In this document: one piece after another, positions 1 to 41,168 of the stretch
Layout: each line of letters begins with the position of its first letter
Position numbering within the stretch: the first letter of the stretch is position 1
Source of the DNA: Terriglobales bacterium
Lineage (GTDB): Bacteria > Acidobacteriota > Terriglobia > Terriglobales > Acidobacteriaceae
Length of the DNA: 41,168 bases
NCBI GenBank assembly: GCA_015655195.1
Contig: JAATFM010000197.1
Span: forward strand, 1 to 41,168
Direction: 5' to 3'
The notes under the pieces: generated by a model
What the model was told of the DNA's origin: nothing
Seen by the model: only the letters and a program-made list of their open reading frames with translations
The model's database searches: none
Position numbers and translations under genes: made by a program

Positions 1-61
1 GCTTGGCATCGAGCGCGCCTTTTTTGTGCTTGATTGTGGCCCATTTGGAGTGGCCGGACAT
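1..61 (-). CDS. yebC: YebC/PmpR-family regulator, N-terminal fragment
   Basis: The minus strand from an ATG at 61-59 reads MSGHSKWATIKHKKGALDAK to the window edge. This is the near-invariant N-terminus of the YebC/PmpR family, whose usual length is about 240-250 residues, so only the first 20 codons are present. Family members act as transcriptional regulators or as translation factors that relieve ribosome stalling; which applies here cannot be read from the fragment. It lies downstream of the small membrane protein gene in the same orientation, with about 175 bases between them in which no gene is seen. The identity is firm despite the short length because of the GHSKWA.IKHKK signature. Confidence 0.9.
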   Translation of the reverse strand, partial: MSGHSKWATIKHKKGALDAK

Positions 62-237
62 GGGAAAACCTCAGAGAATCATCTTGGAATCTGGAATATG
101 GCGCAAGCGCCCTGCCTTTGAAAGTATACCACCGGGAAAGACAAACCGAAGCCCTCAGAAGGAGCTTCGGCCAGGGGTTTCGGCTGTGGGTTCGGCAGGA
201 ATCGGTCCCCTTGTCCTCGCCTTCTACTTCCTGTCTC

Positions 238-507
238 TCAATGTCCGCGACGGGGAGTGGTGTCTGTGGATACAGGATGCGACAGCTTTTCCATGCGCTT
301 CTGGCTGCGGCGGCCCATTTGGAACATCACCTGGCCGAAGACAAGCAGCACCAGCCCCCACCAGAGGTTCACGTTGATGCCGAGGCTCTTTGCATAAAGA
401 TGGCTGAATTGCGCGGGATCGGAGTTGGTGGCCGCACCGAAGGCGGCGAGAATGACGCCGACCAGCGTGAACAGAAGGCCCATGGGAATGCGGAGGTCAA
501 GCTGCAT
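238..507 (-). CDS. small two-helix membrane protein
   Basis: This 89-residue protein has two predicted membrane helices (about residues 9-28 and 47-65). They are joined by a polar loop containing an NVNLWWG stretch, and a basic, disordered C-terminus follows. A GGAGG Shine-Dalgarno lies just before the ATG at 507-505. It follows the sodium/solute symporter gene by 90 bases on the same strand, so an accessory role for that transporter is possible but is only an inference from position. I do not recognise a named family with certainty. The length, hydrophobicity pattern and ribosome site make it a better gene than the overlapping opposite-strand frames. Confidence 0.7.
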   Translation of the reverse strand: MQLDLRIPMGLLFTLVGVILAAFGAATNSDPAQFSHLYAKSLGINVNLWWGLVLLVFGQVMFQMGRRSQKRMEKLSHPVSTDTTPRRGH

Positions 508-517
508 GATTTCCTCC

Positions 518-575
518 GGGGGCTGAAGCCCCCTGCATTATGTGTTGCCTGTTGCGGCACGGCTAAAGCCGTGCC
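518..575. repeat. pair of REP-like palindromes
   Basis: Two perfect or near-perfect hairpins sit in the 90-base gap between the symporter and the small membrane protein. Positions 518-533 form a 6-bp stem with a TGAA loop. Positions 556-575 form a 9-bp stem around AA. Both loops contain or abut TGAAGCC/TAAAGCC, so the two look related. They could act as mRNA-stability or attenuating hairpins between the two genes; neither is followed by a T-run on the minus strand. Confidence 0.6.
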
Positions 576-597
576 CTGATACAAAAACGCGACGCTG

Positions 598-2421
598 TCA
601 GGCAAAGAAGATGCTGAGGGCGACAAAGATGACGAGAATGAGAACGGCCAGCGCCTCGGGGCGTTTCCACATAGGCAGATGGCCGGTCTCCGGCTTTGGT
701 GTGAGCGAGTGGACGAGGCCCACAAGCTCCGCCTCGGGCTTGGGTTTGGTGAAGAGGCTCACGATCACCGTTACGAGAAAATTTGCGCTGAAGGCGAAGA
801 TCGCGCCATAGAAATTCTGCGCCATGTCGCTGGGATAATGATGCACCACCGTGATCCATCCGCCGTGAATGCCGGGGTTGGCTTCGATGGGCAGCGTAAG
901 CCCGTGGTGGAGCATCGCCGCGCTGGTGCCGGCGATGAGACCGGCGAACGCGCCGTGGCCCGTCGAACGCTTCCAGAACATGCCCAGCAGGAACGTGGCA
1001 AAGAGCGGCGCGTTCACAAAGCTGAAGACAAGCTGGAGCGTGTCCATGATGTTGTTGAAGGCGATGGCGGCATAGGCCGTGCCGATCGAGAGCAGTATCC
1101 CGGCCACCGTTGCAATGCGCCCCACGGTCAGGTAATGCCGGTCCGTGCCGTTCTTGTGAATATAGGACTGGTAAAGGTCGTAGGTGAAGACGGTATTAAA
1201 TGCCGTCACATTACCAGCCATGCCGCTCATGAAGCTCGCCAGCAACGCTGTCAGGCCGAGGCCGAGCAGCCCTGTCGGGAAGTAATGCAGCAACATGTTG
1301 GGCGTTGCCATGTCGTAGTCGAGCAGCGGCTTGCCGTCGGCCTGGAGCATGGGTTTGCCGGTAACGGGATTGACCTTTGCGGGAACGATTCCCTTGCCCT
1401 GCTCGATCTGCGGCGCGACCACCTGGATGTTGTGCACAATGGCGCCGTCCGCGGTGTGGGTAATGCTCTCCGTGGTGTGCGGCGTGGGCAGCGCGATGGC
1501 GATCAGGCCGGGCAGAATTACCAGGAACGGGAAGAACATCTTCGGCATGGCGGCAATGAGCGGCACCTTGCGTGCGGAGTCCATGTCTGACGAGGCCATC
1601 GCCGTCTGGATCACGAGGAAATCCGTGCACCAGTAGCCGGAGCCAAGCACGAAGCCGAGGCCCATGCCAATGCCGATGATGTCTACCCCCATCGGATTGG
1701 TGCTGGCGTGCGAGAGGCCGTGCCAGGCGTGCATGTAGGAGTCCGGCAGGCTCGCTTTGAGGCCGTGCCAGCCGCCGACGTTCTTGAGGCCGATGAGCAC
1801 CAGCGGCAGAAAGCCCGCGACGATGAGGAAGAATTGCAGGACCTCGTTGTAGATGGCACTCGTCAGGCCGCCGAGGAAGATGTAACAGAGCACGATGATT
1901 GCCGAGAGGACGATGGAGAAGGTGAAGATGTTTTCCTTCGGCCAGCCGAGCGCTTGAAAGAGCTGGTCAAAGACATGCAGCACCTGAATGAGCCGCGCCA
2001 TCGCGTACATCGAGATGCCGGAGCTGAAGACAGTCATTACAGCGAAGGTGCAGGCGTTCAGGGCGCGGGTCTTTTCGTCGAATCGCAGGCGAAGAAACTC
2101 CGGCACGGAGCGGGCCTTCGAGCCGTAATAAAACGGCATCATGAAAATGCCGACGAAGATCATTGCCGGAATGGCGCCGATGCCGTAAAAGTGCGCAGTT
2201 TCCAGGCCGTACTTCGCCCCGGAGGCGCCCATACCAAGAACTTCCTGCGCGCCAAGGTTGGCCGAGATAAACGCCAAACCACAGATCCAGGCGGGCAGCG
2301 CCCTGCCGGCCTGGAAAAAGTCTTTGCTCGTCTTCATGTAGCGCTTGAGGGCAAAACCAATGCCCAGCACAAAGATGAAGTAGAGCAGCATGATGAGCCA
2401 GTCTACGGATTTCAGTTCCAA
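598..2421 (-). CDS. sodium:solute symporter (SSS family)
   Basis: A multi-helix inner-membrane transporter of about 607 residues, expected to couple sodium entry to uptake of a sugar or similar solute. The N-terminal VDWLIMLLYF, then GRALPAWICGLAFISANLGAQEV split over helices 2-3, and later SFMSGMAGNVTAFNTVF, match the SGLT-like branch of the family. A hydrophilic insert of about 60 residues (around HTADGAIVHN to PLLDYDMATPN) sits between late helices. I chose the TTG at 2421-2419 over the ATG at 2469 because an AGGAG site lies 9 bases upstream of it and the family N-terminus begins there. The substrate cannot be told from sequence. The small membrane protein gene lies downstream. Confidence 0.88.
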   Translation of the reverse strand: MELKSVDWLIMLLYFIFVLGIGFALKRYMKTSKDFFQAGRALPAWICGLAFISANLGAQEVLGMGASGAKYGLETAHFYGIGAIPAMIFVGIFMMPFYYGSKARSVPEFLRLRFDEKTRALNACTFAVMTVFSSGISMYAMARLIQVLHVFDQLFQALGWPKENIFTFSIVLSAIIVLCYIFLGGLTSAIYNEVLQFFLIVAGFLPLVLIGLKNVGGWHGLKASLPDSYMHAWHGLSHASTNPMGVDIIGIGMGLGFVLGSGYWCTDFLVIQTAMASSDMDSARKVPLIAAMPKMFFPFLVILPGLIAIALPTPHTTESITHTADGAIVHNIQVVAPQIEQGKGIVPAKVNPVTGKPMLQADGKPLLDYDMATPNMLLHYFPTGLLGLGLTALLASFMSGMAGNVTAFNTVFTYDLYQSYIHKNGTDRHYLTVGRIATVAGILLSIGTAYAAIAFNNIMDTLQLVFSFVNAPLFATFLLGMFWKRSTGHGAFAGLIAGTSAAMLHHGLTLPIEANPGIHGGWITVVHHYPSDMAQNFYGAIFAFSANFLVTVIVSLFTKPKPEAELVGLVHSLTPKPETGHLPMWKRPEALAVLILVIFVALSIFFA

Positions 2422-2669
2422 GCGGTGTTGCTCCTTTTGAAAGGCCGGCGCGCGGGCGTGAAATGGCACCGTTTTCCACTGTAAGCACCGCGGGGCGGAG
2501 TCGTCCAGCGGAAAATGAAAACGTATTCAGAAGTTGTTGGAGTCAGCTCTTGCCATTCCACCCTCGCGACGCAGGAAAACCGCCGGGATAGGGCCGTACT
2601 ACCCATCTAAAACGCAAAAAACAAGAACGCGCCGCGGGTGGAGCACCCGATCTTTTCTATTCCTGCTAT

Positions 2670-2700
2670 CCCACGTCCCGAAATCGGGACGTGGGCACCC
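2670..2700. repeat. palindrome with GGCACCC flank (copy 1)
   Basis: A 12-bp perfect stem (2670-2681 with 2684-2695) is followed by CACCC. It lies in the 288-base gap between the symporter and namA, just after the namA stop. It belongs to a set of hairpins in this window with different stem sequences but the same GGGCACCC right flank. The gap also holds a degenerate CCACCCTCGCGA-type copy near 2559 and a GGGTGGAGCACCCGATC segment near 2636. It may serve as the namA transcription end, but no clear T-run follows on the minus strand. Confidence 0.65.
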
Positions 2701-2709
2701 ATTCTTCCT

Positions 2710-3798
2710 TTAGTGCGAGCGGCGGGCGCGGATGTATTGCACCGGCCACTTGATCTCCTGGCGCAGCTCGGCGGCGGCGTGGAGCGGCCAATACGGATTA
2801 CGCAGCAGCTCGCGAGCCAGCAGAACAAGATCGGCTTGCCCACTGCGGACGATCTGGTCGGCCTGCGCGGGCGCGGTAATCATACCAACGGCTGAGGTGG
2901 GAATCTCCGCCTCGCGGCGAATCGTGGCGGCGTGATGCACCTGGTAGCCGGCTCCAACGGGAATCTGCTGCGCGGGGTGGTTGCCGCCGGTCGAGACATC
3001 GACGAGATCGACGCCTTCCTTCTTGAGCAGCTTTGCAAACTCCACCGACTGCGGCAAATCCCAGGAGGCCCCAAGCGATTCCGGAGCCCAGTCCGTGGCC
3101 GAGATGCGGACGAAGACCGGCAGATGCTCGGGCCAGTTGGCGCGGACGGCGCGGACGATTTCGAGCGGCAGGCGCGTGCGGTTCTCAAAGCTGCCACCGT
3201 ACTCGTCCGTGCGGTGGTTCGAGAGCGGCGAAAGAAATTCGTGCAAAAGATAACCGTGCGCCGCGTGAACTTCGGCCACATCGAAGCCGGCCTCGACGGC
3301 GCGCTTCGTGGCGGAGATGAAGTCGGCGACGATCTTCTCGATGCCTGCGCGGTCAAGCTCGGCGGGAGTGCCATACTTCTCGGCGAATGGAATTGCCGAC
3401 GGCCCGACGGGCTGCCAGCCGCCTTCTGACGCGGGGATGCAGCGCTCCGGCTCCCACGGAATCGCCATGCTGGCCTTGCGTCCGGCATGGGCGATCTGAA
3501 TACCGGCCTTAGCGTCGTGCTGGTGGAGAAAATCCGTAATGCGCTTGAGGCCGGGAACGTGCTCGTCCTTGTAGATGCCAAGGTCAGCGGGAGTGATGCG
3601 GCCCTCGGGACTCACGGCGCTGGCCTCGGTAATGACAAGGGCCGCTCCGCCAATGGCGCGGCTGCCGAGATGCACGAAGTGCCAGTCACCGGCAAAGCCG
3701 TCCGTGCTCGAATACTCGCACATGGGCGAAACGGCGATGCGATGAGGAAGCGTAACGCTGCGGAGCTGGAGCGGAGTAAAAAGATGATTGGATGACAT
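2710..3798 (-). CDS. namA: NADPH dehydrogenase, old yellow enzyme family (YqjM-like)
   Basis: An FMN-dependent ene-reductase of 362 residues, the usual length for the YqjM/NamA class. The N-terminal SPMCEYSS places the redox-tuning Cys at residue 27 and Tyr at 29, as in YqjM. IQIAHAGRKAS and the HAAHGYLLHEFLSP block with flavin- and substrate-binding histidines follow. RTDEYGGSFENR and the C-terminal GQADLVLLARELLRNPYWP complete the TIM-barrel signature. It would reduce activated C=C bonds of unsaturated carbonyls in the cytoplasm using NADPH. It is transcribed away from mtnA; the 92 bases between the two starts must contain both promoters. No operon partner is visible. Confidence 0.92.
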   Translation of the reverse strand: MSSNHLFTPLQLRSVTLPHRIAVSPMCEYSSTDGFAGDWHFVHLGSRAIGGAALVITEASAVSPEGRITPADLGIYKDEHVPGLKRITDFLHQHDAKAGIQIAHAGRKASMAIPWEPERCIPASEGGWQPVGPSAIPFAEKYGTPAELDRAGIEKIVADFISATKRAVEAGFDVAEVHAAHGYLLHEFLSPLSNHRTDEYGGSFENRTRLPLEIVRAVRANWPEHLPVFVRISATDWAPESLGASWDLPQSVEFAKLLKKEGVDLVDVSTGGNHPAQQIPVGAGYQVHHAATIRREAEIPTSAVGMITAPAQADQIVRSGQADLVLLARELLRNPYWPLHAAAELRQEIKWPVQYIRARRSH

Positions 3799-3890
3799 GA
3801 CGGCTATTGGATGACGCGCCCTGCGATAAGGTCGCAGGCACTTGGTGTCGTAGATTCTTTGGACGAGCGTGGAGGTTACACTGGAAGAGT

Positions 3891-4940
3891 ATGATTCCTA
3901 CGCTTAGCTGGACGTCCGAGGGCGTCCGTTTTATCGATCAGACGAAGCTGCCGCTGGAAGAGAGCTACGTGCTTGCGGCTACTTACGAAGATGTGGCCGT
4001 GGTGATTGAAACCATGGTCGTGCGCGGTGCGCCTGCCATCGGCGTTTCAGCGGCTTATGGCGTGGCGCTGGGCGCGATTGAGTCCTCCGCAAAAACTGCC
4101 GAAGGGTTCGCGCCGGAGTTTGAGAAAATCTGCGCGCGGCTTGCGGCGACGCGGCCTACGGCAGTGAATCTCTTCTGGGCGATTGACCGGATGAAGAGAC
4201 TGTTTGCTACGCTGCGGACGAGTAGCGCGTCGATGGATGAAGTGAAGGCGAAGTTTCTCGCCGAGGCCGATGCCATGTACGAGGAAGACATTGCCTCATG
4301 CAAGGCGATGGGAGCTTTTGGCGGCGAGCTGCTGCCCGAAGAGGGCGGCGTGCTGACGCACTGCAATGCAGGCGCTCTCGCCACCTGTGGCTATGGCACG
4401 GCGCTGGGAGTGATCCGCGCCGCGGTCGAGCAGGGCAAGAAGATTCATGTCTATGCGGATGAGACGCGACCCTTTCTGCAGGGAGCGCGGCTGACGGCCT
4501 GGGAACTGATGGAAGACGGCATCGATACGACCGTCATCTGCGACAACATGGCGGCAAGCCTGATGCGCGCCGGCAAGATTCAGGCCGTTGTTGTCGGCGC
4601 GGACCGCATTGCGGCCAACGGCGACTTTGCCAATAAGATCGGCACCTACAATGTGGCGATTCTGGCCAAAGAGCATGGGATTCCCTTCTACTGCGCGGCT
4701 CCGTGGTCCACGATTGATACGGCCACGCCGACCGGCGACGCCATTCCGATTGAGGAGCGCAGTGCAAGGGAAGTTACGCACCACGGCGGCAAGCAATTGA
4801 CGCCGAATGGAGTGGGAATCCACAACCCGGCCTTCGACGTGACGCCGGCGAAGTACGTGACTGCGATTATCACCGAGCGCGGCGTACTGCGGGCGCCGTA
4901 CGCCGAAGCGCTGCGGGAGATGGAGACGGTGGCGGGGTAA
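3891..4940 (+). CDS. mtnA: S-methyl-5-thioribose-1-phosphate isomerase
   Basis: A 349-residue cytoplasmic enzyme of methionine salvage that isomerises 5-methylthioribose-1-phosphate to the ribulose form. The eIF2B-like fold is shown by [15 protein letters not shown] near the N-terminus, [19 protein letters not shown] with the catalytic Cys, [16 protein letters not shown], the [18 protein letters not shown] block with the catalytic Asp, and a C-terminal [19 protein letters not shown] place the start at the ATG at 3891, where family similarity begins ([12 protein letters not shown]), rather than at the longer frame start at 3807. No other methionine-salvage gene is beside it. A palindrome right after the stop may end transcription. 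Confidence 0.93.
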
Positions 4941-4952
4941 CGGTATTGCACT

Positions 4953-4984
4953 CCCACATCTCAGAATGGAGATGTGGGGCACCC
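4953..4984. repeat. palindrome with GGCACCC flank (copy 2)
   Basis: A 10-bp stem (4953-4962 with 4969-4978) with a 6-base loop is followed by GGCACCC, thirteen bases after the mtnA stop. It has the same layout as the copy at 2670 but a different stem sequence. It could work as an mRNA 3' structure for mtnA. Confidence 0.65.
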
Positions 4985-5131
4985 GGCTTCACCGCGCCAA
5001 CGGTCAATGCACCTTCCTCCGCTCAGCAGCCCGCCTGCGCGCTTCTGCAAAACCGTCGCCTTCGAAGACAGCCCTTCAAAGCAAAGGCAAATCAGAACGC
5101 CACTTCCCCGCCCTATATCATCGGAATAGCG

Positions 5132-6055
5132 ATGCGGTTTGAGATCATTACAATTTTTCCCGGCTTCTTTGCCGGATTCTTCGAGCACGGAATCGTGCGG
5201 CGGGCGCAGGCTTCGGGGCTTGTCTCGGTCAGCGTACACGATCTGCGCACCTTTACGCATGACCGGCACCGCACCGTGGACGACCGGCCCTTCGGCGGCG
5301 GCGAGGGAATGGTGCTGAAGGCCGAGCCGCTCGCGGAAGCCCTTCAGTCGCTCGGAATTGGGACTAAGGCAGAACGCGCTTCTTCGTCTCCCACCCTCGC
5401 GATAGAAAAAAATCACGAGGATGGGGCATGGGAGCTTGACTCGACACTGCTTGACTCAGCGCGTCTTGATTCGACACGCGCCGAAGGGACGAAACCCGGA
5501 AAAACGCGTGTCATTCTGCTCTCGGCGCAGGGGCGGCCGTTTACGCAATCCGTGGCGCGGGAGCTTGCCACGCTCGACCGCGTACTTTTTGTCTGCGGGC
5601 GCTACGAGGGTGTAGACGAGCGCATCAACGAGCTTTATTGCGACATGGAGCTTTCGATCGGCGACTACGTGCTGAGCGGCGGAGAGCTGGCTGCTGCCAT
5701 CGTCCTCGACGCGACGATGCGCCTCATTCCCGGCGTGCTTGGCAACGAGGCCTCGGGCGAGTTCGAGAGCTTCGGCGTTGCCGACACATCGATTACCACC
5801 GACGTGGAGGGCGTTCCCCGCTCGCAGCACGGTGCGGGAGGGCTGCTCGACTACCCGCACTACACGCGCCCTGCCGAATTCGGCGGGGCGCCCGTTCCCG
5901 AAGTCCTGCTCAACGGCGACCACCTAGCAATCCGCAAGTGGCGGCGCGAGCAGCAGCTCAGAAAAACGCTTGCCAACCGGCCTGACCTGCTGGAGAAAGC
6001 CGCGCTGAGCGACGAGGACCGGCGAACGCTGGAAAAGCTGAAGCGGGACAGCTAG
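5132..6055 (+). CDS. trmD: tRNA (guanine-N1)-methyltransferase with an inserted segment
   Basis: TrmD methylates G37 of tRNAs at N1 using SAM through a trefoil-knot fold. Family blocks are clear: MRFEIITIFPGFF at the start, DDRPFGGGEGMV near residues 51-61, RVILLSAQGRPFTQ, RYEGVDER, GDYVLSGGELAA, and the C-terminal HYTRPAEFGG and LLNGDHLAIRKWRREQ. The protein has 307 residues against about 230-260 normally. The excess is an insertion of roughly 45-50 residues between about 76 and 124, where other TrmDs have a short loop. It is encoded by a palindromic repeat followed by three 15-bp tandem units and stays in frame. The start is the ATG at 5132, where family similarity begins. No rpsP, rimM or rplS is adjacent, unlike the common operon. 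Confidence 0.93.
   Translation: MRFEIITIFPGFFAGFFEHGIVRRAQASGLVSVSVHDLRTFTHDRHRTVDDRPFGGGEGMVLKAEPLAEALQSLGIGTKAERASSSPTLAIEKNHEDGAWELDSTLLDSARLDSTRAEGTKPGKTRVILLSAQGRPFTQSVARELATLDRVLFVCGRYEGVDERINELYCDMELSIGDYVLSGGELAAAIVLDATMRLIPGVLGNEASGEFESFGVADTSITTDVEGVPRSQHGAGGLLDYPHYTRPAEFGGAPVPEVLLNGDHLAIRKWRREQQLRKTLANRPDLLEKAALSDEDRRTLEKLKRDS
5388..5434. repeat. palindromic element inside trmD
   Basis: CTCCCA (5388-5393) pairs with TGGGAG (5429-5434). Inside them CCTCG pairs with CGAGG, and GAT with ATC. The sequence CCCACCCTCGCGAT ... GAGGATGGGGCA resembles the intergenic copies near 2559 and 10166. It is read through in frame as part of the extra loop of TrmD. Confidence 0.65.
5435..5479 (+). 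repeat. three 15-bp tandem units in trmD
   Basis: Units begin at 5435, 5450 and 5465, each starting CTTGA(C/T)TC. They encode the pentapeptides LDSTL, LDSAR and LDSTR. They directly follow the palindrome and extend the inserted loop. The 15-base length keeps the reading frame. Confidence 0.8.
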
Positions 6056-6181
6056 CCGACCGCAAAAACATCATTCAAAACAAGTTAACAAATACTCTAT
6101 CGAAAACGCGCAGAAAATATGACGAAGAACGCTCCATTGAAGCGAGTGTCGAACATTCGGACGGGCTGGGTGTCGCAGTCT

Positions 6182-6213
6182 CCCAGGTCCGAACACCAGG
6201 GACCTGGGCACCC
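6182..6213. repeat. palindrome with GGCACCC flank (copy 3)
   Basis: A 9-bp stem (6182-6190 with 6200-6208) is followed directly by CACCC. It lies between the convergent genes trmD and the PpiD-like gene, just before the strong terminator. Its stem is nearly the same as that of the copy at 10344. Confidence 0.65.
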
Positions 6214-6229
6214 GACCATAATGGCGAGG

Positions 6230-6270
6230 AACAAGAAAAGGCCGGGCGATTTGCCCGGCCTTTTCTTGTT
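6230..6270. terminator. bidirectional intrinsic terminator
   Basis: A perfect 18-bp stem (6230-6247 with 6253-6270) with a 5-base loop. The GC core GGCCGGGC is flanked by A-rich and T-rich arms, so a U-run is produced on either strand. It lies 16 bases after the stop of the minus-strand PpiD-like gene and downstream of trmD on the plus strand, and can serve both. Confidence 0.9.
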
Positions 6271-6285
6271 GCGTTGTGCTGCTGT

Positions 6286-8256
6286 TTACTGGCCCGGCTC
6301 CGGCGCGGTGGCCTTGGCGTTGATGCGGATTCGGTTCTGCTTCTTGTAGTCGTCGGAGATCTTGGCGACGAAGAGTTGGAAGGCCTCGTCCTGCCGCTGG
6401 TGGAGCATCTCTTCCTTGGTCTGGTCGAAGCTCTTCTGAATCTCGTCCGCTGTCGGCTCCTGCTTGTCGAGAATCTTGGCAACTACGCCCGTACGGCCCG
6501 CATTGATCGGCCCGCTCACCGCTCCTACTGCGAGGTCGAAGAGTTGCGGAGCCACCTGGCCAAGCTGCCCGAAGTCGGGAACCTGACCCGTTGCGCCCAC
6601 CAGATCGCTGGACTTGACCGTTGCACCAACGGCCTTGGCCGCACCGGCCAGATCGCCGCCCTTGGCCCTGCCGGCCAACTCCGCAGTCTTCTGCGCCAGA
6701 ATCGAGGGCAGGTTCTCTTCGCGGTAGTCGTCGAGGATATGCGACTTCCAGTCGGCAAAGTTGGGCACATGCGCGGCCTGGATGCCGGTGACCTGGAAGA
6801 TCGCGAAGCCCTCGCCGGTCGGCGCAAAGTCCGGCGCGCCGCCCTGCTTGGCTGTGAAGGCTTTGGTCAGAAGCTGCGTGCTGTCAGGCAGCGCGGCAAT
6901 CGTTCCCTGCTGCGGGGTCGGCTGCGTCGTGACAAAGTCGAGTCCGTGCGCCTTGGCCGTCGCGGCCAGGCCATTTTTCGCGGCCTCGGCTGCAAGCTGC
7001 TTCGCGTAGCCGTCCTCTGCCTTCGAGACCTTTTCGCGGCTCAGCGTGGCCTGAATCGTAGGCAGCACATCAGCCAGCGACTGCGTGTGCGCCGCGCTAC
7101 GCTCTTCCACCTGAACGATGTGGTAGCCGTACTGCGACTTCACGATGTCGATTTCGTTGATAGGCTGCGAGAAGATGGCCTTGTCGAACTCCGGCACCAT
7201 ACGGCCGCGCTGCGCAAAGCCGAGTTCGCCGCCCGACTCCTTGCTGCCGGGGTCGTCGGAGTACTTCTTGGCCAGTTCGTCCCACTTGCCGCCGGCCTTG
7301 AGCTGCTTCAGCACGTCGTCGGCCTTGGCCTTGGCCGCGGCGTCGGTCTTGGCGTCGGCGCTGGCTAAAACCTGAATCAAGATGTGCCGCGCGCGCGCCT
7401 GCTCGGGAAGCTGGTACTCCTGCTGGTGCTGGTTGTAATACGCCTGAATCTCCTGCTGGCTGGGCTGCGGCAGACCGCCGGGAATCTGGCTCGGCGTAAA
7501 GGAGAAATACGAGATCGTCCGCTGCTCGGGAACGCCCTTCGCATAGCGCGCCGAGTTCTTCTTGAAGAAGGCTTCGAGGTCCGCGTCGGAAGGGTTGATC
7601 GTCTTGCGAAGATCGTCGGTTGCGAGAACCGCGTAGTCGAACTTGATCTTGATATTGGCCTTGCGGTAGGCGTCGCGGACCTCGGCATCGGAGACCGAGG
7701 CGCCGGCGGTAATCAGGGCGCGGAGACGATCGACGACGATCTGGTGTTTGACGTTCTCCTCAAAGTCGGCCACCGACATGCCGAGGCGGCTGGTGACAAG
7801 CGACTCGTACTGTTGCTGGCCGATGAATTTGCCGCCGGGGAAGAGCGCCTCGGCATTGGGGCCGGTTTGCAGAGCGCGAGCCACGTCGGCGTCGTTCGCC
7901 GTGATGCCGAGCTTTCCGGCCTCGGCAAGCAGAATCTGCTGCTGCACAAGGCCCTGACCCACCTGCTGGGTCATGAAGTTCAGCATCATCGGGTTGTCGG
8001 CATACTGCGGGTAGCGCTGCTGAAGCTGCTGGCGGGCCACCTGCTGAACGCGCTGCAGGCTCACGGGCTCGCCGGAGCGGAAGAGCTTGTTGTACCAGTG
8101 CGGGTAGATCTCGGCGTAGGTGTCATTGCCCGCCACCCCGCCGTTGGTGAGGCCGGGAATGAGGTAAACGACCATCGCGACGGCGAGAACGCCGATGATG
8201 ACAACGAAGATAGCCTTGATAATGCGGCTGTCAGACTGTTGCAGGAAACGAATCAT
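6286..8256 (-). CDS. PpiD/SurA-like membrane-anchored peptidylprolyl isomerase
   Basis: A 656-residue periplasmic folding factor anchored by one N-terminal helix (about residues 13-34). A SurA-type N-terminal chaperone region covers roughly 50-200 (GQGLVQQQILLAEAGKLGI, typical helix). A parvulin-type rotamase domain spans about 288-388, with ARHILIQ, a KKYSDDPGSKESGGELG core and YGYHIVQVEE at its end. The C-terminal third is a second, degenerate PpiD-like region. It would help fold outer-membrane and periplasmic proteins during or after translocation. It stands alone: the BON-protein gene upstream ends in its own terminator and trmD is convergent. The product is named by architecture; orthology to E. 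coli PpiD is likely but not proven. Confidence 0.88.
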   Translation of the reverse strand: MIRFLQQSDSRIIKAIFVVIIGVLAVAMVVYLIPGLTNGGVAGNDTYAEIYPHWYNKLFRSGEPVSLQRVQQVARQQLQQRYPQYADNPMMLNFMTQQVGQGLVQQQILLAEAGKLGITANDADVARALQTGPNAEALFPGGKFIGQQQYESLVTSRLGMSVADFEENVKHQIVVDRLRALITAGASVSDAEVRDAYRKANIKIKFDYAVLATDDLRKTINPSDADLEAFFKKNSARYAKGVPEQRTISYFSFTPSQIPGGLPQPSQQEIQAYYNQHQQEYQLPEQARARHILIQVLASADAKTDAAAKAKADDVLKQLKAGGKWDELAKKYSDDPGSKESGGELGFAQRGRMVPEFDKAIFSQPINEIDIVKSQYGYHIVQVEERSAAHTQSLADVLPTIQATLSREKVSKAEDGYAKQLAAEAAKNGLAATAKAHGLDFVTTQPTPQQGTIAALPDSTQLLTKAFTAKQGGAPDFAPTGEGFAIFQVTGIQAAHVPNFADWKSHILDDYREENLPSILAQKTAELAGRAKGGDLAGAAKAVGATVKSSDLVGATGQVPDFGQLGQVAPQLFDLAVGAVSGPINAGRTGVVAKILDKQEPTADEIQKSFDQTKEEMLHQRQDEAFQLFVAKISDDYKKQNRIRINAKATAPEPGQ

Positions 8257-8384
8257 GGGTGGGGTTGGACTCTCTTCTAGCGATTACGAAAATTATATAG
8301 GGTGAGGGACGCGGGACGAAGGGCGAGGGCGAGAAAATCCGCGTAGGAACCTTTTTCACTTGCTTTCCCGGACCTGCCCCTGGC

Positions 8385-8424
8385 AAACAGAGCGGGCATC
8401 CCAAATGGGATGCCCGCTCTGTTT
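8385..8424. terminator. intrinsic terminator after the BON-protein gene
   Basis: A long inverted repeat (8385-8403 with 8406-8424) reads AAACAGAGCGGGCATCCCA then its complement, with TTT/AAA at the ends. It sits 26 bases beyond the stop of the minus-strand BON-protein gene and about 130 bases before the PpiD-like start. The core GGGCATCC is shared with the terminator at 16043. Confidence 0.85.
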
Positions 8425-8449
8425 CGTCCTTTGTCTTTAGCTCTTCCGC

Positions 8450-9949
8450 TTATCTCCAGTAGTACCCGCCACCGACCATATAGTAGGGGCGGTAGTACAC
8501 CGGCGGATAGCCGTAGGGGGCCGGGTAGGCGTAGTAGCCGGGGCCGGGGCGGCGGTAGAGCTGCGGTCCGCCCTGATACATGCCCTGCGCCAGCCGTGCA
8601 GCCTCGTCCTTGCTGACGGGGTCGACCGTGATGGGCGCGGTGAGCTGGAACCTCACCAGCGCCTCGGCGGGAATCCAGGCGCGGGGGTTGGGAGTGGCTG
8701 CCGAAGCCGCTGTGCCGACCGTGGCGCCGGCGCCGGCCCCGATGGCCGCTCCACTGCCGCCGCCCGCCGCGCCGCCGATGAGGGCGCCGAGAAGCGCGCC
8801 GCCAATGGCATTACCTACGGTGCGACCGGCCTTGTTCGGGCTCTTTACGCGGAATACGTCGGAGTTGAGGGGATAGTTCTTGCCACCCAGGTCGAGCGAG
8901 ACCAGCCGGAGGCCCAGCTCAGCCGAGCCGGCAAGCTGGCCGGAGTGCTGCACGTCGGTCACGACGCCGTGAATGGTGGCGCCGAGCGGAATGGCGAGGA
9001 AGCCGTTGACGGATACGTCGCGAATGACCGTGAAGTCAATTGGCGTGCCGGGCGTGGCGCGCTTGGAGTCCACGTTGTTCGTGGTGCGAAGCTGGAGGAC
9101 CGTTCCGGGATTGAGCGTGACCGGGCCAGTGGGAATCGCGAAGCTCGGCGCGGGCTGATAAGGCTGCTGCTGGCCACCGTAGGGGCCTTGTCCGTAACCC
9201 TGCTGGCCGTAACCGCCCTGGGGCGGCAGAGGCGGATAACCGGGGCCGTAGCCAGGACCATTACCCGGACCGGGATACGCCGGGCGTCCGCTCGTCGGCG
9301 GAGGCGGTGGATAGCCGGGCTGGCTGCTTCCCTGCTGCGGATAGCCGTTGGGCTGTTGTGGATAGCCGGGCTGCTGCTGTTGGGGGTAGCCGTTGGGCTG
9401 CTGCGGGTAGCCGTTCGGAGGCGGGGCCTGCTGTGGGTTTGGCTGGTCTCCGGGCTGAGGATAGTTCGGATCGGATGGGTAGCCGGGCTGTGCGCTTCCC
9501 TGCTGCGGATAGCCGGGCTGCTGCCCAGATTGCTGTGCAGCGGCCTGGTCGTCGTCCTCCGGCGCGGGCAGATTGTCGGCGTTGGCCGCGTCGGCGGGAT
9601 TGCCGACCTTGAGGTTGTTCACCACGCCGCCCACGCCGGGAACCTTGGCGACAATCGATTGGGCAAGCTGCTTGTTCGCGTCAGCCGAGACGGTGCCGGA
9701 GAGCGTGACCTTGCCCTGGATGGTGGCGGCGGTGATGAGGTCGTCTTTGAGGGCCTGCGACTCATCGAGGGCCTGCACGACATCCATTTCGATCTGGCCG
9801 TCGCTGCGCTGACCGCTGGGTTGCGAGGGCTGCGCTGGCTGCTGCTGCGCGGCGAGGGGAGCTGGGGTGAAAGCCGTGCAAGAAAGAACCAGCGCCGAGG
9901 CCAGGGTCAGCGCCGCGGGCTGCAAGTTACGAAGCGATTGGAGTTTCAT
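8450..9949 (-). CDS. exported BON-domain protein with PGYPQQ repeats and glycine zipper
   Basis: A 499-residue envelope protein with a signal peptide to about residue 35 (hydrophobic run then APLAAQQQ). A BON domain lies at roughly 52-118 (ALKDDLITAATIQGKVTLSG, VPGVGGVVNNLKV), expected to bind phospholipid or other membranes. A low-complexity Pro/Gln/Gly/Tyr region of PGYPQQ/NGYPQQ units spans about 140-280. A globular region follows with FLAIPLGATIHGVV, resembling conjugation or outer-membrane proteins of the TrbI kind. Near 375-415 is a glycine-zipper stretch (GGALLGALIGGAAGGGSGAA), and the C-terminus is Tyr/Pro-rich. Function is unknown; an envelope-stabilising role is an inference. It has its own terminator and probably its own promoter in the gap upstream. 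Confidence 0.82.
   Translation of the reverse strand: MKLQSLRNLQPAALTLASALVLSCTAFTPAPLAAQQQPAQPSQPSGQRSDGQIEMDVVQALDESQALKDDLITAATIQGKVTLSGTVSADANKQLAQSIVAKVPGVGGVVNNLKVGNPADAANADNLPAPEDDDQAAAQQSGQQPGYPQQGSAQPGYPSDPNYPQPGDQPNPQQAPPPNGYPQQPNGYPQQQQPGYPQQPNGYPQQGSSQPGYPPPPPTSGRPAYPGPGNGPGYGPGYPPLPPQGGYGQQGYGQGPYGGQQQPYQPAPSFAIPTGPVTLNPGTVLQLRTTNNVDSKRATPGTPIDFTVIRDVSVNGFLAIPLGATIHGVVTDVQHSGQLAGSAELGLRLVSLDLGGKNYPLNSDVFRVKSPNKAGRTVGNAIGGALLGALIGGAAGGGSGAAIGAGAGATVGTAASAATPNPRAWIPAEALVRFQLTAPITVDPVSKDEAARLAQGMYQGGPQLYRRPGPGYYAYPAPYGYPPVYYRPYYMVGGGYYWR
9300..9530 (-). repeat. PGYPQQ-coding tandem repeat region
   Basis: Within the BON-protein gene the plus strand shows repeated TGCTGCGGATAGCC(G/C)-like units, encoding (P/N)GYPQQ on the minus strand. 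Units vary in length and are interrupted. Such regions change length easily by slippage, so copy number may differ between strains. Confidence 0.7.
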
Positions 9950-10165
9950 TTGAGAATCTCTCCTCCCACGAGAGTTGGATGCGCCTGCCCGGGTAGTTAG
10001 ATGGGAATTTAGCGCAATTCATCACTTGGAGTAGACACGGAAAGGCGGGAAAAGTTGTTGTGGCGGAAAAAGGGACTCGGGGAACAGGGACCGAGGGTTT
10101 TTTAGATAAACGGCAAAGACTATAAAAGGCTTTCAATATCCCACTTTGCACGTAACTTCTGTATT

Positions 10166-10205
10166 GTCCCACCCTTGCGCCGGAAAGGACGCAAGGACGG
10201 GGCAC
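10166..10205. repeat. palindrome, CCCACCCTTGCG type (copy 4)
   Basis: CCTTGCG (10173-10179) pairs with CGCAAGG (10190-10196). The outer sequence GTCCCACC ... GACGGGGCA matches the layout of the element inside trmD at 5388. It is intergenic. Confidence 0.6.
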
Positions 10206-10343
10206 GGAAGCGTGGTGGAAAAACCAACCGCGTATCCTTCGCCCCGCCCGAAATACGGCTACGCTCAGGATGACACCGCATTCATGGTGCGTACTTTGGA
10301 GACAGGACACTAGCCGGAAAAGGCGGGGGTGGCGAAGGTTCGT

Positions 10344-10380
10344 GGTGCCCCAGGTCCCAAAACCAGGGACCTGGGCACCC
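10344..10380. repeat. palindrome with GGCACCC flank (copy 5)
   Basis: GGTGCC(C)CAGGTCCC (10344-10358) pairs with GGGACCTGGGCACC (10366-10379), with one bulged C. The right flank is GGGCACCCGATCTTT, the same as beside the copies at 2670 and 6182. It is intergenic, about 50 bases beyond the kinase stop. Confidence 0.65.
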
Positions 10381-10404
10381 GATCTTTATTGCCACGCATC
10401 GCAG

Positions 10405-10456
10405 CTTGTTCCCTTGTTCCCTTGTTCCCTACTCCCTGCTGCCTACTCCCTGCTTT
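10405..10456. repeat. short tandem repeats at the kinase 3' end
   Basis: Three 8-base units CTTGTTCC (10405-10428) are followed by two 14-base units starting CTACTCCCTGCT (10429-10456). The second set forms the last codons and the stop of the histidine kinase gene, so its C-terminus is set by the repeat. Confidence 0.8.
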
Positions 10457-12318
10457 TCCGCGGCCGCAGCTTGCGTCTGTGGGGCTAGCGATTCGTCGTC
10501 GGGAAGAAATATCTGGAAGACGGTGCCGGATGGACCGTTTCCGTCGGCCGCACGGCTGTGGACGCCGATATGTCCGTGATGCTTCTGGATGATCTCGTGG
10601 CTCACCCACAGGCCGAGGCCGGTTCCGGTGGATTCCTTGGTGGTAAAAAAGGCCTCGAAGATACGCTCGCGGACCTCACGAGACATGCCGACTCCGGTAT
10701 CGGCGACGGTAAAGCGCACGCCGCGCGGAGCGGACGAGCACCAGCCCTGCGAGGGGTGAGCGCGAACGATGATGCGACCGCCGGGAGGAACGGCGTCAAT
10801 CGCGTTGCCGAGCAGGTTGGCAAAGACCTGGCGGATCTCGCCCGAGTAGCAGAAGAGCGTTTCCTGCGGGTCAAAGTCGCGCTCAACCGTGATGCTCTGG
10901 TTGTTGAGGCGGCTCTTGTAGAGGTCGAGGACCGAATCGATCAGCTCGGCGAGCGTGGCGCGGGCCGGCAGCGTGGACTGGCGGTAGAAGCGGAGCGTCT
11001 GCTGGGCGATCTCCGAGACGCGCTTCACCTCGTGCTCGGCCATGTCTACATAGTTTCTTGCCGCATCGTCTAGGGTGGTGAAATTGCGCAGCAGGAAAAG
11101 GATGTTGGTGAGCGCTTCCAGGGGGTTGTTGATCTCGTGGGCAATGGAAGCGGCAAGCCGGCCCGTTGCGGCCAGCTTTTCCGTCTTGCGCAGGGTCTCT
11201 TCGGCGCGGACGCGCTCGCTTACGTCGCGGACAATCATGCCCGCCCAGCGGACCTGCCCCGGAGCGGTCAGCACGGGGTAAACGCTCACCAGCCAGGTCC
11301 ATGCACGGCTGGGAATCGTTACATCGCCGGCGATCTCGACCTCGGCGGCTACCGGAATCTCCTCGGCAAAGACGCGACGGAAGAACTCTTCGAGGCGCTC
11401 GGCGGAGTGGGCCGGCATGATGGCCGCGACGGTGCGGCCAAGATGACGGCTCAGCGGCAGGCCGGTAAGCGCCGCAAAGACCTGGTTGACGCGGACGATG
11501 CGAAGATTGCGGTCCACAAAGGCCAGGCCGATGGGAGCGTTGGCCAGCATGGAGTCGAGCAGAGAAAGAGTGTCATTGAGTCCGGCACGCTGCTCCGCGA
11601 TGGAGGCGACCATGCGGTTAAAAGCGAGAATCAGGTCGCCGAACTCGTTCTTTGCCGTGACCGGCAGTGGGAAATCTCCGCCGCCCTGCTGCATCGACAT
11701 CAACGAGCGGGTGCCGGCGTGGAGCAGCGTGAGCGGCCGCGAGATGCGCCGCGCCACGAGCCAGGCCAGCGCCGTGGAAACTACAATCCACGCGCCGCCG
11801 AAGAACAGGCAGGCGCGCAGCAGGTCGGCGATCTGGTCCTTGACCAGTTTGCGGTCGTCCTCCACCCAGGCGTAGCCACGCAGCGAGGAATCAATATAGA
11901 TGGGCCGCACGCTCTCCATGCGGTCGCCGGCGAAGTGGAATACGAGCGGCGCGTCGCCGGCGATGTGCCCGATCTGGGCCAGTTCTTCTGCGCCAAGAGT
12001 CCCGCCCTGCGGGTTGTCTGAGCCGGCAACGAGCACCTTGCCCTGCGGATCCGTGATGCGCGCCTGGGAGACGCTGGGAGAGGCGGCTTCCATCTTGACC
12101 GCAAGCGCCATCTGGTCGGGGCGCTCGTCCACGATGGTCTGGCGCGCCTGCACGGCAAGCGACGAGGCCTGGTGTTCGAGCCGTGATACGGCGCGGTCCT
12201 CGGCTTCGCGCTGCTCGTGGTGTACAAGCAGAAGCGCAAAAAGGGCGATGGAGATCGTCTCAATCAGGACGAGACTCAGAAGCATCTGCCATCGGATGGT
12301 GCGAGGCCACCGGAACAT
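10429..12318 (-). CDS. PAS-domain sensor histidine kinase
   Basis: A 629-residue membrane sensor kinase. A helix at about 11-31, a periplasmic sensor region to about 165, and a second helix near 168-190 precede a HAMP linker (about 190-243) and a PAS domain (about 255-370, LLDSMLANAPIGLAFVD). The phospho-acceptor is His394 in ASIAHEINNP. The ATP-binding domain shows the N box NLLGNAID (501-508), DTGVGM (540-545) and GTGLGLW (566-572). No response regulator gene is adjacent, so it is an orphan kinase by position. Its last residues (about 620-629) derive from a tandem repeat and are unlikely to matter for function. The signal it senses is not evident. Confidence 0.92.
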   Translation of the reverse strand: MFRWPRTIRWQMLLSLVLIETISIALFALLLVHHEQREAEDRAVSRLEHQASSLAVQARQTIVDERPDQMALAVKMEAASPSVSQARITDPQGKVLVAGSDNPQGGTLGAEELAQIGHIAGDAPLVFHFAGDRMESVRPIYIDSSLRGYAWVEDDRKLVKDQIADLLRACLFFGGAWIVVSTALAWLVARRISRPLTLLHAGTRSLMSMQQGGGDFPLPVTAKNEFGDLILAFNRMVASIAEQRAGLNDTLSLLDSMLANAPIGLAFVDRNLRIVRVNQVFAALTGLPLSRHLGRTVAAIMPAHSAERLEEFFRRVFAEEIPVAAEVEIAGDVTIPSRAWTWLVSVYPVLTAPGQVRWAGMIVRDVSERVRAEETLRKTEKLAATGRLAASIAHEINNPLEALTNILFLLRNFTTLDDAARNYVDMAEHEVKRVSEIAQQTLRFYRQSTLPARATLAELIDSVLDLYKSRLNNQSITVERDFDPQETLFCYSGEIRQVFANLLGNAIDAVPPGGRIIVRAHPSQGWCSSAPRGVRFTVADTGVGMSREVRERIFEAFFTTKESTGTGLGLWVSHEIIQKHHGHIGVHSRAADGNGPSGTVFQIFLPDDESLAPQTQAAAAEKQGVGSRE

Positions 12319-12397
12319 GAACCCAACCTTTACGGAGAAAAAAGAGTTCCCAGCGCGTCACCCAAGTGTAGCGGAAATGCTGCGTTGCGTGCTCGGT

Positions 12398-13447
12398 TTA
12401 CTTCTGCTTCGCAATGAGTGCCTGGGCGATCTGGCGGCCGTGAAAGCGGCCGTTCTCAATGAAGATTTCATTGGTGCGCGCCCCGGCCACAATCACGCCG
12501 GCGAGATAGATGCCGGGCACGTTGCTTTCGAGCGTCTCCGGATCGCAAACCGGCAGCCGGTCCGGGCCTTCCATACGCACTCCCATGCTTTCGAGAAAGT
12601 CGAAATCCGGGCGGTAGCCGATCATGGCGAAGACAAAGTCATTCGGCAGAACGACGCGCCCGGCGGGCGTTTCGAGCGTTGCCGTGTCGGGAGCGATTTC
12701 CGTCACGCTGGAGTTGAAATAGGCGCGGACTTCGCCGTTCTTGATGCGGTTTTCGATGTCCGGCTTGATCCAGTATTTGACGTGGCGGTGAATCTCCGCC
12801 TCGCGGTGAACGAGTGTGACGCGTGCGCCGTGGCGCCAGAGCTCAAGCGCCGCAATGGCCGCCGAGTTCTTGCCACCGATGATGAGAACATCTGTGCCGA
12901 AGTAAGGGTGCGGGTCGTTGTAGTAATGATGGACCTTGGGCAAATCTTCGCCGGGAATGTCGAGATAGTTCGGTAGGTCATAGTAGCCCGTTGCAATGGC
13001 CAGCTTTCGTGCGCGAAGCGTGCTTGCGCGGCCGAACCGGTCGGCGAGATGCACGGAGAAATTGCCGTCCGCGCCGGCCACGCGCCCCACTCGCTGGTAC
13101 TGGCGGATGTCGAGCTTGTAGTGCGCGGCTACGTGCCGGTAGTACTCCAGCGCCTCGTTGCGCGCGGGCTTGGCGTTGGGGCTGGGAAACGGGATGTCAC
13201 CGATTTCGAGCAGTTCCGAGGTGGTGAAAAACGTCATGTGCGAGGGATAGTGGAAGAGCGAGTTGCAGACGCAGCCCTTATCGACGATCACGGCCCGCAG
13301 CCCGGCACGCTGCGCCTCAATGGCGCAGGCCAGGCCCGTGGGCCCCGCACCGATTACAAGCAGATCGAAGAGGGTTTCCGGGGCAGGCTTGTCAGGAGTG
13401 GTCAGCGGTGTGGCGTCAGGAACGGAATCAGGCGGAAAATGCGGCAT
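12398..13447 (-). CDS. ypdA: YpdA-type FAD/NAD(P)-binding disulfide reductase
   Basis: A 349-residue flavoprotein. The FAD-binding motif GAGPTGLACAIEAQRAG lies near residues 33-49, VDKGCVCNSLFHYPSHMTFF holds the family-typical Cys region, and a second nucleotide-binding motif LIIGGKNSAAIAALEL is near the middle. AMIGYRPDFDFLESMG and GIYLAGVIVAGARTNEIFIENG close it. In Firmicutes YpdA reduces oxidised bacillithiol using NADPH; the same role here is inferred from family membership. The gene is transcribed away from the VapBC region, with only 78 bases between the divergent starts. The kinase gene upstream of 12318 follows in the same orientation, 79 bases downstream of the ypdA stop. Confidence 0.85.
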   Translation of the reverse strand: MPHFPPDSVPDATPLTTPDKPAPETLFDLLVIGAGPTGLACAIEAQRAGLRAVIVDKGCVCNSLFHYPSHMTFFTTSELLEIGDIPFPSPNAKPARNEALEYYRHVAAHYKLDIRQYQRVGRVAGADGNFSVHLADRFGRASTLRARKLAIATGYYDLPNYLDIPGEDLPKVHHYYNDPHPYFGTDVLIIGGKNSAAIAALELWRHGARVTLVHREAEIHRHVKYWIKPDIENRIKNGEVRAYFNSSVTEIAPDTATLETPAGRVVLPNDFVFAMIGYRPDFDFLESMGVRMEGPDRLPVCDPETLESNVPGIYLAGVIVAGARTNEIFIENGRFHGRQIAQALIAKQK

Positions 13448-13525
13448 GACTCTAGATTAGGGGATTAGCTGAGGATACGGTAAGGATGAAACGATGGTAG
13501 AATTATGTAAATAGAAGGTGGAACG

Positions 13526-13708
13526 GTGGAAAGCGAGAAAAGTGAGACTGCTATTGATATTGAGGCGACAGAAGAGAAGCCTAAGAAGAATCGATATCAG
13601 TTGCTGATGGAATTTTCCGAATATGCTGCTCCCCTGTTCCGCGACGGAAAGACCTCGAAGGAGCTTATGGACGAGTTGTATGACGATGAGACCGGATTGC
13701 CGAAGTAA
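13526..13708 (+). CDS. mini-protein resembling the VapB C-terminal tail
   Basis: A 60-residue acidic/lysine-rich protein starting at a GTG at 13526, with AAGGTGG just upstream. Its last 17 residues, SKELMDELYDDETGLPK, match the last 16 of the next gene's product, SKELFDELYDEDGLPK. The part before that (LLMEFSEYAAPLF) is loosely similar to VapB residues just before its tail. The N-terminal DNA-binding part of VapB is absent. It lies 24 bases before vapB and is probably co-transcribed with vapBC. It could be an extra toxin-binding peptide, or a degenerate duplicate antitoxin. The start codon is the least certain part. Confidence 0.6.
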   Translation: MESEKSETAIDIEATEEKPKKNRYQLLMEFSEYAAPLFRDGKTSKELMDELYDDETGLPK

Positions 13709-13732
13709 CAGATTAGGAAGGGAGTCAAAGGA

Positions 13733-13990
13733 ATGAGCCTGAATCTTAAAAACAAAGAAGCTGAGAGTCTTGCCAGAGCATTGGCACAGCGCACAGGCGA
13801 GAGCCTGACTCTTGCAGTGACCGTGGCCCTCAAGGAGCGACTGGAGCGGCAAACCGAAGAGTCGCAACGCGCAAGCCGACGTGAGCGAATGCTGGAGATC
13901 GTGGAGCGTACGGCTGCGCATGTTCAGGACCACAGGCCTTCCAAGGAACTCTTCGACGAGCTATATGACGAGGACGGTCTTCCGAAATGA
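13733..13990 (+). CDS. vapB: VapB-type antitoxin (Rv0623-like)
   Basis: An 85-residue antitoxin. The N-terminal MSLNLKNKEAESLARALAQ and GESLTLAVTVALKERLER match the Rv0623-like transcription-factor family of VapB proteins, giving ribbon-helix-helix type DNA binding. The C-terminal acidic tail ends KELFDELYDEDGLPK and would wrap the toxin. Its stop overlaps the vapC start by four bases (ATGA), which is standard for coupled TA pairs. A GGAAGGGAG site precedes the ATG. It probably represses its own promoter, which would lie in the 78-base gap upstream of the mini-ORF. Confidence 0.88.
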   Translation: MSLNLKNKEAESLARALAQRTGESLTLAVTVALKERLERQTEESQRASRRERMLEIVERTAAHVQDHRPSKELFDELYDEDGLPK

Positions 13991-14379
13991 TCGTCGACTC
14001 GTCTGCGATGGTTGCCATCCTGAAAAAAGAGCCCGATTGGCGGAAGTATTTCGATGCCATCGAAGCGGCCAAGTATGTCAGGCTTTCCGCGGCGTCCTAT
14101 CTAGAGACTTCGATTGTGATGGACAAGGAACCGAATGCGATTACCCGCGCCGGACTCGATCAGTTCATTGCGGAATCGCATATTTTGATCGAACCTGTCA
14201 CAGACGAGCAGGCACGGATTGCGCGGCAGGCGCACAAAGACTTTGGCAAAGGCAGCGGCCACCGCGCCAAGCTGAACTTCGGCGATTGCTTCAGCTACGC
14301 GTTGGCGCGAGTGAAGCGCGAGCCGATTCTCTTCAAGGGCGATGACTTTGTGCATACCGACCTGCGGCCCGCGGTGTGA
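13987..14379 (+). CDS. vapC: VapC-type PIN-domain ribonuclease toxin
   Basis: A 130-residue PIN-domain protein. The four acidic residues expected to hold the catalytic metal are visible: Asp4 in MIVDSSA, Glu40 in SYLET, Asp100 in NFGDCFSYALA, and Asp119 in FKGDDF. The length is normal for VapC. These toxins cut tRNA or rRNA when freed from the antitoxin. It is translationally coupled to vapB. Nothing suggests inactivation. Confidence 0.93.
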   Translation: MIVDSSAMVAILKKEPDWRKYFDAIEAAKYVRLSAASYLETSIVMDKEPNAITRAGLDQFIAESHILIEPVTDEQARIARQAHKDFGKGSGHRAKLNFGDCFSYALARVKREPILFKGDDFVHTDLRPAV

Positions 14380-14460
14380 GCGACATCACCCGGCGTATTT
14401 GGAAAACAGCATGGTTCATCCGTTACCCTGATAGCGTCCAATCAATAGGAGCTTCTACGC

Positions 14461-15987
14461 ATGACGGTTATCAGGCAGGACGATTTCATCGCCACGGTTG
14501 CGGGCGCTCTGCAGTACATCAGCTACTACCACCCGGTTGACTACATTACCAGTCTCGCCAAAGCCTATGAGCGCGAGCAATCGCCGGCGGCGCGCGACGC
14601 TATGGCGCAGATTCTCATCAACAGCCGCATGTGCGCCGAGGGCCATCGGCCCATCTGCCAGGACACGGGGATCGTGAACGTCTTCCTGAAGGTTGGCATG
14701 GATGTGAAGTTCGAGGCCACGCCGGGCGAGGAGCTTTTGGACCTGCAAGACATGGTCGATGCCGGCGTTCGGAAGGCCTATCTCGACCCGGACAACACGC
14801 TGCGCGCTTCCCTGCAGGCCGACCCGGCTGGGGCGCGCAAGAATACCAAGGACAATACACCGGCTGTGGTGAATGTCGAGCTGGTGCGCGGCAGCACGGT
14901 CGAGATTACCGTGGCGGCCAAGGGTGGAGGGTCGGAGGCTAAGTCGAAGTTCGCCATGCTGAACCCGTCGGATTCCATCGTCGAGTGGGTTTTGAAAACT
15001 GTCCCGACGATGGGGGCTGGATGGTGCCCGCCGGGAATGCTCGGCATTGGCATTGGCGGCACAGCGGAAAAAGCGATGCTGCTGGCCAAGCAATCGCTCA
15101 TGGATCCGATCGACATTCAGGATTTGATTGCCCGCGGCCCGCAAACGACCGCCGAAAAGCTGCGCGTGGAACTCTACGACAAGGTAAACCGGCTCGGCAT
15201 CGGCGCGCAGGGCCTGGGCGGGCTTACGACGGTTCTCGACGTGAAGGTGCTCGACACGCCGGCGCACGCTGCCAACCTGCCCGTGGCAATGATTCCCAAC
15301 TGCGCGGCCACTCGACATGCGCATGTCGTCCTCGACGGCTCCGGCCCGGTTTATCTCGATCCGCCGAGCCTCAGCGACTGGCCGAAGCTGACCTATGACG
15401 TGAGCGGAGCGAGGCGCGTGAACCTCGATACCGTGACACGCGAGGAAGCGGACACATGGAAGCCGGGCGAAGTGCTGCTGCTCAACGGCAAGCTGCTCAC
15501 TGGCCGAGATGCGGCGCATAAACGCATGACAGATATGCTGTCTCGCGGAGAAAAGCTGCCTGTAGACTTCACTGGACGCTTTATCTACTACGTTGGACCG
15601 GTTGATGCGGTGCGCGATGAAATCATTGGGCCCGCGGGACCGACGACGGCGACGCGCATGGACAAATTCACGCGCCAGATGCTGGCTGAGACTGGCCTGC
15701 TCGGCATGATCGGCAAGGCCGAGCGCGGACCGACGGCGATTGAGGCAATACGGGAGTTTGGCGCGGTCTACCTGATGGCCGTGGGCGGCGCGGCTTACCT
15801 TGTCTCGAAGGCGATCAAGGCATCGAAGCGGCTAGCCTTCGACGACCTCGGCATGGAAGGCATCTACGAGTTCGAGGTACAGGACATGCCCGTGACCGTG
15901 GCCGTGGACGCCAAGGGCACAAGCGTACACCAGACCGGCCCGGCCGAGTGGCAGCGGAGGATTGCGGGGATTCCGATCTTGCAGTGA
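14461..15987 (+). CDS. fumA: class I fumarate hydratase
   Basis: An iron-sulfur fumarase of 508 residues interconverting fumarate and malate in the citric acid cycle. Probable ligands of the 4Fe-4S cluster are Cys66 (PICQDTG), Cys189 (GWCPPGM) and Cys281 (NCAATRH). The alpha and beta parts are fused in one chain, as in E. coli FumA, whereas many bacteria split them. The C-terminal part shows LTGRDAAHKRM, YVGPVDAV and GPTTATRMDKF. The start ATG at 14461 has an AGGAG site upstream. It is a single gene with a strong terminator after it and the VapBC pair before it. Confidence 0.93.
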   Translation: MTVIRQDDFIATVAGALQYISYYHPVDYITSLAKAYEREQSPAARDAMAQILINSRMCAEGHRPICQDTGIVNVFLKVGMDVKFEATPGEELLDLQDMVDAGVRKAYLDPDNTLRASLQADPAGARKNTKDNTPAVVNVELVRGSTVEITVAAKGGGSEAKSKFAMLNPSDSIVEWVLKTVPTMGAGWCPPGMLGIGIGGTAEKAMLLAKQSLMDPIDIQDLIARGPQTTAEKLRVELYDKVNRLGIGAQGLGGLTTVLDVKVLDTPAHAANLPVAMIPNCAATRHAHVVLDGSGPVYLDPPSLSDWPKLTYDVSGARRVNLDTVTREEADTWKPGEVLLLNGKLLTGRDAAHKRMTDMLSRGEKLPVDFTGRFIYYVGPVDAVRDEIIGPAGPTTATRMDKFTRQMLAETGLLGMIGKAERGPTAIEAIREFGAVYLMAVGGAAYLVSKAIKASKRLAFDDLGMEGIYEFEVQDMPVTVAVDAKGTSVHQTGPAEWQRRIAGIPILQ

Positions 15988-16042
15988 TTACAGTGGCCAG
16001 AGATCAGTTTTCGTCGTGCGAAATCGAGCGATTCGCATATAG

Positions 16043-16079
16043 GAACGGGCATCCTGAATCAGGATGCCCGTTCTTTTTT
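16043..16079 (+). terminator. intrinsic terminator after fumarase
   Basis: GAACGGGCATCCTGA (16043-16057) pairs with its complement at 16059-16073 and is followed by a run of T to 16079. It lies 56 bases past the fumarase stop and 30 bases before the end of the convergent beta-barrel gene. The T-run fits the plus strand best. Confidence 0.88.
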
Positions 16080-16108
16080 ACCGATCACTGACTGCTGATC
16101 TCTGCTTT

Positions 16109-16894
16109 TTACTGCTTTCCGAACCGGAAGACAAACCCGCCCGTAAAGCCGAAGCTGTTCTGCACGGAGGAGCCGAAGCCGGTGGCGACGTACTCGGGAG
16201 CAAGTCGCAGGCTCATCTCCGGCGTGAGGTGATAATCGAGCGGCGCACTGGCGGAGATGATGAAAGTGTTGCTGTCCGGATAGAGGCCGAACTGCTGCGA
16301 CGGTACGCGATTTGTATCACCAGAGAAGTTTCCATGCGCGATACCGGCCATGACGCGGCCGGAGACGGAGTATCTAGGCTCTCGGATGAAGCGGTAGGTA
16401 GGTCCGGCCATGAACGAGTAGACGCTGATAGCGGGATTGGTGACACCGGAGTTGAGCGGGCCGCCGATGCCTACATACGGCGTGCCATAGTAGCCGCGGC
16501 CATTGAGTGTGATGCCTAGCTTCTCGCCGTAGTAGCGGGTCAGGCCCGTGTCCCACGCGTAGAGTGTGACACGCTGTTGCCCATGGCCATTGACACCCGG
16601 ACCGGGGCTCCAGCGCAGGTAACCCATGCTGGAGTGAAGCTCGTAGAGGCGCGAGTAAACGTCGTGGATGGCCTGTGCGCGGCGCGCCTCGCGACGGGCG
16701 CGGATGCGGGCCTGCACGGTCTGGGCTCCCTGGTTGGGATTCGGCGCGGGCTGCTGCGCCTGGTCTTGAGCCTGCTGGGCCTGGCTTGAACTGGAGCTGC
16801 TGCTGGAACTGGAATCGGTGCTCTGAGCGAGAGCAAGATGCGCGGCAAAAACGGTCAGCGCGCAAAACAGAATGGAACGGCGAAAAGAAAACAT
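16109..16894 (-). CDS. small outer-membrane beta-barrel protein
   Basis: A 261-residue exported protein with a signal peptide (MFSFRRSILFCALTVFAAHL, cleavage near ALAQ). A run of about ten serines and a Gln/Ala-rich linker follow, then a basic segment (ARIRARREARRAQ), then alternating strands. It ends in FRFGKQ after FTGGFVFRF, an aromatic-rich last strand. I place the start at the ATG at 16894 because a GAGGAAAG site precedes it and the signal peptide starts there; the frame itself extends to 16981. It resembles OmpA-like or opacity-type barrels common in acidobacteria, but no named family is certain. The 279 bases between this start and the cytochrome gene should hold two divergent promoters; I see nothing else there. 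Confidence 0.78.
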   Translation of the reverse strand: MFSFRRSILFCALTVFAAHLALAQSTDSSSSSSSSSSQAQQAQDQAQQPAPNPNQGAQTVQARIRARREARRAQAIHDVYSRLYELHSSMGYLRWSPGPGVNGHGQQRVTLYAWDTGLTRYYGEKLGITLNGRGYYGTPYVGIGGPLNSGVTNPAISVYSFMAGPTYRFIREPRYSVSGRVMAGIAHGNFSGDTNRVPSQQFGLYPDSNTFIISASAPLDYHLTPEMSLRLAPEYVATGFGSSVQNSFGFTGGFVFRFGKQ

Positions 16895-17173
16895 TGGTTT
16901 CGGACTTTCCTCTTGAAAATTACGCAAGTTGCGGAAGACACGCGTCGTCGGTGCGGGCGGCTTCCGCCGTTGGCAAAACACTTCCCCATAGGTATTAAAT
17001 CACCTTGCGGTGGGGTTCCGGAGCCTCATCGGCTCCCCTTTTGACGCGCCGCACCAGGAATGGAGTGCAGAACGCGCCAGAACTGCCGATATTTCTTCTG
17101 AGTCGCGTCCCGCGGAGATGCCGGGCCGTTGCTTGCACGGATGAAGGCACAGAGGGAAATGGAGGCAAGGCCG

Positions 17174-17809
17174 ATGGGACGCACGTTGCTGGGAATCGTA
17201 ATCGGGATTGTGCTGGTTCCGCTCGCGGGCCTGAGCTATCTCAAGTATGGCCGCCCGCCGGTGGCAGCCGACGACGCGCCGCTGCCGATGGAGAAATTCG
17301 TTACCGGCATTCCGCTCAAGTCGCGCATCGAGTACGAGCAAATCACCGACCCGCCGGTCAAGGCCGGCGAAGACACCTTTGTGGCCGGCGCGCACATCTA
17401 TGCGCAGGAATGCGCCGTCTGCCACGGCTTTCACGGCCAGCCCTCGCGTTTTGGCACGCACATGGCTCCGGCAGCGCCGCCGCTGTGGGAGAAGCGTTCT
17501 CCGGGAGACACCATTGGCGTGAGCGGCGATGAGTTGGGAGCGACCCACTGGAAGATAGAGAACGGCATCCGGCTGACGGGAATGCCGTCCTTCAAAGGGA
17601 TTCTCACGCCGGCGCAGATCTGGCAGGTGAGCCTGCTGCTGCAGAATGCCAGCAAGCCGCTGCCGCCCGCTGCCGTGGCAATCCTGAAAGGCGAAGCGCC
17701 GGAGACAGCCGGCTCTGGAACCGGAGCCGACGCTGAATCCGTGGCCCAGGCCGGAACGCTGAAAGCTCCGGCGGGAATGAAGCTCACGGTGGCAAACCAG
17801 GCGAATTAA
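17174..17809 (+). CDS. membrane-anchored monohaem cytochrome c
   Basis: A 211-residue protein with an N-terminal anchor helix (about residues 4-24) and a class I cytochrome domain. The haem motif is C80-AVC-H84, with the likely distal Met in RLTGMPSFKG. The C-terminal tail is Ala/Gly/Pro-rich. It would carry electrons on the outer face of the inner membrane; the partner is not shown by its neighbours. The start is the ATG at 17174 (MGRTLLGIVIG) with GGAGG 8 bases upstream, in place of the TTG at 17129. The three tiny ORFs follow on the same strand, 50 bases downstream. Confidence 0.87.
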   Translation: MGRTLLGIVIGIVLVPLAGLSYLKYGRPPVAADDAPLPMEKFVTGIPLKSRIEYEQITDPPVKAGEDTFVAGAHIYAQECAVCHGFHGQPSRFGTHMAPAAPPLWEKRSPGDTIGVSGDELGATHWKIENGIRLTGMPSFKGILTPAQIWQVSLLLQNASKPLPPAAVAILKGEAPETAGSGTGADAESVAQAGTLKAPAGMKLTVANQAN

Positions 17810-17859
17810 CCTGGCTCTGCCCATCTCTACGCTAGGATGGTAGATAGAGGGGACCGCCG

Positions 17860-17958
17860 ATGTTTGAGAAGCTGCGCAATGGACTGAAGTTTCTGATGAT
17901 GAGCATGGGCGTCTCCACACCGGAAAAAAAGACGCCGATCAAACCCGCAGCAAAGTAA
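17860..17958 (+). CDS. microprotein 1 (32 residues)
   Basis: A 33-codon frame with GAGGGG 7 bases before its ATG. The product starts MFEKLRNGLKFLMMSMGVST and ends in a Lys/Pro-rich tail, giving an amphipathic or short hydrophobic helix followed by a basic end. The GVST after the hydrophobic part recurs in microprotein 3. It lies between the cytochrome c gene and two further tiny frames, in the same direction. I do not recognise it. The ribosome site and the cluster argue for translation; the length alone does not. Confidence 0.5.
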   Translation: MFEKLRNGLKFLMMSMGVSTPEKKTPIKPAAK

Positions 17959-17983
17959 AGCTGTCGATGGAGAGAGCCACCGC

Positions 17984-18085
17984 ATGACTGAGCTTCTTGT
18001 CGATTTCATTGGTGCACTGGTTGAGATCTTCGTCACGGTTGTGCACGGAGCAACGAAAAAGAAGTCCGTCTCAAAATCCGAATAA
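17984..18085 (+). CDS. microprotein 2 (33 residues)
   Basis: A 34-codon frame with GGAGAG 9 bases before its ATG, 25 bases after microprotein 1. The product begins MTELLVDFIGALVEIFVTVV, a strongly hydrophobic helix with two or three acidic residues on one face, then HGATKKKS and a basic/serine tail. It could be a single-span membrane peptide. No family is recognised. Confidence 0.5.
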   Translation: MTELLVDFIGALVEIFVTVVHGATKKKSVSKSE

Positions 18086-18167
18086 CAGAAGCGAATCCTC
18101 CACCTTTTAGCTGAATCCAAAAAAGTGACGCGCGTTTACTCTGGAGCGTGGCTCGGGAGGTCGGGCA

Positions 18168-18329
18168 ATGGCAGAGAAAAAGGGTTTCATCCGGGCATTT
18201 CTGGATTTCTTCGTTCTTTTCAGCGGCGTTTCCACTGCTTCCAACCTTTCGCGGACGCGCAGGACGCCGGTCCTCGGGCGCGGCATGTTCCTCTTCCGCG
18301 CAAAGGCCCGCCCGGCAGAGTCGCGGTGA
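18168..18329 (+). CDS. microprotein 3 (53 residues)
   Basis: A 54-codon frame with a strong GGGAGG site 7 bases before its ATG. The product begins MAEKKGFIRAFLDFFVLFSG, then VSTASNLSRTRRTP and an Arg-rich tail. The hydrophobic core plus GVST and a later TP recall microprotein 1. It ends 32 bases before mqnC. An out-of-frame origin for the Arg-rich second half is possible. No family is recognised. Confidence 0.45.
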   Translation: MAEKKGFIRAFLDFFVLFSGVSTASNLSRTRRTPVLGRGMFLFRAKARPAESR

Positions 18330-18361
18330 TCGTTGACGCAGATTCTTGCTAGAATCGGCTT

Positions 18362-19420
18362 ATGCAGCAGACCCGTGCACTGACCCGCGAACAGGCTCTC
18401 GACTATTTCCACTCGCCCGACCTGATCGGCCTGGGCATGGAGGCGGATGCTGTTCGCCGCCGCCTGCATCCCGAGGAAGTGGTCACTTACATTATTGACC
18501 GCAATATCAACTACACCAACTTCTGCACGGAGTACTGCACCTTCTGCGCCTTCTATCGCCCGCTCAAAGGACCCAAGGCGAGCGAAGGCTATATTCTCGA
18601 CTTCGAGAAAATCTACGAAAAGATTGCGGAAACGGTCGAGATGGGCGGCACGGGCGTGCTGATGCAGGGCGGCATTCATCCCGATCTCAAGATCGACTGG
18701 TTCGAGCGGCTCTTTACCGGCATCAAGCAGCGCTTTCCGCAGATATGGCTGCACTGCCTGTCGGCTTCGGAAGTGTTGGCGATTGCCGAGTACAGCGAGT
18801 TGAGCCTGCGCGACACGATTGCCCGGCTGCGCGATGCGGGGCTCGATTCCATCCCCGGCGGCGGTGCGGAGATTCTTGACGATGACGTTCGCAAGCGCAT
18901 TGCGCGGCTCAAGTGCCGCACCGAGGATTGGGTGAGTGTGCACCGCACCGCGCACCAACTTGGAATGCGGACCACGGCCACGATGATGTTCGGCGTGGGC
19001 GAGACATTCGAGCAGCGCATCAATCACTTTGAAGTGGTGCGGCAACTGCAGGAAGAGACCGGCGGCTTCACAGCCTTCATCCCATGGAGTTTCCAGCCAG
19101 GGCACACGGCGCTGGGCGGCCGCGGCTGGGATGAGGCAACTTCGGTTGAGTATCTGAAGGTTCTCGCCATCTCGCGGCTCTATCTCGACAACATCGAAAA
19201 CGTGCAGGCAAGCTGGGTGACGCAGGGATTGAAGGTTCTGGAGCTTGGGCTGCACTTCGGTGGCAATGACGTCGGCTCGGTGATGCTCGAAGAAAACGTC
19301 GTTAAGGCTGCGGGCACTTCGAACTGCACGACCGAAGAAGAGCTGCGGAGAATCATCCGCGATGCCGGGTTCAAGCCTGTGCAGCGGGATACGCTGTATC
19401 GCACGATGTTTTTGAACTAG
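18362..19420 (+). CDS. mqnC: dehypoxanthine futalosine cyclase (radical SAM)
   Basis: A 352-residue radical SAM enzyme of the futalosine route to menaquinone, closing the ring of dehypoxanthine futalosine. The cluster cysteines are C55, C59 and C62 in NFCTEYCTFCAFYRP. SIPGGGAEIL, GMRTTATMMFGVGE and FIPWSFQPGHTALGG follow, matching MqnC better than MqnE or CofH. Family length is about 350-370. No other mqn gene is in the window. The last 81 bases have a second, 84 percent identical copy at 20203, on the far side of the HigBA module, so the present C-terminus may have been exchanged when that module arrived. The ribosome site before the ATG is weak. Confidence 0.9.
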   Translation: MQQTRALTREQALDYFHSPDLIGLGMEADAVRRRLHPEEVVTYIIDRNINYTNFCTEYCTFCAFYRPLKGPKASEGYILDFEKIYEKIAETVEMGGTGVLMQGGIHPDLKIDWFERLFTGIKQRFPQIWLHCLSASEVLAIAEYSELSLRDTIARLRDAGLDSIPGGGAEILDDDVRKRIARLKCRTEDWVSVHRTAHQLGMRTTATMMFGVGETFEQRINHFEVVRQLQEETGGFTAFIPWSFQPGHTALGGRGWDEATSVEYLKVLAISRLYLDNIENVQASWVTQGLKVLELGLHFGGNDVGSVMLEENVVKAAGTSNCTTEEELRRIIRDAGFKPVQRDTLYRTMFLN

Positions 19421-19436
19421 ACGTAATACGCATTGC

Positions 19437-19464
19437 GAAAGGCTGGCGTAATTGCCAGCCCTTT
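19437..19464 (+). terminator. probable terminator after mqnC
   Basis: GGCTGGC pairs with GCCAGCC around a six-base loop, with AAA before and CTTTCTATT after. It lies 16 bases past the mqnC stop, inside the unit bracketed by the two mqnC 3' ends. Confidence 0.6.
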
Positions 19465-19477
19465 CTATTCTCTTGAT

Positions 19478-19495
19478 TGTAGCTTCTATGCTACA
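19478..19495. promoter_or_regulatory. inverted repeat, candidate TA operator
   Basis: TGTAGC and GCTACA are separated by six bases, directly upstream of the GTG start of the toxin gene at 19505. The position and symmetry fit autorepression by the helix-turn-helix antitoxin. No clean -35/-10 pair was found, so the promoter itself is not placed. Confidence 0.5.
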
Positions 19496-19504
19496 CTCGG
19501 TCCC

Positions 19505-19828
19505 GTGATCGAACTCGTCCGTTACCAGCAAGAGGATGGGCGTGAACCTTATACAGAATGGTTCCGTAGCCTTCGCGACCGAATGGCGAAGGCGCGAATT
19601 GAGGCCAGGCTGCTTCAGATTGAATCCGGCAACCTAGGCGACTGCAAGGCAGTGGGCGAAGGGGCGAACGAATTGCGCGTCCATGTGGGCGCTGGATACC
19701 GAGTGTACTTTAGGCAGCACGGACAACGTTTGGTGATTCTTCTCTGCGGTGGTGACAAGGACAGCCAACAGAGGGACATCGCCAGAGCCAAGGCGTTTTG
19801 GGCAGATTGGAAGCGGAGGCAACCATGA
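19505..19828 (+). CDS. higB: HigB-like toxin (Gp49-like addiction module killer)
   Basis: A 107-residue RelE/ParE-superfamily protein. VIELVRYQQEDGREPYTEWFRSLRD, split by its conserved Trp-Phe, then ARIEARLLQIESGN, NELRVHVGAGYRVYF and a C-terminal VILLCGGDKDSQQRDI match the phage Gp49-like killer proteins. These usually cut mRNA at the ribosome. The GTG at 19505 is the first start after the operator and fits the family N-terminus. The stop overlaps the antitoxin ATG by four bases (ATGA), and the toxin comes first, as in HigBA systems. It lies in an islet bracketed by duplicated mqnC ends. Confidence 0.85.
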   Translation: MIELVRYQQEDGREPYTEWFRSLRDRMAKARIEARLLQIESGNLGDCKAVGEGANELRVHVGAGYRVYFRQHGQRLVILLCGGDKDSQQRDIARAKAFWADWKRRQP

Positions 19829-20196
19829 AAAAACTTGTTGGCGCGGTGTCGCATCATGAACGGACGATCGAGGAACTGCGCGAGGACCGCGAGTATGCCG
19901 TCGCGCTTCTGCGAGTGGCCATGGAATCTCTCGATAACCCCGAGGAACGCGCTGGAGGTTTGCTTGCCTTGCGAGCAGTGGCGGAAGCTTATGGCGGACT
20001 TGGCGCTGTTGCCGCACAGGCTGGCATAAGCCGCGAGTCGCTTTATCGCTCGCTCTCGCCAAAGGGCAATCCAACACTGAAAACGTTAGCCGCCGTTCTG
20101 AAAGCCGTTGGACTTCAACTTTCCGTCGTTGAAAAACAACGGATAGATAGGCCACAACCTCGAAAAAAGAAAGTAAATGATTATGCCGTAGCGTAG
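19825..20196 (+). CDS. higA: HigA-like helix-turn-helix antitoxin
   Basis: A 123-residue antidote protein. The N-terminal HHERTIEELREDREYAVALL and the helix-turn-helix region GGLGAVAAQAGISRESLYRSLSP with NPTLKTLAAVLKAVGL match the addiction-module antidote family that pairs with Gp49-like killers. It ends in a Lys/Arg-rich tail. Start at the ATG at 19825, overlapping the toxin stop. It would neutralise the toxin and bind the inverted repeat at 19478. Confidence 0.87.
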   Translation: MKKLVGAVSHHERTIEELREDREYAVALLRVAMESLDNPEERAGGLLALRAVAEAYGGLGAVAAQAGISRESLYRSLSPKGNPTLKTLAAVLKAVGLQLSVVEKQRIDRPQPRKKKVNDYAVA

Positions 20197-20202
20197 CGGA
20201 AG

Positions 20203-20317
20203 GAGCTGCGGAGAATTATCCGCGACGCCGGCTTCAAGCCTGTGCAATGCAACACGCTCTACCGGACAATATTTTTTGAACTAGAGCTTCGCCAAAAGCA
20301 TCGTAGGAAAAAGTAGC
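20203..20317 (+). pseudogene. second copy of the mqnC 3' end
   Basis: Positions 20203-20284 align with the last 81 bases of mqnC (19340-19420): 68 of 81 identical plus one inserted T. It reads ELRRIIRDAGFKPVQCNTLYRTIF, split only by the shift from the extra T, which removes the original stop and lets the frame run to a TAG at 20315. Eleven of thirteen substitutions fall at third codon positions, so both copies diverged as coding sequence. It starts seven bases after the higA stop. There is no upstream mqnC part here, so this is a gene fragment. Confidence 0.85.
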
Positions 20318-20342
20318 TATCGACCGCACTTGGCCTCCGGTA

Positions 20343-20369
20343 GTAGCATCTTCCTGGAAGTCGTGCTAC
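20343..20369. promoter_or_regulatory. candidate NikR operator
   Basis: GTAGCA-N15-TGCTAC, with half-site starts 21 bases apart, i.e. two helical turns. Known NikR sites are dyads of 6-7-bp halves separated by about 13-16 bases (E. coli GTATGA-N16-TCATAC). It sits 44 bases before the nikR ATG and would give autoregulation and control of the downstream receptor gene. Confidence 0.5.
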
Positions 20370-20413
20370 GAGGATTCCGTTCGCAAAAGCCGGCTTTCGG
20401 TACAGGGGTGCGT

Positions 20414-20872
20414 ATGGGGATTTTGAGCCGGATTGGGATTGCGCTCGATTCCGACCTGTTGAAGCGCTTTGATCGCTCGATTGCGCGGCGTGGCTATACC
20501 AATCGCTCTGAGGCATTCCGCGACCTGATCCGCGACCGGCTCGTCGGCGAGCAGACCGCACTGCCGGACGCTACTGTGGTCGGAACCGTGACGCTGATTT
20601 ACGACCACAATGTGCCGGACCTTCCCAGCAAGCTGATGGATTTGCAGCACGAGCAGCACGAGATGGTGGTTTCCACCAGCCACGCGCATCTCGACCATGA
20701 CTCGTGCCTCGAAGTGCTTATCGTCCACGGGAAATCGGCACGGGTGGAGCAGTTCGCCGACCGGCTTATCGGCATGAAGGGCGTGCAGCATGGCCGCCTG
20801 GTGATGACGGTTCCGGCAAAGACTCTCGCGCATAGTCACAGCGGCAATCTCTCGCACAGCCATAAGCACTGA
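20414..20872 (+). CDS. nikR: nickel-responsive regulator NikR
   Basis: A 152-residue ribbon-helix-helix regulator with a C-terminal ACT-like metal domain. Positions His79, His90, His92 and Cys98 (SHAHLDHDSCLE) have exactly the spacing of the E. coli high-affinity nickel ligands His76, His87, His89 and Cys95. The N-terminal MGILSRIGIALDSDLLKRFD and NRSEAFRDLIRD form the DNA-binding part. The His-rich tail (HSHSGNLSHSHKH) may bind extra metal. The start is the ATG at 20414, after an AGGGG site. With nickel it would repress its own promoter and probably the TonB receptor gene 20 bases downstream. Confidence 0.93.
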   Translation: MGILSRIGIALDSDLLKRFDRSIARRGYTNRSEAFRDLIRDRLVGEQTALPDATVVGTVTLIYDHNVPDLPSKLMDLQHEQHEMVVSTSHAHLDHDSCLEVLIVHGKSARVEQFADRLIGMKGVQHGRLVMTVPAKTLAHSHSGNLSHSHKH

Positions 20873-20892
20873 CGATTCAAGGGAGCTAATCC

Positions 20893-23274
20893 GTGAGGAA
20901 GTTCGCAGTCTTGCGTAGCACGATTTTTTTATTTGTCACACTTGGAGTAGTTGCCGCCATCACTGCAGCGGCGCAGACAACCGGCCTACACTTCGCGGGC
21001 GCGGTATTTGATCCATCCGGCAGGCCCGTTGCCGGCGCTCGCATCGAGTTGCAAAGCGCATCGAGTGCTAAGACGGCGGGCGCAAGCGGCAGCGATGGCA
21101 GTTTTTCGATTGCACTGCCTGCTTGGGGCGCGTATGTGGTGCACGTGGAAGCAGCGGGGTTTGCGTCCGTCTCGCAGACGATGAATCTGACCGCGATGAG
21201 TGAGCCTGTGACGTTGCGCTTCAATCAGGTGGCGGCAGCCGCGGAAAATATAGTGGTCTCGGCGGATGTGGGTGAGATTGCGCTCGCCTCACCCGACCCT
21301 TCGCAGAAGATCATGGTTCGCGAGGAGTTGCTGGACGCGAATCCCGGGCGGCCCGGCGCGCCGATTTCCATTCCCGGAATGCCGATTGAGACTGCCGCGG
21401 GCGGCATCAAGGCTCCGCAGTACTTCGTTCCCGGCGTGGCTGGAGACCATGGCGAGCCGATCGCGCAGTACATTGCGGTGGGCGGCTATCTTGTATCGAA
21501 CAATCTCTCCGCTAACGCGCATGGCAACGGCTATGCGGACCCGAATATCTACATCTCCGCCGTGCTGGGCAGTGTGGGAACGGACGGCGGCGCATTCAAT
21601 GCGCTCGAAGGCAACCATGCGCTGAATATGGCGGCCACTTACAGCCTGCGGCCCCCAGGTCCAACTCAGGCCGGGCGTTTCGTTACACTCACCAGCGACT
21701 ACCGCGACATCGATCTTGCCGCAGGATTTGCACCCTCCGACCCGACGAAAAAGGAATGGCTGGCAATCGAAGCGAACTACGGCAATGGCCTGATGCGAAC
21801 GCTCGAACATCGCAAGCAGTTCAAGTGGAATGCAATGCGCGTCTTTACTCCCGGCGCGCATGAGCTGACGCTGCTCAGCATCGGCTACTGGGGCCACTCG
21901 CATGAGGGCAATCTTGTGCCGATCGGCTATGCGGTGCAGATAAATGACACGCTGGACCCGCGGCAGCAGGACCAGACGCACACTGGATTGCTGGCCGCAA
22001 GCGACCGCTGGAAGATCGGCGAAAACGACGAGGCAGACTTCTCCGGCTTCTTCCGCACCTACAACCTTGCGCTGTTTTCAAACTTCGGCGAGGGGCTGAT
22101 CCGGCAGAGCGAGTTCCGTACCGTCGAGGGCGCGGAGGCGCGTGCTTCGCGCCGGTTTGCGCAGTGGATTGAGGCACTGGCGGGTCTTGACTACAACGAG
22201 GATGACATTCACCGCGACAATCTCGACCACTATCTCTCCGCCGACGCGCAGGTCTTCGGGCCGTTTGCGAAGGTGCTCTCGAACGACATTACTATCCGTG
22301 AAGCCGCGCCAGTTGTGGCGCTGCATGGCGACCTGGGCACGCATGTGCATTTCTACGCGGGACTGCGACACGAGCAGATATGGATGAACAACACGGACAA
22401 GCTGAAGCCCGATCAGTCATCGGACCAGGAGCAGGGATTCGAGAATCCCAAGGCTACGGTCTCGTGGACGCCGGGCATCGGGCCGGCGCGATGCCTGCCT
22501 TCGGCTTCCTTCAGCATCGGGCAGGCGTTCTTTACGCAGGACCCGAGAATCAGCGCAGCAGCAGCCGACGGGCAACCTGTCCACGCTTCTCCGTTTGAGC
22601 GGTCGCACTCCGAGCAACTGGTGCTGGAAAAGGAGATGAGCGGAACCGATGTGCGCCTGACGCTGGGGCGGACAACGACGACGGCGACTCTGGCCAAGAT
22701 CGATCCCGATAATGGCCTTGCCGACGACGAGGGACCGGGGACGCTGAAGTATCTTACCGCGAGTATGCGCCGGCAGTTTCGCTTTGGAATGCTGCAAGCG
22801 GTCTTCTCCAAGGCCGATGCGCGCGACGACAACACGGGCCTGCCCACGCCGGAGGCGCCACGGACGATCTTCGACGTGCTGGCGGCGCTGGACAAGCTAC
22901 CCTGGGGGCTGCATGGCCGCGGCGAGTACGAGTACGTGGGGCATAAGCTGCTCGACGTGGGTAACGACCAGCACTCCGCACAGTATGAGGCGATTCCCGT
23001 GGGAGAGACGCGGCTGGCTGCTGTGCGCCCGTTTCTGGATGGGCGGCTGGAACTCGGCGCGAGCGCCGAGATTGCGCGCGGCTATACGGGGCAGACGACG
23101 GAGACGATGGCGCCAGACTGGACGCTGGGCCAGACGCCGTATTGCGCGCCAGGGTCGGGGGCAAGCGGAGCTTACAACGACTTTGACTGTGGGACCAACG
23201 AGCAGGCCGTGGGGATTCGCATGGTCTCGTGGGTGGGCGGCTCGGTCTCGTGGCGATTTGGCGGGCGCAGATAG
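20893..23274 (+). CDS. TonB-dependent receptor, probable nickel uptake
   Basis: A 793-residue outer-membrane receptor starting at a GTG with GGGAG 7 bases upstream. A signal peptide to about residue 28 precedes a carboxypeptidase-regulatory-like domain (GAVFDPSGRPVAGARIELQ, to about 115). A plug (SIPGMPIETAAGGIKAPQYFVPG split across its core) follows, then the barrel, ending in SVSWRFGGRR. It lies 20 bases after nikR and is probably in the same operon, so the cargo is inferred to be nickel or a nickel complex. Several His-rich loops (HSHEGN, HRDNLDHYLS) would suit metal capture but prove nothing. It is short for acidobacterial receptors, which often exceed 1000 residues. Confidence 0.87.
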   Translation: MRKFAVLRSTIFLFVTLGVVAAITAAAQTTGLHFAGAVFDPSGRPVAGARIELQSASSAKTAGASGSDGSFSIALPAWGAYVVHVEAAGFASVSQTMNLTAMSEPVTLRFNQVAAAAENIVVSADVGEIALASPDPSQKIMVREELLDANPGRPGAPISIPGMPIETAAGGIKAPQYFVPGVAGDHGEPIAQYIAVGGYLVSNNLSANAHGNGYADPNIYISAVLGSVGTDGGAFNALEGNHALNMAATYSLRPPGPTQAGRFVTLTSDYRDIDLAAGFAPSDPTKKEWLAIEANYGNGLMRTLEHRKQFKWNAMRVFTPGAHELTLLSIGYWGHSHEGNLVPIGYAVQINDTLDPRQQDQTHTGLLAASDRWKIGENDEADFSGFFRTYNLALFSNFGEGLIRQSEFRTVEGAEARASRRFAQWIEALAGLDYNEDDIHRDNLDHYLSADAQVFGPFAKVLSNDITIREAAPVVALHGDLGTHVHFYAGLRHEQIWMNNTDKLKPDQSSDQEQGFENPKATVSWTPGIGPARCLPSASFSIGQAFFTQDPRISAAAADGQPVHASPFERSHSEQLVLEKEMSGTDVRLTLGRTTTTATLAKIDPDNGLADDEGPGTLKYLTASMRRQFRFGMLQAVFSKADARDDNTGLPTPEAPRTIFDVLAALDKLPWGLHGRGEYEYVGHKLLDVGNDQHSAQYEAIPVGETRLAAVRPFLDGRLELGASAEIARGYTGQTTETMAPDWTLGQTPYCAPGSGASGAYNDFDCGTNEQAVGIRMVSWVGGSVSWRFGGRR

Positions 23275-23336
23275 GCCGCGCTTGCAAACGCTATGATACG
23301 CCGCCGGCAATCGTACCCTGAGCGCTACAATGCCCG

Positions 23337-23819
23337 CTATGTCGCCGGCTGGCGCGCCGTCAGAGCGCGATACTCGAACAGCATCCGCAGCCGCCAGCGC
23401 AGGATCATGCCAAAGGCAAGGATGAAAAATATCCCGCCGGTCTGCTCAATGCTCATCACTTTGTCCAGATAGCCGCGCGCCAGGAAGCGGATCAGCGCCA
23501 GCACGACGATCACGGCAAAGAATGCGCCGGAGCGGCGCATCATAATCGCCTCGCCCTCGCGCACCAACTTCGAGGTTGCCACCAGCGGCCAGGCCAGCAG
23601 CAGCGCGCCGGCCAGAAAGGCAAGCGCGGCCCAGGTCCACGGCACACGAAAGACAGGCACGAAAAACATGCAGAAGCCCGTTGACATACCGAGCGGCGGA
23701 ATCACGATTTTGCGGACCGTGACCGCGGTTCGGCCCTCGCGAATCCGCCAGGTCATCACCCCGGCCAGCCCGACGAGCGAAACAAACGCAGTAATCCAGA
23801 TCGAATGTAAATCCAACAT
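23337..23819 (-). CDS. CcdC-like membrane protein
   Basis: A 160-residue protein with about four to five membrane helices. RKIVIPPLGMSTGFCMFFVP and the C-terminal FFILAFGMILRWRLRMLFEYRAL match the CcdC family (DUF1453), named for a gene near cytochrome c biogenesis in Bacillus but of unclear role. It is convergent with the receptor gene, with 62 bases between their stops, and divergent from mog, whose start is 62 bases away. No cytochrome maturation gene is adjacent. Confidence 0.75.
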   Translation of the reverse strand: MLDLHSIWITAFVSLVGLAGVMTWRIREGRTAVTVRKIVIPPLGMSTGFCMFFVPVFRVPWTWAALAFLAGALLLAWPLVATSKLVREGEAIMMRRSGAFFAVIVVLALIRFLARGYLDKVMSIEQTGGIFFILAFGMILRWRLRMLFEYRALTARQPAT

Positions 23820-23881
23820 CGCACTTTCTAATCTACGGCACGCGGGCTCATGATCCCGTGCCGCGCTTTACAATCCTCTTC

Positions 23882-24361
23882 ATGCGCCTCGCCGTTATTA
23901 CCGTCTCCGACCGCTGCTCGAAGGGTGAGATGACGGATACTGCCGGGCCGGCCGTGGTTGATTTACTTAGACAGACATGGCCTGGCGCAGCAACTGACAC
24001 CGCGCTGCTGCCGGACGACGAGAACGCCATCGCTGCGCTGCTTGAACAATTTGCGGCGTCTGGAGCGGTGCTCGTCCTCACCGTGGGCGGCACGGGCTTT
24101 GGTCCCCGCGACCGCACGCCGGAGGCAACGCGCCGCGTGCTGGATCGCGAAGCTCCGGGGCTGGCCGAGGCCATGCGAGCCAGCGGCGCGCAGAAGAACC
24201 CTTACGCTTGGCTCTCGCGGGCTGTTGCCGGGCTCAGAGGCGGCACGCTGATTGTGAACCTGCCCGGGAGCCAGCGCGGCGCTACGGAAAGCCTTGCCGC
24301 AATCCTGCCGCTGCTCCGCCACGCCGTCGAGGTTGCCGGCGGAAGCCAGTCACATCCATAA
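23882..24361 (+). CDS. mog: molybdopterin adenylyltransferase (Mog/MoaB family)
   Basis: A 159-residue member of the MogA/MoaB family, which activates molybdopterin by adenylylation before metal insertion. MRLAVITVSDRCSKGEMTD, LVLTVGGTGFGPRDRTPEAT and LIVNLPGSQRGATESLAAI are the family blocks, with the GGTG and DRTPEAT sites intact. The start is the ATG at 23882. It stands alone and is convergent with btuC, with about 100 bases between and no clear terminator. Confidence 0.9.
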   Translation: MRLAVITVSDRCSKGEMTDTAGPAVVDLLRQTWPGAATDTALLPDDENAIAALLEQFAASGAVLVLTVGGTGFGPRDRTPEATRRVLDREAPGLAEAMRASGAQKNPYAWLSRAVAGLRGGTLIVNLPGSQRGATESLAAILPLLRHAVEVAGGSQSHP

Positions 24362-24460
24362 CCTCGGCTAGCTCGTCTGCTTCCACCGTACGATTTGGTT
24401 CTACCGCGCTGGCTGGTTCCACCGCGTCTCCTGCGCAAATGGCGCGCTGTCGATAGTGGC

Positions 24461-25465
24461 TCACATCTTCTCCGCGGGAGTTCTCTGGCGGATCGCCCAT
24501 ACCAGATACGGTCCGCCGATCAACGCGAGCACGGCTCCTGCGGGGATCTCCGCGGGCGGCATCACGATGCGGCCGAGAGCGTCACAGAGTGCGAGCAGCG
24601 CTCCGCCGAGGAAGAAGGCGCAGGGCATCAGCAGCCGATGGTCCGGGCTGATGCGCGAACGCACCATGTGCGGCACGATCAGTCCGACGAAGCCGATTGG
24701 ACCAGTGAGAGCAATTGCGCCGGCCACGAGAATGGAGCCGAGGACATAGCCCTGTGCGAGCAGAGAACCGACGCGCACGCCGCGCGAGGCTGCCCATCGC
24801 TCCCCTACGGCAAGCAGGTTCCAGCTTCGCGCCTGCATCAGAACCAGAGTGGACGCAAGCAGCACGACCGCCGCCAGCACGCCGAGCGAGAGATAACTGG
24901 TCGCATCGATGCTGCCGATCAGCCAGCGCGCGATTGAGAACGACCGCGACATGCCGGCGAATCCGCTCAGGATGATGATGAAGGCGGCGCAGATGCTGTT
25001 GATGGCGATACCAGTAAGCAGCAGGCTGAAGGCGGATATTTGCCGCTGGCGAAACGCGCCGCCGATGACAAGAATAAGTGCGGCGAATGCACCCGCCAGC
25101 GCGCCGATCCAGGTCATTGGAACTCCGAGAAAGGTTTCCCATCCGGCAGCGAGGACGACGACTGCGCCCAGCGACGCGCCGGCGGAGATGCCTAATGTGT
25201 AGGGCGTGGCCAGGGCGTCGCGAAGCATCGCCTGAAAGAGCGTTCCCGCGAGTGACAATGCGCCTCCGACCACCAGCGACAGCAGTGTACGCGATATGCG
25301 TAGTTGAAGCAGGATCTCGTAATCTGGAGACTGATGCCGCAGCACTCGCGCAAGGCTGATGGGTCCTGCACCGACCCAGGGCAACAACAGCGCCGCCGCC
25401 AGAAAGACCGCGAGAGAGAAGATCAGGCTGTGGCGTGCGAGGAAAGACGACTGCGGAGCGTTCAT
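24461..25465 (-). CDS. btuC: cobalamin ABC transporter permease
   Basis: A 334-residue FecCD/BtuC-type permease with about ten helices. SRTLLSLVVGGALSLAGTLFQ and TPYTLGISAGASLGA near the N-terminus, and GPIGFVGLIVPHMVR plus AEIPAGAVLALIGGPYLVW near the end, are the family signatures. The start is the ATG at 25465-25463, overlapping the ATPase stop as ATGA. It is last in the riboswitch-led operon btuF-btuD-btuC, so cobalamin or a precursor is the likely cargo. Confidence 0.92.
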   Translation of the reverse strand: MNAPQSSFLARHSLIFSLAVFLAAALLLPWVGAGPISLARVLRHQSPDYEILLQLRISRTLLSLVVGGALSLAGTLFQAMLRDALATPYTLGISAGASLGAVVVLAAGWETFLGVPMTWIGALAGAFAALILVIGGAFRQRQISAFSLLLTGIAINSICAAFIIILSGFAGMSRSFSIARWLIGSIDATSYLSLGVLAAVVLLASTLVLMQARSWNLLAVGERWAASRGVRVGSLLAQGYVLGSILVAGAIALTGPIGFVGLIVPHMVRSRISPDHRLLMPCAFFLGGALLALCDALGRIVMPPAEIPAGAVLALIGGPYLVWAIRQRTPAEKM

Positions 25466-26229
25466 TGGTACCACACCCAGGGCGCTCCGGCTGGAGTTGT
25501 GCCCATGTTGAGACGCTTCGAGAACAAGGCCAGCCATTCGCTGTTTTCATGCGCTTCTGCTGTGTGAATGTCGTAGGCGACCGCGCCATCGGCAAGCACA
25601 ACGATGCGGGTGCAGTAGGTCAGCGCAAGGTTCAGATCGTGCGTGGCTGCAACGCAGAGCTTTCCCTGGCGGGCTTCCGACTGGAGCACGCTGAAGCAGT
25701 GGAGCTGCTGTTCGATGTCGAGAAAGGTGGACGGCTCATCGAGCAGCAGCGTGGAAGCATCCTGTGCGAGACACGCGGCCAGCAGCACGCGCTGCCGTTC
25801 GCCTCCGCTCAGCGACCGAAAGGAGCGATGACGGTGCATCCAGCAGGAGGTGCGTTCCATGGCCGCGCGAATACATTTGTGGTCTTCGTCCGACTCGAAC
25901 CAACGGTCCGTATGCGGGTATCTGCCCATGGCAACGAGTTGCTCCGCGGTGAAGGGCAGATCGGCATGAATGGCCTGCGGCAGATGACTTACCTGTTGCG
26001 CGATTTCCCGCAGGCGCCACTGCCGCTGCGTGCGTCCGCCGACTGAGACCGAGCCTGCCTGGGGCTTGCGGAATCCGGAAACAATGTCTAGCAGAGTGCT
26101 CTTTCCCGCTCCATTAATCCCAAGCAACGCGAGGAACTCGCCTTCTCCGGCGCAGAAGCTGACGGAATCAAGAACCGGGCGGCTCCCATACGAAAAGCTC
26201 ACGCTCTCGACTTCGAGCAGGCGACTCAA
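25462..26229 (-). CDS. btuD: cobalamin ABC transporter ATP-binding protein
   Basis: A 255-residue ATPase. Walker A is GINGAGKST, the Q-loop QQVSHLPQ, the signature LSGGERQR, Walker B TLLLDEPS and the switch THDLN. I place the start at the TTG at 26229-26227: it overlaps the btuF stop as TTGA, has GGAGG about 7 bases upstream, and gives MSRLLEVESVSFSYG, the family start. The longer ATG start at 26373 would lie deep inside btuF. It energises uptake through BtuC. Confidence 0.92.
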   Translation of the reverse strand: MSRLLEVESVSFSYGSRPVLDSVSFCAGEGEFLALLGINGAGKSTLLDIVSGFRKPQAGSVSVGGRTQRQWRLREIAQQVSHLPQAIHADLPFTAEQLVAMGRYPHTDRWFESDEDHKCIRAAMERTSCWMHRHRSFRSLSGGERQRVLLAACLAQDASTLLLDEPSTFLDIEQQLHCFSVLQSEARQGKLCVAATHDLNLALTYCTRIVVLADGAVAYDIHTAEAHENSEWLALFSKRLNMGTTPAGAPWVWYQ

Positions 26230-27197
26230 TCCGAGCCTCCGATTCCATGAACAAAGTCGAAGAGGCGCTGCGTGGCAATCGGTGTGCGCGGGCCTGGAAC
26301 AACGAGCGAACTGGCCGTGCTGGCGTAGATATGGCCGCTGCGCACAGCCGTAAGGTCGCGGTACTGGTTCCACAGGGCCAGGGTTGCTGTGCGTGAAGCT
26401 TCGCGAGCGGACTCTGTCTCCTGGGTGCCGCTGATGTCGATGATGATATCCGGGTTTTCGCGAAGGACTGTTTCAAGCGAGATGCTCGGATATTGCGGCA
26501 TGCCGGGCTGCGCAAGCACGTTGCGGCCTCCGGCAATCGCAAGGATCTCGTTTACATAATTGTTCGGCCCGACGGCGGTGAGATCGGTCAGCGTTCCCTG
26601 CCTGCGGTCGACGATTACCAGCACGCGCGGGGATGGAAGGCGCTTCGCTTTGGCCGCGGTGCCATCGAGAGAACTCCTGATTTGTGCAATCACGCCGGCG
26701 GATCGCTCCGGAACACCCGCGGATTTAGCGATGAGTTGAATTCCCGTGAAGATGTCACCGAGCGTATCGTGCGGGACTTCAACGAAGCCGATGTGCAGAG
26801 CTTTCAGGCGGCTCGTCACATCGGTTGAACCCTGTTCGAGAATGACAAGGTCGGGAGCGAGACGCGCAATGGCTTCAATGTCGGGCCGGATGTAACTTCC
26901 CACCCTGGGCAGCTTCGCAGCTTGAGGAGGATAGTTGCAGAAACGGGAGACGCCAACCACCCGGTCTCCGAGACCGAGGGCGAATAGGGCCTCCGTGATG
27001 CTGGGCGCAGTCGATACGATACGCTGCGGCACTGTTTGTGCCGGAAGCCCGATTGCGAATGCCGCCAGCAGCAGGAGCATTCCAAGACTGCGCAGAGTTA
27101 TCTCGGCGAATCGGGTACATCCGTGCTGCGCGATGTGGCGCAGACGAGACGGCTTTGAGCGAACGTGTTTCTGGAGGAAGCCTGAGTATGGACGCAT
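26226..27197 (-). CDS. btuF: cobalamin ABC transporter substrate-binding protein
   Basis: A 323-residue helical-backbone binding protein. A long N-terminal basic stretch precedes a signal helix (SLGMLLLLAAFAIGLPAQ, about residues 38-55). PQRIVSTAPSITEALFALGLGDRVVG, split by its conserved Pro-Ser-Ile, then YPPQAAKLPRVGSYIRPDIEAI and PDLVILEQ, are BtuF-like. The start is the ATG at 27197, with GAAGGA about 8 bases upstream and lying after the riboswitch. It would deliver corrinoid to BtuCD in the periplasm. The pre-signal region of about 35 residues is unusually long; an internal start is possible. Confidence 0.88.
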   Translation of the reverse strand: MRPYSGFLQKHVRSKPSRLRHIAQHGCTRFAEITLRSLGMLLLLAAFAIGLPAQTVPQRIVSTAPSITEALFALGLGDRVVGVSRFCNYPPQAAKLPRVGSYIRPDIEAIARLAPDLVILEQGSTDVTSRLKALHIGFVEVPHDTLGDIFTGIQLIAKSAGVPERSAGVIAQIRSSLDGTAAKAKRLPSPRVLVIVDRRQGTLTDLTAVGPNNYVNEILAIAGGRNVLAQPGMPQYPSISLETVLRENPDIIIDISGTQETESAREASRTATLALWNQYRDLTAVRSGHIYASTASSLVVPGPRTPIATQRLFDFVHGIGGSD

Positions 27198-27229
27198 CGT
27201 TTCTGTCCTTCGCAGAAATGTTGCAGCTA

Positions 27230-27399
27230 ACCTGTGGCAGGTCTCCTGGCTCACAGATGGCACTTAGTGCCGAACCGCTCTCCTTCCCCGGAACTATCGC
27301 CGAGTGGTACTGCGAGCGGCTCTTCTCTGCTTACAGTGGCGGGACCGCGCCGGCATCGCACCGGACTTCCCTTTTAAGCCCATGAAGGGCACCATAGGT
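27230..27399 (-). promoter_or_regulatory. cobalamin riboswitch 1, before btuFDC
   Basis: The minus strand shows, in order, GGTGCC, AAAAGGGAAG.CCGGTG, the GCCACTG core, and the B12 box GCCAGGAGACCTGCC. P1 pairs ACCTATGG (27399-27392) with CCACAGGT (27237-27230). Its 5' end touches the cobD stop codon. The btuF ATG follows 33 bases after P1, with its Shine-Dalgarno close by, which suits control of translation. No T-run terminator was seen. Confidence 0.93.
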
Positions 27400-28553
27400 C
27401 AATTCATTTGTACCATGCCGATTCCATGGCTGCTCTCCGTCGCAGTGTTATCCGGTCCCGTTCCGTGGCTTGAAAACGCGAGAACCTGCGCAAGAGCTTC
27501 GACGAGCCTCCTATTGTCGGAGTCGCTGCGGACCGCTGTGCGCAGATGCCAATCGAGCAGGCCCTCGTAGTTCGCACAGTTGCGCAGCACAATCCGATGG
27601 TCGAGAATCATTCGCTTCCAGAAGTCCTCGCAATCGGCTGTGTTCGGCAGACGAAGAAGAAGGAAGTTTGCTGCCGATGGGTAAACCGAAATGCCAAGCG
27701 CTTCAATGAACTCTTGCATGCGACCCCGGCGCTCGGCATTGAGCGCGATTGTGCGGCTGGCATACGGCTCATCCTCAACGGCTACACTGGCCGCAAGAGA
27801 AGCAAGCGTGGTAATGGGCCAAGGTGCAATCGCCTCCTGCAAGCGTTTGCTGAGTTCCGGGTTCGAGATAGCGCAGGCAACGCGCAATCCGGGCATACCG
27901 AAGAACTTTGTCAGGGAACGGAAGACGATCAGATTTGGGAAACGCTCTGTCTCGCGTGCCAGAGACGCCTCCGGGCAGTAGTCGATGAATGCTTCATCGA
28001 GGAGAACGAAAATGTTTCGCGCCGCGGCTTCGGCTGTGAGATCGAGAAGAACATCGCGACTGGCGAGAACGCCGGATGGGTTTTGCGGGTTGGCAAGGAG
28101 GATGGCGTCGGGAAAGCCTGTCAACATTGCCTGCACGTCGTAACGAAAGCCTGACTCGAAGTCAAGCGCGTGAGGGATGGTCTCGATCTGTGCGCGAGCC
28201 AGCGTCCTGCGATACTCGATGAACGCCGGCACCGGCAGAAGGCAGCTTCGGATCGGCAGCACGCGAAGTCCGGCTTCAAGCAGCGGAACAAAGCCGTTTG
28301 CCACTGCAATATTTTCAGGACTAACGCTGTTATAACGGGCCAGGGATTGCTTAAGCTCTGTCTCGTCGATGTCGGGATAGCTGGTAAGAGTTACAGGATT
28401 GTCGACGGACGCGTGCAGGCGGGAGACAACGGCAGCAGGCGGGCCTTCGGGATTGATGTTGGCGCTGAAGTCGAGAAGCTCCGCGACAGCAATGCCGAAG
28501 CGGTCCGCGATCTGCCGGAGTTGGCCGCCATGGAGCGGCAGGGATTCGCTCAT
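27399..28553 (-). CDS. cobD: threonine-phosphate decarboxylase, PLP-dependent
   Basis: A 384-residue fold-type I PLP enzyme that makes (R)-1-amino-2-propanol phosphate for the lower-ligand arm. The N-terminal HGGQLRQIADRFG and DFSANINPEGPP are typical of CobD/CobC. LANPQNPSGVLAS, LLDEAFIDYCPE and the PLP lysine in RSLTKFFGMPGLR follow. The C-terminal TAVRSDSDNRRLVEAL matches too. The start overlaps the cbiB stop by four bases. It is the last gene of the long operon; the stop runs into riboswitch 1. Confidence 0.9.
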   Translation of the reverse strand: MSESLPLHGGQLRQIADRFGIAVAELLDFSANINPEGPPAAVVSRLHASVDNPVTLTSYPDIDETELKQSLARYNSVSPENIAVANGFVPLLEAGLRVLPIRSCLLPVPAFIEYRRTLARAQIETIPHALDFESGFRYDVQAMLTGFPDAILLANPQNPSGVLASRDVLLDLTAEAAARNIFVLLDEAFIDYCPEASLARETERFPNLIVFRSLTKFFGMPGLRVACAISNPELSKRLQEAIAPWPITTLASLAASVAVEDEPYASRTIALNAERRGRMQEFIEALGISVYPSAANFLLLRLPNTADCEDFWKRMILDHRIVLRNCANYEGLLDWHLRTAVRSDSDNRRLVEALAQVLAFSSHGTGPDNTATESSHGIGMVQMN

Positions 28554-29521
28554 CGGGCTTTTCTCCCTTGAAGGAATGCGCGTAGAAGCATACAGGCTCC
28601 GAGGCCAAGCAGTGCCACTGCAGATATGAGGCGAATCGCTTGGCGCGCTTGATCGGGCGTTGGCGCTGGGAACTCTTCGCCAATCGGCTCGGCCGCGATG
28701 AGCTTGCCGTCATAGAAATTTCCCCCGCCTAAACGGGCCTGCAAAGCGCCCGCCATGGCGCTCTCCGGCTGGCCGGCATTGGGGCTCTTGTGCTTGTCTC
28801 CATCGCGCAGCCAGAGATTCCAGGCACTGCGCGCGTCGTCCTCTCCGCACACACTTGAGGCCGACACGATAGCCAGTGCGGTCAGCCGGGCGGGCAGATA
28901 GTTGGCTGCATCATCCAGCCGCGCGGCGGCCTTGCCGAAGTAAAAGTAGCGCGCATCGGCGTGGCCAATCATGGAATCGAGCGTGTTTACGGCCTTATAG
29001 GCCATGGCAAGCGGAACGCCGCCAAGGCTCATGTAGAAAAGCGGCGCGACGATCCCGTCAGATGCGCTTTCCGCCACGGTTTCGATCACGGCACGGCTGA
29101 TTTCGGGAACGTTGAGTTGCTGCGTGTCGCGTCCAACAATGCGGGCAAGCCGTTGCCGCGCCAGCACGACACCTCCACTATCAAGCGCTGCCAGGACTGC
29201 CGACGCCTCTTCTTGAAGACTGCGGGCGGCAAGGCAGGTCCAGCCCAGAACGATTTCGGTCAGCCATCCCAGCATGCGCGAGCGGCGATAGGCTTGGTCG
29301 ATAATCAGCCGCGTTAGAGAATAGCTCGCAGCCACCAGCGCCACAGTGAGAGCGGCTCCGGCAAACAATTTGCTTGTCTCGCTTTGATCTAGCCTCCGCA
29401 GAACCGTCTCGCCACGAGTGATGGCCAGTCCCATAAGGCGGACAGGATGCGGGAACCACTCAGGATCGCCTGCGATCCGGTCTACCAGGTAGACTGCCGG
29501 AAGCAGTACGCAGCGGTTCAT
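28550..29521 (-). CDS. cbiB: adenosylcobinamide-phosphate synthase
   Basis: A 323-residue inner-membrane protein joining aminopropanol (phosphate) to adenosylcobyric acid. LVDRIAGDPEWFPHPVRLMG near the N-terminus, SRAVIETVAESASDGIVAPLFY in the centre, and the MAYKAVNTLDSMIGH and SPNAGQPESAMAGAL motifs are those of CbiB/CobD. Both ends overlap neighbours by four bases (cbiP and cobD), so its translation is coupled to theirs. Confidence 0.93.
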   Translation of the reverse strand: MNRCVLLPAVYLVDRIAGDPEWFPHPVRLMGLAITRGETVLRRLDQSETSKLFAGAALTVALVAASYSLTRLIIDQAYRRSRMLGWLTEIVLGWTCLAARSLQEEASAVLAALDSGGVVLARQRLARIVGRDTQQLNVPEISRAVIETVAESASDGIVAPLFYMSLGGVPLAMAYKAVNTLDSMIGHADARYFYFGKAAARLDDAANYLPARLTALAIVSASSVCGEDDARSAWNLWLRDGDKHKSPNAGQPESAMAGALQARLGGGNFYDGKLIAAEPIGEEFPAPTPDQARQAIRLISAVALLGLGACMLLRAFLQGRKAR

Positions 29522-31089
29522 CGCGCCTCCACCTTGCTCCGGTAGGAAAGTCCAGCCCAGCCGAAGATTTGCGGCATATCGAGAGACGCGCTGACCGTCG
29601 CCGCGAGCCGGTCAAAAGACTCTTCGCGCTTTGCCCTCCAGTTGTTCAACGCAGCAGCAGGCGTCAAGCGGTGGAACTCGCGAGCCGCGGCAATCAAGGC
29701 GTAACGAAAGCCGTCTTCGTCAAACAGGCCATGAAGGTAGGTGCCGAAGATGCGCGTGTCCGGCGTGATGCAACCATCGGCGGCGGGCTCTGCTCCCTTC
29801 CCTGCCTCGCGAACCAACCATGCGAATGGTTGTGCTTCCCCAAGATAGGTTGTCTCTCCTATGTGGATCTCGTATCCGGTCAGAGCTACATCTCCGACGG
29901 GCTGGCCAAAGAGCGATTCTGTGACGAGCCGTCCCGCTCCTGCGCTCGTGACCTTCGAGGGCCGCATCGTCGTCTCAATCTGCAACAGGCCCAGACCTGT
30001 CGCGCAGCCCATCGCTTCTATTCCATCGGGATCGAAAATTCTCTGTCCCAGCATCTGCATCCCTCCGCAGATACCAATGACAAGGCCGGAGCCTGCGTAT
30101 CGAATGACCGCATCGGCCAGGCCCTCCCTACGCATCCAGTGCAAATCATCTACGGTCTGCTTGCTGCCGGGCAGGATCACAACATCAGCCATGCGAAGTT
30201 GCTCCGGATTGCGGCAAAAGCGAAGCGCAATCGATGGCTCCGAACGCAGCGCATCAAAATCGGTGAAGTTCGAGAACGACGGCAGCGTAATGACGGCGAT
30301 ACGCAAGCGCCTGTCCACAGCGGATGAGGACCACTCTCCATTGTCTGCACTGCGGAGGTCCGGCAGACCGACGCTGTCCTCTTCTTCAAGCGCAAGGCCG
30401 TCGATAAACGGCACAACGCCAAGACACGGCTTTTGCAGCCGGTCTTCCATCATGCGAATGCCTGGCGTGAGCAGCATCTGGTCGCCGCGAAACTTGTTAA
30501 TGACAAAGCCACGGATGCGAGCCCGCTCCTCCGGCTCCAGCAATTCCACCGTTCCCAGCAGCGATGCGAAGACGCCGCCGCGGTCAATATCGCCCACCAG
30601 TATGCACGCTGCGTTGGCCAACTCCGCCATGCGCATGTTCACGATGTCGTGCCGCTTGAGGTTGATTTCGGCCGGCGATCCGGCGCCTTCGAGAACGATC
30701 ACTTCATATTGCGCGGCAAGCGCCTTGTAGCTCTCGCGGACGATTGGCATCAACTCTTCGACGCGGCGGTGGTGATAGTCCGAAGCCGAGAGCGTGCTCC
30801 ATATTTTGCCGCGCACTACAATCTGCGAGGCCATTCCGCCCGCAGGCTTCAGTAGGATGGGATTCATGTTGACCGATGGCGCGACGCCGGCGGCCTCCGC
30901 TTGCAGTGCCTGGGCGCGGCCTATTTCAAGACCCTCGACTGTCGCCGCAGAGTTGAGGGACATATTCTGCGCCTTGAACGGAGCGACGGAATGTCCCTGC
31001 CGCGCAAAGATTCTGCAGAGTGCGGTGGTCAGCAGCGATTTCCCCACGTGGGAACTGGTGCCGAGAATCATCACTGCGCGCGCCGTCAC
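29518..31089 (-). CDS. cbiP: cobyric acid synthase
   Basis: A 523-residue glutamine-dependent amidotransferase that amidates adenosylcobyrinic acid a,c-diamide at four sites. The N-terminal synthetase half shows ILGTSSHVGKSLLTTALCR, APFKAQNMSLNS and VLEGAGSPAEINL. The glutaminase half has the nucleophile Cys in GICGGMQMLG and ends with GTYLHGLFD. The start is a GTG overlapping the bluB stop (GTGA). CbiA, which would make its substrate, is not in the window. Confidence 0.94.
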   Translation of the reverse strand: MTARAVMILGTSSHVGKSLLTTALCRIFARQGHSVAPFKAQNMSLNSAATVEGLEIGRAQALQAEAAGVAPSVNMNPILLKPAGGMASQIVVRGKIWSTLSASDYHHRRVEELMPIVRESYKALAAQYEVIVLEGAGSPAEINLKRHDIVNMRMAELANAACILVGDIDRGGVFASLLGTVELLEPEERARIRGFVINKFRGDQMLLTPGIRMMEDRLQKPCLGVVPFIDGLALEEEDSVGLPDLRSADNGEWSSSAVDRRLRIAVITLPSFSNFTDFDALRSEPSIALRFCRNPEQLRMADVVILPGSKQTVDDLHWMRREGLADAVIRYAGSGLVIGICGGMQMLGQRIFDPDGIEAMGCATGLGLLQIETTMRPSKVTSAGAGRLVTESLFGQPVGDVALTGYEIHIGETTYLGEAQPFAWLVREAGKGAEPAADGCITPDTRIFGTYLHGLFDEDGFRYALIAAAREFHRLTPAAALNNWRAKREESFDRLAATVSASLDMPQIFGWAGLSYRSKVEAR

Positions 31090-31754
31090 AACTCACCTGC
31101 CCCGCAATAGCAGTCGTATGAAATCGTGGTTTCGAGGGACATGCGCCTCTCCCAGCCACAACGTTCGAGATCGGGTTCCGCGGCAAAGCCATCGACGTAG
31201 CCGAGACAGAGATAAGCCACGAACGTTAGATGAGCGGGAATGTTCAGCACCTTCCGGAGCTTTTCAGGATCGAGGATACTGACCCAGCCCACTCCGATTC
31301 CTTCGCTGCGGGCCGCGAGCCAGAGGTTCTGGATCGCGCAGACCGTTGAGTAAAGCGCCGTCTCGGGCATCGTTTGGCGTCCGACTCCATGCCCGCGTTC
31401 ACTGCCGGAGTCACAGAGAACGCAGAGATTCTGCGGAGCTTCAAGAATGCCTTCGAGCTTGAGCGCAGCATACCGCTCGCGCTGCTCTCCCATGTAACGG
31501 TCCGCTGCCTGCTGATTGGCTTCCTCAAAGATGCCATGGACCGCTCTTCGGACAACGGAATCGCGGATCACGATGAAGCGCCAAGGCTGCATCAATCCCA
31601 CTGAAGGAGCACTGTGCGCAGCCGCGAGCAGGCGATGGAGCAAATCTTCCGGTAGCGGCTTGTCGAGGAAACCTCTCCGCACGTCACGCCGCTCGGCAAT
31701 GGCACGATAGACCGCGTCGCGCTCCGTCTCGCTGAAAGCTAGGGCCTGACTCAT
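31086..31754 (-). CDS. bluB: 5,6-dimethylbenzimidazole synthase
   Basis: A 222-residue nitroreductase-fold enzyme that splits FMNH2 with oxygen to make the DMB lower ligand. RRDVRRGFLDKPLPEDLLHRLL, APSVGLMQPWRFIVI and GHGVGRQTMPETALYS are BluB-specific. The start is the ATG at 31754, which removes an N-terminal extension reaching into the preceding gene. It lies 7 bases after the adenosyltransferase stop. Its presence implies oxygen-dependent DMB synthesis. Confidence 0.92.
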   Translation of the reverse strand: MSQALAFSETERDAVYRAIAERRDVRRGFLDKPLPEDLLHRLLAAAHSAPSVGLMQPWRFIVIRDSVVRRAVHGIFEEANQQAADRYMGEQRERYAALKLEGILEAPQNLCVLCDSGSERGHGVGRQTMPETALYSTVCAIQNLWLAARSEGIGVGWVSILDPEKLRKVLNIPAHLTFVAYLCLGYVDGFAAEPDLERCGWERRMSLETTISYDCYCGAGEL

Positions 31755-31761
31755 GCTATTG

Positions 31762-32340
31762 TCACCATGCTCTCGAAAACTTTGGGCCGGCGTTGTCGTC
31801 TTCGCGAAGACGGCTGTTGACACCGGCATTGTGTTCGATGAGCCGCCCGAAAAGCCAGATCAGATCGGAGAGGCGGTTGAGATAGGCGAGTACTTCGGGC
31901 TGGACTACGCCGCCGTTCTCGACAAAACGTACGGCAGCACGTTCGGCTCGGCGGCAAACTGCGCGCGCCATCTCGTAGGCCGCCGACTCCGGATGTCCGC
32001 CGGGCAGAGACCAGTCTGCGAGAATGCCCTCGGTCGCCTCGATTTGATGGACAAGATCGGTCAGCTTGTCCACGTCTTCCGCGGTGATGGCGGGCGGCTT
32101 CTTCTTACTTTCGGGCGGCGTGGCCAACGCAGAGCCTACGCGGAACAGCGTTCGCTGAATCTCCTCTGTCCACGATGCGATCTCCTTGTTGTGGCAGATG
32201 CTGCGGGCAAACCCGAGATGCGTGTTCAGCTCATCAACCGAGCCGTAGGACTCGACGCGAAGGTCGGCTTTCGAGACGCGGATGCCGCCGGCTAGGCCCG
32301 TCTGCCCACCGTCGCCGCGTTTGGTTGCAATGCTACTCAT
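31762..32340 (-). CDS. pduO: PduO-type ATP:cob(I)alamin adenosyltransferase
   Basis: A 192-residue enzyme adding the 5'-deoxyadenosyl group to cob(I)alamin or cob(I)inamide. TKRGDGGQTGLAGG at the N-terminus is the ATP-binding stretch. VESYGSVDELNTHLG and the C-terminal RRAERAAVRF ... YLNRLSDLIWLFGR match the PduO class, not the CobA class. The start overlaps the preceding unknown gene by four bases. In this operon it serves assembly and salvage. Confidence 0.93.
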   Translation of the reverse strand: MSSIATKRGDGGQTGLAGGIRVSKADLRVESYGSVDELNTHLGFARSICHNKEIASWTEEIQRTLFRVGSALATPPESKKKPPAITAEDVDKLTDLVHQIEATEGILADWSLPGGHPESAAYEMARAVCRRAERAAVRFVENGGVVQPEVLAYLNRLSDLIWLFGRLIEHNAGVNSRLREDDNAGPKFSRAW

Positions 32341-33143
32341 TGGTCTTCTCCTTTAAGAGCATAGGTTTCTTCCATTGTGATGCGAAGCGTCTTGACGAGA
32401 GGGGCGCGATCGTATTCAAGGACAAGCGCGTCATCGAGGAAATCCATGACGCGCGGCGGTGAGGGAGAGAAAAGAACCTCCTCAGCGAAAAACCACGGGC
32501 GCACAGCTCCAAGCTCATCGAGTGTTCTCGCATGCACAATCACCGCTGGGAGACGGAAGACTCCGGCAGTAAGAGATGCAAATGCTCGATGATACCCGTC
32601 GCGGAGAAACCAACGGCCTCGATACTGCGCTACCTCGAAGAAGGGGCTGCCTGAGTGAATCGCAATCGGGCTCGATTTGTCACCGGTGATTCGGAAGTGC
32701 AGGTTGGGGTTGCTTGACCGGAACAGGATAGAGGTGTCGCTCTGGACCATCTCGCAGGCGATTGGCTGTGCGCCACCGAAGCACAAATTTATTAGAGCAA
32801 GCCAGTCGTCAGCGGCGGGAACGGCATTGCCCAGCGTGTTCGGATTCAGAGTGAGCCTGCGCTGGAAAGCGAGAAGCAGGCGAAGATCGACAATGCCAAC
32901 CGACCACTCCAGGCCTTCCATCTCTGCGTGCAGATCGGGCCTCGCAGCCTGCTGAGCCAGCATGTCGCGCAACTCGGCATCGCCGGCTTCGAGGACTGCA
33001 TTGTCTGCCTGAAATGGCGCGCGGCTGCCGACAAGGCTGCGTGCCCGGTCCGCTTTTTTGCGATCGAAGGAATGCGGACGGTACTCGTTCTCGTCGAGAT
33101 CCCAGCCCGCCAGTTCTCGCACACGCACCTTTCTCAAGCTCAT
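32337..33143 (-). CDS. unknown protein with DGYHR motif in the cobalamin operon
   Basis: A 268-residue soluble protein with no family I can name. The start is the ATG at 33143-33141 with GGAG about 8 bases upstream. It overlaps the cobC stop by four bases, and its own stop overlaps the pduO start by four, so it is translated with cobalamin enzymes. Residues 170-203 read FEVAQYRGRWFLRDGYHRAF followed by ASLTAGVFRLPAVIV. This is the pattern of ParB/sulfiredoxin-like proteins: a strand, DG-x-HR, a helix, then (V)PAVIV. The N-terminal half has charged helices and a VDLRLLLAFQRRL segment (85-97). The C-terminus is acidic. A role as nucleotide-binding enzyme or regulator of corrinoid assembly is speculation. 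Confidence 0.8.
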   Translation of the reverse strand: MSLRKVRVRELAGWDLDENEYRPHSFDRKKADRARSLVGSRAPFQADNAVLEAGDAELRDMLAQQAARPDLHAEMEGLEWSVGIVDLRLLLAFQRRLTLNPNTLGNAVPAADDWLALINLCFGGAQPIACEMVQSDTSILFRSSNPNLHFRITGDKSSPIAIHSGSPFFEVAQYRGRWFLRDGYHRAFASLTAGVFRLPAVIVHARTLDELGAVRPWFFAEEVLFSPSPPRVMDFLDDALVLEYDRAPLVKTLRITMEETYALKGEDQ

Positions 33144-33703
33144 ACGCTGCTCTCCTTCTGCTTGTACTCGAAGAAGCAGCAGTACGATCTTGTCCGCTCC
33201 CATGCCGTTTTCTCATCGAGACCGCATAGCGTTTGCAACACGACACGCATCACACCGGCGTGCGTCACGATGGCAAGATGGTTCCTGTACGGCAGCGCGA
33301 GCAGATACTCCACATCTTTTATGACTCTGGACTGGAATTCTTCGAAGGGCTCGCCCCCAGGAGCGGGCAGATGCGGATAGGACTCGGACCACTTCTGCGC
33401 ATAGACGGCGTCACGCGACTCGATCTCATGCCAGCTTAGTCCTTCCCACTCTCCAAAGCTGATCTCCCTAAGCGCTGGAACGGAAATCGATGAGAGTTGA
33501 AATCTTTCCGCGATGGCGCCTGCCGTCGTGAGAGCGCGTGAGAGATCGCTGGTATAAATTGCATCGATGGGCTTGCCTTCGAGCGCTTCCAGAAGCGCCT
33601 CAATCTGGCGGCGGCCGCTCTCGTTGACAGGCGGGTCCGAATGTCCGCAGAATCTGCCGGCCATATCTGTCTCGGCATGTCGGATAAAGAGCAGAGTGTT
33701 CAT
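33140..33703 (-). CDS. cobC: alpha-ribazole phosphatase
   Basis: A 187-residue histidine-phosphatase. LLFIRHAETDMAGRFCGHSD at the N-terminus holds the catalytic His9; the usual RHGE reads RHAE here. IYTSDLSRALTTA, REISFGEWEGLSWHEI and AIVTHAGVMR with the second His complete it. It removes the phosphate from alpha-ribazole phosphate or adenosylcobalamin 5'-phosphate. The start is the ATG at 33703, overlapping the cobS stop by one base (TGATG); the frame itself extends far upstream inside cobS and is not coding there. Confidence 0.9.
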   Translation of the reverse strand: MNTLLFIRHAETDMAGRFCGHSDPPVNESGRRQIEALLEALEGKPIDAIYTSDLSRALTTAGAIAERFQLSSISVPALREISFGEWEGLSWHEIESRDAVYAQKWSESYPHLPAPGGEPFEEFQSRVIKDVEYLLALPYRNHLAIVTHAGVMRVVLQTLCGLDEKTAWERTRSYCCFFEYKQKESSV

Positions 33704-34479
33704 CACGCCCACACTCCGCAGAGATATACGGCAATCTCGGCCAGTTGGTTGGTAGCGCCGAAACAGTCGCCGGTAACGCCACCAATTCTCCGCTTGTAGT
33801 AAAGCGCGCTCAGCAGCGTTATAGCCGCCGCGGTAAACACAGAAATCAGGCCGCGAATTCTCAGCAAGGCGAAGATGACGGCGAGAGTGAAGAGGCTGCC
33901 TAGAATTAAAGTACCGCGCGTGGTGAGATAGGCAATGCGCGCTCCCTGTCCGTCGGTCACATCCTCGCTGCGAGTTCGCGCCGGGGGGAGATAGAAACTG
34001 AGCGGCAGCGTTGTCCAGCGGCATACGACATGTGCTGCAATCAGATAGGTTTCTACACGAAAGGCCGGGAGTGAAGCGATGAGCAGAACACGGGCCAGCA
34101 GGCTCAGCGTAAGAGCGAGAGCGCCGTAGCTGCCGATGCGGCTGTCGCGCATGATTGTCAGCACCTGCGTGCGCTCCCATCCACCACCAAAACCATCGGC
34201 TGCGTCCGCGAGTCCGTCTTCATGCAGGCTGCCGGTGATCAGGACGAGATAGACGACTACGAACAGTGCAACAATCGACACGGGGAGATGTGGTGCGAGC
34301 AGAAGATGCACGAGCGCCGCGCCGAGGCCAATCAACAGTCCTACAAGCGGAAAGAATTTCACTGCGCGGGAAAGCGTGTCTGCCTCATAGCTCCGCACAG
34401 GTACGGGAATGCGCGTGAGGAACTGAACCGCGGAGAGAAAATCGAGACCCACCCGTCGAAGATTGGCCGCGGCTATCAT
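33703..34479 (-). CDS. cobS: adenosylcobinamide-GDP ribazoletransferase
   Basis: A 258-residue polytopic membrane enzyme joining AdoCbi-GDP with alpha-ribazole (phosphate). AVQFLTRIPVP at the N-terminus, ITGSLHEDGLADAADGFGGG with its acidic residues, and MRDSRIGSYGALAL are the CobS signatures. GGVTGDCFGATNQLAEIAVY ends it. The start overlaps cobT by four bases. Confidence 0.95.
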   Translation of the reverse strand: MIAAANLRRVGLDFLSAVQFLTRIPVPVRSYEADTLSRAVKFFPLVGLLIGLGAALVHLLLAPHLPVSIVALFVVVYLVLITGSLHEDGLADAADGFGGGWERTQVLTIMRDSRIGSYGALALTLSLLARVLLIASLPAFRVETYLIAAHVVCRWTTLPLSFYLPPARTRSEDVTDGQGARIAYLTTRGTLILGSLFTLAVIFALLRIRGLISVFTAAAITLLSALYYKRRIGGVTGDCFGATNQLAEIAVYLCGVWA

Positions 34480-35552
34480 TGAGCGGCCTCGCTCACGCCT
34501 GCCGCTGCAAATGTTGCCATCCCGTTGTAAAGCGAGATGGCCGATTCGAGGATGGGCATTGCAAGAACTGCGCCTGTGCCTTCGCCGAGACGCATTCCTA
34601 GATCAAGCACGGGCGTAAGCCCGAGATGATCGAGCAAGAGCCGGTGTCCGGGTTCCTCCGACCGGTGGCCGGCGATGAGATAGCCGAGAACATTCGGCTC
34701 CATCGCTGCTGCCAGCGCAACCGCAGCCGTGGAGATGAATCCGTCAGCGACAACCACTATTCTGTGTCGCGCGGCAGCTAGCACCATGCCGGTCATAGCG
34801 GCTATTTCTAAGCCGCCAACACAGCGAAGAATCTCGATTGCGGAAGATGGAGCACCGCAGTGCTTCGCGACTATTGCTTCCACGATGCGAACCTTGCGGG
34901 CATGAGCCTCGGACTCAAGGCCGGTGCCGCGGCCCGTAGCGATTGCGGCGGAGGCTCCGGTGAGCGCGCAGGTGATGGCACTGGCGGAGGTCGTGTTTCC
35001 GATTCCCATCTCACCGATGGCAAGCAGGCTATAGCCGGCGGCTGCGGCTTCCTCTCCAAGCGTTGCTCCAACGGACATGGCCTGCGCGAGCTCTTCCTCG
35101 CTCATGGCTGCCTCTTGAAGCATGTTGCGCGAGCCGCGGCGAACCTTGTGGTGCAGCAGGCCGGGAGCCTGCTCAAGATCGGCATCGACGCCCACATCGA
35201 CAACATGAAGAGCTGCTCTGTGCAAACGTGCGAGAACATTGATCGCTGCGCCTTCGCTGAGAAAGTTCAGCACCATCTGGTGAGTCACAGCGCGTGGATA
35301 GGCGCTTACGCCCTCTTCTGTAATCCCGTGATCGGCTGCAAAGACATACACGGCTTTGCGGAAGGAATCGGCAACGCGCTCGCGGCGGATGGCAACGATC
35401 TGCGCGGCCAGATCTTCAAGACGCCCCAGACTGCCGATAGGCTTGGTCAGAGTGTCGAGGTGCACGCAAGCCTGCCTGCGCCAGCCCTCCTCGACTGGCG
35501 CGATGCCGCTAACAAGCTGGTCGAGTATTACTCGACTCATTTCAGTCGCCAT
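34476..35552 (-). CDS. cobT: nicotinate-nucleotide:DMB phosphoribosyltransferase
   Basis: A 358-residue enzyme activating DMB to alpha-ribazole phosphate. LDTLTKPIGSLGRLEDLAAQ at the N-terminus, FAADHGITEEGVSAYPRAVT, EMGIGNTTSASAITCALTG, and the C-terminal LDLGMRLGEGTGAVLAMPIL, including the catalytic Glu, are all present. I take the ATG at 35552 because GGAGG lies just upstream. An ATG at 35540 that overlaps the receptor stop as ATGA is an alternative. Length is normal. Confidence 0.95.
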   Translation of the reverse strand: MATEMSRVILDQLVSGIAPVEEGWRRQACVHLDTLTKPIGSLGRLEDLAAQIVAIRRERVADSFRKAVYVFAADHGITEEGVSAYPRAVTHQMVLNFLSEGAAINVLARLHRAALHVVDVGVDADLEQAPGLLHHKVRRGSRNMLQEAAMSEEELAQAMSVGATLGEEAAAAGYSLLAIGEMGIGNTTSASAITCALTGASAAIATGRGTGLESEAHARKVRIVEAIVAKHCGAPSSAIEILRCVGGLEIAAMTGMVLAAARHRIVVVADGFISTAAVALAAAMEPNVLGYLIAGHRSEEPGHRLLLDHLGLTPVLDLGMRLGEGTGAVLAMPILESAISLYNGMATFAAAGVSEAAQ

Positions 35553-38056
35553 GATTCCCCTCCGAAGTTCAGCTTGATACCCGAGCGAATGGTAAACGGA
35601 AGCGCAGGATAGCCGAATGCCTCAAAGTAATGCTCGCTGAGCAGGTTCTGAATGCTGGTGTAGACATTGACCCGATGCGTGACCTGATAGCCGCCGCCTA
35701 GCTCCAACCGCTGATATGCGCCGAGCAGGTTGCGGTTTGGCAGGAGCAGGCTGGTGCCGCAATCGTAAGGGATCGTGTTGTCACAAAGAAAATCACTGTC
35801 GTCACGTCTTCCCGCGAGAGTGCCGGTAAGAGAGGTAAAGAGCTTCGAACGAGTGTAATTCAAGGCAAAATAGCCGGTGTGAGGAGCAACACGAAAAGGG
35901 CGAGCACCCACCAGTGGCGAATCGGCCCCGATAGGGATTGTTGCGAAGTTCGATGAAGTGTTGAAGCTCGGACCAAGATTGTCGCTCGAAAAGGAACGCT
36001 GGACGACGGCATCGGTATAGGTATAGCCTCCGCGCGCAAAGAGGTGGCTGGTCATTCTGTATTCAGACTCGAACTCCAGGCCTTGCGAACGGAAAGCGGA
36101 AGAATTCAGATAAGCCCCGACGTATTGCGGCAGTGCACCAGCAGCAGCTATGCCGAGTTCGACAAGCCCTGAAGGCGGAACGTACTCCACCCCGTTTGTG
36201 AACTCGTTGTGGAAGTATGTGACGCCAAGGCGAACACGTCCATCCAGAATCTGCTGATCGATACCGGCGTCGAAGGTGCGCGAGTCTTCAGCTCCAAGCG
36301 GCCTGACTGAATACTGGCTGATTAACTGGCCGCCGTTTTGCAATCCGGCGAGTACTCCGTAAAGAGAATTCGCTTGATCGTAGATGCTCGGCTCTTTAAT
36401 GCCCTTGCCAAACGTCCCATGCAGCTTAGTGCCGTTGAGGAAACCGGACGAGGATGGCTTAAAAAGATAGTAGGCGAGCGATGCGCGTGGTGTACCGGCA
36501 AATCCGAATAGCCCGTTGTCTTCGAGTCCCGTGCCGAAATTGTAGAAGAGGCGGTGCGAGATGTCGCCGGAAAACTGGATTGTGTAACTATAGTTTCCAC
36601 GTTGGATGGCCGTGGAAGAATAGCCCGTGTTGAGAGATGTGCCGCTTTCATTTTCGTACTTGAATGCACCGAGAGCTAACAAATGAGGGTTCAGGTAGTA
36701 GTCGGTCTGGGCGTATACAAAATCCCGGTTCGTGGTAGAAACCGATTGAGACAACGTTGAGCTGTACTGAAACTGCGCTTGCCCGCTCACGCTATAGCCA
36801 TTGGCGCCGGTAATGGTTATAGGAGCGCCGTCGAAGTATCCAAGGCTGCTGGGATCTGGGATGCCTGTGGCCCCAAACTCCGTATACAGGCCGTTTTGAC
36901 GCACACCGCCATAGCGAATCAGGTTGTGCCATGCAGGTGTGGTCTGGTTGTTCCAGACAGCGTTGTAGTAGTTGTCCTGTTCTTTTTGCTGACCAGCATC
37001 GGGGATGCCGAACAATGCAATGGCGTTTGGCTGTCCGCCGGAGACAGCAAGATGGCGAACAGTAAACCGAAGATCATTGGCTGCGTTCGGAGTCCATCCA
37101 AAATTGCCGGCGTAGGTGGCGTTATGAAACTCGCTGTTTGGAATGTTGTTGTCAGTATCGATGCGCGCGAAGGCCGAGTAGAGATCGAAGTGCCGGTAGC
37201 TGGTGCCTCCGGTCACTTCATTCCGATAGGTGCCGAAGTTGCCGCCGTCGCCCGCATAGGTCAGCAACGGCAGCGGGGTGGAGCCGCGTTGCGTGGTGAG
37301 GCTTACTACGCCTGCCAGCGCGTCGGAACCATAGAGCGCGCTGTTCGGCTCGCGCAACACTTCGACGGACTGAATGCCCACGCTGGCCAGGTTGGCAAAC
37401 TCGACCGCGCCTCCGATGGCATTCGCAGGCACGCCATCGATCAGCACCTTGTTCGCGTCCGTTGCGCCCCCGCGAATGCTGAGCCCAGTGGTGCCGCCTG
37501 TCTGGCCTGTCTGCGTTACCTGTGCGCCCGGCACCAGCCGTAGCGGGTCCTGCACCTCGGTCGCATAGCGAAAGTCTTCTGCGGGAATCACGGTTACGGA
37601 TGCGCCTGTCTGCGCTTCCGGCGTTGGAGTGCCCGTCGCAGTCACGGTTACTTGCTGCGTGAGCGTCGCGGTGGCAAGCGTAACGTTTAGCTCGGCCTGG
37701 CCTGTTCCCGATAGGTAAACGATTGAAGTTGCGGTTGGCTGAAACGACGGCGCGGAGACGCGCATGCTGTAATGCCCCGGCTCTGCTATACCGAAATTAA
37801 AAGCGCCTTCGTGGTCGGTCTTTGTGCTGGCAAGCACGCGATTGTTGCGGATGAGATCAACCGAAGCATCGGCCACCACTGCGCCCAGAGGATCGCGAAC
37901 TTCTCCATGTAGACTTCCCGCCTGTTGCGCGTGAAGTGTAAACGACGTGCCTACAAGCATCAGCAGAATCGCAGGAAAGATAACTCCAAGGCAAAATGCA
38001 GGCAAACCGGCAGAAAAACGCACTCCCGGCAATTGGCGTACGACAGTATTCGACAT
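35537..38056 (-). CDS. TonB-dependent receptor for corrinoids (BtuB-like role)
   Basis: An 839-residue outer-membrane receptor led by cobalamin riboswitch 2. A signal peptide (to about residue 44, HAQQAG) precedes a carboxypeptidase-regulatory-like domain (LHGEVRDPLGAVVADASVDL, about 48-130). The plug follows (VIPAEDFRYATEVQDPLRLV, SIRGGATDANKVLIDGVP, VEVLREPNSALYGSDALAGV), then a 22-strand-type barrel ending in SIQNLLSEHYFEAFGYPALP and GIKLNFGGESWRLK. The riboswitch and operon make cobalamin the likely cargo; the extra N-terminal domain sets it apart from E. coli BtuB. It overlaps cobT by 16 bases. The ATG at 38056 follows a GAGGGG site. Confidence 0.92.
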   Translation of the reverse strand: MSNTVVRQLPGVRFSAGLPAFCLGVIFPAILLMLVGTSFTLHAQQAGSLHGEVRDPLGAVVADASVDLIRNNRVLASTKTDHEGAFNFGIAEPGHYSMRVSAPSFQPTATSIVYLSGTGQAELNVTLATATLTQQVTVTATGTPTPEAQTGASVTVIPAEDFRYATEVQDPLRLVPGAQVTQTGQTGGTTGLSIRGGATDANKVLIDGVPANAIGGAVEFANLASVGIQSVEVLREPNSALYGSDALAGVVSLTTQRGSTPLPLLTYAGDGGNFGTYRNEVTGGTSYRHFDLYSAFARIDTDNNIPNSEFHNATYAGNFGWTPNAANDLRFTVRHLAVSGGQPNAIALFGIPDAGQQKEQDNYYNAVWNNQTTPAWHNLIRYGGVRQNGLYTEFGATGIPDPSSLGYFDGAPITITGANGYSVSGQAQFQYSSTLSQSVSTTNRDFVYAQTDYYLNPHLLALGAFKYENESGTSLNTGYSSTAIQRGNYSYTIQFSGDISHRLFYNFGTGLEDNGLFGFAGTPRASLAYYLFKPSSSGFLNGTKLHGTFGKGIKEPSIYDQANSLYGVLAGLQNGGQLISQYSVRPLGAEDSRTFDAGIDQQILDGRVRLGVTYFHNEFTNGVEYVPPSGLVELGIAAAGALPQYVGAYLNSSAFRSQGLEFESEYRMTSHLFARGGYTYTDAVVQRSFSSDNLGPSFNTSSNFATIPIGADSPLVGARPFRVAPHTGYFALNYTRSKLFTSLTGTLAGRRDDSDFLCDNTIPYDCGTSLLLPNRNLLGAYQRLELGGGYQVTHRVNVYTSIQNLLSEHYFEAFGYPALPFTIRSGIKLNFGGESWRLK

Positions 38057-38079
38057 AATTCCCCCTCGGGTTCAAGCTG

Positions 38080-38231
38080 CAGCTGGGCCGGTCTCCTGGC
38101 TTGCGCGTCTTCGAGTCCGTGCTGCCTTCCCGGAGCCCTGCTCCAGTGGCGTTGAAGTTCCTGCACGTCTCTCTGCGCTTACAGTTACGGGGTAGTGGCG
38201 GAATTGCACCGCGCTTCCCGACACCCTGCTG
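38080..38231 (-). promoter_or_regulatory. cobalamin riboswitch 2, before the receptor/cob operon
   Basis: The minus strand has CAGCAGGG, GGTGTCGGGAAGCGCGGTGC, GCCACTACCCCGTAACTGTA, and the B12 box GCCAGGAGACCGGCC. P1 pairs CAGC-A-GGG (38231-38224) with CCC-A-GCTG (38087-38080). The receptor ATG lies 24 bases beyond P1, so translational control is likely. The core is almost identical to riboswitch 3. Confidence 0.94.
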
Positions 38232-38304
38232 GTAAATGTTGTGGCCGTTTGTTTGTTCGGCGTTGTAGCAAATTACGGCGGTTTGACGGAAACCGAAATG
38301 TCAT

Positions 38305-38883
38305 TCATCTTCGCGCCTCCGTGTTGAGAGAACCTTTAAGAACAAGCGGCAGGCCGGCAACCATCAGGACGACACGATCGGCAACCGCTGCAACGCGCTG
38401 GTTAATCTCGCCGAGCAGATCCCGGTAACGACGCCCCATCTCAAAGGCTGGAACGACGCCGCTACCAACCTCATTCGAGACCAATACAACGGAACGTGGA
38501 CTCGACGCAAGCGCGGCACACAGCGCGTCAACTTTCGATGCCACGGCGCCTCTCGATGTCACGCCGTCCGCATTGTTTCCATAAACCTCGATCAGCTTGC
38601 CTGCGAAGAGGGTGAGGCAATCGATTAGAAGAAGATCGCAGTCGGCTGCCGATTCGAGGGCTCCGGCAAGGTCAAGCGGCTCCTCGACTGTGGCCCAGTG
38701 CTGCGGCCGCTCGGCCTGGTGCCGCTCGATCTTGCGCCGCATCTCCTCATCGTCGCGGTGCTCGGCAGTGGCAATAAACGTAACGCGCCCTGCGCGCGAG
38801 GCAATCTCCTGCGCGTATCGGCTCTTGCCGCTGCGAACCCCGCCCAGCACGAGCGTCACCTGTCTGGTTGAATCGGAATACAT
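38305..38883 (-). CDS. cobU: adenosylcobinamide kinase/guanylyltransferase
   Basis: A 192-residue bifunctional enzyme that phosphorylates and then guanylylates adenosylcobinamide. The P-loop is LGGVRSGKSRYAQ, with the guanylylated His region in KIERHQAERPQHWATVEEP. LLIDCLTLFAGKL, LVSNEVGSGVVP and YRDLLGEINQRVAAVADRVV complete the family. It has its own riboswitch upstream (39027-39180) and is separated from the receptor operon by riboswitch 2, so its transcription may be separate or may read through. Confidence 0.95.
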   Translation of the reverse strand: MYSDSTRQVTLVLGGVRSGKSRYAQEIASRAGRVTFIATAEHRDDEEMRRKIERHQAERPQHWATVEEPLDLAGALESAADCDLLLIDCLTLFAGKLIEVYGNNADGVTSRGAVASKVDALCAALASSPRSVVLVSNEVGSGVVPAFEMGRRYRDLLGEINQRVAAVADRVVLMVAGLPLVLKGSLNTEARR

Positions 38884-39026
38884 GCGCCGCTCCCGGCATC
38901 CGTTGCTACGAACGCACGAAAGACAAAGCGGGAAGTAATTTGCAGGCAGCCACCACGGCGACCCGAGATTGGATCGCTGTGGATACGCTCTTCAACTCTC
39001 CCATCGAAGTTGAATAAGCCCGATTC

Positions 39027-39180
39027 GCATCTGGCCGGTCTCCTGACTTACGCTTCCTCGAGATCGGGCAGCCTTCCCAGGGACGTTGCCCCCAGTGGCT
39101 TCCAACGGAGTGCCGATCTCTCAGCGTTCACAGTTACGGGGTAGTGGCGGAATCGCACCGCCTTCCCGAACACCAGATGC
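39027..39180 (-). promoter_or_regulatory. cobalamin riboswitch 3, before cobU
   Basis: On the minus strand P1 is a perfect 8-bp pair, GCATCTGG (39180-39173) with CCAGATGC (39034-39027). Inside are GGTGTTCGGGAAGGCGGTGC, GCCACTACCCCGTAACTGTG and the B12 box GTCAGGAGACCGGCC. The leader from P1 to the cobU ATG is about 143 bases and holds a 7-bp hairpin (38991-38997 with 39008-39014). No T-run was seen. The 340-base gap before cobU has no gene. Confidence 0.94.
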
Positions 39181-39224
39181 TTTGAAAGATACCGTCCGGC
39201 AGGTCCGGAGGTCAACGGGGTTCC

Positions 39225-40229
39225 TCATTCTAATGATTCGTACCGGGCGGTGTGCGTCAAACTAAAGCAGGCGAAGGCTTCTCTTTCGTGTGGAAGACGG
39301 AGTGGGGCTACGGGACAACAAGAGAGCTCGGTATAGGTCGTACTGATGCGTCGAAACAAAATATCGCGGAGCTCGCCGTCGAATTCATCATCCAAGCCGG
39401 GATGCGGGTCTTCTTCCATCCCGTCTAGATCGAAGCGAAAGTCGGTTGCGGAGTTCGAGTTGATTTTGGACTCCAGCACGGCAATATTGTTACGTTTGGC
39501 GAGCGAGCCTGAATATCGGCTTTCTAGGCGGGGGCGCGGCGGTCCAAAAGAGGGGGCATCAGGGCGGTCAGATTAGCGGTGATAAGTGAGTTCTTCGGGG
39601 GCTACGCCTTCTTTCGATTCTCTAGGCAGAGGTTTGCAGGGCAGAGGTGGTGGGTTTGGTATGGTTCGATAATCGGTCCCGATCATTCCTTACAGCGCCA
39701 AAAGAAGCCACCCGTGACGCTTGTTTTCCGTAAGTTGCGAGCTTCTTTTTGCTGTCACGGCGGAGCTCGGAGCTACGCTGCGAGTGATCGTTCGAAAGGA
39801 ACGGCGAGTAAATTCGAGACGTCGCATGCCCTCGATGACAACTTCACCAAGCTCATTGCCTACGAGTGGCGCTAAGACGCGGTGTTCTGAGTAAAGATGG
39901 CCGAAGCGGGCAATCGCTTTGCAGTCGCCCGCGAACTGCGGGCGATTGCTGGAACGCCGGAAACAGCACGTTCGCAAACGCATTCTGGCTCCGGTTTGCT
40001 TCACCTTGCCCGTAACCTTGGGGGATTGCGCGGCATCGATGTAGGAGTTGAAAGAATGGCTTGAGATGATGTGAAGCCGCCAAGCCATTGATTATAAGCG
40101 TTTTGACAGCAACGATCCGAGATCACGACAGACCAGAGGCGCTAGGTGTTTAGTCCCGGCTCCGGGCGGCTGCCTGGTAATTTCCATCCAAATATAGACA
40201 AAAATCATCTATTGTGAGACAGTTCTTGT
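39225..40229. other. 1-kb region without a convincing gene
   Basis: Short frames exist on both strands (for example 39225-39479 minus, starting MLESKINSNSATDFRFDLDG; 39579-39875 plus; 39690-40088 minus). None has recognisable motifs, a good ribosome site or a partner. It may be decayed sequence between the B12 locus and the Xre/RES pair. The promoter of riboswitch 3 and cobU should lie at its left end, around 39181-39250. One hairpin is listed separately. Confidence 0.55.
39922..39948. repeat. 11-bp hairpin in the gene-free region
   Basis: CAGTCGCCCGC (39922-39932) pairs with GCGGGCGATTG (39938-39948) around GAACT, with one G-T wobble. A related GCGGGCAATCGC segment lies just upstream (39907-39918). 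No T-run follows. Confidence 0.5.
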
Positions 40230-40244
40230 GTGGTGGCAATTGCC

Positions 40245-40679
40245 ATGGCGACTTACCCAGCTTACGCCGCACCGGGTTACCAGTTCGACGCCGCTCCGGA
40301 CCTGAGCCGGTTGGAGACTCGTGAGCGTCTGAGCCAGTCTACAATCGACGGATTCTTCGCCATCATGGACAAGTGGCAGGTTCCAATCGAACGGGCCGGC
40401 GAGTTGCTCGGAGGCATGCCGCGTTCGACTGTCTACAAGCTGAGAACCGCAGCCGGAACGCTGCGCCAGGACGAGCTGACGCGAATCTCCTACATCGTCG
40501 GCATCTACAAGGCCCTCCATATTCTGCTCCCTGACAATCTGGCCGACCGCTGGGTCACACAGCCGAACGACAATCTGCTCTTCCGAGGGCAGACCCCCAT
40601 GGATTACGTGGTGCGTGAAGGAATTCCCGGGCTGCAGCAGGTACGAAGCCTCCTTGACGCAGAGCGCGGTGGGCATTGA
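40245..40679 (+). CDS. Xre/MbcA/ParS-type antitoxin
   Basis: A 144-residue antitoxin of the COG5642 kind. SQSTIDGFFAIMDKWQVPIERAGELLGG, with its helix-turn-helix continuing MPRSTVYKLR, forms the DNA-binding part. RISYIVGIYKALHILLPDNLADRWVTQPN and LFRGQTPMDYVVREGIPGLQQVRSLLDA form the toxin-binding C-terminal domain (DUF2384). The pairing with the RES gene directly downstream confirms the assignment. I chose the ATG at 40245; GTG codons at 40230 and 40233 are alternatives, and no ribosome site is clear for any of them. An AT-rich stretch at 40185-40215 probably holds the promoter. Confidence 0.88.
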   Translation: MATYPAYAAPGYQFDAAPDLSRLETRERLSQSTIDGFFAIMDKWQVPIERAGELLGGMPRSTVYKLRTAAGTLRQDELTRISYIVGIYKALHILLPDNLADRWVTQPNDNLLFRGQTPMDYVVREGIPGLQQVRSLLDAERGGH

Positions 40680-41168
40680 TTGGCACAGCTCGAACAGTTC
40701 GACCAGGCTGGAACGCATAGGCTGATCCCTGCAAAGTACGGCGTAGAGAGCGTTCTCGAATGCCTCCCGGTGCCCACCAATGTTCTCGCCGACCTGAGTG
40801 AGCTTGACGCCGCGACGAACGAGCGCAGGATTGCCGAACGCGGAGGAAACAGCGCACTTGGCCCCGGCGAAGTGCTGTTAGGCGTGCCTGAAGCCCACAT
40901 TGTCAATGCAGCCTTCACCCACCACGGACCGCACGGCGGCCGCTTTCACAGCTCGCAGCGGGGCGCCTGGTATGCTGGCTTTGAGATCGAGACTTCGATT
41001 GCAGAAGTCGCCTTTCACAAGCGCCGCTTTCTAGCAGATGGCCGAATTCAGGGGAAGCAATCTTTCGACTACGTCGAGTTTCTAGCCGACTTCTCAGGCT
41101 GGTTTCACACCCTGGATGCCGCGGACAAAAAGGATTGTCTGCAACCCGAACCCGTTCCGCAGTGTTAC
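40680..41168 (+). CDS. RES-domain toxin, 3' end cut by the window
   Basis: An open frame begins with a TTG immediately after the antitoxin stop and runs to the window end (163 codons). HGGRFHSSQRGAWYAGFEIE, with TSIAEVAFHKRRFL after it, is the RES core: Arg, then Tyr, then the Glu of AEV. RES toxins such as MbcT consume NAD+ and are held by Xre-type antitoxins. The TTG start directly abutting the stop implies reinitiation. The C-terminal part, including the RES serine, is beyond the window, so integrity cannot be judged. Confidence 0.88.
   Translation, partial: MAQLEQFDQAGTHRLIPAKYGVESVLECLPVPTNVLADLSELDAATNERRIAERGGNSALGPGEVLLGVPEAHIVNAAFTHHGPHGGRFHSSQRGAWYAGFEIETSIAEVAFHKRRFLADGRIQGKQSFDYVEFLADFSGWFHTLDAADKKDCLQPEPVPQCY

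Follow-up and report, generated by a model that had tools for sequence, protein, structure and literature searches.

Gene content of the cobalamin locus

The window, the whole 41,168-nucleotide stretch of Acidobacteriaceae DNA that was analysed, carries a cobalamin (vitamin B12) operon on its minus strand. With neighbours named from Pfam and NCBIfam matches, the gene order is cobT (34476..35552), cobS (33703..34479), cobC for alpha-ribazole phosphatase (33140..33703), a gene here called X (32337..33143), pduO for a PduO-type cobalamin adenosyltransferase (31762..32340), bluB for the DMB synthase (31086..31829, start provisional), cobQ for cobyric acid synthase (29518..31089), cbiB for adenosylcobinamide-phosphate synthase (28550..29521) and cobD for threonine-phosphate decarboxylase (27399..28553), followed by BtuFDC-type transporter genes. 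CobC scores 154.3 bits against TIGR03162, below the curated cut-off of 162.9, and CobD 271.2 bits against TIGR01140, below the curated 290.55, yet this is its best family. Upstream of cobT lie a TonB-dependent-receptor-like gene (named by eye) and then cobU for cobinamide kinase/guanylyltransferase (38305..38883, minus strand), identified by family match and search. Three cobalamin riboswitches occur inside 12 kb on the same strand: one 5' of this receptor-like gene (38069..38243), one 5' of cobU (39016..39192) and a third at 27219..27411. The late steps covered by window genes are adenosylation, amidation, linker attachment, lower ligand and loop assembly; among the late steps looked for in the window, no recognised L-threonine kinase was found.

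X encodes a DGYHR protein of 268 amino acids with a predicted ParB/sulfiredoxin (ParB/Srx) fold, called from its open frame and an AlphaFold core model. Its start codon is the ATG at 33143 and its stop ends at 32337; the minus strand is open here, and the plus-strand translation of 32337-33143 is interrupted by stops. The cobC stop and the X start share an ATGA, as do the X stop and the pduO start, which agrees with the four-base overlaps on both sides reported in the preliminary description. A -4 overlap with cobC is possible in 33 of the 36 loci having a cobC match (37 survey loci), a generous count because the in-frame start nearest to -4 was taken; with pduO it is possible in 25 of the 37. 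X is under purifying selection (six pairs give dN/dS 0.15-0.33, with dS above 1.5 and hence saturated in two), and searching the window genome with X at E <= 10 recovers X alone. X is a real gene that encodes a conserved B12-operon protein.

Distribution of X

X matches 39 of 399 genomes from the class, 27 strongly (E <= 2.6e-46) and 12 more weakly (5e-21 to 7e-4), G005 being among the weaker 12. All 27 strong matches fall in the window's family, the Acidobacteriaceae, and all 27 genomes carry CobS; no strong match was obtained in the 63 genomes from other families that also carry CobS. A search of 60 relatives, with the window genome as a separate row, gave four matches at E <= 0.001, including strong ones in G015 and G026 and a relic in G005. 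The named collection contains 38 X loci, 34 of them (L099-L132) within a cob operon, from Granulicella, Edaphobacter, Silvibacterium, Terriglobus, Paracidobacterium, unclassified Acidobacteria and one record labelled Rhodanobacteraceae; L133-L136 have no cob gene nearby. The preliminary description had held that homologues mostly outside cobalamin loci would speak against its view, and for close relatives the reverse distribution (34 of 38 in cob operons) was found.

Slot counts come from 37 survey loci (window included) and the 34 named loci, sets that overlap. Within 12 kb of X, pduO and cobQ are present in all 37 survey loci, cobC, cobS, cobT, cbiB, cobD and bluB in 36 each, and cobU in 29. 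One 3-kb contig (L054) accounts for the missing cobS, cobT, cbiB and cobD; cobC is missing at L062, though another search gave a short cobC match there. cobD is near X in 36 of 37 survey loci and 31 of 34 named loci, the four misses being contigs of 3-5.4 kb. Given this conserved slot, the earlier proposal of an undescribed component of the cobalamin operon holds within the Acidobacteriaceae. Two X operons, L041 (G187) and L110, have no bluB match between pduO and cobQ.

G005 (L096:18124-18805) contains a decayed X tail directly before pduO, 37 residues long, with 46-47% identity and stops inside; its pduO matches in two overlapping pieces, and the genome has no CobS or CbiB match. This tail is likely the remnant of a lost operon.

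Distant relatives of X (about 20-29% identity) sit outside cobalamin loci, and X is the B12-linked branch of a broader family. One such relative (L043:8946-9860) lies amid flagellar-looking genes, with flagellin and MotB-like neighbours assigned by eye. Another (L133:5677-9442) is flanked by a TPR/glycosyltransferase-41 gene on one side and a SocA/Panacea-like gene on the other, and L134 looks alike by eye. Relatives of NNGSHR or related type are found beside HlyD, M50-peptidase or peptidase-domain ABC exporter genes (L045:8254-9309, L049:1497-2540, L172:3659-4636), with the same exporter-type neighbours seen by eye only at L052:8330-9325 and L044:4582-5739; the exporter-adjacent relatives are perhaps part of a peptide export system.

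Association with the linker branch

The family sample comprised 48 CobS-bearing Acidobacteriaceae genomes from two combined CobS searches, some of them incomplete. X is present in 36, all of which carry CbiB; of the 12 without X, eight lack CbiB and four have it (Fisher p 1.3e-6, kinship ignored). A recount without genomes <90% complete or >5% contaminated leaves 35 genomes with X, all with CbiB, and five without X, of which G351 has CbiB and G424, G451, G499 and G541 do not. The genomes with neither gene are these last four (96-100% complete) and G477, G493, G496 and G579 (68-85%); the CobS match of G541 is weak and contains a stop, and the genome is still counted among the eight.

Four genomes have CbiB and no X. 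The cob region of G351 is arranged differently, and its neighbours look anaerobic (by eye). G351 was counted as lacking X because C12, its X-like gene, is a distant one (25%) amid flagellar-looking genes; its strong X score is circular because the G351 sequence is a member of the 31-sequence X alignment, A2. G475 has a divergent cob operon, is 84% complete and may be mis-binned. G519 and G523 (77% complete) contain cobC, pduO, cobQ and cbiB, with X and bluB absent; the G519 contig ends at cbiB, and that of G523 continues about 650 bases beyond with no cobD match. All statements on CobD are local to the operons.

Other parts of the pathway are retained in genomes without X: G424 keeps cobU, cobT, cobS, cobC, pduO and bluB (pduO and bluB in two pieces each), and G477 keeps cobU, cobT, cobS, cobC and pduO. 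The presence of CobC, PduO, CobS, CobT or CobU thus does not always call for X. X goes with the linker branch cobQ-cbiB-cobD instead. This bears on the role first suggested for X, a nucleotide-dependent chaperone or step at the CobC/adenosyltransferase (PduO) stage, a reading prompted by the overlap of X with both genes. cobC and pduO occur without X in G424, G477, G519 and G523, and G005 keeps pduO beside its X relic, so that this role now seems very unlikely. X as a replacement for CobU was ruled out: CobU is present in 29 of 34 genomes searched and in the window (38305-38883), and in 27 of the 29 X genomes of that list, the misses being G015 and G026.

Sequence families and predicted fold

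The sole Pfam family to surface for the window X is PF23719 (VapB-like), at E 0.013 and 16.1 bits against a cut-off of 27, over residues 163-190; it matches 22 of the 31 A2 members (best E 2.3e-5). X has no NCBIfam family at E <= 10, no PHROG match at E <= 1, no GHMP kinase domain (PF00288) match and no PDB sequence match at E <= 10; PDB searches with one sequence and two profiles gave no ParB/Srx match, SerK and SbnI included. ParB_N (PF02195) is absent from the window X and from the 31 A2 members at E <= 1. Searches of plasmid records gave two weak matches (E 3e-3), and no description of X was found in the titles and abstract beginnings of the open-licence literature. In these searches, the broader family to which X belongs matched no named family.

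Structure comparison of the predicted model agrees with the ParB/sulfiredoxin fold suggested in the preliminary description. The AlphaFold pLDDT is 91.2 for whole X and 88.7 for core residues 72-258 (35 sequences). With VIA-align 2, 31 of the 32 top PDB entries for the core are ParB/sulfiredoxin-fold proteins by title or sequence, and the remaining one is the uncharacterised Atu1540 (2hwj), whose kinship with such proteins we assume. Z falls from 8.2 to 4.2 over ranks 1-32, and the next entry has Z 3.3. The best match is sulfiredoxin (Z 8.2, 2.2 A, 85 of 89 residues), followed by ParB-type proteins (6.6), the P. furiosus SerK homologue 1vk1 (5.3), SerK 5x0b (5.0) and SbnI (4.5); for the whole model, sulfiredoxin scores 6.0 and SerK 3.9. 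According to the tool's own caution, Z under 8 can reflect a common arrangement; the fold assignment is persuasive because the match list is uniform. Two Foldseek searches gave best E values of 0.08 and 0.0046, none under 0.001, and the first 41 rows of one and the best 50 of 276 of the other are ParB, Noc, KorB, PadC, sulfiredoxin, SerK, SbnI or Atu1540. X is thus predicted, from its model, to be a ParB/sulfiredoxin-fold protein, and it may bind a nucleotide.

Although sulfiredoxin is the top structural match, it carries a cysteine in the phosphate-motif loop, and X has none there. X resembles the ParB/Noc CTPases in predicted fold, in a GxxR motif and, by hand alignment, in a Gln in the C motif. 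It differs from ParB in that the ParB of the window genome has AGERR where X has DGYHR, and X lacks a PF02195 match; comparison of the X profile with that ParB gave a weak match (P 0.02 to 0.09) whose score, 21.5, is lower than that of the best control. In the model, as judged by eye, only short helices lie past residue 204, then two strands, with no helix-turn-helix-like part after the fold. The predicted fold by itself would suit a ParB-like DNA clamp or a transcription regulator of the operon, a role made highly improbable by the missing PF02195 match and helix-turn-helix-like part, by the riboswitches already present for regulation and by the fact that X follows CbiB rather than cob genes as such.

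Conserved motifs

DGYHR (residues 182-186; 32586..32600, minus strand) fits, as G183-Y-H-R186, the GxxR phosphate ('P') motif named in the available part of PMC12704722. The residue stretch singled out earlier was confirmed: residues 176-188 read GRWFLRDGYHRAF and residues 198-203 LPAVIV. DGYHR is found in 30 of 31 A2 sequences, L042 having SGYHR. Gln94, Leu180, Gly183, His185, Arg186 and Asp234 (32442..32444, minus strand) are invariant in 35 aligned relatives, inside and outside B12 loci. Gln94 lies in IVDLRLLLAFQRR (residues 84-96; 32856..32894, minus strand), a probable C motif by hand alignment to SerK. Because Gln94, GxHR and Asp234 are kept outside B12 loci, they give no pointer to threonine.

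When X is aligned with SerK, its DGYHR region pairs with the DGHHR region of SerK (SerK residues 61-94) and scores 27.9; the highest control score is 23.7 among 150 proteins and 17.4 among 40 shuffles. hhalign covered the DGYHR part only; a spacing-based hand alignment of VDLRLLLAFQRR with IELDKMKPHEQLV places Gln94 on SerK Glu30, the residue mutated in structures 5x0e and 5x0j and presumably the catalytic base. With Gln94 in its place, a SerK-like mechanism would therefore need another base. X further differs from SerK in two respects: about residues 100-160 form an insertion that separates the C motif from the strand preceding DGYHR, and there is an additional N-terminal region.

The missing L-threonine kinase

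The linker route requires a threonine kinase (PduX or BluE), CobD and CbiB, according to the available parts of PMC7242693 and PMC6249242; in the latter, PduX, BluE and CobD were tested in an E. coli without gldA. The window carries CobD and CbiB. A search of 80 genomes with one PduX-like GHMP kinase from the G290 cob operon, a query that divergent kinases may escape, gave nine matches at E <= 1e-6, none of them in 28 X genomes or 30 family genomes. In six of the nine genomes (G086, G111, G209, G290, G298 and G361), the matching gene shares a contig with cobS or cbiB and is no more than 5 kb away from it. PduX-like GHMP kinase genes lie inside cob operons of another acidobacterial family at L147:13167-14024 and L142:13169-14023. 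Of 50 CbiB-bearing genomes of other families, 41 show no strong X match and no PduX match either (E <= 1e-6); a missing kinase is therefore common, and the gap argument is suggestive only and proves little. A hunt for BluE via bluB in Rhodobacterales plasmids (five regions) turned up one neighbouring 'propanediol utilization protein' that resembles the PduX-like query (31%, E 4e-8) and has no Pfam match at E <= 0.01.

Proposed function

On the computed gene, slot, predicted fold, co-occurrence with CbiB and nearness to cobD, we infer that X is a ParB/Srx-fold nucleotide-binding enzyme of the linker branch, most likely an L-threonine kinase, with a rough probability of 0.4; nucleotide binding, catalysis and threonine as the substrate are the conjectural parts of this reading. 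X would have been recruited into the Acidobacteriaceae cobalamin operon as a nucleotide-binding enzyme and would serve the branch responsible for making the aminopropanol-phosphate linker and attaching it. It would phosphorylate free L-threonine to L-threonine-O-3-phosphate, the CobD substrate, and CbiB would join the CobD product to adenosylcobyric acid. In proposed reaction and pathway place, X is like the L-threonine kinases PduX and BluE; the PduX-like proteins found here are GHMP kinases, whereas X lacks a GHMP domain and has a predicted ParB/Srx fold. The fold has a precedent for such chemistry: SerK (TK0378), an ADP-dependent enzyme of ParB/Srx fold, is described in the available part of PMC5120207 as a free serine kinase that does not accept threonine, and SbnI in that of PMC12704722 as a serine kinase. 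X shares with SerK and SbnI the predicted fold and, as proposed, action on a free amino acid, and SerK also has DGxHR.

The serine activity of SerK and SbnI (stated in those same parts of PMC5120207 and PMC12704722) would equally suit some other nucleotide-dependent reaction in the supply of the linker or the salvage of corrinoids, such as phosphorylating aminopropanol, ethanolamine or serine, or processing a salvaged corrinoid, and the same co-occurrence with CbiB and CobD fits it. The family that the operon CobD matches best is threonine-phosphate decarboxylase, which implies a need for threonine phosphate, and such a step is accordingly judged improbable.

X might instead be a non-catalytic, nucleotide-dependent switch or scaffold that aids CobQ, CbiB and CobD or tunes them to nucleotide supply. 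The best studied ParB-fold members act as a CTP switch, as stated in the available part of PMC12704722, Gln94 is ParB-like rather than SerK-like in the hand alignment, and the same CbiB co-occurrence data apply. This role would leave the threonine kinase step unexplained, and in the model the fold is not followed by a series of helices resembling a helix-turn-helix; we regard this role as somewhat unlikely.

Returning to the L-threonine kinase, we tentatively suggest that the Acidobacteriaceae may make the B12 linker with a ParB/Srx-fold kinase unrelated to GHMP-type PduX, using the phosphate-transferring form of this fold, which is known to act on free serine. Should X not be this kinase, it is still a concrete target, being an undescribed protein that is locked into the operon and associated with the linker branch. 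If the proposal is true, part of the gap would be closed by a novel type of L-threonine kinase, the ParB/Srx fold would gain an enzyme, and soil Acidobacteria would have a defined path leading from cobyric acid to cobalamin.
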